64,000 nucleotides of DNA, taken from the NCBI RefSeq assembly GCF_000424465.1, contig NZ_AUJY01000008.1:1-64000 (forward strand), given 5' to 3'. A program made the translations under genes and the position numbers. Origin of the DNA: Butyrivibrio hungatei NK4A153. GTDB taxonomy: Bacteria > Bacillota > Clostridia > Lachnospirales > Lachnospiraceae. Below, piece after piece: positions 1 through 64,000 of the stretch. The notes beneath the pieces are model-generated. The model searched no databases. It was given only the letters and a program-made list of their open reading frames with translations, and had not been told where the DNA came from. Position 1 is the first letter of the stretch, and each line of letters opens with the position of its first letter.

Positions 1-169
1 TAAGAATCTTAGGTGTTGTAAGACCATGGTTAGTTACCTGGTCAATAAAATATTCCTTGAACTCAAGAGTGAACGTTAGCCTATAGGGGGTAGCTGTGTG
101 TGTATAAGGATTCTGAACAAGAATTGCAACTTGTTCATTTGTGTAACATGGTTTCTTTTTTGGATTCAT
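1..169 (-). CDS. IS3-type transposase orfA-like HTH protein, 5' part only
   Basis: On the minus strand an ATG at 169-167 opens a frame that runs off the window edge (56 codons visible). It is preceded by an AAGGGAGGA-type ribosome binding site with good spacing. The visible protein reads MNPKKKPCYTNEQ, then VAILVQNPY, then TFTLEFKEYFIDQV and GLTTPKIL. A 'T..QV.IL..NPYT' opening followed by 'LTFT.EFK..F' and a 'G.T...IL' stretch is what I recognise in the helix-turn-helix OrfA of IS3/IS150-like elements of clostridia. The family call is from memory. Nothing can be said about the rest of the gene or whether the element is intact. Confidence 0.55.
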   Translation of the reverse strand, partial: MNPKKKPCYTNEQVAILVQNPYTHTATPYRLTFTLEFKEYFIDQVTNHGLTTPKIL

Positions 170-347
170 ATAGAGTCCTCCCTTGCTAATTATATCAGCA
201 AAGACAGTTACATCCGTGTCCACATGTTGGGATTATCACATTTTTTAGTAAATATACAGCCAATGTTATGTCCACATGTCGGATTTGTTGTTTGAAATCC
301 TGCCAAAATGCTTTTTGGCTGTGTCCACTTCTTGGGGTTCATTTTAA
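170..347. other. Upstream region of the IS-like gene with repeated TGTCCAC motifs
   Basis: No gene is supported here. The motif TGTCCACATGTYGG occurs near 219-232 and 271-284, and a looser copy (TGTCCACTTCTTGG) near 322-335. Direct repeats of this kind upstream of a transposase gene may be transposase-binding or terminal sequences, so one end of the IS could lie close to 336. That end is an inference; no matching second end is available in the window. Confidence 0.3.
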
Positions 348-551
348 GGAAATGACACCGTACAGAAAGGCTGAAAGGAAAGCGTACGGTGTGAAAATGG
401 GAAATGACACCGTACAGAAAGACTGAAAGGAAAGCGTACGGTGTGAAAACAGGAAATGACACCGTACAGAAAGGCTGAAAGGAAAGCGTACGGTATAAAG
501 GCAGGAAATGGTACCGTACAGAAGAGACGGAAGGAAAGTATACGGTGGCAG
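348..551 (+). repeat. Tandem hairpin array A (4 units, period 52)
   Basis: Four direct repeats start at 348, 400, 452 and 504, exactly 52 nt apart. Each unit carries the inverted half-sites CACCGTAC and GTACGGTG (356-363 and 384-391 in unit 1), separated by a 20 nt purine-rich spacer. Units 1-3 are nearly identical. Unit 4 is degraded but keeps a shortened ACCGTA/TACGGT pairing. The array lies between the IS-like gene and the trp promoter. It shares its half-site spacing with the arrays near 29118, 35201 and 40599. Confidence 0.9.
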
Positions 552-613
552 ATGCAATCTATTAATAATTTGAAGTATAGTTTTCAATTAGATGAACGTT
601 TAGCTGGAAATAC

Positions 614-640
614 TTGACATGAACGAGACGTTGGTATAAT
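614..640 (+). promoter_or_regulatory. Probable trp operon promoter
   Basis: A TTGACA box (614-619) and a TATAAT box (635-640) are both perfect matches, with a 15 nt spacer. The overlapping TAATAT (637-642) gives the more usual 17 nt. Transcription would start near 648, just before the T-box leader. Confidence 0.65.
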
Positions 641-811
641 ATCTTTTTAAATAAATATTCAATAAACCGTTGAAGCGGAGATAACGGCAATGATGCCAAT
701 ACAGAGAGTCTGAGGTGCTGAGAATCAGGCATGAAACAAGTTGTCAAATGGACCGCTGAGGGCGTAGTGAAAAGTGAGATATGAAATCTATGGTTTTCTT
801 CATCGAACTTT

Positions 812-843
812 GTTCTGACGAGTGCTAAGCACGAGAGCAGGGC
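812..843 (+). repeat. GA-loop hairpin, copy inside the T-box leader
   Basis: Outer stem GTTCTG/CAGGGC (two G-T wobbles), an internal loop with ACGA on one side and GAGAG on the other, and inner stem GTGCT/AGCAC. The same internal loop recurs at 38046, 39604 and 40449 with different but still paired stems. Here it sits between Stem I and the antiterminator, where T-boxes usually carry Stem II elements. Confidence 0.65.
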
Positions 844-1007
844 TTCCGATGAAAGTGATTTTTGGGTATGGAACTACCGCATAATTATTCACCCAGTATT
901 CTACGACGTAAGGCATGCGTGATTTGCCGGGGATATGTTGGTATCTCGCTAAGTTGCATGGTAACACATGAATTCAAGGTGGCACCGCGGATAAAGTTTA
1001 AGTATTC

Positions 1008-1045
1008 GTCCTTGATAGAGTCTAGGCTCTATCAAGGACTTTTTT
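1008..1045 (+). terminator. T-box regulated intrinsic terminator
   Basis: A 13 bp perfect stem (1008-1020 with 1027-1039), a six-base loop and six T residues (1040-1045). It follows the T-box sequence directly, so it is the conditional terminator of the leader. Confidence 0.92.
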
Positions 1046-1048
1046 GCG

Positions 1049-1199
1049 TGATATAGGTGTTACAATACAATCATTTGTCATGCTTGCATGATCAAATGCT
1101 TGCATTGATAACCCGAACAGACATGAGGAAGTAGCACGATAGTGCGGATTCCGAATGGATGTAGGATTGCGGGAGCGAAGCGGAGCAATCCGTATATCA
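1049..1199 (+). repeat. TGATATA structured element, copy 1
   Basis: Begins TGATATAGG and ends CGTATATCA, giving 7 bp terminal inverted repeats. Inside are the conserved blocks CCCGAACA..ATGAGGA, TTCCGAAT and GGAGCAAT, also found at 3785-3952 and, on the other strand, at 36688-36857. This copy is the most diverged: the ACA..CAT/ATG..TGT stem has a tandem GA mismatch in the middle. It lies directly behind the T-box terminator. Confidence 0.75.
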
Positions 1200-1760
1200 C
1201 GCAAAATAAGTGCAGCTAATGCGCAGGGATTTCGCAATCGAAATCCTATGCAATAAGCACACCTTGTGGTAATGATAATAATTGCTTTGTAATACCGCTC
1301 GATTGCTACTCTTTGTTCCGTGATAACGGATTTGTTGAGATTGGGATTGCGGCATATAAAGGTTTTAATCCTTGCACTTTTTATATGTTTTTTTACCGTA
1401 AGAAAAGGCTCAAAAGCATATAAATCGGTTCTTGCACATATTATCTATATGTTTTTGCTGAAAAAATATAGGCAAAAAGGCATATAAAACCTTATGTTTT
1501 TTGAATTTTATACCATGACTTTATTTCGGAGGTATATAAAAAGGATTTATAACAGCATTTTATATGCTCGGAGCAATTCAAATATCGCGCAACCGCGCAA
1601 AATAGGCGTAGCTAACGCGCAGGGATTTCGCAAGCGAGACCACGCAAAAACATAAGCAAAGCAAAACATAAGCAAAGCAAAACATAAGCAGAGTATCAAC
1701 CCTTAGTAAACCGATACAATTCATCACCGACACAATTCATCACCACGAAAGGACAGTACT
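1200..1760. other. Gene-free spacer between T-box and trpE, rich in hairpins
   Basis: No coding region is supported. Two copies of a CGCAAAATA..GCTAAYGCGCAGGGATTTCGCAA motif occur near 1202-1236 and 1588-1634. Two terminator-like hairpins follow one another: CATATAAA/TTTATATG (1353-1360 and 1380-1387) with seven T, then CATATA/TATATG (1417-1422 and 1446-1451) with five T. A short direct repeat of ACATAAGCAAAGCAAA lies at about 1649-1690. The trpE ribosome binding site (GAAAGGA) is near 1747-1753. A 700 nt gap between a T-box terminator and its gene is unusually long. Confidence 0.6.
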
Positions 1761-3227
1761 ATGAACATTACACCTACATTGGAACAAGTAAAGAGCATAG
1801 CTGCGACAAAGGAATACAACGTTATTCCTGTAAGCTGCGAACTTTTGTCGGATTTCATCACTCCGATCGAAGCAATGAGAAAACTTAAGAACGTATCGAC
1901 TCACTGCTATATGCTTGAGTCGGCGCAGGCGGACGAGACCTGGGGAAGATATACATTTATGGGGTACGATCCCAAGATGGAAATAACCTGCAAGGACAAT
2001 GAGCTTGTTGCGGGAGATCTCAAGGTGACAACGGATAAGCCTGATGCATACCTTCGAGACATCCTCTCAAAGTACAAGAGCCCGAGATTTGATTACCTTC
2101 CTTCTTTTACAGGCGGACTTGTCGGATATTTCTCTTATGACTATTTCGGATATTGCGAACCGACTGCAAAATGCAATGTAGAGGACACCGATGCATTCAA
2201 GGATCTGGACCTCATGCTCTTTGACAAGGTCATTGCCTTTGATAATGTAAGACAGAAGATAATTCTTATCATAAATATCAAGACAGAAGGCAACATTGAA
2301 GAGAATTATAACAATGCCAAAGAAGAACTTGGAAAGATAAAAGATCTTTTGTACAAGGGAGAAAAGAGTACCGAAAAACCCGGAAAGCTTCTTGGCGAAG
2401 TGACACCTCTTTTTACCAAAGAAAAATACTGTGACATGGTTGAGAGAGCTAAGGATCATATCAAAGAAGGTGACATCTTCCAGATAGTCCTTTCCAACAG
2501 ACTTTCGGCCGATTACGAAGGAAGTCTTCTAAATACATACAGAATGCTCAGAACAATCAATCCTTCGCCCTACATGTTCTATTTTTCCGGAACAGACGTG
2601 GAAGTTGCGGGAGCATCGCCTGAGACGTTGGTTAAACTTGAGAATGGCGTGCTTCATACATTCCCTCTTGCGGGAACAAGGAAAAGAGGTGAGACCGAGG
2701 AAGAGGACAAGGCCCTTGAAAAAGAGCTTCTTGCGGATAAAAAAGAACTTGCGGAGCACAACATGCTTGTTGACCTTGGAAGAAACGATCTTGGCAAGAT
2801 AAGCGAGTTTGGAAGCGTAGAAGTTGAAAAGCTCCACGAGATCACAAGATACTCACACGTAATGCACATCGGTTCAACGGTACGCGGAATCATCAGAAAA
2901 GAGTTTGATGCCATAGATGCGGTAAATGCGGTACTTCCTGCAGGTACACTTTCTGGAGCACCCAAGATCAAGGCATGCAAGCTTATCGGAGAACTTGAGA
3001 ACAACAAGCGCGGAATTTACGGCGGAGCTGTTGGATATATAGATTTTACGGGCAACATGGACACATGTATCGCCATAAGGATAGTTTACAAGAAGAATGG
3101 CAAAGTGTTCGTTCGAAGCGGAGCCGGCATCGTAGCCGATTCCAATCCGGAGAAAGAGTTTGAGGAGTGCCTCAACAAGGCAAAGGCTTCACTCAGAGCA
3201 CTTGAGCTTTCACAGGAGGTGGAGTGA
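1761..3227 (+). CDS. trpE: Anthranilate synthase component I
   Basis: Converts chorismate to anthranilate using ammonia supplied by TrpG, the first committed step of tryptophan synthesis; cytoplasmic. At 488 residues it has the usual length. The N-terminal region carries the LES motif linked to tryptophan feedback. The chorismate-binding domain shows PSPYMFYF, PLAGTRKRG, LVDLGRNDLG, YSHVMHI and, near residue 391, LPAGTLSGAPK, then GGAVGYIDF. The ATG has a good GAAAGGA site. It overlaps trpG by one base (TGATG), suggesting translational coupling for stoichiometric synthase subunits. It is first in the operon and under the Trp T-box. Confidence 0.97.
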   Translation: MNITPTLEQVKSIAATKEYNVIPVSCELLSDFITPIEAMRKLKNVSTHCYMLESAQADETWGRYTFMGYDPKMEITCKDNELVAGDLKVTTDKPDAYLRDILSKYKSPRFDYLPSFTGGLVGYFSYDYFGYCEPTAKCNVEDTDAFKDLDLMLFDKVIAFDNVRQKIILIINIKTEGNIEENYNNAKEELGKIKDLLYKGEKSTEKPGKLLGEVTPLFTKEKYCDMVERAKDHIKEGDIFQIVLSNRLSADYEGSLLNTYRMLRTINPSPYMFYFSGTDVEVAGASPETLVKLENGVLHTFPLAGTRKRGETEEEDKALEKELLADKKELAEHNMLVDLGRNDLGKISEFGSVEVEKLHEITRYSHVMHIGSTVRGIIRKEFDAIDAVNAVLPAGTLSGAPKIKACKLIGELENNKRGIYGGAVGYIDFTGNMDTCIAIRIVYKKNGKVFVRSGAGIVADSNPEKEFEECLNKAKASLRALELSQEVE

Positions 3228-3787
3228 TGGTCTTATTGATAGATAACTATGACAGTTTTTCATATAATCTGTATCAGATGATCGGTGAGATAGAGCCTGA
3301 CATCAAAGTGATCAGAAACGATGAACTTACAATTGATGAGATAAGGGCGCTTAAGCCTGACAGACTTATCATTTCGCCGGGGCCCGGAAGACCTGAAGAT
3401 GCGGGAATAATCGTAGAAGCTGCAAAAGAACTTGGAAGAGAAATCCCTACACTAGGAGTGTGTCTCGGCCATCAGGCCATCTGCATGGCGTTCGGAGCTA
3501 CGATAACATATGCAAAAGAGCTGATGCACGGCAAAGAATCGACAATATCTTTTTATGCGGATTGCCCTTTGTTCAAAGGGCTTCCCGAAAAGGTGAGCGT
3601 GGCAAGATATCACTCACTTGCAGCAGATGAAAAGACAATGCCTGAGTGCCTTGAAGTTGTCGCAAAGACAGACGACGGCGAGATCATGGCAGTTCAGCAC
3701 AAAGAGTATCCCATATACGGAGTGCAGTTCCATCCCGAGTCAATAATGACTCCCGAGGGAAAAGAGATGTTAAGAAACTTTATATGA
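3227..3787 (+). CDS. trpG: Anthranilate synthase component II (glutamine amidotransferase)
   Basis: Class I glutamine amidotransferase that releases ammonia for TrpE. About 186 residues, a stand-alone domain not fused to TrpD. It shows the oxyanion strand SPGPGRPEDAG, the nucleophile Cys in GVCLGHQ (about residue 79) and the His-Glu pair in FHPES (about 167). I chose the ATG at 3227, which overlaps the trpE stop, because GGAGGTGG lies just upstream; a GTG at 3224 is the alternative. Its TGA stop (3785-3787) is also the first three bases of the TGATATA element, so the element abuts or has supplied the stop codon. Confidence 0.96.
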   Translation: MVLLIDNYDSFSYNLYQMIGEIEPDIKVIRNDELTIDEIRALKPDRLIISPGPGRPEDAGIIVEAAKELGREIPTLGVCLGHQAICMAFGATITYAKELMHGKESTISFYADCPLFKGLPEKVSVARYHSLAADEKTMPECLEVVAKTDDGEIMAVQHKEYPIYGVQFHPESIMTPEGKEMLRNFI

Positions 3788-3952
3788 TATAGGCGTCGTA
3801 AGTCCAAAATGCGTACATGCTTGTATGTTAAGCATTTTGACTTTATGACCCGAACAAATATGAGGAATTAGCAATTTGCGTAGTAAATTAGCGGTTTCCG
3901 AATATTTGTAGAATTGCGAAAGTTTCGAAGAAACGGAGCAATTCGTATATCA
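3785..3952 (+). repeat. TGATATA structured element, copy 2, inside the trp operon
   Basis: Terminal inverted repeats TGATATA (3785-3791) and TATATCA (3946-3952). The internal strands ACAAATAT and ATATTTGT pair perfectly and enclose a GGAATTAGC..GCGGTTTCC hairpin. A third stem is GAATTGC/GCAATTC. Compared with the copy at 36688, both strands of the ACAANNAT stem have changed together, as expected for a structured RNA. It fills most of the trpG-trpD gap and would be transcribed with the operon. Confidence 0.8.
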
Positions 3953-3985
3953 TAATCAAATAATTTAAATCAGGAGGCAATAGCA

Positions 3986-5002
3986 ATGATCAAAGAAGCA
4001 ATAGTAAAAATCGTAAACAAAGAAGACCTTACATATGATGAGGCTTATGCAGTAATGAATGAGATCATGGGAGGAGAGACAACACCTACACAGAATGCAG
4101 CTTTTTTGTCAGCTCTTTCCACAAAGTCAGCAAAGGCTGAGACAACAGATGAGATTGCAGGTTGTGCAGCAGCTATGAGAGACCATGCGACCAAAGTTGA
4201 CACCGGAATGGATATCTTCGAGATTGTAGGAACAGGCGGAGACAACGCTCAGAGCTTTAACATTTCAACTACATCTGCACTTGTTGCGGCAGCAGGCGGA
4301 ATGAAAGTTGCAAAGCACGGAAACAGAGCAGCTTCTTCAAAGTGCGGAACAGCTGACTGTCTTGAGGCACTTGGCGTAAACATTCAGCAGGATCCCGAGA
4401 AATGTATCGAACTTTTAAAGGAAGCAGGAATGTGCTTCTTCTTTGCCCAGAAATATCACACGTCAATGAAGTATGTAGGCGCAATCAGAAAAGAACTCGG
4501 ATTCAGAACGGTGTTCAACATCCTTGGCCCCCTTACAAATCCCGGATCACCCAAGATGCAGCTTCTTGGTGTTTACGATGAGTATCTCGTTGAACCCCTT
4601 GCAAGAGTTCTTGTAAGCCTCGGAGTTGAGAGAGGTATGGTAGTTTACGGACAGGACAAGCTCGATGAGATCTCACTCAGCGCTCCGACAACAATCTGTG
4701 AGATCAGAGACGGATGGTACAAATCATATGTTATAAAGCCTGAGGACTTCGGACTTACAACATGCAAGAAAGAGGACCTTGTAGGCGGAACACCCGATGA
4801 GAACGCCGAGATTACAAGAAAGATCTTAAAGGGCGAGAAGGGACCCAAGCGCGATGCGGTTCTTTTAAATGCCGGTGCATCTCTTTACATCGGTGGAAAG
4901 GCAGACACCTTCGAAGCAGGAGTTAAGCTTGCGGCAGAGCTTATTGATTCAGGCAAAGCATACGAGACACTTGAGAAACTTATTGAAGTAAGTAACAGGT
5001 AA
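3986..5002 (+). CDS. trpD: Anthranilate phosphoribosyltransferase
   Basis: Transfers phosphoribose from PRPP to anthranilate, the second step after TrpEG. 338 residues, normal length. [14 protein letters not shown] (near residue 82) is the PRPP/Mg loop; [21 protein letters not shown] and [10 protein letters not shown] are the anthranilate-side and family motifs. A strong AGGAGG precedes the ATG. It is separated from trpG by the 168 nt TGATATA element, the only large gap in the first half of the operon. Confidence 0.97.
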
Positions 5003-5008
5003 ATAACT

Positions 5009-5788
5009 ATGACTATTTTGGATGAACTCGCAGCATATGCGAGAAAACGAGTTGATATAGCCAAAGAGAAAGTTTCTTTGGAAGAGGTAAAGCAGAAGGC
5101 ACTTGCGATGCCCAAGGGAGATTTCCGGTTTGAGAAGAACCTTAGGCGTGATGATATTTCTTTTATCTGCGAGTGTAAAAAAGCTTCTCCTTCAAAGGGT
5201 ATAATCGCTGAGGAATTTCCTTATCTGGAGATTGCAAAAGAGTATGAGAAAGCAGGCGCTGACTGCATTTCCGTATTAACAGAGCCGAAGTGGTTCCTGG
5301 GAAAAGATGAGTATCTTAAGGAAATCACAGATACTGTAAAGATTCCCTGCATCAGAAAAGATTTCACGGTAGATGAGTACATGATCTACGAAGCAAAAGT
5401 ACTCGGCGCTTCGGCGGTTCTTCTCATCTGCTCAATCCTTGATGATGCGGCTATAGAGAAGTATCTTGGAATATGTAACGACCTTGGACTTTCCGCTCTT
5501 GTCGAGACTCATGATGAGGAAGAGGTCAAAAGAGCTGTTTCACTCGGCGCTTCCATAATCGGTGTAAATAACCGCAACCTCAAGGACTTTAGCGTTGATA
5601 CATCAAACAGTGAGAGACTTAGAAAGATAATTCCTTCTAGTTCTGTCTTTGTTTCCGAGAGCGGCGTAAAGACGGCGGAAGATGTAGCAAAGCTTAGAAA
5701 AATCGGCGCGGATGCGGTACTTATAGGCGAAACGCTGATGAGAGCAGCAGATAAGAAGGCTAAGCTGAATGAACTTAAAGGCATATGA
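5009..5788 (+). CDS. trpC: Indole-3-glycerol phosphate synthase
   Basis: Closes the indole ring from CdRP. 259 residues, a single-domain (beta/alpha)8 enzyme not fused to TrpF. Motifs are CECKKASPSKG (near 54, catalytic lysines), ETHDEEEV (near 165), GVNNRNLKDF (near 184) and SESGV (near 217). Only 6 bases separate it from trpD, and its stop overlaps the trpF start (ATGATG), so translation is probably coupled on both sides. The ribosome binding site (ACAGGT) is weak, consistent with coupling. Confidence 0.96.
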   Translation: MTILDELAAYARKRVDIAKEKVSLEEVKQKALAMPKGDFRFEKNLRRDDISFICECKKASPSKGIIAEEFPYLEIAKEYEKAGADCISVLTEPKWFLGKDEYLKEITDTVKIPCIRKDFTVDEYMIYEAKVLGASAVLLICSILDDAAIEKYLGICNDLGLSALVETHDEEEVKRAVSLGASIIGVNNRNLKDFSVDTSNSERLRKIIPSSSVFVSESGVKTAEDVAKLRKIGADAVLIGETLMRAADKKAKLNELKGI

Positions 5789-6429
5789 TGTCTTTAATAA
5801 GGAAAAGAGCTATGACAGATAATAGATACAAGCGCCCAAAGATAAAGCTGTGCGGGCTTTCGTCGGCTTCGGATATAGAAGCTGCAAATGCGTTAAAGCC
5901 TGAATTCATCGGTTTTGTCATATGGGAAAAGAGTAAGAGAAATGTCGGTAAGGACAAGGCAGCAGAGCTAAAGAAGATGCTTGATCCGCAGATTAAGGCG
6001 GTTGGAGTCTTTGTTGACGAGGATGCGGAAGTTGTCGCAGATCTTTTGAATAAAAATGTGATAGACATCGCGCAGCTTCACGGAAGCGAAGATAACAGCT
6101 ATATCGCAAAACTTAGGAAGCTGACAGATAAGCCTGTCATCAAGGCTTTTCAGGTTAAGGGCAGCGAAGATATAGCTGATATCGAGAAATCCGATGCCGA
6201 CTATGTGCTTATCGATTCCGGTCAGGGAGCGGGAAAAGCGTTCGACTGGAAGATACTTAAAGGGGTGAAAAGAGATTTTTTCCTCGCCGGAGGGCTTGAT
6301 CCCGATAATGTTGCGGAAGCTGTGAGGGTGGTTGCACCCTATGCGGTTGATGTAAGTTCGGGGATAGAGACAGACGGCAAAAAAGACAGAAGCAAGATGG
6401 AAAGATTTGTCGGAAACGCAAGAAATTAG
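5785..6429 (+). CDS. trpF: Phosphoribosylanthranilate isomerase
   Basis: Converts phosphoribosylanthranilate to CdRP in the (beta/alpha)8 fold. About 214 residues. KLCGL near the N-terminus carries the catalytic Cys; VDVSSGIE and FLAGGLDPDNV are the phosphate-binding C-terminal strands. ATG codons at 5785, 5788 and 5812 are all possible. The first two overlap the trpC stop and follow AAAGG, and the KLCGL position relative to other TrpF proteins fits any of them. A roughly 100 nt gap follows before trpB. Confidence 0.95.
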   Translation: MMSLIRKRAMTDNRYKRPKIKLCGLSSASDIEAANALKPEFIGFVIWEKSKRNVGKDKAAELKKMLDPQIKAVGVFVDEDAEVVADLLNKNVIDIAQLHGSEDNSYIAKLRKLTDKPVIKAFQVKGSEDIADIEKSDADYVLIDSGQGAGKAFDWKILKGVKRDFFLAGGLDPDNVAEAVRVVAPYAVDVSSGIETDGKKDRSKMERFVGNARN

Positions 6430-6547
6430 TATAAAGACACGATGGCAATCAGATAAATAAATTGCGAAAGATCTATCGTATCAGCACGCTAATTCGCAGG
6501 AATCTGCGATTACATGAATAAAAACATTTTTTGTGAAAGGATGTACC

Positions 6548-7738
6548 ATGACTAATAAAAATGGACGTTTCGGTATACACGGCGGACAGTATATACCCGA
6601 GACACTTATGAATGCAGTAATAGAGCTTGAAGAAGCTTACAATCATTACAAGAACGATCCTGAGTTCAACGCAGAGCTCACAGAGCTTTTAAATGAATAT
6701 GCGGGAAGACCTTCACGCCTTTACTACGCTGAGAAGATGACAAAGGACCTTGGCGGAGCAAAGATCTATCTTAAGAGAGAGGACCTTAACCACACGGGCT
6801 CTCATAAGATAAATAACGTTCTCGGACAGGCTCTTTTGGCCAAAAAAATGGGAAAAACAAGGCTCATAGCTGAGACGGGCGCAGGACAGCACGGTGTTGC
6901 AACAGCTACGGCTGCAGCTCTTATGGGCATGGAGTGCGTTGTATTTATGGGCGAAGAGGATACTAAGAGACAGGCTCTTAACGTGTACAGAATGAGACTT
7001 CTCGGCGCAGAAGTTATCCCTGTTAAGTCAGGAACCGCAACACTTAAGGACGCCGTATCGGAGGCCATGAGAGAGTGGACTTCAAGAATTGACGATACGC
7101 ATTACTGCCTCGGATCTGTCATGGGACCTCATCCGTTCCCAACAATAGTTAGAGATTTCCAGTCTGTTATCTCTAAGGAGACTAAACAGCAGATTCTTGA
7201 AAAAGAGGGAAGACTTCCCGATGCGGTTATCGCATGCGTTGGCGGCGGATCAAACGCTATCGGAAGTTTCTATAACTTTATAGAAGATAAGGAAGTAAGG
7301 CTTATCGGCTGCGAGGCAGCAGGACGCGGAATAGATACTTTCGAGACTGCAGCGACCGTCAATACAGGAAGAGTGGGAATTTTCCACGGAATGAAGTCAT
7401 ACTTCTGCCAGGATGAGTACGGCCAGATTGCGCCTGTTTACTCGATATCCGCAGGACTTGATTATCCCGGTGTCGGACCTGAGCACGCATACCTTCATGA
7501 TATCAAGAGAGCTGAGTATGTGCCTGTGACTGACGACGAGGCTGTTAATGCTTTTGAATATCTTTCACGCACAGAGGGAATCATCCCCGCAATTGAGTCT
7601 GCTCATGCGGTTGCCTATGCTATGAAGGTCGCAAAAGAGTATGACAAAGACAAGATCATCGTTGTAACAATCTCGGGAAGAGGAGATAAGGACTGCGCAG
7701 CAATCGCTCGCTACAGAGGGGAGGATATCCATGAGTAA
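6548..7738 (+). CDS. trpB: Tryptophan synthase beta chain
   Basis: PLP enzyme joining indole to serine. 396 residues from the ATG at 6548, chosen over a GTG at 6533 because AAAGGA (6536-6541) lies between them. Lys87 in HTGSHKINN is the PLP lysine; [17 protein letters not shown] and GGGSNAIG are the ammonium/indole and phosphate-binding motifs. It overlaps trpA by 8 bases, as expected for subunits of one complex. A small hairpin (6491-6511) lies in the gap after trpF and may segment the mRNA. Confidence 0.97.
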
Positions 7739-8498
7739 CATTAAGAAAGCATTTGAAAACGGCAAGGCATTTATCGCCTTCATCACATGTGGAGATCCCG
7801 ACCTTGAGACCACCAAAAAAGTTGTTCTTGAAGCATGCAAAAACGGTGCAGATCTTATAGAGCTCGGAATACCTTTTTCCGATCCCACAGCCGAGGGACC
7901 TGTAATTCAGGGTGCAAATATCCGCGCGCTGGCAGGAGGCGTTACAACAGATAAAGTTTTTGATCTTGTAAGGGAACTTAGAAAAGAAACAGATACACCT
8001 TTCGTGTTTATGACTTACGCAAACGTAGTATTTTCATATGGTTCTGAGAAATTCATCTCACTCTGCAAAGAGACGGGCGTAGACGGAATTATTCTTCCCG
8101 ATCTTCCGTTTGAGGAAAAAGAGGAGTTTTCTCCTGTCTGCGATAAATACGGAGTAGATCTTATTTCGCTTATCGCGCCCACATCCGAGAACAGAATCTC
8201 AATGATCGCTAAAGAAGCACAGGGCTTTATCTACATCGTATCAAGTCTTGGTGTAACAGGAACAAGATCTGAGATTAAGACAGACCTTGCATCGATCGTA
8301 AAAGTCATTCGCGAGAACACCGATGTTCCCTGCGCAATCGGCTTTGGAATCTCAACACCCGAGCAGGCAGCCAAGATGGCAGCAGTATCTGACGGCGCTA
8401 TTGTTGGTTCTGCGATAATCAAGATTCTTGAGAATTATGGAAAAGAAGCTCCGAAGTATGTCGGAGAGTATGTGAAGTCAATGAAGGACGCGCTGTGA
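7731..8498 (+). CDS. trpA: Tryptophan synthase alpha chain
   Basis: Cleaves indole-3-glycerol phosphate to indole and G3P inside the TrpAB complex. 255 residues. [17 protein letters not shown] carries the catalytic acid pair (Glu44, Asp51); [12 protein letters not shown] and [10 protein letters not shown] are phosphate-binding loops. A GGGGAGGA site lies within the end of trpB. It is the last gene of the operon, followed by a bidirectional terminator. Confidence 0.97.
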
Positions 8499-8554
8499 AT
8501 AAGCTTTGCATAGTTTGCACAAATTTTTTAATACTTTGATAAGTGCTCTGCACG

Positions 8555-8603
8555 AAAAAGAGGACTCGCACTAATTTGATCACTTAGTGCGAATCCTCTT
8601 TTT
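8555..8603. terminator. Bidirectional terminator between trpA and the EamA gene
   Basis: A long near-perfect inverted repeat (8555-8574 with 8584-8603) whose ends are A5 and T5, so it works on either strand. It serves the convergent trpA (plus) and transporter (minus). Confidence 0.9.
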
Positions 8604-8628
8604 ATCTATAATGGAAAAACTATATTGT

Positions 8629-9507
8629 TTACTGCCCAATCATGCTTATTACAAGACCTACGAGTATGATAGCCGCACAAAAGATCTTGTAGCCGATATT
8701 TTTTTCCTTGAAGATAAACTTTCCGCATATGATAGAGACGATGCAGGCGGATTGTTTGAGAAGAGTCATTATTATGACTTTCGAATCAGCGAAGGAATTG
8801 GCGATAAACAGCGCTTTGTCCGCAATAAAGAACAGGAAACTGAGTATCCAGATCCAGCCGTTCTTCCACACGGAAGAACTTATCTTGATGCGTCTTACGA
8901 CAAAATACATGCCGTAGAAGATCACAAGATAAAACATGTACCAAAACTGAAGCTGAGAAGAATTGATATCTCTCATATATATTTTGTCGAGGCAACCGGA
9001 TATCGCATTGCAGATGCAGGAAGCAAGTACCATCCATACATATATGGATGGTATTTTTTCTGCCTTGTATGTTCCGCGGGTGTCGGAACGCTTTTTCATC
9101 TCGGGATAGATCTTTAAGAACAAGAGCCCGAAGAGTATGAGTAGAAGGCCGACTGTTGAATATATTGAGCCTTTTTCTTTTAACACAAATATTCCGAACG
9201 CGGTTGAAAAGAGAATCCTTGAGAGGTCAAGAACTCCGTATAAGCTGATGGGGATATTGTCGAGCGCCTTAAACGAGCATATCCACGCTATGAATATTAC
9301 AAAACTCTTTATTGCGATCAGGAAAAAATATTTCGGAGGAAATCCTTTAAATGCCGCGGGCGCCTCCGGTATGCAGAATAAAAATGTAAGGAAGGTATAT
9401 ACAAAAAGCACTTCCATTACTGTATTTTTAGTCAGCGCTTTCTTTTTTACAACATCACGGAATCCTTTTACTATTCCGTAGAACAAAACAAGTCCGGCCC
9501 AAAGCAT
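8629..9507 (-). CDS. EamA/DMT superfamily transporter
   Basis: 292 residues, hydrophobic throughout, with about ten predicted membrane segments in two five-helix halves, the drug/metabolite transporter layout. The second half begins near residue 150 after a charged loop (KKRSDTRGTYKAEK). PI-LYGV at the fourth helix and VLKEKGS / IFKEKNIG at the end of each half fit the EamA pattern. The substrate cannot be predicted. It stands alone, convergent with the trp operon, and may export an amino acid, but only location suggests this. The start at 9507 follows AAGGAGATATC. Confidence 0.85.
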   Translation of the reverse strand: MLWAGLVLFYGIVKGFRDVVKKKALTKNTVMEVLFVYTFLTFLFCIPEAPAAFKGFPPKYFFLIAIKSFVIFIAWICSFKALDNIPISLYGVLDLSRILFSTAFGIFVLKEKGSIYSTVGLLLILFGLLFLKIYPEMKKRSDTRGTYKAEKIPSIYVWMVLASCICNAISGCLDKIYMRDINSSQLQFWYMFYLVIFYGMYFVVRRIKISSSVWKNGWIWILSFLFFIADKALFIANSFADSKVIIMTLLKQSACIVSIICGKFIFKEKNIGYKIFCAAIILVGLVISMIGQ

Positions 9508-9645
9508 TTCTAAGATATCTCCTTTATAAATAAGTAAATCCGAAACATTATATCATTTTTGCCACTTTATGTATGTAATTTATGATTGAAAATTGCCTAC
9601 TTGATTATTACAATATTATTAACAATATGTTAAGGAGAATTTTGT

Positions 9646-10881
9646 ATGAGAAAAGTTTTTGATGCGCTAAAATACGCTGTGATCATGGCGTTTTGTATTT
9701 TTTTATTTGTTAAAACAGACTGTAAGGCTTATGCTGCTGACTGGTATATTTCACCGTCGGGTAACGATTCAAACGCCGGCACGTCTGTATCCGCTCCGTT
9801 TAAGAGCCTTATGAGAGCTCAGGAGGCGGCTTCGGTGGGAGACACCGTGTATATTATGGGCGGCACATACAATGATTTTGGTATTGCGGCCAAAGACAAC
9901 AACTACAATTATGTAAATGAGTTTACAAAGAGCAACATCACTTACAGAGCTTACACATCCAAGGAGGTACCTGTATTTGATTTTTCAAGAGTGCCTACGG
10001 ATAAGAGAGTGGCGGCTTTTCATATCAAGAGCGGAGTGCAGGGAGTGTATTTCCTCTGCTTTAAAGTTACGGGAGTTCCTGTGGGAAACCAGAAGCAGTC
10101 TGAGTGTTTCAGAGTAGAGGGAAATGCCACGTTTAATCAGATCACATGCTGTGATTCACAGGCAAACGGTTTTTATTTCTGCAACAACGGAAGCGGTAAG
10201 TGCATAAAGTGCGATGCTTATAATCTTTTCACTTCGAATAGAAATTCCAATTCGAATACCGACGGTTTCGGCGCGCACGGTCAGGGCGTTGTTTTCCAGC
10301 AGTGCAGGGCATGGTCATGCGGTGATGACGGATTTGACTGCATTACATCCAAGGGTGCCAACACTTTCGAGAACTGCTGGGCATTTAATATGAATAAAGG
10401 CGGAGATTCCAATGGATTCAAGATTGGTGGCTACGGCACGGGCAAGGTTCCGAACACAGTTCCTGTACATACCGTATCACATTGCATTGCTGTAAATAAT
10501 GCATCCAACGGATTCTATGCAAACCACCAGCCCGGACAGGCAGCAAACTGGACCAACAATGTGGCTTACGGTAATGCAAGAGGCAACTATAACATGCTTG
10601 AAAGAGTGAGTCCTTCGGATTCCAAGGATATTCCGGGAACAAGAGAGTTCCTTAGATGCAATATTTCTTTAAATGGAGCGGTTACAAATATCGGTAGAGG
10701 AACAAAAGTTGGAAGTTGTTCATGGAACAGTGGATATAACTGCACTAACGACGATTTTGAGAGCCTTGATGCTTCACAACTTTCAGCACCTCGAGGCGCA
10801 AACGGAGTGCTTCCCAATATCAACTTTATGAAGCCCGTGAGCGGAAGTGATCTTCAGGATATCGGATATTATATGAATTGA
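9646..10881 (+). CDS. Secreted pectate lyase-like parallel beta-helix protein (PL9 type)
   Basis: 411 residues with a signal peptide (charged start, hydrophobic 11-24, AYA site near 30-32). The mature protein begins DWYISPSGNDSNAGTS..PFKSL, the usual opening of PL9-type right-handed beta-helix lyases. Later rungs carry DGFGAHGQG, CGDDGFDC, GGDSNGFKIGG and NASNGFYANHQPG, which match the calcium and substrate face of PL9 pectate lyases as I know them. It probably cleaves homogalacturonan outside the cell by beta-elimination. Many cysteines suggest disulfides. AAGGAG precedes the ATG. It is monocistronic, with no pectin transport genes nearby. Confidence 0.85.
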   Translation: MRKVFDALKYAVIMAFCIFLFVKTDCKAYAADWYISPSGNDSNAGTSVSAPFKSLMRAQEAASVGDTVYIMGGTYNDFGIAAKDNNYNYVNEFTKSNITYRAYTSKEVPVFDFSRVPTDKRVAAFHIKSGVQGVYFLCFKVTGVPVGNQKQSECFRVEGNATFNQITCCDSQANGFYFCNNGSGKCIKCDAYNLFTSNRNSNSNTDGFGAHGQGVVFQQCRAWSCGDDGFDCITSKGANTFENCWAFNMNKGGDSNGFKIGGYGTGKVPNTVPVHTVSHCIAVNNASNGFYANHQPGQAANWTNNVAYGNARGNYNMLERVSPSDSKDIPGTREFLRCNISLNGAVTNIGRGTKVGSCSWNSGYNCTNDDFESLDASQLSAPRGANGVLPNINFMKPVSGSDLQDIGYYMN

Positions 10882-10888
10882 TTTATGG

Positions 10889-10917
10889 AATAAATTGCGG
10901 AATAGATTTATTTTTTT
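10889..10917 (+). terminator. Weak terminator after the pectate lyase
   Basis: AATAAAT (10889-10895) pairs with ATTTATT (10906-10912), followed by T residues to 10917. The stem is all A/T, so strength is doubtful. The rest of the 236 nt gap to 11118 is AT-rich, with no clear gene or promoter. Confidence 0.5.
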
Positions 10918-11117
10918 CACTGTTTATTGAGCTTTTTTTGTGTTGTATAAAACGTTTTTAATAATCTGTTTTGATAAAAGTATCGTATCACATACCACAA
11001 TTTTATATGTTTGCTGAAACAGAAAAGTGCAAATGATAGTATATTTATGGCTTTAATAATGAATACTACGATATAAGAAAAAAGAGATAAAGAATATAGA
11101 AAATACGAGGTCTATGC

Positions 11118-11471
11118 ATGGAAAAAGAAAAGCGTGACTACAGGAAGGAGCTTAATGCAATTCGGATTGAGAGAGAAGAAGTGCAAAGCAGATACGCCGG
11201 ATTGCGAAAAGAACTTGAAAGTCAAAACGAGGAGCTGGTTCATAGGATGAATAATGAATACAGAGATTTAGAGTATTCAAACATAAATAACGATCCTGTA
11301 CTCGTGGACATGTACGAAAGGCGTGCAGCATATTTTAGAAGGAGTAATAACGATATTTCAGATTTTTATGATTCTATAGAACAAAAAGAACGAAAAATAA
11401 TGGATGAACTTGATAAAAAGGAATATAGAATCAAAAAGGAAATGAGCAGCGACGAAAAAAATAATGAGTGA
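11118..11471 (+). CDS. Small coiled-coil protein, candidate Lap1-like LXG partner
   Basis: 117 residues, almost entirely charged alpha-helix, with heptad-like stretches (EREEVQSRYAGLRKELESQNEE and a C-terminal KERKIMDELDKKE). No signal peptide, membrane segment or cysteine. I cannot assign a domain by sequence alone. Its place as first gene before a WXG-like protein and an LXG effector matches LXG-associated alpha-helical partners of type VII secretion loci (Lap1/DUF3958), which act as chaperones or targeting factors. I do not see the FxxxD motif reported for Lap1. The gap to the next gene is only 15 nt. Confidence 0.55.
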   Translation: MEKEKRDYRKELNAIRIEREEVQSRYAGLRKELESQNEELVHRMNNEYRDLEYSNINNDPVLVDMYERRAAYFRRSNNDISDFYDSIEQKERKIMDELDKKEYRIKKEMSSDEKNNE

Positions 11472-11486
11472 TTAGGAGTATGAAAA

Positions 11487-11930
11487 ATGGCTGATGGAAT
11501 GGAAATAAAGATTAAAGGCGATGAAATAGAAAGTTTTAGGAAACGTCTTTTCGTAGCAGGATGTTATCTTGGAGAAGACATCGACGAGGCTAAGAAAGAT
11601 CATAAAAGTAATATAACAGCAAATAAAAGTGCACATATGAGATTCGCTGAGGAGAAAGAGTTGCGGAAAAATACACAGGATTCGGCAATTAATGAATGTA
11701 AAAATATTGCAACTATGAAAGAGAACTATGAAGATGCCGACCAGCAGGCAAGCAATTATATAACAGTGGACTTAACTGCAAATATACCCGATTATAATAA
11801 GTACAATACTAAAAACTCAAATACGCTGGATCAGGCTGAGTTGCAGGAGATATATGACGAAATTATGGCAGATGAAGCAAAGAAAAAAGCTAGAAAAGAA
11901 GCTTTTGATAAACTGTTTAAAGGGCATTGA
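11487..11930 (+). CDS. WXG100/Lap2-like helical protein of the LXG cassette
   Basis: 147 residues. The first 90 look like a helix-turn-helix hairpin of the WXG100/DUF3130 kind: 'MEIKIKGDEIESFRKRL' start, central polar turn, and YEDADQQASNY at the end of the second helix, the position of the YxxxD/E-like signal in ESX proteins. A C-terminal tail of about 55 residues ends in a basic helix (AKKKARKEAFDKL). AGGAGTATGAAAA precedes the ATG. The helical-hairpin call is inference; its position just before the LXG effector supports it. Confidence 0.5.
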   Translation: MADGMEIKIKGDEIESFRKRLFVAGCYLGEDIDEAKKDHKSNITANKSAHMRFAEEKELRKNTQDSAINECKNIATMKENYEDADQQASNYITVDLTANIPDYNKYNTKNSNTLDQAELQEIYDEIMADEAKKKARKEAFDKLFKGH

Positions 11931-11980
11931 TTAAAGAAAAGTATAAGATTATGAGTGAAAAACGTAAGTGAGGAAAAACA

Positions 11981-13627
11981 ATGGTAGAAAGTGATTATTT
12001 AGATCAGGGAAAGCTGAAAATGCAGTGTCATACAGCGATTTCCGTTTTTACAGCAAATAACGGGAAGCTCTCAGCATTAAGAAGAATATATAATTCGTCA
12101 CGAGATGTTACTTTTACAGGTAAGGGATCAGAAAGTTTTTTTGGACATTGTGATAATTATGTTGTTCTTATAGATGCCATCATGACTGCAAATGATTGTG
12201 ATATTGCAGATAATAAAACTCTGTGGGCTATGCTTGGCTTTGATATTCTTGATGGCAGTGTTATTTTACCCAAAAAAAGAGAAGCAAAGCAAAATGAAGA
12301 GCATGAACGTCATGAAGCCGATAAAGCAAAAAGGAGAAGAGATTCTGCGCCTGAAGATGAAAAAGGGTATTGGGATTCAAAATATCATAATCATTTGAAT
12401 AGGGCAGATATTTATGAGGAAGAATACAATTACTGGAAAGGACTCGAAGAGAAGTTTGATCAGATAGAAACTGACTCAAAAGGTTTATTTAAGGATAGTG
12501 TGTCTATTAGGACAGCAGCAACAAATGGACTTAAGGAACTTTCAAGAGATTTTTCTACTAAATCATTTGTATTCTTTTATAACCCGCTTTGGAAAAACGG
12601 CATAGAAAAACTGTGTAATCAGGTTTCCATGGTTGATAAATGCAAGGAAAAGTGGAAAGATGGAAACGGTGTATATAATCTTGATGTTTTAAAAGATATA
12701 TTAAACAATAGGATGGATGAGTTATCTGCACCTGAAGTTACGGCTTTCGAGGAGGTTCTTAAAGAACTACATCCAGAGGCTCAGAAGCAGGTTATCGGAC
12801 ATGCTGTTGCCGGAGATGCTGACATAAAAGATCTTATTCAGGGAGTTGTTAAGTCTTTCGGATCCGGAGCTAAAATAGGAGTTGATGAATATAATGTTTT
12901 AACTTCAAAAGATGATAAAAGTGCCAGAAAAGCTTGGCTTAAGCTTACAAAAGATTTTGAGTCTGCTACTGCAACTTGGGCAGGAACATTATTTTATACT
13001 GGAAATATAAGAGAAGCATTTGGCACGTTGACAACCGATGTGAAAAAGGACTTTATTAAATCTATTTCGGAAGAAGGCGATGATTTAGTAAATGTAAGTG
13101 GATTCGAAATAATAAAACGTTCCTTTAAAAAAGATTTTAAGTCTTATGCTTTTAAGAATGTAGAAAAAGCCGGTGAGGCTGCAATAGAAAATGCAGATGA
13201 TATAGCTGAGGGAACATTAAGAGGCATAAAAATAAAAGCTAAAGATGCAGCGAGATTAGATAATGTAAAGGCCGGAGTAAAATGGGCGGGCACGCTTGTT
13301 GACTTTGCTTTTAATGCATCAGATAACTTGGAAGAGCAGGAGCTGGCGCGTAAGTCAGGCATAGAAATGTCAAACGGAAGAGTGGCTGCGGAAACAGTAA
13401 TTGAGACGCTTGTTGATGTAGGTGTTGGATTTGTCGGTAATGCAGCTGCAGGGTTTGCAATAGGTGGGGCGGCAGCGCTTCTAGGACTTTCAGCTCCTGC
13501 CATTGCTGTTACAGCTGCGAGTGCAGTTGTAGTTTGGGGGATTAACGAAGCCTTTAAACACAAAACGGGAAAAGATGCAGGAGAAAATGTTGCAGATATT
13601 GCGTGTGATATTATGGGATTAAAATAG
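11981..13627 (+). CDS. LXG-family type VII secretion effector with C-terminal glycine-rich membrane domain
   Basis: 548 residues. Residues 1-190 are helical and resemble the LXG targeting domain: an N-terminal hairpin, G.GS.SFFGHCDNYVVLIDAI, and the closing FDQIETDSKGLFKDSVSIRTAA..GLKEL typical of LXG proteins. The middle is polar and helical. The C-terminus (roughly 465-525) has small-residue hydrophobic segments (VGVGFVGNAAAGFAIGGAAALLGL, then APAIAVTAASAVVVWGI), like glycine-zipper pore-forming LXG toxins such as TelE. Membrane-protein genes follow directly, as expected for immunity. No EssC, EsaA or other secretion gene is in the window, so it would use a machine encoded elsewhere. No catalytic toxin domain was recognised. 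Confidence 0.65.
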   Translation: MVESDYLDQGKLKMQCHTAISVFTANNGKLSALRRIYNSSRDVTFTGKGSESFFGHCDNYVVLIDAIMTANDCDIADNKTLWAMLGFDILDGSVILPKKREAKQNEEHERHEADKAKRRRDSAPEDEKGYWDSKYHNHLNRADIYEEEYNYWKGLEEKFDQIETDSKGLFKDSVSIRTAATNGLKELSRDFSTKSFVFFYNPLWKNGIEKLCNQVSMVDKCKEKWKDGNGVYNLDVLKDILNNRMDELSAPEVTAFEEVLKELHPEAQKQVIGHAVAGDADIKDLIQGVVKSFGSGAKIGVDEYNVLTSKDDKSARKAWLKLTKDFESATATWAGTLFYTGNIREAFGTLTTDVKKDFIKSISEEGDDLVNVSGFEIIKRSFKKDFKSYAFKNVEKAGEAAIENADDIAEGTLRGIKIKAKDAARLDNVKAGVKWAGTLVDFAFNASDNLEEQELARKSGIEMSNGRVAAETVIETLVDVGVGFVGNAAAGFAIGGAAALLGLSAPAIAVTAASAVVVWGINEAFKHKTGKDAGENVADIACDIMGLK

Positions 13628-13660
13628 TTTTGTTTTACTACTAGTTGATGGAGGAGAATA

Positions 13661-14455
13661 ATGGGTTTAGTAACTGTTTTAATAATATTGGCATGGGAAT
13701 GTATAGTAGCCATGTTTGCTTTTTTGCTTCATGTTATTCCGCTTAAAAATTATTATAAGAATATTGTTAAGGTACAATTGTTTTTATCATCAAGTGCACT
13801 TATATTGGGACTGTTTGTTCATTACTATGTGAAAATGAATTACGATTCGGGTATCTTTTACGGAAGCAAGTGGGATGATAGAGGCGAGCCAGAAATGGTG
13901 ATATTGTTTTTGACATTCTTTATTTGTTCATTGATCCATTTTGCTGCTGATAAGAAGAATAGCCGCAATAAGATAGAGACTTTTGTATTAAGAGCTGATG
14001 AATACAAAATAGTAAAAGATGTTGAGTATTTATATATGCCGACCGTAAAGAATTATTGTGAATTTGACAGAGGAATAATTGCCTTTTCAGGTAATATGCC
14101 TAATCGAGAGATTGATGGCACATTTACATGTAGGATGGTAAAAGACGGAATATATGAATGCTTTGAGTATAAGGCATTGTCAGGCGAAAATAATAAGTTG
14201 AGTTTTTCAAGAATAAAACAAATTATTATTTGGCTCTTAGGTGCAATAGATGTAGTGTTGGCAGGCATTTGGATTTCACAAGATCCTAAAATGCATATAG
14301 ATGTTGTGTCGCATTTTTTGCCGGGGTTAAGTTTAATTCTTTTTGGAACGATGCTTTTTGAACTGCTTAAAGGAACTAAGGGATTATTTGCCAAAATTAT
14401 GATTGCGTTCTCGATTTTTTTAATTATCATAGGAATCGTTAGCTTTTTTAAATAA
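13661..14455 (+). CDS. Membrane protein, candidate immunity protein (copy 1)
   Basis: 264 residues. N-terminal helices near 2-24, 35-55 and 75-90, a soluble stretch of about 90 residues (FVLRADEYKIV to LSFSRIKQ), and three C-terminal helices (about 190-260). No known family recognised. It follows the toxin by 34 nt with GGAGGAG before its ATG, and nearly the same protein is repeated at 14798. Membrane immunity proteins for pore-forming LXG toxins are known, so immunity is the simplest inference. The N-terminus and several extracellular-side positions differ between copies while the middle is almost identical. Confidence 0.6.
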   Translation: MGLVTVLIILAWECIVAMFAFLLHVIPLKNYYKNIVKVQLFLSSSALILGLFVHYYVKMNYDSGIFYGSKWDDRGEPEMVILFLTFFICSLIHFAADKKNSRNKIETFVLRADEYKIVKDVEYLYMPTVKNYCEFDRGIIAFSGNMPNREIDGTFTCRMVKDGIYECFEYKALSGENNKLSFSRIKQIIIWLLGAIDVVLAGIWISQDPKMHIDVVSHFLPGLSLILFGTMLFELLKGTKGLFAKIMIAFSIFLIIIGIVSFFK

Positions 14456-14468
14456 TTAGGGGGTTAAA

Positions 14469-14744
14469 ATGGACGTTAAAGTAAAAGATCTACTGCCAAT
14501 CGGTAGTGTAATATGGCTCAGGGATTCAAAGCATCCGCTTATGATTTTTGGAGTTAAGCAGCAGAATCTAGAGACTAAGCAGGAATATGATTACATAGGA
14601 GTCCTTTATCCGGAAGGAAATCTTGGAGGAGAATCACAGTTTATGTTTATGCATAAGGACATCGAAAGAGTGTTGTTCCACGGCTTTGAAGACGAGAGCA
14701 GAACAGAGTTCATTGAGAAGCTGTCTGAGTTCTACGGAGAGTGA
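14469..14744 (+). CDS. DUF4176 protein (copy 1)
   Basis: 91 residues. LLPIGSVIWL, a short KHPLMIFGV strand, YDYIGVLYPEGNLG and a C-terminal F.GFEDE..TEF.EKL helix match the DUF4176 pattern I know from LXG type VII loci. No signal or membrane segment. The role of DUF4176 is not settled; its constant company with LXG toxins and immunity genes suggests a helper or cytoplasmic immunity role. It lies 13 nt behind the membrane protein and differs from the second copy (15608) at only two residues (D7N and one H to R). Confidence 0.75.
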   Translation: MDVKVKDLLPIGSVIWLRDSKHPLMIFGVKQQNLETKQEYDYIGVLYPEGNLGGESQFMFMHKDIERVLFHGFEDESRTEFIEKLSEFYGE

Positions 14745-14797
14745 TATTTGGCATAAAGGCTATTTGATAAAAAAGTAATGCTAGTGTGGTAAAGGAT

Positions 14798-15595
14798 ATG
14801 CTTATAGTAACTATAACGATAATATTAGCGTGGGAATGTATAGTAGTTATGTTTGGCTTTTTACTTCACGTTATTCCACTTAAAAATTATTATAAAAATA
14901 TTGTTAAGGTACAATTGTTTTTATCATCAAGTGCACTTATATTGGGGCTGTTTGTTCATTACTATGTGAAAATGAATTACGATTCGGGTATTTTTTACGG
15001 AAGCAAGTGGGATGAAACCGGTGCTTCAGATATGTTGGTTTTGTTTTGGGTATTCTTTATTGGTTCTTTAATCCATTTTTATGCTGATAAGAAGAATAGC
15101 CGTAATAAGATAGAGACTTTTGTATTAAGAGCTGATGAATACAAAATAGTAAAAGATGTTGAGTATTCATATATGCCGACCGTAAAGAGTTATTGTGAAT
15201 TTGACAGAGGAATAATTGCTTTTTCGGGTAATATGCCTGCTCGAGAGGTTGATGGCACATTTACATGTAGGATGGTAAAAGACGGAATATATGAATGTTT
15301 TGAGTATAAGGCATTATCGGGCGAAAATAATAAGTTGAGTTTTTCAAGAATAAAACAAATTATTATTTGGCTCTTATGCGCAGTAGATGTAGTGCTGATA
15401 GGTATTTGGCTTTCACAAGATCCTAAAATGTATATAGATATTGTGACGCGCTTTTTGCGGGGGTTAACTATAATTCTTTTTGGAACGGTCCTTATTGAAC
15501 TGCTTAAAGGAACAAAGGGATTGTTTTCCAAAATTATGATTGCGTTCTCGATTTTTTTTATCATCATAGGATTTATTAGCTTTTTTAAATATTAA
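14798..15595 (+). CDS. Membrane protein, candidate immunity protein (copy 2)
   Basis: A close paralogue of the protein at 13661 with the same helix layout. The ATG at 14798 is chosen because it aligns with the copy 1 start (both reach ILAWE after the same number of residues); a GTG at 14786 is possible. Only AAAGGA, one base before the ATG, could serve as a ribosome binding site, so translation may depend on upstream reading. The soluble middle is nearly identical to copy 1, while residues near 1-20, 68-85 and 200-230 vary. Confidence 0.6.
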   Translation: MLIVTITIILAWECIVVMFGFLLHVIPLKNYYKNIVKVQLFLSSSALILGLFVHYYVKMNYDSGIFYGSKWDETGASDMLVLFWVFFIGSLIHFYADKKNSRNKIETFVLRADEYKIVKDVEYSYMPTVKSYCEFDRGIIAFSGNMPAREVDGTFTCRMVKDGIYECFEYKALSGENNKLSFSRIKQIIIWLLCAVDVVLIGIWLSQDPKMYIDIVTRFLRGLTIILFGTVLIELLKGTKGLFSKIMIAFSIFFIIIGFISFFKY

Positions 15596-15607
15596 CAGGG
15601 GGTTAAA

Positions 15608-15883
15608 ATGGACGTTAAAGTAAAAAATCTACTGCCAATCGGTAGTGTAATATGGCTTAGGGATTCAAAGCATCCGCTTATGATTTTTGGAGTTAAGCAG
15701 CAGAATCTAGAGACTAAGCAGGAATATGATTACATAGGAGTTCTTTATCCGGAAGGAAATCTCGGCGGAGAATCACAGTTTATGTTCATGCATAAGGACA
15801 TCGAAAGAGTGTTGTTCCGCGGCTTTGAAGACGAGAGCAGAACAGAGTTCATTGAGAAGCTGTCTGAGTTCTACGGAGAATGA
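15608..15883 (+). CDS. DUF4176 protein (copy 2)
   Basis: 91 residues, 89 identical to the protein at 14469, with the same GGGGGTT-type site 12 nt downstream of its membrane-protein partner. The starts of the two DUF4176 genes are 1139 bp apart, which gives the duplicated-unit length. Confidence 0.75.
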   Translation: MDVKVKNLLPIGSVIWLRDSKHPLMIFGVKQQNLETKQEYDYIGVLYPEGNLGGESQFMFMHKDIERVLFRGFEDESRTEFIEKLSEFYGE

Positions 15884-15937
15884 TATTTGGTATAAGGGGC
15901 ATTTGATAAAAAAAGTAATGCTAATGTGGTAAAGGAT

Positions 15938-16129
15938 ATGTATATAGTAACGATAGCAACAATAATAGCATTGGAACTTATAATAGCTACATTTGCTTTT
16001 ATACTTAGAGTTATTCCGTTAAAGAATTACCATAAAAATATTGCCAAAGTACAGATTGCCTTACTGGGAATAGCTTCTTTACTGGGAGCGTTTGTTTTCA
16101 TATGCTTTAATTTTGACAGGTATAATTAA
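15938..16129 (+). pseudogene. Truncated third copy of the membrane protein
   Basis: 63 codons align with the first 60 or so residues of the proteins at 13661 and 14798 (MYIVTI..IPLKNYHKNIAKVQ) and stop after the second helix (FNFDRYN). No DUF4176 copy follows. It diverges more from the other copies than they do from each other, so it is an older remnant. A short two-helix protein could still be made. A GTG at 15926 is an alternative start. Confidence 0.6.
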
Positions 16130-16261
16130 TCTTTTTATGTAAAGTGCGTTGAGTGAAATATAGCTGAAGTGAAATTGCAGAATGATAAATTTCATTATGG
16201 ACTTTAATCGGACCTTACGGTATAATTACTCTGTTTTAATAAAAAAAGAACTATATATAGA

Positions 16262-16368
16262 TAATTATTGGCAAAATTAGAGAAATCTAATGACGCAAAG
16301 CTATAGGGTCCGAAAGGACAGCCAGTTGCAGTTGAGTTTATAGCGGCGCGTCAGTGCCGCTATTTTTT
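16262..16368 (+). promoter_or_regulatory. c-di-GMP-I (GEMM) riboswitch with terminator
   Basis: The aptamer core reads TTGGCAAA (16269-16276), a P2 hairpin ATTAGA-GAAA-TCTAAT whose GAAA loop fits the tetraloop receptor, GACGCAAAGC (16292-16301), then GGGTCC-GAAA-GGAC and AGCCAGTTGC (to about 16329). The base before CAAA is G (16271), the position that is G in c-di-GMP aptamers and A in cGAMP ones. An intrinsic terminator, ATAGCGGC (16340-16347) with GCCGCTAT (16356-16363) and T residues to 16368, follows at once. It should control the VanW-family gene by premature termination. Whether it is an on or off switch cannot be read with certainty. Confidence 0.87.
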
Positions 16369-16400
16369 ATTTATTGAAAAATCTAGAAAAAAGGAATTAC

Positions 16401-17225
16401 GTGCAAGCAATGAGAAAGAAAAGTATTACTATGGCAATCGCAGTGCCGGTGCTGTGCGCAACAATCATCGGATATGGAGATAATTCATCATCACCTGAAG
16501 AAGTTTTTGTACATATGGAAGAAACATTTGCTCCGGGAGATCAGGAAGGAATTACCGAAACAGTTGAAGCTGGCGCAGAAGTGGTGAATCCTGTTGAAGA
16601 TAATGCAGTTACAGAGGAAGTTGTAAGCGAAGCACCTGTTGCTGAAGCTCCGGCTCCGGCGCCTGAAAATATAGCTTGGGCAAGCATCGGTCATGAAGAT
16701 ATCATGCTGTATCCCGCTAATGAGGATGCAAATAACGTAAATGCGAGAGTCGCATGCGGATATATAAACGGATATATTGTAAAACCGGGAGAGACATTCT
16801 CATACGCAAGCACGATCGGAAGGGGAACACCACCTGAAAAAGGATATGTTATAGCACATGTTGTCGGAGGATATGATTACGGCGGAGGCGTATGTAAGAT
16901 AAGCAGCGCTCTTTACCACGCAGCAATGAATGCCGGTTGCAAGATTGTTGAAAGACACAATCATTCAAAACCTGTTGACTACTATAAGCAGGGAGATGAT
17001 GCAGCTATTGCATACAAAACCAGAAAAGACTTCAGGTTCAGGAATATATTTGACCATGATGTTATGATACAGGCAGCTTACGATGAAACCGGATATCATC
17101 TTGATATCCTTGCACCGCAGCCTGCAGGAATGCCTGTCGCACCTGCTCCTCAACCTGAAGGAACACCGGTTGTTCTTGCACCACAGCCTGAAGGAACACC
17201 GAATACTCCTGATCCTCAGCTTTAA
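16401..17225 (+). CDS. VanW-family extracytoplasmic protein
   Basis: About 274 residues. A hydrophobic segment (MAIAVPVLCATIIGY) makes an N-terminal signal or anchor. An acidic Pro/Ala linker (EAPVAEAPAPAPE) leads to the VanW domain: NVNARVACGYINGYIVKPGETFSY, TIGRGTPPEKGY, GGGVCKISSALYHAAMNAGCKIVERHNHS and a C-terminal YH..I. The tail has three APQPxGxP-like repeats and may cross the wall. The GTG at 16401 is preferred because AAGGAA lies just upstream; ATG 16410 and TTG 16374 are alternatives. The biochemical role of VanW is unknown; a c-di-GMP riboswitch in front points to an adhesion or lifestyle switch. Confidence 0.8.
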   Translation: MQAMRKKSITMAIAVPVLCATIIGYGDNSSSPEEVFVHMEETFAPGDQEGITETVEAGAEVVNPVEDNAVTEEVVSEAPVAEAPAPAPENIAWASIGHEDIMLYPANEDANNVNARVACGYINGYIVKPGETFSYASTIGRGTPPEKGYVIAHVVGGYDYGGGVCKISSALYHAAMNAGCKIVERHNHSKPVDYYKQGDDAAIAYKTRKDFRFRNIFDHDVMIQAAYDETGYHLDILAPQPAGMPVAPAPQPEGTPVVLAPQPEGTPNTPDPQL

Positions 17226-17252
17226 GAAAAATTGATTTACGATTAAAAATAG

Positions 17253-17316
17253 AAAGCACCTCTTTCTTGGATGACGGTTCTAAGCCAGATCCGATGATGA
17301 AAGAAGGTGCTTTTTT
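17253..17316 (+). terminator. Terminator after the VanW-family gene
   Basis: AAAGCACCT..CTTTC (17253-17266) pairs with GAAAG.AGGTGCTTT (17299-17314), enclosing a roughly 32 nt loop and followed by T residues to 17316. Confidence 0.8.
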
Positions 17317-17401
17317 AATCTTAAATAACTATAAAATCAATTGAACACAATTTTTTTTAGTTATATAATACTTGATTGAAGATTACAACAGGAGAGAGAC
17401 T

Positions 17402-19147
17402 ATGATAAAAACGTTAGGTAAAGAACTAAAAGAATATAAGCTCGTATCCGTTTTGACGCCGCTTTGTATGATCGGTGAAGTTGCGGCGGAGATGATCATC
17501 CCAAAGCTTATGGGAAAGATTGTCGACAACGGTATATACGGAGAGAACATGGCGTATATTTTCAGAGTGGGCATTATGATGCTTTTGATCGCTCTGTTTG
17601 GACTCGCTGCGGGACTTGGAGGAGCGTATTACGGATCGAAGGCGTCCACAGGTCTTGCAAAGAACCTCAGAAAGGCTATGTTCGATAATATTCAGACTTT
17701 TTCTTTTTCCAATATAGACAAATTCTCTACATCGGGCCTTGTAACAAGGCTTACAACCGATGTCACCAATATTCAGAATGCATATATGATGCTTCTCAGA
17801 ATGGCAATGAGAGCGCCGGCGACTGTTATTGGCGCGATGATCATGTCATTTATGATCAACCCCAAGCTTGCTACGATCTATCTCGTGGCTGTAGGTGTTC
17901 TTGCCGCGTTCATGGCTATTATCATGAGTAAGGCGACTGTTTATTTCAAAGAAGTTTTTGAAAAATATGATGAACTCAATGAGAGTGTTCAGGAGAATGT
18001 TTCCGCGATCAGAGTGGTAAAGGCTTATGTTCGTGAGGACTATGAGAATGATAAGTTCAAAAAAGCTGCCGGAAACATTTACAACATGTTTGTAAGAGCT
18101 GAGATGAACGTTATTAAGATGGGACCTATGATGACGGCTACCGTTTATGTGTGCATCCTTCTGATAAGCTGGGTCGGCGCGCACATGATCGTTGCGGGAA
18201 GCCTTACAACAGGTGAACTCATGGGACTTTTGGCTTATTGCATGAATATCCTTATGAGTATGATGTTCCTTGCAATTATCTTTGTTATGCTCACTATGGC
18301 ACAGGCAAGCGGAAAGCGTATCGCAGAAGTTTTGGAAGAGACACCCGATATCACAAATAAGCCAAACGTGATCACAGCAGTTCCCGATGGAAGCATCAGT
18401 TTTGAGCATGTAATTTTTGCATACAATACGACTTCGGAAGAGCCTGTTTTAAAAGACATCAATATTGATATCAAGTCAGGTGAAACAATCGGAATTATCG
18501 GTGGAACAGGATCTGCCAAGTCTTCTTTGGTTAACCTTATCAGCAGACTTTATGATGTAACTGAAGGTGCCGTTAAGGTAGGTGGAATCGACGTAAGAGA
18601 TTATGATATGGAGACACTCAGGGATCAGGTTTCCGTGGTGCTTCAAAAGAATGTTCTTTTCTCCGGAACTATAATAGAAAACCTCAGATGGGGCGATAAG
18701 AACGCGACAAAAGAGGATTGCATAAGAGCCTGCAAGATGGCTTGTGCAGATGAATTTATTGAGAGAATGCCCGATGGATATGACACATATATAGAGCAGG
18801 GCGGTGCCAATGTATCAGGCGGTCAGAGACAGAGACTTTGTATTGCAAGAGCGCTTCTTAAAAAGCCCAAGATACTTATTCTCGACGATTCAACAAGTGC
18901 GGTTGATACCGCTACGGATGCCAAGATCAGAAAGGCGTTCGCAGAGGAAATACCCGGAACTACCAAGCTTATCATTGCACAGAGAATCGCGTCCGTTCAG
19001 GAATGCGACAGGATAATCGTCATGGATGACGGTCAGATCAGCGGTTTTGGAACACACAAAGAGCTTCTTGAGAATAACACTATTTACAGAGAAGTATACG
19101 AATCGCAGACCGGTGGTGCAAATGCGGACTTTGATAAGCAGGCTTAA
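17402..19147 (+). CDS. Heterodimeric ABC exporter, subunit with degenerate ATPase site
   Basis: 581 residues from the ATG at 17402 (AGGAGAGAG just upstream; the TTG at 17372 is too early). Six membrane helices (about 5-320), then a nucleotide-binding domain with Walker A GGTGSAKSS, signature VSGGQRQR, Walker B LILDDSTSAVD and IIAQRIAS at the switch. The catalytic Glu after Walker B is Asp and the switch His is Gln, so this site is probably non-hydrolytic, as in one half of heterodimeric exporters such as TmrAB or BmrCD. The partner gene follows after 12 nt. Substrate unknown: drug, lipid or peptide. Confidence 0.9.
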   Translation: MIKTLGKELKEYKLVSVLTPLCMIGEVAAEMIIPKLMGKIVDNGIYGENMAYIFRVGIMMLLIALFGLAAGLGGAYYGSKASTGLAKNLRKAMFDNIQTFSFSNIDKFSTSGLVTRLTTDVTNIQNAYMMLLRMAMRAPATVIGAMIMSFMINPKLATIYLVAVGVLAAFMAIIMSKATVYFKEVFEKYDELNESVQENVSAIRVVKAYVREDYENDKFKKAAGNIYNMFVRAEMNVIKMGPMMTATVYVCILLISWVGAHMIVAGSLTTGELMGLLAYCMNILMSMMFLAIIFVMLTMAQASGKRIAEVLEETPDITNKPNVITAVPDGSISFEHVIFAYNTTSEEPVLKDINIDIKSGETIGIIGGTGSAKSSLVNLISRLYDVTEGAVKVGGIDVRDYDMETLRDQVSVVLQKNVLFSGTIIENLRWGDKNATKEDCIRACKMACADEFIERMPDGYDTYIEQGGANVSGGQRQRLCIARALLKKPKILILDDSTSAVDTATDAKIRKAFAEEIPGTTKLIIAQRIASVQECDRIIVMDDGQISGFGTHKELLENNTIYREVYESQTGGANADFDKQA

Positions 19148-19159
19148 GGAGGATTCATT

Positions 19160-21100
19160 ATGGCAGAAGAAGCAAAAGAGATAAAAGTAGGGCCGGGCGG
19201 CGGTAACAGACGCGGCATGCCAAAGCCTAAGATTGAAAATCCCGGAGCTCTTTTTAAAAGGCTCATGGGTTATGTGTTTAGATATTATCCTGTGCACATG
19301 GTTACTGTTTTGGTGTGCATACTTATAACGGTTGCCTCAAATATTCAGGGAACATTTTTTACAAAAAGTCTTATTGACTCGTATATACAGCCAATGCTCG
19401 ACAGCGGAAGCAATGATTTCGGGCCGCTTCTTGGTGCTATAGGAAGAGTTGCGATTTTCTATGCTCTCGGTGCATTGTCGGCATACGTTCAGTCAAGAGT
19501 AATGGTATATATCAATCAGGGAACGCTCAGAAGACTTCGTGAGGAGCTTTTTACCCATATGGAAAGCCTTCCCATCAAGTATTTTGATACAAATGCGCAC
19601 GGCGATATCATGTCAATTTATACAAACGATATCGACACGCTCAGACAGATGATAAGCCAGAGTATTCCCCAGCTTATCAACAGCGGAATTACGATTGTCA
19701 GCGTGCTTGTTTCAATGTTTATTCTTAGTATACCGCTTACTTTTGTGACTCTTGCTATGGTCGGAGTTATGCTTTTTTGCTCAGCTATGGCTACCAAGGC
19801 TTCGGGAAAAAACTTTGTGGAGCAGCAAAAGAACCTCGGTGCGCTTAACGGTTACATTGAAGAGATGATGACGGGACAGAAGGTGGTTAAGGTATTTAAT
19901 CACGAGTCTGAGAGTATTGTGAAGTTTGATGAGCTTAATGAAGCTCTTTGCAGCAGTGCATTTAAGGCTAATGCTTTTTCGGGATCTCTTGGTCCTATAA
20001 ACGCACAGCTTGGAAATACAAGTTATGTTATCTGTGCGATGGTCGGTGGTGCGATAGCTCTTTCTGATAATATTGCCGTAGGCTTTACAGTTGGTGCGCT
20101 TGCATCCTTCCTTACATTTAACAGAAATTTCAGTATGCCGATAAACCAAGTCAGCATGCAGCTTAATTCGATAGTTATGGCTCTTGCCGGTGCGGATCGT
20201 ATCTTTAAGCTTCTCGATGCACAGCCTGAGACAGATGACGGCTACGTAATGCTTGTCGATGCGATTGAGGAGAACGGCGAGATAAAAGAGGCCGATCATC
20301 ATACGGGTCACTGGGCTTGGAAGCACTATCACAAGGCTACCGATACGACAACTTACCAGCCGATGGAGGGTGATGTAACTTTCAACGGCGTGGACTTTGG
20401 TTATACGGATGAAAAGATGGTTCTTCATGATATCGTTCTTCATGCAACACCCGGACAGAAGATTGCTTTTGTAGGTTCTACGGGAGCAGGAAAAACCACG
20501 ATAACAAACCTGATCAACAGATTCTATGATATTCAGGACGGTAAGATCAGATATGACAACATCAATATCAATAAGATAAAAAAAGCGGACCTTCGCCGCT
20601 CGCTCGGAATAGTGCTTCAGGATACGCATTTATTTACGGGTACGGTTAAGGACAACATCAGATACGGCAAGCTTAATGCAACTGATGAGGAAGTAATCGC
20701 AGCAGCAAAACTTGCAAATGCACACAGCTTTATCAAGAGGCTTCCCGAGGGTTATGACACTATGCTTACAGGTGATGGAGCCAATCTGTCACAGGGACAG
20801 CGTCAGCTCCTTGCTATTGCAAGAGCAGCTATTGCAGATCCTCCGGTACTTATCCTTGATGAAGCTACATCTTCGATTGATACGAGAACAGAGAAGATTG
20901 TTCAGGACGGTATGGACAGGCTTATGAAGGGCAGAACGACCTTTGTAATTGCACACAGACTTTCAACCGTCAAGAACAGTGATTGCATAATTGTCCTTGA
21001 GCAGGGACGCATCGTAGAGCAGGGTACGCACGACGAACTTATCGCCAAGAAGCAGAGATATTACCAGCTCTATACAGGCATGAAATCGGAGACTGCGTAA
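19160..21100 (+). CDS. Heterodimeric ABC exporter, catalytic subunit
   Basis: 646 residues. A basic Gly-rich start (GPGGGNRRGMPKPKI), six membrane helices (about 40-350), a linker containing HHTGHWAWKHYHK, then a nucleotide-binding domain with Walker A GSTGAGKTT, signature LSQGQRQL, Walker B LILDEATSSID with the catalytic Glu, and IAHRLST with the switch His. It has the intact site that the upstream subunit lacks. The His-rich insert before the ATPase domain is unusual and of unknown role. A strong terminator follows at 21152. Confidence 0.92.
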   Translation: MAEEAKEIKVGPGGGNRRGMPKPKIENPGALFKRLMGYVFRYYPVHMVTVLVCILITVASNIQGTFFTKSLIDSYIQPMLDSGSNDFGPLLGAIGRVAIFYALGALSAYVQSRVMVYINQGTLRRLREELFTHMESLPIKYFDTNAHGDIMSIYTNDIDTLRQMISQSIPQLINSGITIVSVLVSMFILSIPLTFVTLAMVGVMLFCSAMATKASGKNFVEQQKNLGALNGYIEEMMTGQKVVKVFNHESESIVKFDELNEALCSSAFKANAFSGSLGPINAQLGNTSYVICAMVGGAIALSDNIAVGFTVGALASFLTFNRNFSMPINQVSMQLNSIVMALAGADRIFKLLDAQPETDDGYVMLVDAIEENGEIKEADHHTGHWAWKHYHKATDTTTYQPMEGDVTFNGVDFGYTDEKMVLHDIVLHATPGQKIAFVGSTGAGKTTITNLINRFYDIQDGKIRYDNININKIKKADLRRSLGIVLQDTHLFTGTVKDNIRYGKLNATDEEVIAAAKLANAHSFIKRLPEGYDTMLTGDGANLSQGQRQLLAIARAAIADPPVLILDEATSSIDTRTEKIVQDGMDRLMKGRTTFVIAHRLSTVKNSDCIIVLEQGRIVEQGTHDELIAKKQRYYQLYTGMKSETA

Positions 21101-21151
21101 AGTATAGTTAGGCCGAGATTTTGTATATTAGTATAAAAATATTTTCTTGAC

Positions 21152-21209
21152 ATGTAGTCATTGCGTATATTACAATTCGTTTGTGATGCACGCAGTGACT
21201 ACATTTTTT
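21152..21209 (+). terminator. Terminator after the ABC exporter
   Basis: ATGTAGTCA.TGCGT (21152-21166) pairs with ACGCA.TGACTACAT (21190-21204), followed by T residues to 21209. Confidence 0.85.
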
Positions 21210-21219
21210 GTGAGGATTT

Positions 21220-21489
21220 ATGAGAACTGAGAAATATAACATAGAGGGTATTGAAGTCGAAATTGAGATAGCAGACAGAAGCGATGAGGACATAGAGCGT
21301 ACCAGGACTGCGTATGCTTTTAAGGCAATCAGAGAATTCTCGGGAATGAACAGAAAGCAATTTTCGGAGTGGCTTGAAATTCCGTACAGGACGATGCAGG
21401 AGTGGGAACTTGGACGTCGTGTTATGCCGGAATATGTTCTTAAGCTGATTGCATATAAGGTTGCAAATGAGAAGAGGAGACAGTGTTGA
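21220..21489 (+). CDS. Small XRE-like helix-turn-helix protein
   Basis: 89 residues. A short N-terminal strand region (YNIEGIEVEIEIAD) precedes an XRE-type HTH: AFKAIREFSGMNRKQFSEWLEIPYRTMQEWELGRRVMPEYVLKLI, in which FSEWLEIPYRTMQEWE is the DNA-reading part. No catalytic domain. A GTGAGGA site lies 4 nt before the ATG. It sits between an ABC terminator and an Rpn-type gene, with 11 nt to the latter, so the two may be co-transcribed; this looks like the HTH-Cro pattern of small antitoxin-like proteins, but no toxin partner is evident. Confidence 0.7.
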   Translation: MRTEKYNIEGIEVEIEIADRSDEDIERTRTAYAFKAIREFSGMNRKQFSEWLEIPYRTMQEWELGRRVMPEYVLKLIAYKVANEKRRQC

Positions 21490-21500
21490 AGTTTTAAATT

Positions 21501-22457
21501 ATGGGGAAGAAAGATATATTGACTAAACAATATCTTGCACAGGATGATGTTTTTGCCGATGCATTTAATTACTATTTTTTTGACGGGGAAGAGGTAATTA
21601 AGCCTGGAGAGCTAAAAGAGCAGGATGCTGCGGAATTAGCGGCAATTGATAAGATGAATAAAGTGTTTACCAGCCAGAAGATGCGTGATGTTTTAAAAAT
21701 ATGCAATATCAAGCGCAGTAAATATGCAACGATGGTTCTTTTGGGAATAGAAGGGCAGACCAATATTCATTATGCTATGCCGGTAAGGGATTATTTATAT
21801 GATGCACTTAATTATGCTTCTCAGGTTGAGAACATTAGAAAGCAGCATGAAGATAATAAGGATTTATCAGGAGATGAAAGGATATCCGGTTTTTCCAGAG
21901 AAGATCATATCCTTCCGGTTATAACACTTTGTATTTGTTTTGATAAGAAAAAATGGGATGCTCCCAGGTCGCTTTTCGATATGTTTGGGGATATGGATCC
22001 GAGAATTGCCAAATATGTTGATGATTACAGGCTTAATTTAATAACGCCTGATGAGATAGAGGATTTTAAGAAGTTTTCATCAGAACTTGGCAAGGTTATG
22101 GAAATAATACATATTTCAGATGACAGTGAGAAACTGCATGATATAATAATGTCAGGAAGCGATGAATTAAAGGTAAAGACCGTCGAGATGATAAATATGT
22201 TTGCCGGTACCAGAATTTCTACAGATAATGCGAAAGGAGGGCAAGTCATGGTTAGTAAGGCGTGGAAGGAATTGGTTGATGCAGAAAGAGAGATAGGCCG
22301 CGAGGAAGGCTGGGAAGAAGGAATTTCGGAAGGCGGCGATATGCTTGCAAAACTCCTTAAGATTTTAGTGCCAGGTAGTATAGAGTTTGACAAAGCGTTA
22401 AATGCTACAGGTAAAGAGAGGATGAAGCTTTATAAAAAGTATGGCATCTTAGATTAG
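21501..22457 (+). CDS. Rpn family recombination-promoting nuclease / PD-(D/E)XK protein
   Basis: 318 residues. The opening MGKKDILTKQYLAQDDVFADAFNYYFFDGEEVI is typical of the many Rpn/YhgA-like proteins of Lachnospiraceae. The PD-(D/E)XK core appears as FADAFN, then VLLGIEGQTNIHYAMPVR (Glu and Gln of the E-x-Q motif), then YDALNY. The C-terminal part (WKELVDAEREIGREEGWEEGISEGG) is the coiled, repetitive tail typical of the family. The family is linked to recombination-promoting nuclease activity and is abundant in mobile contexts, but no mobile element surrounds it here. A terminator follows at 22478. Confidence 0.8.
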   Translation: MGKKDILTKQYLAQDDVFADAFNYYFFDGEEVIKPGELKEQDAAELAAIDKMNKVFTSQKMRDVLKICNIKRSKYATMVLLGIEGQTNIHYAMPVRDYLYDALNYASQVENIRKQHEDNKDLSGDERISGFSREDHILPVITLCICFDKKKWDAPRSLFDMFGDMDPRIAKYVDDYRLNLITPDEIEDFKKFSSELGKVMEIIHISDDSEKLHDIIMSGSDELKVKTVEMINMFAGTRISTDNAKGGQVMVSKAWKELVDAEREIGREEGWEEGISEGGDMLAKLLKILVPGSIEFDKALNATGKERMKLYKKYGILD

Positions 22458-22477
22458 CTTAATTAGTATGTTATGTG

Positions 22478-22507
22478 GCCGGATAGACAAGCGCTGTCCG
22501 GCTTTTT
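22478..22507 (+). terminator. Terminator after the Rpn gene
   Basis: GCCGGA.AG (from 22478) pairs with CT.TCCGGC (to 22502), then five T (22503-22507). Confidence 0.85.
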
Positions 22508-22538
22508 CTATGATAATAAAAAATAACATGGTGAAGGT

Positions 22539-24422
22539 ATGAGTGACAATTTGAATATAAATAAAAAATATAAAACCCCTGAAGAGGTACTGAAAGTCCT
22601 GTTTGGATACGACACTTTCAGACCGGGGCAGAAAGATATAGTTGATGCAATCTTAGATGGAAGAGATGTTTTTGCTGTTATGCCTACGGGGGCGGGAAAA
22701 TCTTTATGTTATCAGATACCTGCAATGATGTTGGATGGCATAACGTTAGTGGTTTCTCCACTTATCTCTTTGATGCAGGATCAGGTTAATTCTTTGAATG
22801 AAGCGGGAGTTTCGGCTGCATATATTAATAGCTCTCTTTCTGACAGAGATTTATTTGAAACGGTAAAAAAGACCGGAAATGGTGAATTTAAAATCTTATA
22901 TGTTGCGCCTGAACGACTTATGACGGAAGGGTTTATAGAACTTGCAAAGTCTGTAAATATTTCAATGATCACGGTTGATGAAGCACATTGTATATCGCAA
23001 TGGGGGCAGGATTTTAGACCAAGCTACATGAAAATTGTTGAGTTTGTGAAACTTTTGGGCAAGAGGCCTGTTATTAGTGCGTTTACTGCTACAGCGACTG
23101 AGACTGTCAGAGAAGATATTGTGTGTACACTTGGACTAGGTAATCCGTATGTTCTGATTGGTGGATTTGACAGGGAGAATCTTTATTTTCAAGTTGACAA
23201 ACCGAAGAATAAGGAACAGTACATTTTGGATTATATCGCTAATCATCCGAATGAAAGTGGAATAATTTATTGTGCCACAAGAAAGAATGTAGACAGCTTA
23301 TATGAGATATTGGCAGATAAAGGAATCGCGGCAGCAAAATACCACGCAGGGATGAACGCTTCTGAAAGAAAGCAGATGCAGGATGATTTTGTTTTTGATT
23401 ACAAGAGTATTGTTGTAGCTACCAACGCATTTGGTATGGGGATTGATAAGTCGAATGTCAGATTTGTCATTCACTATAATATGCCTCAGAGCATGGAAAA
23501 TTACTATCAAGAGGCGGGGCGTGCAGGAAGAGATGGGCTTGATTCAAAGTGTATTCTTTTGTTTTCACCGCAAGATATTGTTATAAACAGATTTCTGTTA
23601 GAGCACAAAGAAGTGGCAGATATTGATCCGGCAGATCTTGAAACAATCAAGGAACGGGATAATCAAAGATTGCAGGTTATGGAAAGATATTGCTATACAA
23701 CAGGGTGTCTTCGTAATTATATTTTGAAATATTTTGGAGAGAACCACGAAAATCCTTGCGAAGATTGCGGCAACTGCAATCGTGAGTTTGAAACACTTGA
23801 TATGACTGATGCAGCAAAAAAGATAATAAATTGCGTTTATGAAGCAAAAGGAAGATATGGCAGAGGAATTATCATAGATACTGTCCTTGGAGCAAAAACG
23901 GCAAGGTTGAAAGAAGTGGGGGCTACGAACTATAAATCGTACGGAGTGCTTAATTCGATAAACAGAAGTATGTTAATGAGAGTCATCGATCAGCTTGTTT
24001 ATGAAAAATACCTTGTTGTAGGAGATTATCAGGTTTTGAAAATGGGAGATATCAGGAGGCTGAAAGATTCAGCTACCTCAGTTATGGTTAAGATAACAGA
24101 TGAGGACAAGCGTCCTGAAAAAGCGCGCAAAGTAAACAAAAAAGTAGCCGAAAAGAGCTCGCTTACATCCTCAGGATATAAATTGTTTGAAAGACTCAGG
24201 GAGCTAAGGCTTGAAATCTCTCGCGAGGAAAATATGCCTCCGTATATTGTCTTTAATGATAAAACATTAATAGACATGTCAGCCAAGGTTCCGACAACAA
24301 AGGAAGAAATGCTGGAAGTTTCCGGTGTCGGAGAGAATAAATTTAAGAAGTACGGTGATAGATTTTTGAAAGCGATTTCTGAGTGCTGTAAAGAGCTTCC
24401 GGAGCTTATCACGAAAAAATAA
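22539..24422 (+). CDS. recQ: ATP-dependent DNA helicase RecQ
   Basis: 3'-5' superfamily 2 helicase used in recombination and fork repair. 627 residues. FRPGQ (Q motif), Walker A MPTGAGKS (Lys54), DEAHCISQWG (near 148), TATAT, and motif VI QEAGRAGRDG. The zinc site is CYTTGCLRNYIL..CEDCGNC (four Cys). An RQC winged-helix region follows, and the last 65 residues form an HRDC domain (LFERLRELRLEISREENMPPYIVFNDKTL). Length and domain order are normal. The ATG at 22539 has a GTGAAGG site. It stands alone between two terminators. Confidence 0.95.
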   Translation: MSDNLNINKKYKTPEEVLKVLFGYDTFRPGQKDIVDAILDGRDVFAVMPTGAGKSLCYQIPAMMLDGITLVVSPLISLMQDQVNSLNEAGVSAAYINSSLSDRDLFETVKKTGNGEFKILYVAPERLMTEGFIELAKSVNISMITVDEAHCISQWGQDFRPSYMKIVEFVKLLGKRPVISAFTATATETVREDIVCTLGLGNPYVLIGGFDRENLYFQVDKPKNKEQYILDYIANHPNESGIIYCATRKNVDSLYEILADKGIAAAKYHAGMNASERKQMQDDFVFDYKSIVVATNAFGMGIDKSNVRFVIHYNMPQSMENYYQEAGRAGRDGLDSKCILLFSPQDIVINRFLLEHKEVADIDPADLETIKERDNQRLQVMERYCYTTGCLRNYILKYFGENHENPCEDCGNCNREFETLDMTDAAKKIINCVYEAKGRYGRGIIIDTVLGAKTARLKEVGATNYKSYGVLNSINRSMLMRVIDQLVYEKYLVVGDYQVLKMGDIRRLKDSATSVMVKITDEDKRPEKARKVNKKVAEKSSLTSSGYKLFERLRELRLEISREENMPPYIVFNDKTLIDMSAKVPTTKEEMLEVSGVGENKFKKYGDRFLKAISECCKELPELITKK

Positions 24423-24429
24423 ATTATTG

Positions 24430-24465
24430 GGATATGAAAGGCTTGAGCTTTTCATATCCTTTTTT
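24430..24465 (+). terminator. Terminator after recQ
   Basis: GGATATGAAA (24430-24439) pairs with TTTCATATCC (24450-24459) across a 10 nt loop, followed by six T. Confidence 0.92.
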
Positions 24466-24479
24466 GTATCAGAAGTATA

Positions 24480-24540
24480 TTGACAATATGGTCTAATAAT
24501 AGTAGACTACATTTATAAGGTTTACAATTAGTAGACCAAG
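24480..24540 (+). promoter_or_regulatory. Promoter with BlaI-type operator before the first M56 gene
   Basis: TTGACA (24480-24485), a 17 nt spacer and TAGACT (24503-24508) make a promoter. TAGTAGAC is repeated at 24500-24507 and 24530-24537, 30 nt apart, and GTCTA (24491-24495) is inverted against TAGAC. GTAGACTAC (24502-24510) resembles the GTAG/CTAC-rich half-sites of BlaI/MecI operators and covers the -10 box. It is the likely binding site for the BlaI encoded at 26284. Confidence 0.65.
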
Positions 24541-24555
24541 AAGAGGAGGGAATGG

Positions 24556-26133
24556 ATGGAGCAATTATTCATAGGCGTTTTAAACAATGCTATTACGGTA
24601 AGTGCGCTTATCATTGCGATCATCGTAGTCAGAGCTTTTGGGAAAAAGATGCCTAAATGGATTGCATGCATGCTATGGATGACTGTCGCGATAAAATTGG
24701 TTGTTCCCATACAGTTTGAAAGTGTACTTAGTTTGATACCTTCAGGAAAACCGATTCCGACAAACATTTCTATGGAAACAAAACCGCAGATAAGCTCAGG
24801 AATAAGCAGTGTTGACGAGATTGTGAATCCTGTTATCAGTCAGAGCTTTACACCGGAAAAGGCAGTAAGTATCAATCCGATGCAGATTTTTTTCCATACA
24901 GGTGCACTTGCGTGGCTTGTGGGCATGGCAGTAATGCTGATCTATGCTGCGACAACATATATGCTGATAAGGAAAAAAGTCAGCGCATCGGTGAAGATTG
25001 ATTCAAGGGTTTATGAGTGTGATGATATTTCAGATTCATTTATTCTTGGGACAATATCTCCGAAAGTTTATATACCTTCATCGCTGTCTGATGAAGCAAG
25101 AGTGTATATATTAAAGCATGAATTTGCTCATTTAAGCAGGTACGATCACCTATGGAAACCGCTTGGCTTCTTGATCCTATCGGTATATTGGTTTAACCCG
25201 CTATGCTGGATAGCTTATATTCTTCTTTGCAGGGATATAGAGTATGCATGCGATGAAAAAGTAACTAAAAACATTGAGAAGGGCGAGAAAGCTGAATATT
25301 GCAGAGTACTACTTGAAAACAGTATGCAAAGAAATATGATATCGGCTTGCCCGGTGGCATTTGGAGGAACAGACGTGAAAGACAGAATAAAGAATATTGT
25401 AAATTATAAGAAACCGGCTTTTTGGATCACATTGGCATCTATCATGGTGTGCGCTGTGGTGGGTGTGTGTTTTGCAACAAGCAGGAACACAAATACTACA
25501 AGTGAGCAGCAAACAGTAAAACTCGCGCAGGCGCAAGCAGAAAATCAGGAACAGACGCCTAAGAGTGAAAAAAGTGTCTGGACTAGGCTTTATGAAGGAG
25601 ACGAGACAGCAGCCGATCCGAAACTGGAACTGAAAGAAACCACAGATCCTAAAATCATCGACTTTATCAATAAGTTCTATGAAGCCCAAGCAAGCGGTGA
25701 TATAGAAACACTTAAAGGCATGCACAAAGATTTAAGTGAATATAGTGAGCTTAGGACAAAAGCAATGGCAGATCATATCGAAAAATATGATTCGTTTAAT
25801 ATATATAACCAGCCCAGACCTCATGAAGGAACAAATATTGTTTATGTGTTTAATACTGTTAAGTATAAAGAGTATGATAAGCCTATTCCGGAATGTAGTT
25901 GGTTCTATATATATACAGATGAAAATGGTGAATTGCATGTAAACGATAATATAGCTGATGAGGCTACAAAAGAGGAGTGGAAGCATATTGATTTGGCATC
26001 AATGCAGCCTAGTGTGCTCAAAGTATATAAAAAGTATCCTCAGGTTGATAATGATACTTATGAAAAAGTCATTATAAAATTAAATGATGAAGTTGCTGAA
26101 CAGATTAAAGCAGAGGTAAATAAAAATAACTAA
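24556..26133 (+). CDS. BlaR1/MecR1-like M56 membrane metalloprotease (paralogue 1)
   Basis: 525 residues. Three N-terminal helices (about 8-25, 33-55, 110-130), the cytoplasmic zinc-protease loop with H188-E-F-A-H192 and the distal EYACDEKV, a fourth helix (about 290-308), and a C-terminal extracytoplasmic domain of about 200 residues. That domain is not a penicillin-binding sensor; it contains TDPKIIDFINKFYEAQASGDIETLKGM, a stretch like small secreted NTF2-type domains. BlaR1 proteases cleave BlaI when their outer domain senses ligand. GAGGAGGGA precedes the ATG. Two more paralogues follow. Confidence 0.88.
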   Translation: MEQLFIGVLNNAITVSALIIAIIVVRAFGKKMPKWIACMLWMTVAIKLVVPIQFESVLSLIPSGKPIPTNISMETKPQISSGISSVDEIVNPVISQSFTPEKAVSINPMQIFFHTGALAWLVGMAVMLIYAATTYMLIRKKVSASVKIDSRVYECDDISDSFILGTISPKVYIPSSLSDEARVYILKHEFAHLSRYDHLWKPLGFLILSVYWFNPLCWIAYILLCRDIEYACDEKVTKNIEKGEKAEYCRVLLENSMQRNMISACPVAFGGTDVKDRIKNIVNYKKPAFWITLASIMVCAVVGVCFATSRNTNTTSEQQTVKLAQAQAENQEQTPKSEKSVWTRLYEGDETAADPKLELKETTDPKIIDFINKFYEAQASGDIETLKGMHKDLSEYSELRTKAMADHIEKYDSFNIYNQPRPHEGTNIVYVFNTVKYKEYDKPIPECSWFYIYTDENGELHVNDNIADEATKEEWKHIDLASMQPSVLKVYKKYPQVDNDTYEKVIIKLNDEVAEQIKAEVNKNN

Positions 26134-26245
26134 AAACATTATGAAGGGCAAGAAAGCTGTATATTGCAGCTTGTCCGGTGGCATTAGGAGTGATAGACAT
26201 GAAGAAAAGAATTAATAATGTTGTAAATTATAAATTACAAAAATT
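26131..26245 (+). pseudogene. Short remnant of an M56 gene
   Basis: Directly after the 525-residue gene, the DNA repeats the segment that in the paralogues encodes NIEKGEKAEYCR, CPVAFGG and VKDRIKNIVNYK (seen as AAACATTATGAAGGGCAAGA, then TTGTCCGGTGGCATT, GACATGAAGAAAAGAATTAA and TTGTAAATTATAA), with internal deletions and stops. It is a decayed copy of the loop region, evidence of past recombination among the paralogues. Confidence 0.7.
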
Positions 26246-26283
26246 CGAGTGGTCATAAATTTAGATAAGTGACGGAGGTAATG

Positions 26284-26646
26284 ATGGAAGAACTGAGGTT
26301 AGGTGCTGTAGAAAGACAGTTTGCAGATATTATATGGCAAAATGAGCCTATCCCTTCAGGTGAGCTTGTAAAGCTTTGTGAGCAAAAACTGGAGTGGAAA
26401 AAGTCTACCACTTACACAATGTTGAAGCGCTTGTGTGAGCGTGGCATATTCAAAAATGAAAACGGTGTTGTATCATCTGTTCTCACCAAAGAGGAATTTG
26501 GCGCGGCACAAAGCGAAAAGATAATTGAGGATACGTTTGAGGGTTCACTTCCTGCATTCATTGCTGCATTTACTTCACGTAAAAAGCTTTCGGCCGATGA
26601 TGTTGAAGAGATACAGAAGATGATCGACGAGATAAAAGGGGAATAG
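26284..26646 (+). CDS. BlaI/MecI family transcriptional repressor
   Basis: About 120 residues. Winged helix (LGAVERQFADIIWQNEPIPSGELVKLCEQKLEWKKSTTYTMLKRLCERGIFK) with the family's W-K-x-S/T-T-V/T-x-T-x-L-x-R-L core, then a C-terminal dimerisation region ending in EIQKMIDEIKGE. BlaI proteins repress their own promoter until cleaved by the M56 partner. GGAGGT (26274-26279) precedes ATG 26284; ATG 26281 and GTG 26269 are less likely. Only 3 nt separate it from the second M56 gene, the classical blaI-blaR order. It is the only BlaI for three M56 genes here. Confidence 0.9.
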   Translation: MEELRLGAVERQFADIIWQNEPIPSGELVKLCEQKLEWKKSTTYTMLKRLCERGIFKNENGVVSSVLTKEEFGAAQSEKIIEDTFEGSLPAFIAAFTSRKKLSADDVEEIQKMIDEIKGE

Positions 26647-26649
26647 CTT

Positions 26650-27816
26650 ATGGAACAGGTATTTTTGTTCGTATTAAATAATGCAATCACTGTAAGCGTT
26701 CTTATTATTGCGATCATTATGGTAAGGGCACTTGGAAAAAAGATGCCCAAATGGATCACGTGTATGCTTTGGATGATAGTTGCCGTAAAACTGACAGTTC
26801 CTGTGCAATTTGAAAGTGTAATGAGCTTGATACCTACGGGAAAGCCTATTCCGACGAATATCATTACGGAAAACAATCCGCAAATAAATTCAGGGATAAG
26901 TAGCAGTGTAAATTCGTTGCAGATTTTTTTCCGGATAGGTGCGCTTGTGTGGCTTACAGGTGTGATACTAATGCTGACTTATGCTGTTGCAACATATGTG
27001 CTTATAAGGAAAAGAGTCAGCGTTTCGGTAAAGATAGATTCAAAGGTTTATGAGTGTGATGACATTTCGGATTCATTTATTCTTGGAACAATATCTCCGA
27101 AGGTTTATATACCGTCATCGCTGCCTGAGGGAGCAAGAGAGTATATATTGAAACATGAATTTGCTCATCTAAGTAGGTACGATCACCTATGGAAACCGCT
27201 TGGTTTTTTGATATTGTCGGTATATTGGTTTAATCCGCTGTGCTGGATTGCATATATTCTTCTTTGTAAGGATATAGAGTATGCCTGCGATGAAAAAGTA
27301 ACTAAAAACATTGAAAAGGACGAAAAGGCTGAATACTGCAGAATACTGCTTGAAAACAGTATGCCAAGAAAATTGATAGCCGCATGCCCTGTGGCATTTG
27401 GAGGTATAGACGTGAAGGATAGAATAAAGAATGTTGTAAATTATAAGAAACCTGCTTTTTGGATTACAATCGCATCCATTATGGTGTGCGTTGCAGTGAG
27501 AGTGTGCTTTGCAACAAATAAAGGCTCAAAAACTGTAGATGAGCAGCAAGTAGCAGTTGCTTCTGTTGAAGCGATTCCTAAAGGAACTAAATTGGTTGGA
27601 GTGATTGAAGCTTCCGAAGGTGTTCTCAGAGTTCGCCAAGCTCCCGATGATGATGCTGAATGTATCGGCTTTTTAGCTCCGGATGATGAAGTTGAGATTA
27701 TTGAAGATGCTGATGGCTGGTACAAGATTGGACTCGAAGACGGCGAAGGCTATATAAAAAGTGATTATGTAAACATTGGTTCGGAGAAGGATGCTAATAA
27801 TTCAGAATCCAATTGA
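26650..27816 (+). CDS. BlaR1-like M56 metalloprotease with SH3-like outer domain (paralogue 2)
   Basis: 388 residues, very similar to paralogue 1 over the membrane and protease part (HEFAH at 169-173, EYACDEKV, VKDRIKNVVNYKKPAFWIT). The outer domain after the last helix is different: about 50 residues reading VLRVRQAPDDDAECIGFLAPDDEVEIIEDADGWYKI..GEGYIKSDYV, a bacterial SH3b domain, which often binds cell wall. So this paralogue may sense peptidoglycan rather than a beta-lactam. It directly follows blaI. Confidence 0.88.
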   Translation: MEQVFLFVLNNAITVSVLIIAIIMVRALGKKMPKWITCMLWMIVAVKLTVPVQFESVMSLIPTGKPIPTNIITENNPQINSGISSSVNSLQIFFRIGALVWLTGVILMLTYAVATYVLIRKRVSVSVKIDSKVYECDDISDSFILGTISPKVYIPSSLPEGAREYILKHEFAHLSRYDHLWKPLGFLILSVYWFNPLCWIAYILLCKDIEYACDEKVTKNIEKDEKAEYCRILLENSMPRKLIAACPVAFGGIDVKDRIKNVVNYKKPAFWITIASIMVCVAVRVCFATNKGSKTVDEQQVAVASVEAIPKGTKLVGVIEASEGVLRVRQAPDDDAECIGFLAPDDEVEIIEDADGWYKIGLEDGEGYIKSDYVNIGSEKDANNSESN

Positions 27817-27834
27817 CGAGATAATGACAGCATA

Positions 27835-28899
27835 TTGGCGAAGATAGAACAGGTAATGTTTTATCTGTATATTGGCTGGATTGTTTGGGTTGCAGGCATG
27901 GGCGTGATGTTGATGTATGCCGTAATAACCTACATTCTTACAAGAAAAAGAGTGAGCGCATCAGTGAAGACTGCATCAGGTGTCTATGAGTGTGATGATA
28001 TTTCAGACTCTTTTATTCTCGGAATAATATCTCCGAGAGTATATTTGCCATCTACATTATCGGAAGATGCGAAAGGATACATATTAAAGCATGAGTTTGC
28101 GCATCTGAGCAGATGCGATCATGTATGGAAACCTCTTGGATTCGTGATTTTATCGGTATACTGGTTCAATCCTCTTTGTTGGATTGCATATATCCTTCTT
28201 TGCAGGGATATTGAATATGCATGTGATGAAAAGGTGGCAAGGAATATTGAAAAGATAGAGAAGGCAGAATACTGCAGAGTATTGCTGGAATACAGCATAC
28301 CAAGAAGTATGATTGCAGCGTGCCCGGTGGCATTTGGAGGAATAGACGTGAAGAGTAGGATAAAAAATGTTGCAAATTACAAAAAGCCGGCGTTTTGGAT
28401 TACAGTGGCATCCATTATGGTTTGTGTCGGCATCGGAGTATGTTTTGCCACCAGCAGAGGAACAGAAGAAGCGAAAGTAGATGAAAAAGCTTCTCAGGCA
28501 CAGGCGGAAAATGTTGGAAAACAGAGTGTAGATGGGAAGTGGTATGGAATTGCAGCCGCAGGTGATTGTATTCTTCTTGAAAAACAGCAACCAAAGCAGG
28601 ACACAACTTCTTATGAATATAATATGAAAAATATTTTCGAAAGTCCTGAAGCTGCCCTTAAAGTTCTTGAGAGTGACGGAGAGGATTGGGGCATGATTGC
28701 TTCTGATGATAATTACGTTGTTTTGGCGAGGCGGGAACAGATAGCGGATGGCAATTTGACTTCTGAGAGTGATGCAAGATGGGATGAGCAACTACGGGAA
28801 TCAAATAACAGTATTCTTAAAGAATATCTTGCGGATGATTCTGCAAATTACATGGATATGATTTTGAAGATGAGAGGAGATAACGACTTGAATAATTAA
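27835..28899 (+). CDS. N-terminally truncated M56 metalloprotease (paralogue 3)
   Basis: 354 residues at most. It begins where the third membrane helix of the paralogues starts (MFYLYIGWIVWVAGMGVMLMYAVITY), so about 95 residues with two helices are missing. HEFAH at 86-90, EYACDEKV and the following helix are intact. The outer tail is a third, unrelated one (WYGIAAAGDCILLEK..). There is no good start: TTG 27835 has no clear ribosome binding site and ATG 27856 only a poor AGGT. It may be a 5'-deleted gene translated by coupling, or a pseudogene. Confidence 0.7.
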   Translation: MAKIEQVMFYLYIGWIVWVAGMGVMLMYAVITYILTRKRVSASVKTASGVYECDDISDSFILGIISPRVYLPSTLSEDAKGYILKHEFAHLSRCDHVWKPLGFVILSVYWFNPLCWIAYILLCRDIEYACDEKVARNIEKIEKAEYCRVLLEYSIPRSMIAACPVAFGGIDVKSRIKNVANYKKPAFWITVASIMVCVGIGVCFATSRGTEEAKVDEKASQAQAENVGKQSVDGKWYGIAAAGDCILLEKQQPKQDTTSYEYNMKNIFESPEAALKVLESDGEDWGMIASDDNYVVLARREQIADGNLTSESDARWDEQLRESNNSILKEYLADDSANYMDMILKMRGDNDLNN

Positions 28900-28928
28900 A
28901 ACACTGAATGATCGAGAGGAGTGTCAGT

Positions 28929-29087
28929 ATGTCAGCATTAATTACATTGATGGTGTTTGGAAAAAGTATAGGAATATACCATGCTTTCGCGGGAATTGTC
29001 TTACTGGTTTGGCTATTTGTGTTTTTTATCATAGGTGATAATTACGATATGAGAAACGATGTCCTTGCAAGTATGGGAAGCAAATAA
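28929..29087 (+). CDS. 52-residue single-helix membrane protein
   Basis: A small ORF with a strong GAGGAG site 7 nt before its ATG. Residues 10-36 (FGKSIG..HAFAGIVLLVWLFVFFIIGD) form one clear membrane helix, followed by a polar tail (NYDMRNDVLASMGSK). No family recognised. It lies 29 nt behind the truncated M56 gene and is probably co-transcribed; a small partner of the M56 system is possible but unproven. Confidence 0.6.
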   Translation: MSALITLMVFGKSIGIYHAFAGIVLLVWLFVFFIIGDNYDMRNDVLASMGSK

Positions 29088-29117
29088 TTGAGAATATATG
29101 TGACTAAAACTGAGTAC

Positions 29118-29560
29118 ATGACCCTGAGAGTAAATTTTGCCTTTTTGGACCATGCATATCTGAGGAAAAAGAGGAGAATAAGAGTACAAGATATGACCCT
29201 AGGAGCAAGAAATGACTTCTAGGGTCATATACATCAGGGAAAAAAGAGAAGAATAATAGCGTAAGATATGACCCTAGGAGCAAAAAATGCCTTCTAGGGT
29301 CATATAAATCAGAGGAAAAAGAGAAGAATAAGAGTACAAGATATGACCCTAGGAGCAAGAAATGACTTCTAGGGTCATATACATCAGGGAAAAAAGAGAA
29401 GAATAATAGCGTAAGATATGACCCTAGGAGCAAAAAATGACTTCTAGGGTCATACATATCAGGGAAAATAGAGAAGAATTAAAGCAAAAGATATGACTCT
29501 AGAAGCAGGAATTGCTTTTTAAGGTCATATATGTCAGGAAAGAATAGGAGAATGAGCGCA
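29118..29560 (+). repeat. Tandem hairpin array B (6 units, period 75)
   Basis: Units start at 29118, 29193, 29268, 29343, 29418 and 29493, exactly 75 nt apart. The central units carry ATGACCCT and AGGGTCAT separated by 20 nt (29193-29200 and 29221-29228), with pairing extending two bases further inwards. The first and last units are degraded. Linkers alternate between two versions (AATAATAGCGTAAG and AATAAGAGTACAAG), suggesting growth by duplication of two-unit blocks. The linkers are conserved, so this is not a CRISPR array. Confidence 0.92.
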
Positions 29561-29800
29561 AAAAAATGTGCAGTTCTCGGACGAGGATGATGATTTTCAA
29601 GATGAAGAAATGAAGAGAGCTCGACTGTTTCGAACAACGCTGAGAGGAGAGCTCTCTTCATTTATGAATCTTAGAAAATCACACCGCAGACGAAAACAAG
29701 CATTTTCAAACGGATACCTTAGGGCTGGGCGTAAGGAAAGGCTGTCACACTAATTAGTGCGACAGCCCCTTTGATTTTACGCTTTGACATTATGTAAATA
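29561..29800. other. Gene-free tail between array B and cheY
   Basis: It holds an 11 bp inverted repeat GAAGAGAGCTC/GAGCTCTCTTC (29612-29622 and 29649-29659) with a nested TGTT.TCG.AACA in its loop. An open 61-codon frame (29568-29753) lacks a ribosome binding site and crosses this inverted repeat, so I do not call it a gene. Confidence 0.5.
29740..29767. terminator. Terminator hairpin downstream of cheY
   Basis: GGCTGTC.CACTAA..TTAGTG.GACAGCC (29740-29767) is almost perfectly paired. Flanking AAAGG and CCTTT give modest T-runs on both strands. It would end the minus-strand cheY transcript. Confidence 0.7.
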
Positions 29801-30163
29801 TTATCCGATAGCTTTTTTAACGGCTTCAAGAACACGGTCTGCCTGGAAAGGCTTAACGATGAAGTCCTTAGCACCCGCCTGAATTGATTCGATAACCATC
29901 GCCTGCTGACCCATTGCGGAACACATGATACATACAGCGTTAGGATCTGCAGCCTTAATTCCCTTAAGTGCGCCAATTCCATCAAGCTCAGGCATTGTGA
30001 TATCCAGAGTAACAAGGTCGGGTTTCAACTCATTATATTTCTCGATTGCGACTTTGCCGTTCTCAGCTTCACCCGCAATTTCATATCCATTCTTGGAAAG
30101 GATATCCTTAAGCATCATACGCATGAAAGCGGCGTCATCAGTAATGAGTATTCTTTTTCCCAT
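29801..30163 (-). CDS. cheY: CheY-like single-domain response regulator
   Basis: 120 residues, one receiver domain. Asp9, Asp10, Asp54 (phosphorylation site in LVTLDITMPELDG), Ser82 and Lys104 (FIVKPF) are all present. AFMRMML after the acidic pair is the form seen in chemotaxis CheY. It acts by binding the flagellar switch or, here, possibly a pilus-like machine. It follows the pilin-like operon after 178 nt with GGAGG before the ATG. The upstream gap is AT-rich and may contain its own promoter. Confidence 0.92.
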   Translation of the reverse strand: MGKRILITDDAAFMRMMLKDILSKNGYEIAGEAENGKVAIEKYNELKPDLVTLDITMPELDGIGALKGIKAADPNAVCIMCSAMGQQAMVIESIQAGAKDFIVKPFQADRVLEAVKKAIG

Positions 30164-30340
30164 ATTGAACCTCCAAAAAGTATTTTTAGTTGCTAAAAAA
30201 ATTTAAGCAATTTTTTTCAAAATTAAGTAATTCGGTACATAATATATTGTAACACATGATTATGATAAAGCGAGTTAAAACGTTATTTAAAAAATAAAAA
30301 TTTGATAAAATTTCGTTTCCTAACCGGCTAAACTTATCTG

Positions 30341-30751
30341 TTACCTTGATTTCATTACCGGCAGAGAGTAGTCATACTCTGTATCATCGTGATTAACGAC
30401 CTGCCACTGAATTATACTACAAGTATTGTTTGAATTGAAGGATTTTTTTGCACTATTAGCAATTATCGCAATTTCAAGCGATTGTTTGTCGGTTAATGGT
30501 ATGCTTTCCTTCATTATATCACCTGATATTCCTTTGCGATAGCCCGAATTTACAGCGGTGACAAAAGCATTGCCTTTATGACATGCTTCGTAGTACGCAA
30601 GTTGTCTGTCGGACAGATTTTTACTTAAGTTGTAATCCGCTTTCGCATTTACGAGCGTAAGCGTTGCAAATGAGATAAGACACAAAACGGAAAAAACCAG
30701 AAGAATAGAGGCTGTTCCGATATTTATGCCGTGTTTACCTTTCTTTTTCAC
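30341..30751 (-). CDS. Membrane-anchored pilin-like operon protein, last of four
   Basis: 136 residues. Basic start MKKKGKHG, then one N-terminal helix (INIGTASILLVFSVLCLISFATLTLV), then an outer region of about 95 residues with a single Cys and a beta-rich end (WQVVNHDDTEYDYSLPVM). No known domain recognised. It overlaps the preceding gene by 4 nt. Position and topology suggest a minor pseudopilin-like part of a type II/IV-like assembly. Confidence 0.65.
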   Translation of the reverse strand: MKKKGKHGINIGTASILLVFSVLCLISFATLTLVNAKADYNLSKNLSDRQLAYYEACHKGNAFVTAVNSGYRKGISGDIMKESIPLTDKQSLEIAIIANSAKKSFNSNNTCSIIQWQVVNHDDTEYDYSLPVMKSR

Positions 30752-31278
30752 TTGGACTCCTTTTGGCTGAGCGGTGTGTCAACCGAATAACTAACTATTA
30801 TGAGATCTTGGTCGTTTGGAATCGAAGAAATTACTTCATCGGTTTCCTTAACATTAAGTATTGCCACGTTACCTTTAATCACTTTTCCGGAATATGTGGA
30901 TCCGTAGTCTTTGACATCGGAGTAAACTGAAGAAGCATCTGCCTTTTCAGCCACCAGCAGGGCCTCATATGAGGCGTCTGAGTGAGCTTCCTGTAATACA
31001 TTCCATTCTTTGTCGAAAAAGAGAATTACGGCGTCTTCAGTGACGTATGCGTAGGGGTATAGTTCTGCAATCTTTGAAACGTCGCCGTTGCTTTCGTAAA
31101 AAGCTTCCGCAAGGTTCTGGGACCAGATTGTTGCATTGCTGAGTGCGGTGGATTTTTCCGTAAGTTTGTGCGCGCCGACGAAGAGTCTTATAGAAACCGC
31201 TGCGGCGAGGGAAAAGAAAAATACCGCTATTATAAGTTCCATCAGGAACAAGCTTGTTCTCGAATTATTTTCAGGCAT
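30748..31278 (-). CDS. Pseudopilin-like protein
   Basis: 176 residues. NSRTS|LFLMELIIAVFFFSLAAAVSIRLFV has the layout of a type IV prepilin signal with Glu at +5, but Ser instead of Gly at -1, so cleavage is uncertain. The helix is followed by a roughly 140-residue outer domain. It overlaps its downstream neighbour by 4 nt and starts 4 nt after the gene before. Probably a minor pilin of the operon. Confidence 0.7.
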   Translation of the reverse strand: MPENNSRTSLFLMELIIAVFFFSLAAAVSIRLFVGAHKLTEKSTALSNATIWSQNLAEAFYESNGDVSKIAELYPYAYVTEDAVILFFDKEWNVLQEAHSDASYEALLVAEKADASSVYSDVKDYGSTYSGKVIKGNVAILNVKETDEVISSIPNDQDLIIVSYSVDTPLSQKESK

Positions 31279-31281
31279 CGT

Positions 31282-31776
31282 TTATTCCTCACTGACACTT
31301 TTTGTTTTGACAAGAAATGATTCTTCCGTTCCATCTTTTAAAATAACGTAGACGGAAAGGGTATCATCTCCTACATATTCGATATCAAACTTGGTCAGTT
31401 CAAGTATCTTTTGTCCTGTCTGGGGATAAAGGTCTTTGAGTTCATCCATGGCAAAGAGCTCCATGAGATTGCCTTCGTAGTCATATATGTAGGTGTTGTA
31501 AAGAATGCCGTCTTCCTCGTTCTGCAGAACAAGAGCATTCTGATCGAATATTTTTTTTATAAAAATTCCGCCCTTTACGTCGGACTGTCTGACCTTTTCC
31601 GTTATGTACGCACAGGCAGTGCGCTTGTGGTAATTGTCATCAACAGCAGTGACATTCTTCTGATATATATTCGCACCTATGGTTATAACGCTGAGTGCGG
31701 AAAAGATAAAAAGAAACATCAGACATATAACGAAGACCATGTCTATGATGTGACTTCTTGTTCCTTCAAAATCCAT
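31282..31776 (-). CDS. DUF4860-like membrane-anchored protein
   Basis: 164 residues. Short cytoplasmic start (MDFEGTRSHIIDM), one helix (VFVICLMFLFIFSALSVITIG), then an outer domain containing KRTACAYITEKVRQSD, LVLQNEEDGILYNTYIYDYEGNL and ELTKFDIEYV. From memory this matches DUF4860, a family found in pilin-like operons of Firmicutes. Function unknown; probably a minor pilin or scaffold. Confidence 0.7.
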   Translation of the reverse strand: MDFEGTRSHIIDMVFVICLMFLFIFSALSVITIGANIYQKNVTAVDDNYHKRTACAYITEKVRQSDVKGGIFIKKIFDQNALVLQNEEDGILYNTYIYDYEGNLMELFAMDELKDLYPQTGQKILELTKFDIEYVGDDTLSVYVILKDGTEESFLVKTKSVSEE

Positions 31777-31786
31777 AATAGTTCCT

Positions 31787-32128
31787 CTATCGTACTTTGA
31801 TAACTGTTACATCCGGGTACATGTTCGATGCGATTGGCTGGTAGTCGACAAAAAAAGTAGATTCGTCGTAAACAAGACCGTAGTGTTCTTCGATGTATGA
31901 AAGACTGGGGGGATACCTGCCTTCAATCGAATAACACTGAACAATGTCTCTGTTGATCGCATTTTCAAGTGAAGTTTGCTGCTTCTCGATCGTGTTTCTT
32001 CCCGATGCGTCGATCGCAATGTAAAAAAGGATACATATTGCGATGAGTATCACAAGCGAAGACCATCTGTAAAAAGTATCCGAAATATGTGAAAATATGC
32101 CGTTTTTAGCTTCAAATCTGTTTGTCAT
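31787..32128 (-). CDS. Small pilin-like operon membrane protein
   Basis: 113 residues. One helix (SSLVILIAICILFYIAI) and a conserved-looking outer part (ENAINRDIVQCYSIEGRYPPSLSYIEEHYGL) typical of short proteins next to GspF in Lachnospiraceae. 'A..RD..QCY..EG.YP.SL.YL' resembles the first part of a pseudopilin globular domain. 6 nt separate it from gspF. Confidence 0.65.
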   Translation of the reverse strand: MTNRFEAKNGIFSHISDTFYRWSSLVILIAICILFYIAIDASGRNTIEKQQTSLENAINRDIVQCYSIEGRYPPSLSYIEEHYGLVYDESTFFVDYQPIASNMYPDVTVIKVR

Positions 32129-32134
32129 AATACT

Positions 32135-33190
32135 TTATCCAATATTTGTCATAATTCCCATCAGAGGAAGAATTACTGACATTAGAATCATTCCTACGAT
32201 AACTGAAAGGATTATTACGAGCGTCGGTTCCAAAACTGAGATGAGAGAGTAGATTCTTCTTCCAGTGTCTCTTTCGTATCTCTCTGCGACCTGTTTCATG
32301 GCCTTGTCCATCGATCCTGATTTAAAGCCTACCAATATCATCTGAGCATAAAAAGAAGAGAATATCGAAGCTTTTTCAAGTGCTTCGGGGAAGCTGTCGC
32401 CGTCAATAAGGAAATTTCTGCATTCCTCGATCTTATCCTTCATCTCCTTGCTCTCAACAAGTTTTTTTACAAGTAAAAGAGCTTCGAAAGTATCGATACC
32501 GCTTGAAAGAGTGAGCACCATTCCGCTTGCGAAACGCTCGCTTTCAAGTTCCTGCATAAGTCTTCTTGTGGGCGCGAATTTGATCATGAACTTTTTGAAG
32601 TTCCTTTTTCCGCTCGGAGTAAGAGAGAAGTAGAGGAACAGCATGGCTATTATCACAAGCAGTATTACAAGGGCAAAAGAGTATTTGTTCAAAAGATTTC
32701 CCAGATTCAAAAGCGACTGTGAGAAACCACTCATTCCGGTGCCGAGCTGTGCAAATACCTGCTCAAATATCGGGAGAACTTTGGCAACAAGGACAGTTAC
32801 GATGACCATCATCATAAAGATCATGATGAGAGGGTAGCTGATCGCATTTTTTACGCTCTCCTGAATGGAGTCTTCCCTTTCGTAGTAATCGGCAAGTGAA
32901 TCCATAACTACGTCCATGTTTCCTGAAGTTTCACCGATCGTTACCATATGTACCACGTAATCGGGAAAAACATTGCTCATGGCAAGAGCTATGTGGAATT
33001 TTTCGCCGCTTCGCAAAGTCTGGCTGATACTTCCAAGAATCTTTTTTGCCGAATTGTCTTTGGAATCCTCTGTCAGAATATCGATTCCGTCTGCGGGAGC
33101 GATGCCTGCTTTTATAAGAAGAGCCATCTGCCTGCAAAAGCTTGCAATCTCATAACTGCTGAGACTTTTTTGTTTGTCTGTTTTTTTCAT
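32135..33190 (-). CDS. Type II secretion / type IV pilus inner-membrane protein GspF/PilC
   Basis: 351 residues from the ATG at 33190 (GGAGG just upstream; the earlier in-frame ATG at 33235 lacks one). Two homologous GspF domains: first FCRQMALLIKAGIAPADGIDIL..GEKFHIALAMSNVFPDYVVHMVTIGETSGNMD, second FASGMVLTLSSGIDTFEALLL..GDSFPEALEKASIFSSFYAQMILVGFKSGSMDKAM, with three helices between and after. This platform protein holds the assembly ATPase. No GspE-type ATPase, prepilin peptidase or major pilin is in the window. Confidence 0.92.
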   Translation of the reverse strand: MKKTDKQKSLSSYEIASFCRQMALLIKAGIAPADGIDILTEDSKDNSAKKILGSISQTLRSGEKFHIALAMSNVFPDYVVHMVTIGETSGNMDVVMDSLADYYEREDSIQESVKNAISYPLIMIFMMMVIVTVLVAKVLPIFEQVFAQLGTGMSGFSQSLLNLGNLLNKYSFALVILLVIIAMLFLYFSLTPSGKRNFKKFMIKFAPTRRLMQELESERFASGMVLTLSSGIDTFEALLLVKKLVESKEMKDKIEECRNFLIDGDSFPEALEKASIFSSFYAQMILVGFKSGSMDKAMKQVAERYERDTGRRIYSLISVLEPTLVIILSVIVGMILMSVILPLMGIMTNIG

Positions 33191-33271
33191 GGTGCCTCCG
33201 AAGAAAAATAATATGGTACGGGTGAAAGATTTCACCTAAGAAAACACTGGTCTAATCAGCGCTTTCCTGTA

Positions 33272-34264
33272 TCAATAAACGTATTTAACAGAGTAATTGG
33301 ATCCGTCTCCGATAAAGTTTTCGAGCTTTCTCTCTTCCGTATTTGATGCAAAAGTGGGATCGAGAAGTGACCAGTCTTTTCCGTCAAATTCGATCATTCC
33401 GTTTACCCAGCCTACATCTTTTATATAAGTGCTGAGCCATGCGTGATAAGCGGTTCCCGCGTAGCCGACTTCCATCTTTGTCGGGATGTTCTGGCTTCGA
33501 AGCATCGCAGCCATAAGCGAAGCGTAGTCGAGACAGATTCCTTTCTGGGTTATAAGAATCTCGTCAAGATCTGGAAGATAGCCGCTTTGCACGGTTTCAG
33601 CTTCTTCATAGTCGTAAGTGATATTTTCTATCATAAAGTTATAAACTTCTGCAACGACCTCGATGTCGGAATTGCAAGGATAAGCAAGTGCCGCACCTTT
33701 TCTGACAGCCAGAGAGTCGGGGGCGAAGTTGATGAACTGGTTTGGATACAGGAAAGGCTTATATCCGTTTGAAAGAGTTACATCTATCGGGAACGTGAAC
33801 ACCATTGAATACTTAGTCTCTGTGATGTTCTCATATACATTTATCATGTACTGCCCGTTTCCTGCCTGAAGAGGGAAGACCTCGCCGTCTTTTGAATTGC
33901 TTGAGATGTCGTAAGTATAGGTAACCGTGTCCGGGCCTGTGATTTGAAGCTTAACTTTGGGAGAACTTCCTTTATAAGTCACGAAAATATAGCCCTCAGA
34001 CATGTTTGAATAGTCGATACGGGCATATTCGTTCTCAAATGTATCGGTTCCGGGAGCTGTAGGGACAAGGCAAAGAGGCGTGTTGTCGCGACTTCCCCTT
34101 ACGGTCTCATCAATCTGCGCATCTTTTTTGTGGCCGGCTCTGTCAAGGAGCGTTACGCCGTGTTTGGAGCCGCATGATGTGAGAAATAAAACCGAGCAGG
34201 TGAAAAGACAGATTAAAGAGAATATACGATTTTTAAAAAAGCTTTTTTCAATCATAATTTTCAT
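33272..34264 (-). CDS. Transglutaminase-like lipoprotein
   Basis: 330 residues. A lipoprotein signal ends at LFLTSC31. A beta-rich region (about 70-165) is followed by a transglutaminase-like core with Cys244 (KGICLDYASL), His274 (YHAWLS) and Asp302 (LLDPTF), the full triad. Such domains may act as proteases or cross-linking enzymes on the outside of the membrane. Its ATG overlaps the GGDEF-like gene stop (ATGA), and gspF follows after 81 nt, so it belongs to the pilin-like operon. A second ATG at 34255 is possible. Confidence 0.85.
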   Translation of the reverse strand: MKIMIEKSFFKNRIFSLICLFTCSVLFLTSCGSKHGVTLLDRAGHKKDAQIDETVRGSRDNTPLCLVPTAPGTDTFENEYARIDYSNMSEGYIFVTYKGSSPKVKLQITGPDTVTYTYDISSNSKDGEVFPLQAGNGQYMINVYENITETKYSMVFTFPIDVTLSNGYKPFLYPNQFINFAPDSLAVRKGAALAYPCNSDIEVVAEVYNFMIENITYDYEEAETVQSGYLPDLDEILITQKGICLDYASLMAAMLRSQNIPTKMEVGYAGTAYHAWLSTYIKDVGWVNGMIEFDGKDWSLLDPTFASNTEERKLENFIGDGSNYSVKYVY

Positions 34265-35001
34265 GAGAGTATTTGTGGTGCATCCTTAAGTTTCTTATAG
34301 GCAAAAGAGATTAGTTCGGACATTACGGATCTCTTTTCGTTAGAGTTGAGTACGCATGCGTATGCTATCTCAAGAGGTGTTCCGACAGCCATCTCGTTGT
34401 AGCCGCGGATTCTTTTTGTGAGATCTGAAAGGAACATATCGCAGTCGGTGTCCGAACAATTTTCAATCAGAATAATAAATTCATTTCCGCCGTTTCTTCC
34501 GACATAACCATATTTTTCGCCGACATCCTCAAGAATAAAACAAAACTCGGTAATTAGGTTGTTGCCGTTATCATGACTTGTTGTCTGATTTACGGTCGGA
34601 AGATTATTTATTTTCATAACAACAAAGCCGACCCCGGGGAGTCGTTCCGAACCATTGAAACTTTCAAACAGAAGGTCGCAACTGAATCTGTTGGGAAGTC
34701 CCGTGAGCCTGTCGAGGTAGGCAAGTCTGTTTAGTCTGTAGCCGATATTTGTAGTCTTTTTTAATATATAAAAGTCTATTATAACGGAAATAAATACCAT
34801 TAAAACAAAGATTAAGACAGATAGCAAGAGCCTTTGCGAAGTTTTGTCCTTGGAAAACGTCATTTTTAAGAGGTCTGTTCGACAATAAAATGCCAGAATC
34901 GCAGTAACAACGCATAAACAGCAAAGAGTAACAGACTTGTACATGAATATGAAATTATATACGTTAGTTTGTTTACCTCTGGTGTAGAATTCTTCCCTCA
35001 T
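34261..35001 (-). CDS. Degenerate GGDEF-domain membrane protein
   Basis: 246 residues. Two membrane helices (about 22-40 and 58-80), then a GGDEF fold beginning DRLTGLPNR (97-105). The signature reads GGNEF (171-175), and the metal-binding Asp region (usually D.D.FK.IND) reads MKINNLPTVNQ, so cyclase activity is improbable. It may bind c-di-GMP or GTP, or be purely structural. GGAGGCT precedes the ATG. It is first in the series that leads to the pilin-like genes. Confidence 0.82.
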   Translation of the reverse strand: MREEFYTRGKQTNVYNFIFMYKSVTLCCLCVVTAILAFYCRTDLLKMTFSKDKTSQRLLLSVLIFVLMVFISVIIDFYILKKTTNIGYRLNRLAYLDRLTGLPNRFSCDLLFESFNGSERLPGVGFVVMKINNLPTVNQTTSHDNGNNLITEFCFILEDVGEKYGYVGRNGGNEFIILIENCSDTDCDMFLSDLTKRIRGYNEMAVGTPLEIAYACVLNSNEKRSVMSELISFAYKKLKDAPQILS

Positions 35002-35200
35002 ATAGCCTCCAAAGCTTCGCGCGGGTGCATCGAGAAAAGAAAGGAATCGGTAATCTTCACTGGCGATACAGAGAAAATATCCATTCTTTCTAAACGATAC
35101 ATCAATATCATGTATATTTTACTATATTTCGTTCATCTTATAAACAAAAACTTCCACATCACTTGTGGCAGGCAGAAGCACTTGCTATAAGCTTATTGTA

Positions 35201-35640
35201 TATTTGGACAGAGAATCTGCTTGGTTTTACCCTGTCTCTTTTCAGCTTAGTGCATATTTGGACAGAGAATCTGCTTGGTTTTACTCTGTCTCTTTTCGGC
35301 TTATTGAATATTTGGACAGAGAATCTGCTTGGTTTTACCCTGTCTTTTTTCGGCTTATTGAATATTTGGACAGAGAATCTGCTTGGCTTTACCCTGTCTC
35401 TTTTCAGCTTATTGAATATTTGGACAGAGAATCTGCTTGGCTTTACCCTGTCGCTTTTCGGCTTAGTACATATTTGGACAGAGAATACGCTTGGTTTTAC
35501 CCTGTCGCTTTTCGGCTTATTGAATATTTGGACAGAGAATACGCTTGGTTTTACCCTGTCGCTTTTCGGCTTAGTACATATTTGGACAGAGAATCTGCTT
35601 GGTTTACCCCTGTCTCTTTTTCACTTATTAAGTATTTAGA
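35201..35640 (-). repeat. Tandem hairpin array C (8 units and a remnant, period 54)
   Basis: Units start every 54 nt at 35201, 35255, 35309, 35363, 35417, 35471, 35525 and 35579, with a decayed ninth at 35633. GACAG and CTGTC are separated by 20 nt in each (35207-35211 and 35232-35236 in unit 1). The purine-rich spacer is on the minus strand, the direction of the flanking genes. The period is a multiple of three, so two plus-strand frames stay open (for 158 and 180 codons) without being genes. Linkers vary among three versions. Confidence 0.92.
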
Positions 35641-35747
35641 CAGGGCTCTTCACAGATATAACAATGACTTTATAAACTACTATGAATGCTTTGCAAGATT
35701 TTTTTAGTATAATTGGGGGAAATTTGGAAAGCAGTTGTATTCGGCGT

Positions 35748-35791
35748 GAAAAAGCACCGCCCACGCAGTGCTACAAAGCTGCAGGCGGTGC
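35748..35791 (-). terminator. Terminator of the PHP phosphatase gene
   Basis: Read on the minus strand, GCACCGCC (35791-35784) pairs with GGCGGTGC (35761-35754) over a 22 nt loop and is followed by T5. The gap 35641-35747 holds nothing else recognised. Confidence 0.85.
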
Positions 35792-35802
35792 AAGAAGTTC
35801 TT

Positions 35803-36621
35803 TTATAATTTATGGAATGTAGGTTTAAGCCTTTCGAAAGTACAGTATTCGTCGAAGCCGCATTTTTTTGCAATGATACTTGCCTTCTCAAATGCGCCGG
35901 CAACGCCTTCGGGATTATGAGCATCGGAGCCGAAAGTGATTATCTTTCCGCCAAGTTCCTTGAACCTTTTTAAGACATCGGGACTTGGATTCGTGGGGCC
36001 GCCCGATCTGAAAAGACGGCTGGTGTTAAAGTCGAGGCCTTTGTCGTTCTTTATAAGATGAATCAAAATGGCGTCGATGATATCTGAATAAGCTTCATAT
36101 GAATATGGATTGTTGCCTTCGGGAGCGTAGCGGGCGAGATAGTCGAGGTGCCCGAGGACGCAGTAGTCATCAAAGAGTTTTAAGTTTTCAAGCGTAAGTT
36201 CAAAGTAGTGCCTGAAAACTTCTTTTACATCAAGGCCTTCCCAGAATTCAGGGTAGTAGGGATCTTGCCCGTCAATAAGATGCATGGATGCGATGACGAA
36301 GTCAAAAGATTCCGAGCGGACATAGGCTGTGTTTTCTTTGGCTATATGATCCTGCATGCCTACTTCAACACCGAATTTTATAGAAATCTTGTCTTTGTAC
36401 ATCTCCTTATACTTATATAGCTCTTTTTTGTAAGGAGGAGTGTCCAATAAAAAATAATCTTTCGGGGTGTCTTCGGTTATCGGATAGTCCATGTCCATGT
36501 GGTCGGTAAAACAGATTTCTTCAAGGCCTTTGTTTATGGCACTTTTGATCATGTCTTCCATGGGTGCTTCGCTGTCGCCCGAATTGTGAGTGTGTAAATG
36601 GTAGTCTGCCGGTAAGATCAT
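35803..36621 (-). CDS. PHP-domain histidinol-phosphatase family protein
   Basis: 272 residues. PHP motifs in order: DYHLHTHNS (metal His pair, 6-14), FTDHMDM (near 39), GVEVGMQDH (near 83), FVIASMHLIDG (near 108), CVLGHLDYLARY (near 155) and ITFGSDAHNPEGV (near 232). This is the HisK/HisJ form of histidinol phosphatase; in histidine synthesis it would release phosphate from histidinol phosphate. No other his gene is near, so another phosphoester substrate is possible. Single gene with its own terminator. Confidence 0.85.
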   Translation of the reverse strand: MILPADYHLHTHNSGDSEAPMEDMIKSAINKGLEEICFTDHMDMDYPITEDTPKDYFLLDTPPYKKELYKYKEMYKDKISIKFGVEVGMQDHIAKENTAYVRSESFDFVIASMHLIDGQDPYYPEFWEGLDVKEVFRHYFELTLENLKLFDDYCVLGHLDYLARYAPEGNNPYSYEAYSDIIDAILIHLIKNDKGLDFNTSRLFRSGGPTNPSPDVLKRFKELGGKIITFGSDAHNPEGVAGAFEKASIIAKKCGFDEYCTFERLKPTFHKL

Positions 36622-36687
36622 ATGGGGTTCTCCGTGATTTATTAAATGATGAATGTATGCATTTTGGTTATTGAAACAACAATATTA

Positions 36688-36857
36688 TGATATACGAATT
36701 GCTCCATGACTGACGTCATTCTCGCAATTCTACAATCATTCGGAAACCGCGGATTTGCAAAGCAAATCGCTAATTCCTCATGATTGTTAGGGTCAAAAGG
36801 TCAAAAAGCTTAACATGCAAGCATGTACGCATTTTTGACTTTTTGACACCTATATCA
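36688..36857 (-). repeat. TGATATA structured element, copy 3 (minus strand)
   Basis: 170 nt with TGATATA/TATATCA ends. On the minus strand ACAATCAT pairs with ATGATTGT around a GATTTGC-TTT-GCAAATC hairpin. The third stem GAATTGC/GCAATTC encloses ATGAC/GTCAT. It lies in the divergent gap between the PHP gene and gap, in the orientation of the PHP gene. The rest of the gap (36622-36687 and 36858-36980) is AT-rich and should hold the gap promoter, but I could not fix the boxes. Confidence 0.8.
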
Positions 36858-36980
36858 TAATATTCTTACTTGATTTATGCTACATTTTTTATTAGAATTA
36901 GAGTTGCTGATAAAAAATTATCAATAAGTGTGATATTAAGCAGCAATTAAATATTATATTCATTTTAGGAGGAACTTAAA

Positions 36981-38006
36981 ATGGCAGTTAAAGTAGCAAT
37001 CAATGGTTTTGGTCGTATCGGACGTCTTGCTTTCAGACAGATGTTTGAGCATGAAGGAACAGAGATCGTAGCAATCAACGATCTTACAGATCCTAAGATG
37101 CTTGCTCATCTTCTTAAGTATGATTCATCACAGGGCAAGTACAAGTATGCTGATAAGGTTTCTTACAGCGAGAATTCAATCACAGTTAATGGCAAGGAAA
37201 TCACAATCTACAAAGAGGCAGATGCTAAGAACCTTCCTTGGGGCAAGATTGGTGTAGACGTTGTTCTTGAGTGTACAGGTTTCTACACATCAAAGGCTAA
37301 GGCACAGGCTCATATCGATGCCGGTGCTAAGAAGGTAGTTATTTCTGCTCCTGCAGGAAATGATCTTCCTACTATCGTATACAATGTTAACCACGAGACA
37401 CTTACAGCAGATGACAACATCATCTCAGCTGCATCATGTACAACAAACTGCCTTGCACCTATGGCTAAGGCTCTTAACGATTTCGCACCTATCCAGTCTG
37501 GTATCATGGCAACAATCCATGCTTACACAGGTGATCAGATGATCCTTGACGGACCTCAGAGAAAGGGTGACCTTAGAAGAGCACGTGCAGGCGCTGTTAA
37601 CATCGTTCCTAACTCAACAGGTGCTGCAAAGGCTATCGGCCTTGTTATCCCTGAACTTAACGGAAAGCTCATCGGAGCTGCTCAGAGAGTTCCTGTTCCT
37701 ACAGGTTCAACAACTCTTCTTTTCGCAGTTGTTAAGTCAAGCACAGAGGTAACTAAGGAAGCTATCAACGAGGCTATGAAGAAGGCTTCTGATCCTGAGA
37801 CATTCGGATACAACGAGGATGAAATCGTTTCATCTGATATCGTTGGAATGACATATGGTTCACTCTTCGATGCAACACAGACAATGGTTAACAAGATCGG
37901 TGATGATCTCTATGAAGTTCAGGTTGTTTCATGGTATGACAACGAGAACTCATACACATCACAGATGGTTCGTACAATCAAGTACTTCGAGAAGTTCGTT
38001 AAGTAA
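36981..38006 (+). CDS. gap: Glyceraldehyde-3-phosphate dehydrogenase
   Basis: Oxidises G3P to 1,3-bisphosphoglycerate with NAD. 341 residues. Rossmann start [15 protein letters not shown], Asp34 in INDLTD (NAD preference), Cys153 in [19 protein letters not shown] with the catalytic His, and the C-terminal [18 protein letters not shown] precedes the ATG. Codon use is strongly biased (GTT/GCT/ACA, almost no rare codons), as expected for a very highly expressed gene. It starts the gap-pgk-tpiA cluster. Confidence 0.98.
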
Positions 38007-38327
38007 TCACTTGACGAGGTTTTGTCGAGTCTAGTGTACTACTTAGTTCGATCGAGCACCTTCGGTGCGAGAGTCGAACCTCCTTGTGAAAACTCGCAGG
38101 GAGCAAGTAGAACCTAATAGAAACCATTAAGAGGGTCCGGTCCGTTTGGACCAGGCCCTCTATTTTATTGAATAGGAAATTTCTTTGAAATTCCCTATTC
38201 AATAAAAACGCTCCGCTATGGATGCGCAACTCGCGGAAATGAAATTATTGCTTACGCAATCCGCTCGTGCGCGAAAGAGTCGCAAGCGACTCTTTATCAT
38301 CAATTTTTATTACAAAGGAGAACAAAA
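38007..38327 (+). other. gap-pgk intercistronic region with three hairpins
   Basis: 321 nt without a gene. It contains the GA-loop hairpin (38046-38079), a GC-rich terminator-like hairpin GAGGG..GGTCC/GGACC..CCCTC (38131-38160) followed by TATTTTA, a long hairpin with 17 pairs (38166-38204) and AAAGAGTCG/CGACTCTTT (38274-38295). Together they look like partial terminators and mRNA-processing or stabilising stems that would set different gap and pgk levels. The pgk site AAAGGAG is at about 38315-38321. Confidence 0.7.
38046..38079 (+). repeat. GA-loop hairpin after gap
   Basis: Outer stem GTTCGA/TCGAAC, internal loop TCGA opposite GAGAG, inner stem GCACC/GGTGC. Compared with the pgk copy (GTTCTG/CAGAAC), both strands of the outer stem differ and still pair. 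Confidence 0.8.
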
Positions 38328-39563
38328 ATGAGTCTTAATAAGAAATCAGTAGACGATATTAACGTAAAGGGCAGACGCGTACTCGTTCGTTGTGACTTCA
38401 ACGTTCCTCTTAAGAACGGTGAGATCACAGACGAGACAAGAGTAGTAGCAGCTCTTCCTACAATCAACAAGCTTATAAAGGATGGCGGCAAGGTTATTCT
38501 TTGCTCACACCTTGGAAAAGTAAAGAACGGCCCCAACGAGGGTGAGTCACTTGCACCTGTTGCAAAGAGACTTTCAGAGAAGCTCGGCAAAGAGGTTAAG
38601 TTCATTTCTGATTACAACGTAACTGGCGCTGATGCAACAGCAGCAGTAGAAGCTATGAACGAGGGAGACGTTATCCTTCTTCAGAATACTCGTTTCAGAG
38701 GCAAGGAAGAGACAAAGCCCGAAGAAGCAGGAGATGCTTTTGCAAAAGAGCTCGCAGAGCTTGCTGATGACTATGTATGCGATGCTTTCGGATCAGCTCA
38801 CAGAGCACACGCTTCTGTAGCAGGCGTTACAAAGTTCATCACAGAGAAGGGCGGAAACAACGCAGTTGGATACCTCATGCAGAAGGAAATCGATTTCCTT
38901 GGAAATGCAGTTGAGAACCCTGTAAGACCTTTCGTAGCTATCCTTGGTGGTGCTAAGGTTGCTGATAAGCTCAACGTTATCAATAACCTCATCGAGAAGT
39001 GCGATACACTTATCATCGGTGGTGGTATGGCATTCACATTCCTCAAGGCTCAGGGCTATGAGGTTGGTAAGTCTCTTGTAGACGATACAAAGCTTGATTA
39101 TTGTAAGGAAATGCTTGAGAAGGCTAAGGCTAACGGCAAGCAGCTTCTTCTTCCCATCGATACTGTAGTTTCAGCAGGATTCCCTGATCCTATCGATAAC
39201 CCCAGCATCGAGACAGAAATCGTTCCTTCAAATCAGATTCCTGCTGATAAGGAAGGTCTTGATATCGGTCTTAAGACACGTGACCTCTTCGCTGATGCTG
39301 TTAAGTCAGCTAAGACAGTTGTTTGGAACGGACCTATGGGTGTATTCGAGAACCCTGTTCTTGCTGAAGGAACAAAGGCAGTAGCTAAGGCTCTTGCAGA
39401 GACAACAGCTACAACAATCATCGGTGGTGGTGATAGTGCAGCAGCTGTTAACCAGCTTGGATTTGCTGACAAGATGAGCCACATCTCAACAGGTGGTGGA
39501 GCTTCTCTTGAGTTCCTTGAGGGTAAGGCGCTTCCCGGTGTAGTAGCAGCTGATGATAAGTGA
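38328..39563 (+). CDS. pgk: Phosphoglycerate kinase
   Basis: Makes ATP from 1,3-bisphosphoglycerate. 411 residues, two-domain. [12 protein letters not shown] (substrate Arg/Asp), [31 protein letters not shown] (hinge), WNGPMGVFE and the nucleotide loop [13 protein letters not shown], ending [13 protein letters not shown]. Highly biased codon use. Second gene of the glycolytic cluster; the 321 nt spacer before it is full of hairpins. Confidence 0.98.
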
Positions 39564-39603
39564 GACTCCGACGAGGTTTTTTCGAGTCGGTAGTTCGAAC
39601 TTA

Positions 39604-39638
39604 GTTCTGGCGAGCACCGATAGGTGCGAGAGCAGAAC
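39604..39638 (+). repeat. GA-loop hairpin after pgk
   Basis: Outer stem GTTCTG/CAGAAC, loop GCGA opposite GAGAG, inner stem GCACC/GGTGC. Preceded, as after gap, by a GACGAGGTTTT..TCGAGTC stretch that forms its own small stem, and followed by CTTCCTTGTGAAAA. Confidence 0.8.
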
Positions 39639-39690
39639 TTCCTTGTGAAAATCAAGAAGTAAATATTACAAAAATATAGAGGTGGAAAAC

Positions 39691-40437
39691 ATGGCACGTA
39701 GAAGAATAATCGCCGGAAACTGGAAGATGAACAAGACTCCCAGCGAGGCTGTAGCTCTTTGCGAAGAGCTCAAGGATCTTGTAAAGAATGATGCTGTAGA
39801 CGTAGTTTATTGCGTACCTGCAATCGATATCGTACCCGTAGTTAACGCTGTTAAGGGCACAAACGTACACGTAGGTGCAGAGAACTTCTACATTGTAGAC
39901 AGCGGAGCATTCACAGGAGAAATTTCAGCTCCTATGCTCAAGGATGCCGGTGTAGAGTACATCATCATCGGACATTCAGAGAGAAGAGATATCTTCGGAG
40001 AGAACGATATCCTTATCAACCAGAAAGTAAAGAAAGCATTTGCTTCAGGTCTTACACCTATCCTTTGCTGCGGTGAGTCTCTTGCACTTCGTAAGGCTGA
40101 TACTTACAAAGAGTGGATCGAGAGACAGATCACATGGGATCTTGATGGCGTAACAGCTGATCAGGTTAAGAAGCTTGTTATCGCTTACGAGCCTATCTGG
40201 GCAATCGGAACAGGCGAGACAGCTACAGCAGATCAGGCTGAGGAAGTATGTAAGCTTATCCGTGAGCTTATTGCTAAGCTTTACGATCAGGCTACAGCTG
40301 ATGAGGTTCGCATCCAGTACGGCGGATCTATGAATGCAGGAAATGCTGCAGAGCTTCTTTCAAAGCCCAACATTGACGGCGGACTTATCGGCGGAGCAAG
40401 CCTTAAGGCTGACTTCGGAAAGATTGTTAATGCATAA
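39691..40437 (+). CDS. tpiA: Triosephosphate isomerase
   Basis: Interconverts DHAP and G3P. 248 residues from ATG 39691 (GAGGTGG upstream; the in-frame GTG at 39682 lies inside that site). AGNWKMNK holds the catalytic Lys12, IIGHSERR the His, and [11 protein letters not shown] the catalytic Glu; GGSMNAGN and GLIGGASL are the phosphate loops. Highly biased codons like gap and pgk. Ends the cluster. Confidence 0.98.
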
Positions 40438-40448
40438 TGTACTACTTT

Positions 40449-40482
40449 GTTCCGGCGAGCACCTTTGGTGCGAGAGCAGAAC
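40449..40482 (+). repeat. GA-loop hairpin after tpiA
   Basis: Outer stem GTTCCG/CAGAAC (one C-A mismatch), loop GCGA opposite GAGAG, inner stem GCACC/GGTGC. It starts 12 nt behind the tpiA stop and lies before the terminator at 40527. Confidence 0.8.
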
Positions 40483-40526
40483 ATCCAATTTTACGGAATA
40501 AACTGCCATTATTGTAAAATTTATAG

Positions 40527-40565
40527 GCGACGCAAAAGATGATTTCATCTTTTGCGTCGCTTTTT
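40527..40565 (+). terminator. Terminator of the gap-pgk-tpiA cluster
   Basis: GCGACGCAAAAGATG pairs with CATCTTTTGCGTCGC (40527-40560) over a four-base loop, followed by five T. Very strong. Confidence 0.95.
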
Positions 40566-40591
40566 ACTTTAAAGAAATTTCTTCAAATTTC

Positions 40592-40935
40592 AGGAAAATT
40601 GACTAAGAGATAGGGAAAGCAATGCTTTAGTCAACGCGTCAAGAAAAATTGCCTTGGATTGAGCAGAAGATTACAGGGAAAAGTGACTAAGGGAGAAGAA
40701 ACATAATAATTTAGTCAACGCGTCAAGAAAAATTGCCTTAGATTCAGCGGAAGATTACAGGGAAAAGTGCCTAAGAGAGGGTAAAAGCAAAGATTTAGTC
40801 AACGTAGCAAGAAAACCCGCCTTGGATTAAACGTAAGATTACAGGAAAAAGTGCCTAAGAGAGGGTAAAATTAAAGATTTAGTCAATGTAGCAAGAAAAT
40901 CCATCTTAGATTGAGCAGAAGATTACAGCGAATAT
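40592..40935 (+). repeat. Tandem hairpin array D (4 units, period 84)
   Basis: Unit positions at 40601, 40685, 40769 and 40853 are exactly 84 nt apart. Unit 1 carries TTGACTAA (40599-40606) and TTAGTCAA (40627-40634) separated by 20 nt; unit 2 keeps 7 pairs. Units 3 and 4 have one mismatch (GTGCCTAA) but the same 20 nt spacing. Spacers are purine-rich (for example GGGAGAAGAAAC). The rest of the unit (AAGAAAA..GCCTTRGATT..AAGATTACA) is also conserved. Between this array and 41040 no gene is seen. Confidence 0.9.
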
Positions 40936-41039
40936 TGATCAAAAGTCGGCGAGACATCACACTAAGCGATAACCTCAGCTGATTGGCACTGATAAGTTTT
41001 CTCAAATTCTCACGAAAGACATACTATGATAAGATTTGA

Positions 41040-41101
41040 GCATCACAGAAATGCGATGCTGACCGGAAAGCCGGAGGTGTTATGATATACCTCCGGTTTT
41101 T
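41040..41101 (+). promoter_or_regulatory. Riboswitch-like attenuator before the nitrogenase-like genes
   Basis: A hairpin GCATC/GATGC (41040-41044 with 41055-41059) is followed by CCGG-AAAG-CCGG (41063-41074). The second CCGG is the start of CCGGAGGT (41071-41078), which pairs with ACCTCCGG (41089-41096) and is followed by five T. So the same bases can form either an upstream stem or a terminator, the layout of a conditional attenuator. I could not match it to a known riboswitch class. The gene starts 38 nt later. Confidence 0.6.
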
Positions 41102-41138
41102 CTATAAAATGTCGGCATCTTTCGGGAGAGGTGAAGAA

Positions 41139-42593
41139 ATGCCAAACATACAGTATTCGGGAGTCAGGGAGAGCATCCCGGGAAGAATAAACGATCTTGG
41201 TACAACCGGAAAAGAAGTTGCGGAAAACTACAAAAAGGGATGTCTTAAAAGGGCAGACAGGAGCTTTGCACAGGGACTGCAGTGTCAGCAGATAAACAGT
41301 ATGGCGGCGCTTATGTCTTTGGAGGATTCTGTCTTTATCTCACATTCTCCGCAGGGGTGTGTCGGATGTGCGATCATGGCGGTAGATATGTACCGTGTCG
41401 GACAGATTCACAGAGGAATCAAGGTTGTCAAAAATCCCAGACTTATTGTTACAAATATAGATCAGAAGAGTGTAGTATTTGGCGGTGAGCAGAAGCTTAG
41501 AGAGGCTGTTCAGAAAGCAGTCGAGAGATACAATCCGAAGCTTGCGTTTATATATGCTTCCTGCGCATCAGGTATCATTGGAGACGATATTGACGCGATA
41601 GCACAGGATCTTCAGACTGATTATCCTGACACTATAATGGTTCCGATACACTGCGAAGGCTTCAAATCTAAAGTTTGTGCGTCCGGGTTTGATGCGGCAT
41701 TTATTTCGATCAATAAATATATTTTGAAAAAAGAGAAAGTTGAAAAAGAAAAAGGACTCATAAATCTTTTTGCTCCTACGACAGTCAGTTTCGCCGATCA
41801 GAAAGAAATGGAGCGAATGATAAATCTTTTGGGTGCAAAGGTCAACTATATTCCTTTTTACAGCTCTCTTGAAAAGATAAAAAGAATCCCTGCAGCGGAG
41901 GCTTCGACATCTATCTGTAAAGTATTTGCGGATGAGTTTATGAAGACTCTCTGGGAAGACTACGAGATACCTTATTCACACACCGTAATGCCTATCGGAA
42001 TAAGAAATACCGATAAGTGGTACAGAGGCATCGCTAAGGTTATCGGCAAGGAAGAGGAAGTTGAGCGGATCATCGCTTCCGAACATAAGAGAATTGAACC
42101 GCTTGTGGCGGAACTTAGGGAAAGACTTAAGGGAAAAAGAGTATTCATATGCGGAGGAACAGGAAGGTCTTTTGCGGCAGCAGCTCTTATAGATGATTTT
42201 GGCATGGAACTTGTTGGACTTGAAACACCGACCTATGACGCCGATGCGCAGGTTGACATAGAGTACCTTAACGACATTCACAAGAATTTTGTGGTTGATA
42301 TTGCCAACATGCAGCCTTTTGAGCAGGTTAATCTTTTGAACAAACTTAAACCCGATGCATTTATAGGAGTTCCCGAATGGGCGGCAAAGCTTGGAATTCC
42401 GACTACACACGTTCTTGACGGAAAAAGACCTACGATGGGATATGATGGACTTCTTTTTCTTGGAAACAAGATTGCGGATCAGCTTGAAAATCCGGGATTT
42501 AACAGGAAACTTGCAAAGCATGTAAAACTCCCTTACAAGGATTCATGGTACAAAGAAAATGCGTTCAAATATATTTTAGGGGGAGAAGATTAA
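41139..42593 (+). CDS. Nitrogenase component 1-like protein, alpha-type (NifD/NflD-like)
   Basis: 484 residues from ATG 41139 (GGGAGAGGTG upstream; an earlier in-frame start at 41082 lies in the terminator hairpin). It has the nitrogenase component 1 fold: Cys49 in GLQCQQ, Cys74/Cys77 in QGCVGC and Cys142 in YASCASGIIGDD lie where P-cluster or 4Fe-4S ligands sit. GKRVFICGGTGRSFAAAAL starts the second domain. The FeMo-cofactor Cys and His of NifD are not evident. It is thus a nitrogenase-like reductase (as CfbD, MarD, BchN), substrate unknown. Its stop overlaps the next start (TAATG). No NifH-type reductase lies in the window. Confidence 0.82.
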   Translation: MPNIQYSGVRESIPGRINDLGTTGKEVAENYKKGCLKRADRSFAQGLQCQQINSMAALMSLEDSVFISHSPQGCVGCAIMAVDMYRVGQIHRGIKVVKNPRLIVTNIDQKSVVFGGEQKLREAVQKAVERYNPKLAFIYASCASGIIGDDIDAIAQDLQTDYPDTIMVPIHCEGFKSKVCASGFDAAFISINKYILKKEKVEKEKGLINLFAPTTVSFADQKEMERMINLLGAKVNYIPFYSSLEKIKRIPAAEASTSICKVFADEFMKTLWEDYEIPYSHTVMPIGIRNTDKWYRGIAKVIGKEEEVERIIASEHKRIEPLVAELRERLKGKRVFICGGTGRSFAAAALIDDFGMELVGLETPTYDADAQVDIEYLNDIHKNFVVDIANMQPFEQVNLLNKLKPDAFIGVPEWAAKLGIPTTHVLDGKRPTMGYDGLLFLGNKIADQLENPGFNRKLAKHVKLPYKDSWYKENAFKYILGGED

Positions 42594-43882
42594 TGTCACA
42601 TATTATGGAAAATCCTAAGGGCGGATGCGTTCTTGCGGGAATCAACGCCGTTCTTGGTGCGATAAACAGAGTCTGCCCGATATTACATTCAGGTCCCGGA
42701 TGCTGTATGCAGACAACGGCAGCAGATCAGGGACAGTCGGGGCATAAACATTCATGCTTTGTGAGCGGAGTGTCGATCCCGTCAAGTAACATGCTTGAAA
42801 AAGAAGTTGTATTCGGCGGAGTAAATAAATTAAGAACAACAATTCAGGGCTCGATTGACATAATGGATGCCGATGCTTTTTTTGTCCTGACCGGATGTAC
42901 CGCAGGTATTATCGGAGATGATATCGAGAGCGTCACAAGTAAATTCAGGGAAGAAGGGCACGAAGTCTATTCAATCGATACGCCCGGATTTGCGGGCGAC
43001 AGTAACCTCGGGTATGAGGTGATCTGGAATACGTTTATAGACAAGGTTATTGAAAAAGATGTTCCAAAGGACGATAAGCTTGTGAATATCTTTGGAATCG
43101 TGCCCTACCACGATCCGTTCTGGAGCGGCACGCTTGAAGAGATCGATAGGATTCTTTCGAAGCTCGGACTTAAGGTCAATACCTTTTTTACAAAACATCA
43201 GGGAATTGAAGATATTAAAAAGAGCTCCGGTGCGGCGCTCAATATCATTGTAAATCCGTGGCTCTTCAACGGGCCTGCCAAGAAGTTTGAGGAGAAATTC
43301 GGCGTTCCAAGTATCAGGATTCCGGGACTCTTTGTCGGCGCGACAGATACCACTAATTTTATCATAGCAGTGCAGAAAGCACTTAATCTTGATGAAAAAC
43401 TTGTAGAGGATGTGATCGAGGCGGAAGAGGACTATGTCTACAGCTATCTGGGACAGTCAATCGGTGTTGTGAGCTGGAAAAGATTTGCTGTTGTTGCAGA
43501 TGCAAACAGTGCTGTCGGATACACAAGATATCTTGCGAACGATTACAGCTTTACGCCTGTTCTGGTGATAGTATCCGAGCCGATCTTCAGACAGGAGGAC
43601 AAGGACAGGATAGAAAAAGAAATCCGGGACCTTGAATATGCAAAGCCTCCGAAAGTTCTTTTCCTGACGGATCAGTACGAGATCAACAAGGCAATCCGTG
43701 AGGAGGAAAAAGAGATAACACTTCTTGTAGGAAGTAGCAACGAGAGAGAAATTGCGCTTGAAAAAGAGATTCAGTTCATCCTCGGCGCATTTCCCATAAA
43801 TGAAAGGCTTATTTTTAACAGAACCTATGCGGGTTACAGAGGAAGCCTTACATTTACGGAAGATATTTATGATAACAACTGA
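42593..43882 (+). CDS. Nitrogenase component 1-like protein, beta-type (NifK/NflK-like)
   Basis: 429 residues from ATG 42593, which overlaps the previous stop and follows GGGGGAGAAG. Cys12 (KGGCVLAG), Cys37/Cys38 (GPGCCMQ) and Cys102 (TGCTAGIIGDD) match the cluster-ligand positions of the beta subunit. His51/His53 in SGHKHSC is an additional conserved-looking patch. FGIVPYHDPFWSG and the C-terminal GYRGSLTFTEDIYD are like other component 1 proteins. With the upstream gene it should form a heterotetramer. Lack of nifB, nifEN and nifH here argues against nitrogen fixation. Confidence 0.82.
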   Translation: MSHIMENPKGGCVLAGINAVLGAINRVCPILHSGPGCCMQTTAADQGQSGHKHSCFVSGVSIPSSNMLEKEVVFGGVNKLRTTIQGSIDIMDADAFFVLTGCTAGIIGDDIESVTSKFREEGHEVYSIDTPGFAGDSNLGYEVIWNTFIDKVIEKDVPKDDKLVNIFGIVPYHDPFWSGTLEEIDRILSKLGLKVNTFFTKHQGIEDIKKSSGAALNIIVNPWLFNGPAKKFEEKFGVPSIRIPGLFVGATDTTNFIIAVQKALNLDEKLVEDVIEAEEDYVYSYLGQSIGVVSWKRFAVVADANSAVGYTRYLANDYSFTPVLVIVSEPIFRQEDKDRIEKEIRDLEYAKPPKVLFLTDQYEINKAIREEEKEITLLVGSSNEREIALEKEIQFILGAFPINERLIFNRTYAGYRGSLTFTEDIYDNN

Positions 43883-43929
43883 TCAAAAGAATCGTTCTGT
43901 TACCGAAGCTATCGGTGGCGGAGCGGTTT

Positions 43930-44997
43930 TTATTGAGGAAATTTCTTCGAACTTGTTGAATCCCTGTAAATAAGGTCGGTTTCGGTGTATGTGGTACGAT
44001 AGTTCAGATTGGGCTGTTCTATTCGTGAAATAACAAGATTTGCTGCGGAATATCCGATTATCTGACTGTGAATATGGCTCGTGGATAATGAAGGAGTCAT
44101 TATCTTTGATTCCGGTGAATCATCAAAGCCAAACAACTTTATATCTTTGGGACATTCAACGCCTATTTTTCTAAGTCCGTACAATAGATCGAGTGCGACA
44201 AAGTCATTTGCACAAATAAACATTTCGGGAAGTTCTTTCATTTTTTCAAGAGCCCTAAATAAGTAGTCTTTGTAATCCGAGCCGTGAGGATGTACCTCTG
44301 AAAGGCAGTATTTATTTTCAAATGTAAGATTGTTGATATACATTGCTTCTCTAAATGCTATAAAGCGTTCGTAAAAAGAGCGGCAGTGGGTTACCTGTCC
44401 GACAAAGCCAATCTTTGTTATGCCTTTTTTGTTCATATCGCTTACTACGCGGTATATATCTGAAAAATTGTCCATCAGTAAAATGTCGGCATTCAATTTA
44501 CGCCAGTAACTGGCAACCGGAGCGTCTATCATCAGGACGGGGAGGTCGAGATTGCAGATCATTTCACAGTATTGCTGATTAAACATTTCTATACATACGA
44601 TTGCTCTAGTATTTTCGGGCCTGTATGTTAGTGGGAGACTAAGGTCTTCTATATTGTTGGTATCGACTCTGTGTATGGTGAGACTATATCCCATAAGAGA
44701 AATCTCATGCTGAAACTTATCAAGCATAGTTGATGCAAAATGTGAATTATTAAGGAAGTTTCCGGTGAAAAGAGCTATTTCGCCTGAAACTTTATTTTTT
44801 GTAAAAGAAGGATTCTTTATATCCGCAATGGAATTGGCATATGAGAACTGTTTATATCCCATTTCCAGTGCTTTCTCAAGAACCTTCTGCCTGGTGGATT
44901 CAGCCAGCACGCCGGTATTATTGATTGCTTTGGATACTGTATTTCTGGATAATCCCAGTGCATCGGCTATATCCTGAATAGTAACTTTTGTAGCCAT
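43930..44997 (-). CDS. LacI family transcriptional regulator of the fructan operon
   Basis: 355 residues from ATG 44997 (GGAG upstream; the in-frame start at 45048 is too early). HTH MATKVTIQDIADALGLSRNTVSKAINNTGVLAESTRQKVLEKALEMGY, then a periplasmic-binding-like effector domain (FVGQVTHCRSFYERFIAFREAM; ICANDFVALDLLYGLRKIGVECPKDIKLFGFDDSPES). It lies divergent to the transporter-GH32-fructokinase operon and probably represses it and itself through the CAAATGTAA sites between them. The inducer is likely a fructose-containing sugar. Confidence 0.9.
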   Translation of the reverse strand: MATKVTIQDIADALGLSRNTVSKAINNTGVLAESTRQKVLEKALEMGYKQFSYANSIADIKNPSFTKNKVSGEIALFTGNFLNNSHFASTMLDKFQHEISLMGYSLTIHRVDTNNIEDLSLPLTYRPENTRAIVCIEMFNQQYCEMICNLDLPVLMIDAPVASYWRKLNADILLMDNFSDIYRVVSDMNKKGITKIGFVGQVTHCRSFYERFIAFREAMYINNLTFENKYCLSEVHPHGSDYKDYLFRALEKMKELPEMFICANDFVALDLLYGLRKIGVECPKDIKLFGFDDSPESKIMTPSLSTSHIHSQIIGYSAANLVISRIEQPNLNYRTTYTETDLIYRDSTSSKKFPQ

Positions 44998-45022
44998 AAT
45001 TATTCTCCGTTGGTAAAAATGT

Positions 45023-45243
45023 TGTGCACAAATGTTACATTTGCACATTTAGCACATTTGGATATTAGATTTGCGGCAAATACGAATTTCTGCAATTTCA
45101 TCCAAGAATACCTAGATTATAAGATGTCAGAGAGAAAGTGTCAAATGTAAATTAAAATTGTGCAAATGACAAAATTAATCTGTTGACATATAAACATATA
45201 TGTGATAATTTTTACATATACAAAATGAATGTTACAAATGTAA
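45023..45243. promoter_or_regulatory. Divergent control region of the fructan operon
   Basis: TTGACA (45183-45188), a 17 nt spacer and TAATTT (45206-45211) form the plus-strand promoter. The motif CAAATGTAA recurs at 45142-45150 and inside the perfect inverted repeat TTACA-AA-TGTAA (45232-45243), and inverted at 45035-45043 (TTACATTTG). TGTGCAAATGACA (45159-45171) and TGTGCACA (45023-45030) are related. A site just downstream of the start point fits repression. These are the probable LacI-family operators. Confidence 0.7.
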
Positions 45244-45262
45244 AAGTAATGGAGGAACTAAT

Positions 45263-46183
45263 ATGAATGCTAAAACGAAGGATAATACGCTGCATAACAC
45301 ACTCGTATATATCAGGCAGCACTGGCAGTTGTATGTATTCTTTTTAGGACCTGCACTTATACTCACCATTATTTTCAAATATATTCCTATGGGAGGAATC
45401 CTGATCGCGTTTCAGAAGTACAACCCATTTAGAGGAATACTTGGAAGTGAGTGGGTAGGACTTAAATATTTTGAACAATTTTTATCCTCGCCGGATTTTA
45501 TGCAGTACTTGCTGAATACGCTTAAGTTAAGTGTATACGGACTGTTGTGGGGATTCCCGATTCCTATTATCCTGGCACTTCTTCTCAACAGAATAACAAG
45601 CAGCAAGATAAAACAGAAGATTCAGCTGGTCCTGTATATGCCTAACTTCATTTCAGTAATCGTTCTTTGCGGTATGGTAAGGATTTTGCTTTCGGTAACA
45701 GGACCTTTCAATATGTTCTTGGGAACAAACATAAACTTCCTTACCATCCCTGCAGCATTCAGACCGATTTACATCATAAGCGGTATCTGGCAGGGAGCAG
45801 GATGGGCATCCATCATGTACACTGCGGCACTTTCAAATGCAAGCAATGAGTTAAAAGAGGCGGCACAGATTGACGGAGCAAATATCTGGCAGCAGATCAA
45901 AGCGGTTGAATGGCCTGCCATAAAGGATATGGTAGTTATACAGTTCATACTTCAGGCCGGAAACATAATGAGCATCGGATTTGAAAAAGCTTATGCTCTT
46001 CAGTCGGATATGAATCTCGCTTCATCGGAGATCATTGCAACTTATGTTTATAAGAAAGGCCTTTTGAATGGTGATTACAGTTATTCTACGGCGGTAGGTC
46101 TTTTCAACACGATCATAAATGTAATACTTCTGATAGCAGTCAATAAAGTTGTTGAAAAGCTCAATGACGGTCAGGGATTATAA
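45263..46183 (+). CDS. Sugar ABC transporter permease, LplB/YteP type
   Basis: 306 residues, six membrane helices. The EAA loop NELKEAAQIDGANIWQQIKAVEWPAIKD contacts the ATPase. The N-terminal helix pattern (FFLGPALILTIIFKYIPMGGILIAFQKYNPFRGILGSEWVGLKYF) is typical of CUT1 permeases for oligosaccharides (LplB, YteP, polygalacturonan type). GGAGGAAC precedes the ATG. No ATPase gene is present, so a shared MsmK-type ATPase is expected elsewhere. Confidence 0.92.
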   Translation: MNAKTKDNTLHNTLVYIRQHWQLYVFFLGPALILTIIFKYIPMGGILIAFQKYNPFRGILGSEWVGLKYFEQFLSSPDFMQYLLNTLKLSVYGLLWGFPIPIILALLLNRITSSKIKQKIQLVLYMPNFISVIVLCGMVRILLSVTGPFNMFLGTNINFLTIPAAFRPIYIISGIWQGAGWASIMYTAALSNASNELKEAAQIDGANIWQQIKAVEWPAIKDMVVIQFILQAGNIMSIGFEKAYALQSDMNLASSEIIATYVYKKGLLNGDYSYSTAVGLFNTIINVILLIAVNKVVEKLNDGQGL

Positions 46184-46195
46184 GGAGAAAGAGAG

Positions 46196-47110
46196 ATGGA
46201 AAAAACACTTACAGTTAAGAAAAGTGAGTTCGCAAGAGCTTCCATGGGAGATAAGATCTTCCTTTTGATCGGATATATACTTTTGGGACTATTTGTTGTA
46301 GCAATAATCGGACCTGTAGTATACATCGTTATTGCCTCCTTTATGGATCCGATAACACTTCAGAACAAGGGAATTGTCTTTGATATCAGCAAGTGGACCA
46401 CTACAGCATATGAGAGAGTAATGTCCAATTCCCAGATATGGATTGGATTTGGCAATGCAGTTCTTTACTCGGTCTTATTCAGCGTCATATCGGTATTTAT
46501 AACTCTTCTTTGTGCATATCCTATGTCCAGAGATGATTTTAAAGGGAAAAAGATATTCAACACAATTTTCATCATAACCATGTTTTTTGGCGGCGGACTT
46601 ATCCCTACATACCTTCTTATAAGCAACATGGGACTTCTTGACAGCATGTGGGCGATAATACTTCCGAATGCTTTCAGTGTATGGAACATGATAATTGCAA
46701 GAACCTATTATAAGGGAGTTCCTAACGAACTTAGGGAGGCAGCCGATGTTGACGGAGCAAATGAACTTGTATTTTTCTTCAAGATCCTGCTTCCGGTGTG
46801 CACGCCGCTTATTGCAGTTTTGGTGCTTTGGCAGTTTGTCGGAATGTGGAACAGTTATTTTGACGCAATGATCTATCTTAATTCGGCTGAAAAACAACCG
46901 CTTCAGCTGGTGCTTAGGGCTATTCTCATACAGAACGAACCCGATCCCGGAATGATAGCAGATATGCAGAGTACAGCACAGAGGGCACAGCTGGCCGAAC
47001 TTTTGAAATATGCAACGATAATAGTATCGAGTCTTCCGTTAATAGTGATGTATCCATTCTTCCAGAAATACTTTGATTCCGGAATTATGATCGGATCTGT
47101 AAAGGGATGA
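46196..47110 (+). CDS. Sugar ABC transporter permease, LplC/YtcP type
   Basis: 304 residues, six helices. MGDKIFLLIGYILLGLFVVAIIGPVVYIVIASFMDP is the usual start; the EAA loop is NELREAADVDGANELVFFFKILLPVCTPLIAV. Pairs with the upstream permease (12 nt apart, AAGGAGAAAGAG site). The C-terminus (YPFFQKYFDSGIMIGSVKG) is that of the LplC subgroup. Confidence 0.92.
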   Translation: MEKTLTVKKSEFARASMGDKIFLLIGYILLGLFVVAIIGPVVYIVIASFMDPITLQNKGIVFDISKWTTTAYERVMSNSQIWIGFGNAVLYSVLFSVISVFITLLCAYPMSRDDFKGKKIFNTIFIITMFFGGGLIPTYLLISNMGLLDSMWAIILPNAFSVWNMIIARTYYKGVPNELREAADVDGANELVFFFKILLPVCTPLIAVLVLWQFVGMWNSYFDAMIYLNSAEKQPLQLVLRAILIQNEPDPGMIADMQSTAQRAQLAELLKYATIIVSSLPLIVMYPFFQKYFDSGIMIGSVKG

Positions 47111-47219
47111 GAAGAATTGCAGTGGTTTTTTCAAGGATAGCTTAAATGTACTTTGGAGGGTAAAAAAGAGCATAACATCCTTGTGAAGGCATAAAGTATT
47201 AATAGTAAGGAGAGGGCAA

Positions 47220-48872
47220 ATGAGAAAGGAAAAAACTAAGTTTATGGCGGCAGCGCTTGCTTTGACAGTATCTGCAGGCGCACTTATGGGATGCGGCAAA
47301 GCATCTTCGGGAAGTGATATTGCATCTGTTTCAACAGATAATCTGAGCTTTCCACTTCAGGAAAAGGTTACGATCACCGGAACGATAAGTTATCCGTCCG
47401 GTACGGAATCGGAACCAAACAATAGGACAATCTTCAAGAGACTTGAGGAAGAAACAAACGTGCATGTTGATTGGACAGCTATATCGAGCGATCAGTGGGG
47501 GGACAAAATCCAGCTGAATATGGCAAACAAGAATGCTCTTACTGATTTTGTGTTCAATGCAGGTTTTGGAAACTCAGATCTTATCAGATATGCTGACCAG
47601 GGGGTTATCATTTCTTTAGAAGATTATATCGACAATAACATGCCTAATCTAAAAGGCGTGTTCGATAAGTATCCGGAGTACCGCACGATGTGTACCGATT
47701 CAGAGGGACATATCTGGGCGCTTCCATGGATAGAGCAGCTTGGTTCCAACAAGACTGCAATTCAGACAGTTGGAAACAACTTTACTTATATCAACAAGAA
47801 GTGGTTGGATTTTCTTGGACTTTCAACACCTACGACAGTTGATGAATTTGAGCAGGTTTTGAAAGCATTTAAGGATCACGCTTCAGAGCTTCAGGCTGAG
47901 TTTGGTATTGAAGGTGACATCATTCCTATGTCATGCATAATGAACGATCAGGATCCCAGTCTTCTTATCAACGGATTTGGAGAGGGATACGGAGATAACG
48001 ATATCGGACAGCATATTGCTGTGACAAATGACAAGAAGGTTATCTGCACAGCAACACAGGAAGGATTTAAGTCAGGCTTCCGGTGGCTCCACAAGCTTTA
48101 CGAAGAAGGACTTATCGATCCTGAGTGCTTTACACAGGACTGGTCTACATATGTAGCAAAGGGTAAGTCTCACAGATATGGCGTTTGCTTCACATGGGAC
48201 GTTGCAAATATTGATAATCTTCAGGACTTTGTTCCTCTTGCAGCGCTTCAGGCAGATACCAAAAATGTTACTCCTCTTAACAGCTCTTTTACTTCCGGAT
48301 TTGATCGCGGAAGATGCGTTGTAACTGCAAAGTGCGAGAATCCTGCACTTGTATGCGCATGGCTCGATAAGATGTACGATCCGTTCCAGTCACCTCAGAA
48401 TAACTGGGGAACATACGGAGAGGATGATGAGTTTGATATCTTTGAGTTGTCAACAAATGATCAGGGTGAAAAGATGCTTAAGCATGCGGCGCTTGGCGAT
48501 GCGTCTCCTGTAGAAGTACGTGAAGCAGAGTGTGTAGGCGGACCTCTTGCAATCCTTGATGAGTATTACGGCAAATATGTTACATGTCCTGATGATGCTC
48601 AGTATCGTCTTGACTGGATCAAGGAGTATTACACCAATGATATGCACAATGAGTATGTATATCCCAATGTATTTATGACAGCGGAAGATACAGAAAAGCT
48701 CACATCCATTCAGCAGGATCTTATTACATATATAAATTCAAGCAGAAGTAAGTTTGTAATGGATGGCCTCAGCGATGCTGATTGGGAGGCTTATCTTAAT
48801 CAGGTTAATGCATACGGAATTGATGAATATCTTGCAATTTATCAGAAGTATTTTGACGAGTTTTACAAGTAA
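47220..48872 (+). CDS. Sugar-binding lipoprotein of the ABC transporter
   Basis: 550 residues. Lipobox GALMGC25. A large CUT1-type solute-binding protein: VTITGTISYPSG, the EEETNVHVDWTAISSDQWGDKIQLNMA cleft strand, WALPWIEQLG, INKKWLDFLGLSTPTTVDEFEQVLKAFKD, and the C-terminal DWEAYLNQVNAYGIDEYLAIYQKYFDEF common to LplA-type proteins. Likely ligand: a fructo-oligosaccharide, judged from the GH32 and fructokinase genes behind it. AAGGAGAGG precedes the ATG. The 109 nt gap before it holds no clear hairpin. Confidence 0.9.
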   Translation: MRKEKTKFMAAALALTVSAGALMGCGKASSGSDIASVSTDNLSFPLQEKVTITGTISYPSGTESEPNNRTIFKRLEEETNVHVDWTAISSDQWGDKIQLNMANKNALTDFVFNAGFGNSDLIRYADQGVIISLEDYIDNNMPNLKGVFDKYPEYRTMCTDSEGHIWALPWIEQLGSNKTAIQTVGNNFTYINKKWLDFLGLSTPTTVDEFEQVLKAFKDHASELQAEFGIEGDIIPMSCIMNDQDPSLLINGFGEGYGDNDIGQHIAVTNDKKVICTATQEGFKSGFRWLHKLYEEGLIDPECFTQDWSTYVAKGKSHRYGVCFTWDVANIDNLQDFVPLAALQADTKNVTPLNSSFTSGFDRGRCVVTAKCENPALVCAWLDKMYDPFQSPQNNWGTYGEDDEFDIFELSTNDQGEKMLKHAALGDASPVEVREAECVGGPLAILDEYYGKYVTCPDDAQYRLDWIKEYYTNDMHNEYVYPNVFMTAEDTEKLTSIQQDLITYINSSRSKFVMDGLSDADWEAYLNQVNAYGIDEYLAIYQKYFDEFYK

Positions 48873-48896
48873 TCGGAAGGTTAATGTTTATTGGAG

Positions 48897-48921
48897 ATGG
48901 GGAGGAGATGATCCTCCCCAT
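48897..48921 (+). promoter_or_regulatory. Intercistronic hairpin that buries a GGAGG sequence
   Basis: ATGGGGAGG (48897-48905) pairs with CCTCCCCAT (48913-48921) over a 7 nt loop. It lies between the binding-protein gene and the GH32 lipoprotein, whose own start has no clear Shine-Dalgarno sequence. The stem may protect the upstream mRNA end or limit translation of the next gene. Confidence 0.6.
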
Positions 48922-48930
48922 TTAAAAAAG

Positions 48931-50307
48931 ATGAAAAGAATAACAATTTGTTTGCTACTTATATCGTTAATGATGATACAAGGATGTGCCGGTAAAAAAA
49001 TGAATGAATGTTTATTCCCAAGGGCTGAAGACAGTTACGTCGGAGATGTCATGGCTCTTTCGACAGAGAAAGGAGTTTACCTCAATTATCTTTATGAAAC
49101 GGATAATAACGGAGTGGGGTATCATCCGATACATCAGTTCTACACCCGTAATTTTGTAAGCTTTGAAGACAAGGGACAGGTACTTGCATATTCAGAGGAA
49201 ATGGAAGCACCGGATCTTGCTGTGGGAACAGGATCATTTATTATTGATGATGCCGGAACATATCATTGTTTTTATACAGGACATAATGGTTATTATGAGG
49301 AATACGGGCTGGATAAAGAGTGCCTGATGCATGCAACAAGTAAAGACAATAAGACTTATACCAAGGATACTGAAAATATTATACATGCTCCGGAAGGATA
49401 CAGTACGGAAGATTTTCGCGATCCGCAGGTGCTGCGAACAGATGACGGCTATATGATGCTTGTGGGAGCGAGAAAAGAAAACGGGAATGAGAGCGCGATA
49501 ATATGCTATCGTTCCGATGATCTTAAAAACTGGAAGTTTGAAGGCGACTTTTATACAAACAAAGACTTATATTTTATGGAGTGTCCGGATCTGTTTAAGA
49601 TGGGCAATCGTTATTATCTGACATTCAGCTGGAACAATGTTGTATATTACAGAATGTCGGACAGCATCAACGGACCGTGGGAGAAACCTGAGACGGATAC
49701 ATTTGACGGAAACGGTTTCTATGCGGCAAAGACCTGTGAATATAAAGGAAAAAGATATCTGATAGGTTTTTTGGATAGAAAGAAAAGAGAAAGTGACAGG
49801 CTTCCTTATACCTGGGCGGGAAATCTCCTTGTATATGAACTTAAGGAACTGGAAGATGGAACGCTTGGCGTAGCGATGCCTGAAGAATATATAAATTATT
49901 TTGACAAACAGATTTTTGAAGCAGAAAGTGTAAAAGACGAATCGGAACTTGGAAATGTTCCGGAAAGCTGCCGGCTTACATTTGAGCTTGAGATGGAAAA
50001 CGAAGGCAAGTCGGAGATTATATTTAACAATGCCGAGAAGAATGAGGAATACAGAATAACCATCGACAATGGCGAAGATAAGATCACCTATGATGCTTAT
50101 CCCAATGAACAAAGTATGAGCCTTAAGGCGGGAGTTAAGTATCAAGTTGATGTAGTTGTGGAAAAAGATATAACAGTGGTTTATGTTAACGGCGAAAAAG
50201 CATTGTCAAATCGCATTTATTCGGCGGTGGGCGCGGATTGGAAAGTGCGCCTTCAGGGAGCAAGCATAGACAATTTAAAGATATATGGCAGGAAAGGAAT
50301 ACTATGA
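48931..50307 (+). CDS. GH32-like secreted lipoprotein (fructan-active)
   Basis: 458 residues from ATG 48931. Lipobox MMIQGC19. A five-bladed propeller of the GH32/GH43 kind: Asp39 in YVGDVMAL (nucleophile position), Asp164 in DFRDPQV (RDP motif) and Glu217 in FMECPDLF (EC motif), so the three acidic residues are present. The N-terminal motif is GDVM rather than WMNDPNG, as in the DUF4975-type GH32 proteins. A C-terminal beta-sandwich (about 330-455) ends VRLQGASIDNLKIYGRKG. It should act outside the cell on levan or inulin fragments before uptake. Overlaps the next gene (ATGA). Confidence 0.82.
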   Translation: MKRITICLLLISLMMIQGCAGKKMNECLFPRAEDSYVGDVMALSTEKGVYLNYLYETDNNGVGYHPIHQFYTRNFVSFEDKGQVLAYSEEMEAPDLAVGTGSFIIDDAGTYHCFYTGHNGYYEEYGLDKECLMHATSKDNKTYTKDTENIIHAPEGYSTEDFRDPQVLRTDDGYMMLVGARKENGNESAIICYRSDDLKNWKFEGDFYTNKDLYFMECPDLFKMGNRYYLTFSWNNVVYYRMSDSINGPWEKPETDTFDGNGFYAAKTCEYKGKRYLIGFLDRKKRESDRLPYTWAGNLLVYELKELEDGTLGVAMPEEYINYFDKQIFEAESVKDESELGNVPESCRLTFELEMENEGKSEIIFNNAEKNEEYRITIDNGEDKITYDAYPNEQSMSLKAGVKYQVDVVVEKDITVVYVNGEKALSNRIYSAVGADWKVRLQGASIDNLKIYGRKGIL

Positions 50308-51797
50308 ACGATAAGTTATTAAAAGCAAGAGAATATGAGTGCAAAAAGGAAAAGACAATCGCGGAGGAATTTCGTCCTCTTTTCCATCTTACTCCAAGAT
50401 GCGGATGGATGAACGATCCGAACGGATTTAGCATATATAAGGGTAAATATCATCTTTTTTATCAATATAATCCTTATGAGACTGTCTGGGGGCCTATGCA
50501 TTGGGGCCATGTAGAGAGTGAAGACCTTATCGATTGGAAGTATCTTCCTGCCGTTATGGCACCGGAAGCAGATTATGATAAGGACGGATGTTTTTCGGGA
50601 AGTGCGATTGAAACAGAGGATGGGAAACATCTGATACTATATACCGGCGTTCTCAGGAAACAGGATGAGAATGGCAACTTCTATGATGTCCAGACTCAGT
50701 GCGTTGCTGTAGGAGACGGAAAAGACTATGAAAAATATGAGATGAATCCGGTAATTACGGGCGATAAGCTTCCGGAGGGAGCGGGAAAAATAGATTTCAG
50801 AGATCCGAAGATCTGGAAAGAAAACGGAAAATACTATCTTGTTGCAGGAAACAAGACTGTTGACGGTGATGGACAACTTTTGCAGTATTCAAGCGATGAC
50901 GGCTTTAACTGGAAATATGATAAAATACTTATAAAGAATAATAAAAGATTCGGAGTCATGTGGGAATGCCCGGACTACTTTGCGCTTGACGGAAAGCATG
51001 TACTTCTCACAAGCCCGCAGGATATGCTTCCCGAGGGACTTGAATTTCACAACGGTAACGGCACATTATGCATAATCGGAAGTGTCAACGATGAAGGAGA
51101 TTTCTGCGAGGAGAATTGTCAGGCGGTAGATTACGGAATAGATTTTTATGCGCCTCAGACTACCAGGACCAAAGACGGAAGGCAGGTTATGATAGGCTGG
51201 CTTCAGAACTGGGATACTTTGGCAATAAAACGTGAAGATTTTCCGTGGTTTGGACAGATGAGCCTTCCCAGGGAAATATCGATAAAGAACGGAAGGCTGA
51301 TTCAAAAGCCTATTCGCGAAATAGAGAATTACTATGGTAAAAGAGTAAGCAGACAAAATGTCATCGTTACCGATGATTGTGTACTTTCAAGCTTAGAAGG
51401 CAGATGTATCGATATGACGGTTAATGTAAGATTGGCTGGCACATACCTTTCATACGGTAAGTTTGAAATACGCTTTGCAGATAACGGTAAAGAATATTCA
51501 AGCATAGAATTTGATCCTGTTGAATCTATAGTGAAGATCGACCGCAAGCATTCCGGAAACAGAAGGGCAATCGTGCACCAGAGAAGATGCAAGGTGGCTG
51601 ATAATAACGGAGAGATCAAACTGCGCGTGATACTTGACAGATACAGCATGGAATTGTTCATTAATGACGGAGAACAGGTAATGTCAATGGGCATCTTTAC
51701 AGATATTAAGGCTGAAGGAATCAGCTTCAGGGCTAACGGCGAATTAATCATGGACGTTGTGATGAATGAATTGGAGAAGAAAAATGAGCAAATTTAA
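50304..51797 (+). CDS. Cytoplasmic GH32 beta-fructofuranosidase
   Basis: 497 residues from ATG 50304, which overlaps the previous stop and follows AGGAAAGG. No signal peptide. GH32 motifs: GWMNDPNGF (nucleophile Asp), YQYNPYETVWGPMHWGH, CFSGSA, DFRDPKIW and MWECPDYF (acid/base Glu), then the C-terminal sandwich (ELFINDGEQVMSMGIFTD). It cleaves imported sucrose or fructo-oligosaccharides to fructose inside the cell, feeding the fructokinase behind it. A phosphorylated substrate is unlikely because the locus has an ABC transporter and no PTS. Confidence 0.93.
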   Translation: MNDKLLKAREYECKKEKTIAEEFRPLFHLTPRCGWMNDPNGFSIYKGKYHLFYQYNPYETVWGPMHWGHVESEDLIDWKYLPAVMAPEADYDKDGCFSGSAIETEDGKHLILYTGVLRKQDENGNFYDVQTQCVAVGDGKDYEKYEMNPVITGDKLPEGAGKIDFRDPKIWKENGKYYLVAGNKTVDGDGQLLQYSSDDGFNWKYDKILIKNNKRFGVMWECPDYFALDGKHVLLTSPQDMLPEGLEFHNGNGTLCIIGSVNDEGDFCEENCQAVDYGIDFYAPQTTRTKDGRQVMIGWLQNWDTLAIKREDFPWFGQMSLPREISIKNGRLIQKPIREIENYYGKRVSRQNVIVTDDCVLSSLEGRCIDMTVNVRLAGTYLSYGKFEIRFADNGKEYSSIEFDPVESIVKIDRKHSGNRRAIVHQRRCKVADNNGEIKLRVILDRYSMELFINDGEQVMSMGIFTDIKAEGISFRANGELIMDVVMNELEKKNEQI

Positions 51798-52755
51798 TGT
51801 TGTGGCACTTGGAGAATTACTGATCGATTTCACAAATAATGGAATGAGCGCTCAGGGGAATCCTTTATTTGAAGCTAATCCCGGGGGTGCACCGTGTAAT
51901 GTCCTTTCCATGCTGCAGAATCTTGGAAACAGCACTGCATTTATCGGAAAGGTCGGAGATGACTTTTTTGGAAAAATGCTAAGGGAAAGAATTGAAAAGC
52001 AGGGAATAGAAGCTTCAGGTCTTGTACAGGATGCGACAGTACCGACTACTTTGGCTTTTGTGAATAAGCTTGCAAACGGAGACAGGGATTTTTCTTTTTA
52101 CAGAAAACCGGGAGCAGATATGATGCTGACTGCGGACGATGTCAGGGCAAACAGAAATCTTCTTGAAAATACCGAAGTCTTCCATTTGGGAACATTGTCT
52201 ATGACAGATGAGCCGGCAAAAGAAGCAACAAAACTGGCTGTTAGTATTGCAAAGGAAAGCGGTGCCGTTATCTCTTTTGATCCGAACTACAGAGAGCCGT
52301 TGTGGGAATCTGTAGAGGATGCTCTTGAGGCAATGAAATACGGCTTTGAAAATTGTGATGTTTTAAAAATATCAGACAATGAAGTTGAACTGTTCACCGG
52401 AATGGCTGATATTGAAGCAGGTGCGAAGAAAATACAGAAAGAATTCGAAATACCAATTGTATTTGCAACACTCGGGGCAGAGGGAAGTATGGCTCTGTAT
52501 AAGGACTTTGTTGTAAAAAAAGAAGGCTATAAGAATCCGGATACGATAGAAACTACCGGTGCAGGTGATACATTCTGTGCCTGTGCAATTGATTATATCC
52601 GTAGGAATGGCCTTAACGATCTTTCGGAGGCCGGTCTGTCAGAGTGCCTGTCATTTGCAAATGCAGCAGCATCGATCATCACTACAAGAAGAGGCGCACT
52701 ATCTGTTATGCCGACTTTGGATGAGGTTGGATTGTTCATGAAATCACGCGAATAA
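51784..52755 (+). CDS. Fructokinase, PfkB family
   Basis: 323 residues from ATG 51784 (GGAGAAG upstream), overlapping the GH32 gene by 14 nt. GELLIDFT start, EANPGGAPCNV, GKVGDDFFGKM, ISFDPNYREPLWES and the C-terminal ETTGAGDTFCACAIDY with the catalytic Asp. This is the bacterial FrK pattern of ribokinase-like kinases: fructose to fructose-6-phosphate. It completes the fructan pathway: binding, import, hydrolysis, phosphorylation. Confidence 0.92.
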   Translation: MSKFNVVALGELLIDFTNNGMSAQGNPLFEANPGGAPCNVLSMLQNLGNSTAFIGKVGDDFFGKMLRERIEKQGIEASGLVQDATVPTTLAFVNKLANGDRDFSFYRKPGADMMLTADDVRANRNLLENTEVFHLGTLSMTDEPAKEATKLAVSIAKESGAVISFDPNYREPLWESVEDALEAMKYGFENCDVLKISDNEVELFTGMADIEAGAKKIQKEFEIPIVFATLGAEGSMALYKDFVVKKEGYKNPDTIETTGAGDTFCACAIDYIRRNGLNDLSEAGLSECLSFANAAASIITTRRGALSVMPTLDEVGLFMKSRE

Positions 52756-52764
52756 ATATAAAAC

Positions 52765-52958
52765 GCTCCGTGGCCAAGATAGGCGGCCATTTCGGACAAA
52801 AGATTGCATCTTATTTTGGCGGCAAGAATGTAAGAGTGCTCAACTACGGCTTTATCAAGAAGTTCTATGATGGAATGAGCGCCGAGGATGCGCTTAAAGA
52901 GAGCAGGATAACACCTGAGTGCATACTTGAAGATGTTTGCATATTTGACCTTAAATGA
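52765..52958 (+). pseudogene. C-terminal remnant of a DXS/transketolase-like gene
   Basis: About 60 codons read GGHFGQKIASYFGGKNVRVLNYG, then KKFYDGMSAEDALKESRITPECI, which looks like the C-terminal domain of 1-deoxyxylulose-5-phosphate synthase or transketolase (GG.G..IA....G..VLN.G....F...S....L....LTPE.I). The N-terminal 500 or more residues are absent, and there is no ribosome binding site before the only start-like codon (GTG 52770). It is most likely a decayed fragment directly after the fructokinase gene. Confidence 0.55.
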
Positions 52959-53010
52959 AAAAAAGCGTAAATTGAAATGGTAACATTTCATTCATTTAAG
53001 GAGAGAGAAT

Positions 53011-53448
53011 ATGGCAAAAATCTTAAATCCCGAACAGTATCAGGAGTCTATGAGCGCCAAAGGCGAAATTCGTTATCAAGAGACACAGAGACTTTTGTTC
53101 TTTGGACTTCCGTGGACTTTTACAAAATATGAACTTAGAGACAATGACCTTACAATCATCAAAGGTTTTTTGACAGTGCGCGAAAACGACTGTTACATGT
53201 ACAAAGTATCTGATGTTGAGATAACAAGAACTCTCATGCAGAGAATCTTTGGTTTATCAACGATCATATGTTATACCTCTGATGTTACGGATAAGACTAT
53301 CGTAATGAAGAATATCAAGCACGGCCGCGAGATCAAGGATTTCCTTCTTCACGCTTCCGAGGCAGCAAGAATCCGCCGTAAGACTGTAAGCATGCAGAAC
53401 ATTGGATTTGATACCGATGATATGGATGATTATCACGACATGAACTAA
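53011..53448 (+). CDS. Bacterial PH-domain protein
   Basis: 145 residues. Central part KYELRDNDLTIIKGFLTVRENDCYMYKVSDVEITRTLMQRIFGLSTIICYTSDVTDKTIVMKNIKHGREIKDFL is the bPH_2/YdbS-type pattern (short strands, 'Y.I...D.E....L.qRi.Gl.tI.i.s'). Residues 29-34 (FFGLPW) may touch the membrane, but there is no full helix. The acidic tail (DTDDMDDYHDMN) is unusual. Function unknown. AAGGAGAGAG precedes the ATG; it stands alone. Confidence 0.75.
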   Translation: MAKILNPEQYQESMSAKGEIRYQETQRLLFFGLPWTFTKYELRDNDLTIIKGFLTVRENDCYMYKVSDVEITRTLMQRIFGLSTIICYTSDVTDKTIVMKNIKHGREIKDFLLHASEAARIRRKTVSMQNIGFDTDDMDDYHDMN

Positions 53449-53535
53449 TTTATCGAACTTCCTAGTTTAAAAGATATGTGTTAAATTATATATAGCAACG
53501 TTTTTTAGTTAATATTATACCTATACGAGGATGAT

Positions 53536-55332
53536 ATGGTAAACATAGTTGATGATCGCAAAGTTAACTCCGGGGCAAGAGGAGTTTATCTTGCATTAAT
53601 GGTATTTGGCGGAATATTGATGAATATTTGTGGAAGTAAGTTTGTCGGTCGCTTCGAAATTCCGCTATATCTGGATTCTGTAGGTACTATGACCGTATCT
53701 ATGCTGGGAGGATTTCTTCCCGGTATATTTGTCGGTTTTTTCAGTTCGTTCTTAAACAGTATTTTTACTGATTCCGTGGCGATCTCCTACAGCATGATAA
53801 ATGTTCTTATCGCTATACTTACCACTGTTTTTTATGAAAAAAAGTGGTTCAAAGATTTCTATAAAATAATCCTGGCAGTACTTATATACGGCGTTGTCGG
53901 AGGCGTTTTGGGAGCAATACTCACGGGTATTATCTACGGCTTTGGCTCTGAGACTGCGTCACTTAACTTTTTGAAGATAATCTATGAATCCGGTAAGATG
54001 TCGGCATTTCAGGCAGCTCTGATTGCCGATTATGTAGTCGATGTTGCGGATAAGATGATAAGTGTGTTGATAGCTCTTTTGATCACATTTATAGTTCCTG
54101 CCGGTGTTCGCGACAGACTGAATGTGAAGTACTGGAAGCAGGCGCCTCTGACGCCTGAAGCCGTGCAGACTATGAGAAGCGGAAAGAGCCGTCGTATATC
54201 ACTTAGAATGAAGGTTGTTATCCTTCTTACTCTTGCAACGGGACTCGTCGCTTTTTGTGCTATTTTTATCAGTACGATGTTGTTCAGAGATGCGATAGTT
54301 CAGACGGGAAAAAATACTGTTCACATTGCGCAGGAAATAGGCAGTTATTCGGGCGTTGACCTTTCCGGAATATCACCGTACTCGGAAGAAGAGACGGGAA
54401 GAGAGGTCTTTAAATTCGCTACCAGACAGATATCTCTTTTCATCGGATTATACATATTCATTCTCGGCGTAGGTATCTATATGTCGGAGTATCATCTGAT
54501 ACTTCCGATCAATACGATGGCGCTCTCGTCGTCGCGGTTTTCTGACGGAAGCGAGGAGAATCTTGAAAAGACGGCGAAGATGTTTGAAGAGATCAAGATC
54601 GGAACCGGCGATGAGATTGAAAACATGTACGATGCGCTTCTTAAGATGATAGAGGCACACGTTGCGTCTGTTAAGGCACTTAAGAGTAGAAACGAGACCA
54701 TTACTGCACTTCAAAATTCAATCATCTATGCTCTTGCCGATCTTGTTGAAAGCAGAGATCAGAGTACGGGTGAGCATGTTAAGAATACAGCGGAATACAC
54801 CAAGATTATCATGAATGAGATGATAAAAGAGGGCGTATATACAGATCTTTTGACACCGCAGTTTGTTTCGGATGTTTATCATTCGGCACCGCTTCACGAT
54901 GTCGGAAAGATCAGTATTTCCGATAATTTCCTTAATAAGCCGGGTAAACTCACACCCGAAGAATTTACGATCATGAAGACTCATTCAAAGGAAGGCGCCG
55001 TGATCATCGATAAGGTTATGAGCAATCTTCCCGAGCAGGATGCGGGCTATCTGAAAGAAGCCAAGAATCTTGCCATGTACCATCACGAGAGATGGGACGG
55101 AACCGGTTATCCGATGGGACTTAAGGGAGAAGAGATTCCTCTTTCCGCAAGGATAATGGCGGTAGCCGATGTATTTGATGCGCTCATCTCGGAGAGAAGC
55201 TACAAGAAAGCGTTCCCGTTTGATGAGGCAATTAAGATTATTAAGGAGAGTTCCGGTACTCACTTCGATCCGAAGGTTGCACAGGCTTTTTTGAATGCGC
55301 TTGAGGAAGTAAGAAAGATAGCGGAAGTCTGA
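53536..55332 (+). CDS. HD-GYP domain protein with ECF-like membrane sensor
   Basis: 598 residues. N-terminus with about six helices (10-195) resembling ECF S-component-type sensors (PLYLDSVGTMTVSMLGGFLPGIFVGFFSSFLNSIF), a further helix pair around 230-320 flanking an outer loop, a coiled linker (EENLEKTAKMFEEIKIGTGDEIENMYDALLKM), then an intact HD-GYP domain: STGEHVKNTAEY, HDVGKISISD, HHERWDGTGYP and FDALISERSYK. It should hydrolyse c-di-GMP, the counterpart to the riboswitch at 16262. No GGDEF partner adjoins it. ATACGAGGATG precedes the ATG; shikimate kinase follows after 10 nt. Confidence 0.92.
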   Translation: MVNIVDDRKVNSGARGVYLALMVFGGILMNICGSKFVGRFEIPLYLDSVGTMTVSMLGGFLPGIFVGFFSSFLNSIFTDSVAISYSMINVLIAILTTVFYEKKWFKDFYKIILAVLIYGVVGGVLGAILTGIIYGFGSETASLNFLKIIYESGKMSAFQAALIADYVVDVADKMISVLIALLITFIVPAGVRDRLNVKYWKQAPLTPEAVQTMRSGKSRRISLRMKVVILLTLATGLVAFCAIFISTMLFRDAIVQTGKNTVHIAQEIGSYSGVDLSGISPYSEEETGREVFKFATRQISLFIGLYIFILGVGIYMSEYHLILPINTMALSSSRFSDGSEENLEKTAKMFEEIKIGTGDEIENMYDALLKMIEAHVASVKALKSRNETITALQNSIIYALADLVESRDQSTGEHVKNTAEYTKIIMNEMIKEGVYTDLLTPQFVSDVYHSAPLHDVGKISISDNFLNKPGKLTPEEFTIMKTHSKEGAVIIDKVMSNLPEQDAGYLKEAKNLAMYHHERWDGTGYPMGLKGEEIPLSARIMAVADVFDALISERSYKKAFPFDEAIKIIKESSGTHFDPKVAQAFLNALEEVRKIAEV

Positions 55333-55342
55333 AAGGATTTTT

Positions 55343-55843
55343 ATGAAAAAAGACAATATTATTTTGGTTGGGATGCCTACATCCGGAAAGAGTACGGTAG
55401 GAGTAATACTCGCCAAAATATTGGGATATAATTTTGTTGACGCTGATATAGTTATCCAGAAAAAAGAAGGAAGGAGACTTTCTGAGATAATAGAGCAGGA
55501 GGGTGTTGACGGATTTATTGAAATCGAGAACAAGGTAAATGCAGGTATTGAGACGGAGAGAACCGTCATAGCAACCGGTGGAAGTGTCGTGTACGGCAGA
55601 GAAGCTATGGAGCATTATAAAAATATCGGTAAAGTAGTGTATCTCAAAGTCGGAATGGAAGCTCTGACAAAGCGACTTAAGGATGTAAAACAGCGCGGGG
55701 TTGTTATGAGACCCGGACAGTCCCTGATCGCGCTTTATAATGAGCGAAGCGTTCTGTATGAGAAATATGCCGATATCACTATCGATGAAAAAGATAACAC
55801 AATGGAAGAGGTCGTTACAGACTTAGTCGCAGCACTCAAATAA
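55343..55843 (+). CDS. Shikimate kinase family protein
   Basis: 166 residues. P-loop GMPTSGKST (10-18), FVDADIVI (shikimate Asp), ATGGSVVY (GGG-like loop, here GGS) and MRPGQSLIALYNER (lid with Arg). Compared with AroK, the second glycine motif and the short lid differ, so a related small-molecule kinase is possible. No other aro gene is close. It is 10 nt behind the HD-GYP gene and 10 nt before the SNF2 gene, so all three may be co-transcribed. Confidence 0.8.
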   Translation: MKKDNIILVGMPTSGKSTVGVILAKILGYNFVDADIVIQKKEGRRLSEIIEQEGVDGFIEIENKVNAGIETERTVIATGGSVVYGREAMEHYKNIGKVVYLKVGMEALTKRLKDVKQRGVVMRPGQSLIALYNERSVLYEKYADITIDEKDNTMEEVVTDLVAALK

Positions 55844-55853
55844 TAAGGCATGA

Positions 55854-58800
55854 ATGAATAATGGAGCGAACGAAACTAAAAAAGGCGAATACATAACCGG
55901 CTCGGGAAGGCGGTTTGTTTCTGATGCGCCCAAAGAGTTTCACTACACGTCATTTGAGACAAAAAGGCTCCTTAGAGAGTATGCGCCTGTGAGTGAGGCG
56001 CCTCTTTTATACAAAGATACTTCACTTGCCGTTCTGGAGCCGCATGCCGTATTAAACAGAGAAAAGCTTGTGGTATCTTTTTGCATAAAGTCTGAAAAGG
56101 GCGGCCACAGCTATGTTCTTAAGGATATAGCCGAGCTTCTTGATGCTATAGAAAAGCACAGCTTCTTAAGCTATGGTAAGCATCTTGAGTTTACGCATGA
56201 TATGTCTTCATTTTCTGCGGATTCCCAGAAGATAATAAATTTCTTATTTGACTATTTCAGAGGTAGAAGAGCGGGAGACCCTTATCAGGTCTATTCGCGT
56301 TCAAAGAGCCGTAGCAAAAACATCGAGCTTTGCGGTAATGAGATTGATGAGTTTTTTAAATCTGTAAAAGAGACTTTTTTCCTTAATTCCGATTTTAGGG
56401 CGAGGTACAGCGAAGAACGCCTTCTTGAGATAGTTCCTGTTTTCCCTGACATTGACCTTCATATTGAGAAAAAGAACTTCGGAGTCGTTTTCGAATCCGG
56501 CTCTTTTACCATGTTCGAAGGATATTCAAATATTTATTTCGAAAGAAAGAGAAAGCTTCACATGATTCCCCGAAGTGACTGCGCGGAGATCATTCCGGTG
56601 CTCAAGTTCCTTGCGGCTAGAAGAACTGAGAACGAGCTCTTTATAGCTGAAAAAGATCTGCCTCTTTTTTCGGAAGGTCTTTTCCATGTGATCAATGAGT
56701 TCTTCAATGTGAGCACGGACGGCTTCGAGGCTTCGAGATACGCGCCTGATATTCCAAAGTTTGAGATCTACGTAGATATGCCGGATGCAAATAGCATAAC
56801 CTGTAAGGTGAAAGCGGCGTATGATGCCGGAAACGGTATGAAAGAGAGCTTTGACATCTTTGAATCCCGGGACATTGACAAGTTTGGCGATGAGCCGGCG
56901 ACCGATGTGAAGAGGAACAGTTATCTGGAGAACAGAACTGCAAAACTGATAAGCCCGTATTTTGACAGACTTGACTCCGACAGGAAAGCGCTGGTACTTA
57001 CGACGGATTCATATACGGATGATAAGCTTTACGTTTTTCTTGCGGAAAAGATGGGATATCTTTCTACCATAGGCGATGTATTCGTATCGGATGCGATCAA
57101 GGCGGTAAGGATCGAGAAGGGGCTCAAGGTGAATCTTGGCGTCTCTGTTGTTTCGGACCTTCTGGAACTTTCGATGGTGCCTGAAACGCTTACGCCTGAT
57201 GAGCTTGGTGAGATACTGAGTCAGTACGACAAAAAGAGAAAGTATTATAAATTAAAGAGCGGCGAAGTGGTGAGCGTTGCGAGTGATGACGCCAAGATGC
57301 TGTTTGCGCTTAAGGACGGACTTGGAATAACGGCGAAGCAGATTGTCGAAGGTCACGCAGAGGTACCGAGATACAGAGCTCTTTTTATCAATGATATCGC
57401 GGAAAAAAATATTCAAGAGGGCGGTTCTTCCATCGGAAGAAGCAAGAACTTTAAGGAATTTGTGTCGGGATTTGCAACGCCTACGGATGAGCGCTTTAAG
57501 GTACCTGAGAGTCTTGAGGATGTTCTTAGGGATTATCAGAAGACGGGATTTTTCTGGCTTAAAGCTCTTTCGCATAACGGATTTGGCGGCATTCTTGCCG
57601 ATGACATGGGACTTGGTAAGACAATTCAGGTTCTTGCATATCTTCTCAGTGCAAAAGAATGTGCGCTAAAAGAGGGAAGAAAGAACAGGTGCAGTCTGAT
57701 TGTGTGTCCGGCGTCACTTGTGTACAACTGGCAACATGAGATCAGGAAGTTCACACCGCTTCTTAACTGCGAGATAGCTGTCGGCATAAAGCCTGACAGA
57801 GTGAGGATCACGTCGGAGATTGACAGTGAAGAGACCGATGTTATCATCACGTCATATGATCTTTTAAGAAGAGATATCGAGCTGTATAAGTATTTGAATT
57901 TTGACTGCTGCGTTATTGATGAAGCGCAGTTTATAAAGAACCCGGGTACGCTTATTGCGAAGGCTGTAAAGAGCATAAATGCGGCATTTAAAGTGGCTCT
58001 TACGGGAACGCCCATCGAGAACAGACTGAGCGAACTCTGGAGCATATTTGATTTCTGCATGCCGGGATATCTTTTTGGATATAAGCAGTTCCGTGACAAT
58101 ATTGAGGTTCCCGTTGTTTCGGACGGGGATGAGTCTTCGACCGAGATGCTCAGGAAGATGATAGCGCCTTTTGTGATCAGAAGGCTTAAGAGTGATGTCT
58201 TAAAGGATCTTCCCGACAAGCTTGAAGAGAATATCTATGCGCCTATGAACAGTTCTCAGAGAGAGCTTTATGATGCGCACCTTCAGAGAGTTAAGCTTAT
58301 GGTCGAGGGAACGGATGAGGAATCTTTTGGAAAAGACAGGATAGTAATCCTTTCGGAACTTACAAGGCTTCGCCAGCTTTGCTGCGATCCGGGGCTTGTG
58401 TATGAAAACTATACAGGCGGAAGCGCCAAAACAGATCTTCTTATCGAGATGATAAAGAGTGCCTCCGAAAGCGGCCACAAGATTCTTTTATTCTCGCAGT
58501 TCACATCAATGCTCGACAGAATAACAAAGGAACTTGAAAATGCGGGAATATCGCACTACCTTCTTACCGGTTCCACCAAGAAGGAAGACCGAATAAAGCT
58601 AGTCGATGCCTTCCAGGAAGATGACACTTCGGTATTTTGCATATCCCTTAAAGCCGGCGGCACAGGTCTTAACCTTACAAGCGCGGACATCGTCATCCAC
58701 TTCGACCACTGGTGGAACATCGCGGTCGAGAACCAGGCAACCGACAGAGCCCACCGAATCGGCCAAAAGAATGTCGTCACCGTATATCGCCTGATCATGG

Positions 58801-58931
58801 AGAATACCATCGAAGAGCGCATCATCACCCTTCAGAACCGCAAAAAAGAGCTGGCCGACAAGCTCCTCAACACCGGCACCATGAGCAATCCGACCCTCAC
58901 CAAGGAAGAGCTCCTCGAGCTGCTCGGGTGA
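55854..58931 (+). CDS. SNF2-family helicase
   Basis: 1025 residues. An N-terminal SNF2-associated region (1-540, no SWIM zinc finger visible) precedes the ATPase: RDYQKTGFFWLKALSHNGFGGILADDMGLGKTIQ (Walker A near 585), CPASLVYNWQHEIRKF, DEAQFIKNP (near 688), LTGTPIENRLSELWSIFDF, then the second lobe with LFSQFTSML, LTGSTKKEDR and QATDRAHRIGQ. It should translocate on DNA and remodel protein-DNA or transcription complexes (HepA/RapA-like group). The last 80 codons or so (from about 58680) switch to mostly C-ending codons, unlike the rest of the gene. Confidence 0.92.
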   Translation: MNNGANETKKGEYITGSGRRFVSDAPKEFHYTSFETKRLLREYAPVSEAPLLYKDTSLAVLEPHAVLNREKLVVSFCIKSEKGGHSYVLKDIAELLDAIEKHSFLSYGKHLEFTHDMSSFSADSQKIINFLFDYFRGRRAGDPYQVYSRSKSRSKNIELCGNEIDEFFKSVKETFFLNSDFRARYSEERLLEIVPVFPDIDLHIEKKNFGVVFESGSFTMFEGYSNIYFERKRKLHMIPRSDCAEIIPVLKFLAARRTENELFIAEKDLPLFSEGLFHVINEFFNVSTDGFEASRYAPDIPKFEIYVDMPDANSITCKVKAAYDAGNGMKESFDIFESRDIDKFGDEPATDVKRNSYLENRTAKLISPYFDRLDSDRKALVLTTDSYTDDKLYVFLAEKMGYLSTIGDVFVSDAIKAVRIEKGLKVNLGVSVVSDLLELSMVPETLTPDELGEILSQYDKKRKYYKLKSGEVVSVASDDAKMLFALKDGLGITAKQIVEGHAEVPRYRALFINDIAEKNIQEGGSSIGRSKNFKEFVSGFATPTDERFKVPESLEDVLRDYQKTGFFWLKALSHNGFGGILADDMGLGKTIQVLAYLLSAKECALKEGRKNRCSLIVCPASLVYNWQHEIRKFTPLLNCEIAVGIKPDRVRITSEIDSEETDVIITSYDLLRRDIELYKYLNFDCCVIDEAQFIKNPGTLIAKAVKSINAAFKVALTGTPIENRLSELWSIFDFCMPGYLFGYKQFRDNIEVPVVSDGDESSTEMLRKMIAPFVIRRLKSDVLKDLPDKLEENIYAPMNSSQRELYDAHLQRVKLMVEGTDEESFGKDRIVILSELTRLRQLCCDPGLVYENYTGGSAKTDLLIEMIKSASESGHKILLFSQFTSMLDRITKELENAGISHYLLTGSTKKEDRIKLVDAFQEDDTSVFCISLKAGGTGLNLTSADIVIHFDHWWNIAVENQATDRAHRIGQKNVVTVYRLIMENTIEERIITLQNRKKELADKLLNTGTMSNPTLTKEELLELLG

Positions 58932-58937
58932 TATTGC

Positions 58938-59238
58938 AGGCCTGGCCGCTTACAGCTATGGCGCAGTCAGACCCCTTTAGGGCCGGCCACGGGCAGTGCG
59001 GATATATTTTTTTGAGTTTTGCGAGGGAACGTTGGATTCAGGGGGCTCCGAGAACAGCCATGAAATTCTGCTTTGAGGCTCACTGTTTGACATTCGGTCC
59101 GCCTTATAGCGGGGGCCACGGGCTTATGTTTTTTCGCAATCACTCCGGCTCACATTTTTATAGGGTTCCGACTGTTTTTCTTTTATGGCGCATGTCTCGA
59201 CTAAACTCGCATCCGGACGCATTTATCAGAATTGTAAT
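58938..59238 (+). repeat. Left arm of a long imperfect inverted repeat
   Basis: About 300 nt, starting 7 nt after the SNF2 stop with GGCCTGGCCGCTTACAGC. It matches the reverse complement of 59335-59630 in long blocks (for example ACAGCTATGGCGCAG, GGATATATTTTTTTGAG, ACAGCCATGAAATTCT, TTTATAGGGTTCCGACTG and CATCCGGACGCATTTATCAG), interrupted by short divergent stretches. Open frames inside it are by-products of the repeat. Confidence 0.9.
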
Positions 59239-59239
59239 A

Positions 59240-59323
59240 GCCCGCGAAGGCGGGCGTATAAAAATAAAGAAAGCCATCTCTGCAAGCTTAGAAGTTTGCG
59301 AGAGTGGCTTTCTTTATTTTTAT
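59240..59323. terminator. Central bidirectional terminator of the inverted repeat
   Basis: ATAAAAATAAAGAAAGCCA (59258-59276) pairs with TGGCTTTCTTTATTTTTAT (59305-59323), giving A/T runs on both strands. A small GCCCGC/GCGGGC hairpin (59240-59255) precedes it. It ends transcripts of the convergent SNF2 and DHH genes. Confidence 0.9.
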
Positions 59324-59334
59324 AACTGCAAAGC

Positions 59335-59630
59335 AGTATATTACAATTCTGATAAATGCGTCCGGATGCTCAAACAACGTCTCCACATGCGCAGGAAAAA
59401 CAGTCGGAACCCTATAAAAATGTGGCCTATCGTGAAATGCTCAAAAACATAAGCCCATGGCTCCCCGCTGTAAGGCGGACCGAATGGAGTTTTGAGCCGA
59501 TAGAATTTCATGGCTGTTTTCGGAGCCCCGTGAATCCAAGTGATGGAGCAACTCAAAAAAATATATCCGCACTGCCCGTGGCTGCACCTAAGGGGTCTGG
59601 CTGCGCCATAGCTGTAAGTGGCCGGGCCTC
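59335..59630 (-). repeat. Right arm of the long imperfect inverted repeat
   Basis: Reverse-complement partner of 58938-59238. On the minus strand it starts at the DHH stop codon (TGA followed by GGCCCGGCCAC), just as the left arm starts behind the SNF2 stop. So each arm can be seen as a 300 nt 3' element of its own gene, with the two copies facing each other. Confidence 0.9.
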
Positions 59631-61143
59631 AGATCTCGTGGTAGAGGACCGGGAAGAGGTCGGCACGGATTATGAAGATGTCGTGAGGGTTGTCTTCCCT
59701 AAAGGCGATGTAGTCGCCAATCTCGCCGGAGTAGTAGCGATCCTCGTTTGATACGGTGAAAAGCTTTACTTTTTTGGTGAGAGGTTTAGCGTAGATGTTC
59801 ACTTCGTCCAGACTAATGGCTGTTCTGGCGAATGACATTACGGTTTTCTTTTTGCCTGTGGCGGTATTCCTGATCTTGGGATCATATTCAAATACTTTAT
59901 TGAATGATTTATTCAAAGTTTTATAGGAACTTCTGAGCTTTTTTTCCGATATTGGATAAACTTCGCCAAAAAGACCTATCATCAGGTAAGTGGTGGTATC
60001 TATGATAACATCCATATCTCCTTTTAACGTTCTGACTGTTATCTCAGTATTGTCGGGGAAGATGTCATCAAGCTTTACGTAACCAAGTTCCTGAGTGGTT
60101 TTTGCATATTTTTTCATTTCAGACGTATTAAGCGTCATTTCCTTGGCATATATTATCTCGTAGGAATCAAAGTATTGTTCCATGCGCTCGTGAAGAATCT
60201 TGGCAGAAAATTCTGCGTATTGCTCATCGGTTTGCATCGGGAAAAGATGCATAAGTTTCTCGGGACGAAGCTTTCCGCCGGCTTTGTACATATGACCGCC
60301 GCCTCCGCCCAGACCTTTTGCAAGAAATGCGGCAAGCTCGTCGGCATGCACTTCTTTTATGCAACTTCTGACAGAAAATTTTACTTCACTCTGTCCTATG
60401 TAGTAACTGAGACATACGTTTACGCCTGCGGTCTCAAGTGCAAAATCACTCATAACTCCGAGAATGTTCGGATCGCAGGGCTCTGACTTTATTATCATAT
60501 ACTTGTTTTTTTCAAAATACTCGTAGTTCAGTATTGCATTTCCTGTAACCTTGAGCTCATCAAGGGAAATGTTTGAATTACTCATTTCCACGATTATACT
60601 TCTGTTAATAACAAGCTCGTCTTGCATATCCTTATCAAGAGGGTGGGAGATTTCGGAGAGTTTGTATGTGTCGGTGTAAAGACCGTAGTAAAGAGCTGTT
60701 GCAAGGAGCGGATTATCGTTTACGTCTACGCCTTCTTTTTTGAGTAAATCCCAGACAACTGTGGAGGCGCTTCCGACTGCATTCTTTATTTCCGAATACT
60801 CGGGAAGGTCATCGATTGCCTGATGATGATCTATTATCGCAATATGTTTTGCGGGAGTTTTGGTAATATTCCTTTGTCCGTATTGACAGTCGACAGTTAT
60901 CAAAAGCTCCGGAGTGTCGGCAAAATCCGGCTCATAGCTTACCGGTATCTTGAGTTTGTCGAGCATGATGGTAATATTACTCTTCGTGATCACATTTTTG
61001 CCGCGGTAGATGAGTCGTGCATTTTTTCCATTATTTTTAAAATACCACCATAAAGCGTATCCCGATGCAAGTGCGTCAGCATCCGGATTATCGTGACACT
61101 GTATGACAATATCATTGTATTTCAGTAATTCATTCAATCTCAT
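59629..61143 (-). CDS. DHH-family phosphoesterase
   Basis: 504 residues from ATG 61143 (the in-frame start at 61203 adds 20 unlikely residues). DHH motifs: CHDNPDADALASG (17-28), LITVDCQYG, IIDHHQ (the DHH triad) and GLYTDTYKL. DHHA1 motif GKGLGGGGGHMYKAGG follows near 280. A further C-terminal region of about 190 residues (YEIIYAKEMTLNTSEMKKYAKTT..) is not one I know. Family members hydrolyse nano-RNA, pAp or c-di-AMP-derived pApA; which applies here cannot be read. Its stop lies inside the inverted-repeat arm. Confidence 0.88.
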   Translation of the reverse strand: MRLNELLKYNDIVIQCHDNPDADALASGYALWWYFKNNGKNARLIYRGKNVITKSNITIMLDKLKIPVSYEPDFADTPELLITVDCQYGQRNITKTPAKHIAIIDHHQAIDDLPEYSEIKNAVGSASTVVWDLLKKEGVDVNDNPLLATALYYGLYTDTYKLSEISHPLDKDMQDELVINRSIIVEMSNSNISLDELKVTGNAILNYEYFEKNKYMIIKSEPCDPNILGVMSDFALETAGVNVCLSYYIGQSEVKFSVRSCIKEVHADELAAFLAKGLGGGGGHMYKAGGKLRPEKLMHLFPMQTDEQYAEFSAKILHERMEQYFDSYEIIYAKEMTLNTSEMKKYAKTTQELGYVKLDDIFPDNTEITVRTLKGDMDVIIDTTTYLMIGLFGEVYPISEKKLRSSYKTLNKSFNKVFEYDPKIRNTATGKKKTVMSFARTAISLDEVNIYAKPLTKKVKLFTVSNEDRYYSGEIGDYIAFREDNPHDIFIIRADLFPVLYHEI

Positions 61144-61359
61144 AACTATATAAATCCAAGCAAGTTCGGCCCTTGTGCTTTGCGTGGGAGCGAACTGTAA
61201 CATTTGAATGGATACCTGTATTAAAAGGTCACCATTTCTATGATAATCAATTTTTTCATTATGTAAAGAGCAGTGCTTTAATTAATTTTAATATAAAATA
61301 TTAATTGTAAAAAAATAAAATTATTCTTATATGGTAGTATATAATATATTTGATGCGGG

Positions 61360-61400
61360 TGTCAAAAGTAAAATTTTGACATTGAAAAAATATGTCAAAA
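61360..61400 (+). promoter_or_regulatory. Possible operator before nth
   Basis: TGTCAAAAG (61360-61368) and TTTTGACA (61374-61381) form an inverted repeat, and TGTCAAAAG returns at 61393-61401. The sites lie 20-60 nt before the nth start. The regulator is unknown. The remaining gap to the DHH gene is very AT-rich, with TATAAT-like boxes near 61340. Confidence 0.4.
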
Positions 61401-61419
61401 GCGTGATAATGAGTAAACT

Positions 61420-62049
61420 ATGACAAAGAAAAAGCTTGCTCTCGAGGTAATCGAGAGGTTGAAAAAAGAATATCCCGAGGCAAAATGTACTCTTGCCTAC
61501 GATAAGGCCTGGCAGCTTCTGATAAGTGTGAGGCTTGCTGCGCAGTGCACGGATGCAAGAGTAGACATGATCACGCCTCTTTTATATGAAAAATATCCGA
61601 CGGTCAAGGCTCTTGCCGAGGCTCCCGTGGAGGAGATTGAAAAGATAATCCGACCGTGCGGACTCGGTAATTCCAAAGCAAGAGACATTTCTGCATGCAT
61701 GAAAGTCATTAACGAAAAGTATGGCGGCAATGTTCCCGATAACATGAAAGAACTCCTGGCGCTTCCCGGTGTCGGCAGAAAGAGCGCAAACCTTATAATG
61801 GGAGATGTTTTCGGTCAGCCTGCTATCGTCACAGACACACATTGCATCAGGCTTTCCAACCTCATCGGTCTTGTCGACAACATAAAAGAACCCGCCAAAG
61901 TCGAAAAAGAACTTTGGAAGATTATTCCACCCGAAGAAGGCAACAACCTTTGCCATCGTTTTGTGCTTCACGGCAGAGCAGTCTGCATCGCCAGAAGACC
62001 CGACTGTGCAGAATGTTGCTTAAAGGATATATGTAAAAGCGCCCTGTAG
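61420..62049 (+). CDS. nth: Endonuclease III
   Basis: 209 residues. DNA glycosylase/AP lyase for oxidised pyrimidines. Helix-hairpin-helix LPGVGRKSAN with catalytic Lys121, Asp139 in VTDTHCIRLS, and the 4Fe-4S motif C189-x6-C196-x2-C199-x5-C205. Normal length. It lacks a strong ribosome binding site (GATAATGAGTAAACT before the ATG). Opposite in direction to the DHH gene. Confidence 0.95.
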   Translation: MTKKKLALEVIERLKKEYPEAKCTLAYDKAWQLLISVRLAAQCTDARVDMITPLLYEKYPTVKALAEAPVEEIEKIIRPCGLGNSKARDISACMKVINEKYGGNVPDNMKELLALPGVGRKSANLIMGDVFGQPAIVTDTHCIRLSNLIGLVDNIKEPAKVEKELWKIIPPEEGNNLCHRFVLHGRAVCIARRPDCAECCLKDICKSAL

Positions 62050-62145
62050 GAGTGTTTCTTGATTCTACTCAAGTTCTCTTTTTATACAATATGATAAATT
62101 ATTGGTGGATTGGAACGTTATACACATGAATCCAAAGGAGAGAGA

Positions 62146-64000
62146 ATGAGAGATATCGAATATCTTAAGCTTCTCAGCAAGGAGTTTCCCACTTCAAGGA
62201 AAGCCGGTGCTGAGATTATCAATTTGCGGGCAATCTGCGCACTCCCAAAGGGGACTGAATATTTCTTTTCGGATATTCATGGGGAGTATGAGAGTTTCTC
62301 GCATCTTTTACGAAGTTCATCAGGTATTATAAGAGCCAAGATAGAAGAGACTTTCGGAAATATGATGTCCGAAGAGGATCAGCTTGAGCTTGCAAATCTG
62401 ATCTACTACCCGAATGAAACAATTGAAAAAAAGAGACATGATGAAAATGCCACAATAAAGCAGCTTCACGACGGACAGAAGATTACGATAAACAGACTTG
62501 TTGCAATATGCAAAGTCGTAAGCTCCAAATACACAAGATCCAAGGTGAGAAAAAAGATGCCGCCCGATTACGCATATGCCATTGATGAGCTGATGCATCT
62601 TGATATGAACGATTTCAATAAAAAGGCCTACTACAACGAGATCATAAACGGAATAATCGAGATCGAGTCGGCGGATGAATTCATCATCGCACTCTGCGAG
62701 CTGATTCAGAACCTCACGATCGATTCGCTTCATATAATAGGAGATATTTTTGACCGTGGTCCAAGGCCTGACCTTGTAATGGAAGAGATCATGAATTTCC
62801 ACGACGTCGACATTCAGTGGGGGAATCATGATATCGACTGGATGGGCGCTGCATGCGGAAATACGGCGTGTATCGCAAATGTCTTGCGAATAGGAACAAG
62901 CTATAACTCTTTTGATGCCCTTGAAGACGGCTACGGAATAAACTTAAGACCGCTTTCCATGTTTGCTGCCGAAGTTTACGGAGACGATCCGTGCGAAAAT
63001 TTTAGGCCGCATCTGCTTGATAAGACGGAGTATGATTCCGTGAATCCCGATCTTGCCGCGAAGATGTGCAAGGCAATCAGCATTATCCAGCTAAAACTTG
63101 AAGGGCAGATCATAAAACGCCATCCTGAGTACGGGCTTGAGGACAGGCTCCTTCTTGAACGGATTGACTTTGGAAGCGGTGAGATAGATATTCAGGGAAA
63201 AAAATATAAATTAAGCGATACAAACTTCCCGACTATTGATCCGAAGGCTCCTTACGGGCTCACACCTGAAGAAGAGGAGCTTATGCATACCTTAAAGCTA
63301 AGTTTTATGCATTCCAAGCTTCTTAGAAAGCATGTGCAGTTTCTTTATTCACACGGGGCGATGTACAGGACGATAAATAATAACCTTCTTTATCATGGTT
63401 GTATTCCGATGGATGACGATGGGAATTTTGCCTGTATGACGACTTTAGACGGCAGTTTTTGCGGCAAGGAACTTATGGATTACCTTAATTCCAAAATCCA
63501 CGATGCTTTTTTCCTCGACATCAGAGATGACAGGGAGAAAAAACAGGATGCCATTGATTTTATGTGGTACTTGTGGTGCGGTCCGAAGTCGCCTCTTTTT
63601 GGAAAAGACAAGATAACTACATTTGAACATCTTTTTCTTAAAGAATATAAGGAACTGTGCGTGGAAAAATACAATCCGTATTATAAGTATTCGGCGGAAG
63701 AGCGATATGCTGACAAGATTCTGAAGGAATTCGGCCTTGATCCCGAGTGGGCACATATAATAAATGGACATGTTCCGGTAAAGACAATGAAGGGAGAGAG
63801 CCCCGTTAAGGCAAACGGAAAGCTCTATATAATAGACGGAGGTCTTTCAAAAGCCTATCACGAGCAGACGGGAATTGCGGGATATACACTAATATACAAT
63901 TCAAATCATCTTGCGCTTGCGGCACATAAGCCGTTTGTGAAGGGACAGGAGAATACTCCGACAATCCGGATAACGGAAACGACCAAGAAACGCATACTTG
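62146..64000 (+). CDS. fbp: Fructose-1,6-bisphosphatase class 3 (3' end beyond the window)
   Basis: Starts at ATG 62146 after AAAGGAGAGAG; 618 codons are visible and the frame is open at the edge. It opens MRDIEYLKLLSKEFPTSRKAG. Metallophosphoesterase motifs: FFSDIHGEYESF (near 44), IIGDIFDRGPRPD (near 200) and QWGNHDIDWMGAACG (near 223). Later come HGCIPMDDDG, MWYLWCG and INGHVPVK, then IIDGGLSKAYH, all typical of the class 3 (Fbp/YydE-like, about 650-670 residue) enzyme of Firmicutes and unlike classes 1 and 2. It drives gluconeogenesis against the glycolytic cluster at 36981. Perhaps 40 residues are missing. Confidence 0.95.
   Translation, partial: MRDIEYLKLLSKEFPTSRKAGAEIINLRAICALPKGTEYFFSDIHGEYESFSHLLRSSSGIIRAKIEETFGNMMSEEDQLELANLIYYPNETIEKKRHDENATIKQLHDGQKITINRLVAICKVVSSKYTRSKVRKKMPPDYAYAIDELMHLDMNDFNKKAYYNEIINGIIEIESADEFIIALCELIQNLTIDSLHIIGDIFDRGPRPDLVMEEIMNFHDVDIQWGNHDIDWMGAACGNTACIANVLRIGTSYNSFDALEDGYGINLRPLSMFAAEVYGDDPCENFRPHLLDKTEYDSVNPDLAAKMCKAISIIQLKLEGQIIKRHPEYGLEDRLLLERIDFGSGEIDIQGKKYKLSDTNFPTIDPKAPYGLTPEEEELMHTLKLSFMHSKLLRKHVQFLYSHGAMYRTINNNLLYHGCIPMDDDGNFACMTTLDGSFCGKELMDYLNSKIHDAFFLDIRDDREKKQDAIDFMWYLWCGPKSPLFGKDKITTFEHLFLKEYKELCVEKYNPYYKYSAEERYADKILKEFGLDPEWAHIINGHVPVKTMKGESPVKANGKLYIIDGGLSKAYHEQTGIAGYTLIYNSNHLALAAHKPFVKGQENTPTIRITETTKKRIL

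What the first reader, a model, noticed from the sequence alone, without database searches (positions are those of the whole stretch)
11118..16129. Orphan type VII LXG toxin cassette with two helical partners and no secretion genes
Gene order (small coiled coil, WXG-like protein, LXG protein with glycine-rich membrane tail, membrane protein, DUF4176) matches LXG effector modules, in which partners escort the toxin and membrane proteins give immunity. The C-terminal small-residue helices suggest pore formation like TelE. The effector and putative immunity sequences are not ones I recognise, so the pair may be new.
Basis: partly seen in the sequence, partly recalled or inferred. Interest (0 to 1): 0.6.

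Follow-up and report, generated by a model that had tools for sequence, protein, structure and literature searches.

The report
Hybrid type VII toxin-immunity cassette
A Butyrivibrio-type bacterium carries a satellite gene set that looks like a secreted weapon against other bacteria, and its toxic half and protective partner have evidently been exchanged with a set of the kind found beside the secretion machine.

Summary
The cassette is real: coiled coil, Lap1 (TIGR04197, over cut-off), 548-aa LXG-like effector with a small-residue-rich hydrophobic tail, two tandem units of six-span membrane protein plus DUF4176, then a membrane-gene remnant. "No secretion genes" holds only locally: another contig of the same genome has EssC, WXG100, YukD and two sister cassettes. 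YukC/EssB is absent, so the machine is not textbook T7SSb. The effector has no direct LXG match; 4 of 12 scanned homologues of its N-domain match PF04740 in register, so it is LXG-like by inference. Main new result: the effector is a mosaic. Up to about codon 276 it matches the cassette at the same site in Butyrivibrio sp. M55; beyond, it matches a main-locus effector (MaxChi 244; 0 of 1000 permutations reach it). The immunity candidate follows the second half, coil and Lap1 the first, and a deleted M55-type immunity gene remains downstream. Best reading: a membrane-active antibacterial T7SS effector whose tail-immunity half was exchanged between cassette types. New member of a known kind, with unnamed tail and immunity families. 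Toxicity, secretion and immunity were not testable; direction and donor are unresolved; a general DUF4176-hydrophobic-tail rule failed (5 of 19).

The parts
11118..11471 (+). 117-aa charged coiled coil, candidate Lap2-type escort
   Evidence: 86% identical to the M55 copy at the same site, 56-57% to two main-locus copies; no Pfam match over its cut-off
11487..11930 (+). 147-aa Lap1 escort (TIGR04197 / SACOL2603 / DUF3130 family)
   Evidence: TIGR04197 36.4 bits, cut-off 26; YxxxD at residues 81-85 and DxxSxxxAN at 38-46 (read by eye)
11981..13627 (+). 548-aa LXG-like effector; small-residue-rich hydrophobic stretch about residues 481-520
   Evidence: mosaic with break near codon 276
11981..12807 (+). 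left half of the effector gene, satellite-locus type (LXG-like N-domain)
   Evidence: 276 of 314 informative sites group with M55
12808..13627 (+). right half of the effector gene, main-locus type (tail)
   Evidence: 187 of 240 informative sites group with main-locus effector C4a
13661..14455 (+). 264-aa membrane protein, candidate immunity protein
   Evidence: six hydrophobic segments; 82% aa identity to the membrane protein behind C4a, 41% to that of M55 at this site
14469..14744 (+). DUF4176 protein (Ltc-type chaperone family)
   Evidence: PF13780 88.1 bits
14786..15595 (+). second copy of the membrane protein
   Evidence: 86% aa identity to the first
15608..15883 (+). second DUF4176 copy
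   Evidence: PF13780 88.9 bits; 97.1% DNA identity to the first
15926..16129 (+). remnant of an M55-type immunity gene with a large internal deletion
   Evidence: 15937-16103 is 97% and 16088-16373 is 95% identical to two separated stretches of M55 L019 (9662-9828 and 10415-10700)
16340..16363 (+). terminator-like hairpin behind the cassette
   Evidence: 10-pair stem followed by a T run; consensus match only, 4 such sites found against 2.1 expected in the region

Best explanation
The cassette encodes an antibacterial effector exported by the type VII machine encoded elsewhere in this Butyrivibrio-type genome. Inferred steps: Lap1 and the coil bind the LXG-like N-domain and present an export signal ([FY]xxx[DE] in Lap1); DUF4176 keeps the C-terminal part stable in the cytoplasm; after export the small-residue-rich hydrophobic tail enters a competitor's membrane and depolarises or permeabilises it; the six-span membrane protein protects producer and kin. 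Shown by sequence: the gene is a hybrid. Its N-half, coil and Lap1 are of the satellite-locus type, while its tail and the membrane gene behind it are of a type found in the main T7SS locus, and a decayed copy of the immunity gene that M55 carries in the same place lies downstream. So tail and immunity gene, probably with DUF4176, were exchanged as one block between the two kinds of cassette.
For: TIGR04197 and DUF4176 over cut-off. EssC-type ATPase at 1152.6 bits, cut-off 778.4, in the same genome, with YukD, trypsin-FHA and PP2C genes next to it and a WXG100 gene about 15 kb away. N-domain homologues match PF04740 in register: 4 of 12 scanned (of 15 found), E 3.6e-4 to 0.043 for a library of 24736 models. 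Mosaic: 554 informative sites, chi2 244.3, at most 17.6 in 1000 permutations. Membrane protein 82% identical to that behind C4a, 41% to M55's; coil and Lap1 nearer M55's (86%, 65%) than main-locus copies (56-57%, 32-35%). Immunity-type genes without the effector in 2 of 79 genus genomes. Polytopic proteins are published as immunity factors for the membrane-depolarising T7 toxins EsxX (ExiC/D) and TspA (TsaI/DUF443) (PMC12744356 abstract; PMC11322744 section 14).
Against: No direct LXG match. hhalign of five N-domains with 13 genus LXG domains: 22 columns out of register, 2.7% probability, score 22.5 against a shuffle maximum of 23.6; with 20 sequences in register over 119 columns but 1.9% probability, 21.4 against 20.9. 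No strict glycine zipper in the tail. AlphaFold of the effector failed (mean pLDDT 39.7). YukC/EssB absent, so export is by analogy. The DUF4176 copies here are closer to an M55 main-locus copy (96.3% DNA) than to the one behind C4a (94.1-94.5%), so C4a itself is not shown to be the donor. In GBS the membrane gene next to bltA, and in S. gallolyticus the six-span gene next to telE, did not protect (passages). Direction of exchange open. No toxicity, binding or secretion data.
Confidence: 0.8

Rival explanations
1. The C-terminal part is enzymatic or structural rather than membrane-active, and the membrane proteins serve export or anchoring rather than immunity.
For: No strict zipper in the tail; the effector matches no named family; membrane genes next to bltA and telE did not protect in published tests (passages).
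Against: The part conserved on other N-termini is the stretch that holds the small-residue hydrophobic segment; the membrane gene changes partner with the tail, is duplicated in tandem, and occurs alone in two genomes in which the effector was not found.
Confidence: 0.13
2. The mosaic reflects uneven divergence or convergence of two old paralogues, not recombination.
For: Both halves keep measurable divergence (dS 0.24 for W against M55 in the left part, 0.30 for W against C4a in the right part), and the change of partner is spread over codons about 218-295, so no recent clean event is seen.
Against: Protein and DNA identity both change partner; chi2 244 against at most 17.6 in 1000 permutations; the membrane gene changes partner too, and an M55-type immunity remnant lies downstream. 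Synonymous sites were not tested alone.
Confidence: 0.05
3. M55, not the window lineage, is the recipient: the long array is ancestral and M55 lost the middle and gained another tail.
For: Two genomes cannot polarise the event; the window keeps both immunity types.
Against: A decaying old-type immunity gene behind a new pair fits insertion in the window lineage; M55's tail sits directly before the intact gene of that type.
Confidence: 0.3
4. The satellite cassette is inert: a duplicated, unexpressed leftover.
For: It lies away from the machine; one gene is a remnant; promoter-like sites are no more frequent than in shuffles (18 against 22.3).
Against: Seven open frames; DUF4176 copies under strong purifying selection (dN at most 0.018 at dS up to 0.56); coil, Lap1, effector and a membrane gene kept at this site in M55.
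Confidence: 0.08

Closest known systems
GBS bltA LXG module (PMC11481500, passages seen)
   Same: Order: two small helical proteins, LXG toxin, membrane protein, DUF4176
   Different: Here the membrane/DUF4176 pair is duplicated, the effector is a hybrid, the LXG domain is too divergent for Pfam, and the cassette is on another contig than EssC
TspA-TsaI with LapT1, LapT2 and SACOL2601 in S. aureus (PMC11322744 passages and section 14; PMC9484751 abstract and passages)
   Same: Effector locus remote from the machine; Lap1 of the SACOL2603 family; DUF4176; string of non-identical membrane immunity genes
   Different: Lap and DUF4176 genes are split from tspA there and together here; no DUF443 match here; little recombination was reported among tsaI genes
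EsxX-ExiABCD and TelE-TipE (PMC12744356 abstract, section 7 and passages; PMC10434224 passages)
   Same: LXG-type effector with a hydrophobic, small-residue-rich C-terminus; six-span membrane proteins next door
   Different: No strict zipper in the tail; no DUF5085, DUF5079 or DUF5080 match
Ltc chaperones (DUF4176; Gkragkopoulou 2025, title only, seen in a reference list; PMC13355648 passages)
   Same: PF13780 protein; PDB 9dcs is a relative, E 3e-5
   Different: Here DUF4176 is duplicated together with the immunity candidate
Reduced T7SS variants T7SSc-T7SSj (PMC11217815, section 12 and passages)
   Same: EssC-type ATPase, WXG100, YukD-like protein, PPM phosphatase and FHA protein; no EssB; closest to T7SSf in these parts
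   Different: The FHA partner carries a trypsin-like domain; 'trypsin' has 0 occurrences in that paper's text. TsfV and kinases were not searched for here

Membership tests
LXG effectors (PF04740) | Profile match in the protein itself | tested here: not met
   No PF04740 at E<=5; 0 matches in the genome, control B. subtilis rings. Hence 'LXG-like', not filed as a PF04740 member
LXG effectors (PF04740) | Profile match in proteins sharing the N-domain | tested here: met
   4 of 12 scanned (15 found), in register: L081 3.6e-4, L096 0.0024, L089 0.013, L084 0.043, all below Pfam's cut-off score; 8 of 12 without a match
LXG effectors (PF04740) | [LF]xG motif | tested here: inconclusive
   FTG at residues 45-47; [LF]xG at that column in only some homologues (by eye)
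LXG effectors (PF04740) | Exchangeable C-terminal toxin region | tested here: met
Lap1 (DUF3130/TIGR04197; same family according to PMC9600955 passages) | Profile over cut-off | tested here: met
   36.4 bits, cut-off 26
Lap1 (DUF3130/TIGR04197; same family according to PMC9600955 passages) | FxxxD export motif | tested here: inconclusive
   [FY]xxx[DE] in 5 of 5 aligned copies, strict FxxxD in 1 of 5, YxxxD in the window (by eye)
Lap2 (DUF3958) | Profile match of the coil | tested here: not met
   not among Pfam matches at E<=5; role by position only
DUF4176 / Ltc | PF13780 over cut-off | tested here: met
   88.1 and 88.9 bits, cut-off 25
Glycine-zipper toxins (TelE, EsxX) | [GAS]xxxGxxxG or GxxxGxxx[GST] in the hydrophobic tail | tested here: not met
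   only hit at residue 292, outside the tail
Glycine-zipper toxins (TelE, EsxX) | Membrane depolarisation or permeabilisation | not testable with these tools
   needs expression
TsaI/DUF443 and ExiC/D immunity proteins | Pfam match | tested here: not met
   no family for 13661-14455 at E<=5
TsaI/DUF443 and ExiC/D immunity proteins | Polytopic membrane protein | tested here: met
   six hydrophobic segments here, 4-6 in the eight copies compared; model of 3 helices, strands, 3 helices, but mean pLDDT only 56.7
T7SSb machine | EssC | tested here: met
   TIGR03928 1152.6 bits
T7SSb machine | EssB/YukC | tested here: not met
   PF10140: 0 matches in the genome, control B. subtilis rings
T7SSb machine | EssA and EsaA | not tested
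   no search made

The most novel reading that the evidence does not exclude
The tail-immunity-DUF4176 half is a cassette that shuttles between the main T7SS locus and satellite loci. The nearly invariant DUF4176 gene closes each immunity unit and supplies the homology for exchange and tandem growth, and it recognises the toxic half of the effector rather than the LXG half. All of this would serve a T7SS form without EssB in which a trypsin-FHA membrane protein takes part.
Probability: 0.25. Interest if true: 0.62.

Novelty: new member of a known kind. Interest (0 to 1): 0.45.

Why it matters
The same locus is seen in two states (M55 and the window), with the remnant of the other immunity gene still in place. 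That predicts which gene should protect against which toxin half and gives a natural experiment for assigning partners: escorts go with the N-domain, the immunity candidate with the tail. It also points to T7SS warfare in Lachnospiraceae run by a machine without EssB.

Tried and rejected
Rejected: (1) 'No type VII machinery': EssC, YukD, WXG100 and two sister cassettes are on contig C4. (2) A general rule 'DUF4176 marks hydrophobic-tail effectors': it held in the discovery loci (8 of 9 tail genes with DUF4176 within 600 bp, 2 of 14 N-domain genes without the tail, and both exceptions have small-residue hydrophobic tails). But on 20 further loci that I picked, 19 of which gave a detectable gene, only 5 of 19 had such a neighbour, with the thresholds read off plus a cap on hydrophobic segments added. 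Many other neighbours are Gly/Ala-rich but not hydrophobic. Published facts also weigh against it: TspA 1-328, without its toxin domain, still needs the DUF4176 protein, and the telB cluster has one although TelB is, as I recall, an NADase. (3) Strict TelE-type glycine zipper: not in the tail. (4) Viral contigs: no relative in the one scan made.

Led nowhere: effector fold (pLDDT 39.7) and immunity fold (56.7), too poor for a fold search, so none was run; PDB sequence search for Lap1 and effector; hhalign against genus LXG domains, not significant and marginal; tRNA scan of the window (none).
Full report
WHAT IS THERE. The window is contig C6 of a 3.37-Mb genome in 31 contigs. The nearest named relative found is Butyrivibrio sp. 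M55. The genome listed as same-genus G069 carries the same sequence: 2,000-base stretches of its loci L022 and L024 occur, reverse-complemented, in L019 and L020. On the + strand, between a Pel9A-like beta-helix gene (9646-10881) and a VanW gene (16374-17225), lie a 117-aa coiled coil, a 147-aa Lap1 (TIGR04197, 36.4 bits, cut-off 26), a 548-aa effector, then membrane protein + DUF4176 twice (period 1137-1140 bp), then a 67-codon remnant. A terminator-like hairpin lies at 16340-16363 (4 such sites against 2.1 expected). The effector and the first membrane protein match nothing in Pfam or NCBIfam at E<=5; the second copy has one weak Pfam hit far below cut-off.

THE MACHINE IS ELSEWHERE IN THE GENOME. 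Contig C4 encodes a 1512-aa EssC-type ATPase (TIGR03928, 1152.6 bits, cut-off 778.4; over cut-off in 30 of 79 genus genomes). Next to it are a YukD-like protein (28.5 bits, cut-off 27), a trypsin-FHA protein, a PP2C phosphatase and a GH3 protein; a WXG100 protein (71.9 bits) lies about 15 kb away. Between them are two sister effectors of 545 aa (C4a) and 558 aa (C4b) with Lap1 genes, membrane proteins and four DUF4176 genes. YukC/EssB is absent from the genome (PF10140, control positive in B. subtilis); EssA and EsaA were not tested. So the 'orphan' is a satellite of a resident machine that is not canonical T7SSb. PMC11217815 (section 12 and passages seen) describes eight further variants; parts resemble T7SSf, but 'trypsin' does not occur in its text. 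A phmmer homologue (at least 498 aa) of the trypsin-FHA protein lies in the DNA around EssC in 12 of 18 genus loci examined, M55 among them.

IS IT AN LXG EFFECTOR? Directly, no: PF04740 gives nothing for the protein or the genome, though 15 of 79 genus genomes have matches, 11 over cut-off. Indirectly, yes. A profile of the five effectors finds relatives in 23 of 397 family genomes, own included. In the 20 loci fetched, the matches fall into 15 N-domain genes, of which one (L079) also has the tail and two run on into Rhs repeats, and eight proteins of 352-414 aa that share only the tail. Of 12 N-domain proteins scanned with Pfam, 4 match PF04740 starting near the same place and 8 do not; the four are under Pfam's own cut-off. 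Profile comparison with 13 genus LXG domains was not significant with five sequences (score 22.5, shuffle maximum 23.6, out of register). With twenty it was in register over 119 columns but marginal (21.4 against 20.9 for the best of 100 column shuffles, reversed 14.6, hhalign probability 1.9%). I therefore call it LXG-like and do not file it under PF04740.

THE HYBRID. At the same site M55 has coil, Lap1, effector and one intact membrane gene, with no DUF4176 in the 464 bases left before its contig ends. Window and M55 effectors are 69% identical, unevenly. Over codons 1-238 the DNA agrees at 86-94% per 30-codon block with M55, against 47-59% with C4a up to codon 208 and 76% in 209-238. From codon 299 on it agrees at 70-89% with C4a and 52-73% with M55 (leaving out the last, one-codon block). 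Of 554 sites informative between the two partners, 276:38 favour M55 left of codon 276 and 53:187 favour C4a right of it (chi2 244.3; 1000 permutations reach at most 17.6). The switch is gradual over codons about 218-295, so the break is not exact. The membrane protein follows the right half (82% identical to that behind C4a, 41% to M55's). Coil and Lap1 follow the left half (86% and 65% to M55's; 56-57% and 32-35% to main-locus copies). The remnant 15926-16129 and the sequence after it match two stretches of M55's membrane gene and its downstream DNA at 97% and 95%, with about 600 bases between them missing. Thus the block from about 12.8 to 15.9 kb sits between two stretches of satellite-locus type. 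The DUF4176 genes in it are closer to an M55 main-locus copy (96.3% DNA) than to the one behind C4a (94.1-94.5%), so the donor was a main-locus-type cassette, not demonstrably C4a itself. Which lineage received the block cannot be decided from two genomes; a decaying old-type immunity gene behind a new pair favours the window lineage.

IMMUNITY. Evidence that the membrane protein is the immunity factor: it changes partner with the tail; it is multiplied (8 matches including fragments in this genome; 5 matches in G231, where the neighbouring effector has both N-domain and tail); and single copies stand among unrelated genes in two genus genomes in which the effector search found nothing (G006 whole, G022 with the middle missing). 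Outside the genus the family was found in 1 other of 397 genomes. It has six hydrophobic segments; a weak model (pLDDT 56.7) places a strand-rich part between two groups of three helices. Polytopic proteins protect against EsxX and TspA. Against: in GBS and S. gallolyticus the adjacent membrane gene failed to protect.

DUF4176. PMC13355648 (passages) calls these proteins Ltc chaperones that bind a disordered region of some LXG toxins and stay in the cytoplasm. The eight copies of this genome and M55 are 95.6-100% identical in protein, with dN at most 0.018 at dS up to 0.56, while five compared membrane-protein pairs have dN 0.08-0.28. In the 20 fetched Lachnospiraceae loci (23 of the 27 non-own match rows), DUF4176 lies within 600 bases of 8 of 9 tail genes and of 2 of 14 N-domain genes without the tail (Fisher p 0.0007, genes counted as independent). 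Of the four rows not fetched, the tail rows G090, G168 and G215 have a DUF4176 hit on the same strand within about 0.8 kb, and the N-domain row G103 has one within about 1.4 kb. None of the 18 PF04740 loci of the genus that are over cut-off has one in the DNA held. So in this group it goes mainly with the C-terminal half. I then tested the stronger rule that DUF4176 marks hydrophobic tails on further loci; it failed (5 of 19). 'DUF4176 binds the right half' remains a hypothesis.

MECHANISM. Shown: gene content, presence of the machine, mosaic structure, membrane gene going with the tail. Inferred from known families: Lap-guided export, DUF4176 stabilisation, membrane attack by the tail, protection by the membrane protein. 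The tail has a hydrophobic stretch of 40 residues with 57% Gly/Ala/Ser but no strict glycine zipper.

NOVELTY. Module order, escorts, chaperone and tandem immunity genes are known from streptococci and staphylococci. Recombination among tandem T7SS immunity genes is known for esaG and tipC, with little evidence for tsaI (PMC9484751, abstract and passages). My searches for LXG tail-immunity exchange and for Butyrivibrio T7SS (listings only, 10 to 15 papers shown of 63 to 782) showed no title on this system; I did not open PMC12419801, the one listed paper that holds all three terms Butyrivibrio, type VII secretion and LXG, and most subscription papers are not held. I rate it a new member of a known kind, with unnamed immunity and tail families and an unusually clear record of module exchange.

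Noticed in passing
L006:17341-19092 (-); loci L183-L200: A trypsin-FHA protein lies between YukD and PP2C next to EssC; a phmmer homologue of at least 498 aa lies in the DNA around EssC in 12 of 18 genus loci (whether these also hold the trypsin domain was not checked). Possible core part of a Butyrivibrio T7SS form without EssB.
   Followed up: partly
L006:10502-11830 (-): A GH3-family protein follows EssC on the same strand; its homologue was found near EssC in M55 but in none of the other 17 genus loci examined, some of which end close to EssC.
   Followed up: partly
L080:4162-9393 (-), L095:1442-5070 (+): The same LXG-like N-domain is fused to Rhs repeats in two Lachnospiraceae genomes.
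   Followed up: no
L166, L167, L168, L169, L173, L174, L177, L181: Genes upstream of DUF4176 encode proteins of about 340-770 aa with long Gly/Ala-rich, not strongly hydrophobic C-termini that look strand-forming by eye; possibly another effector class served by DUF4176.
   Followed up: no
L114:7788-8405: Lone immunity-type gene in G022 that lacks the middle part of the family (205 aa), in a genome where the effector search found nothing.
   Followed up: partly
window 7731-8498 and 16374-17225: Ordinary-looking surroundings: a TrpA-like gene (recognised by eye) upstream and a VanW-family gene downstream. Mobile-element genes were not searched for.
   Followed up: no
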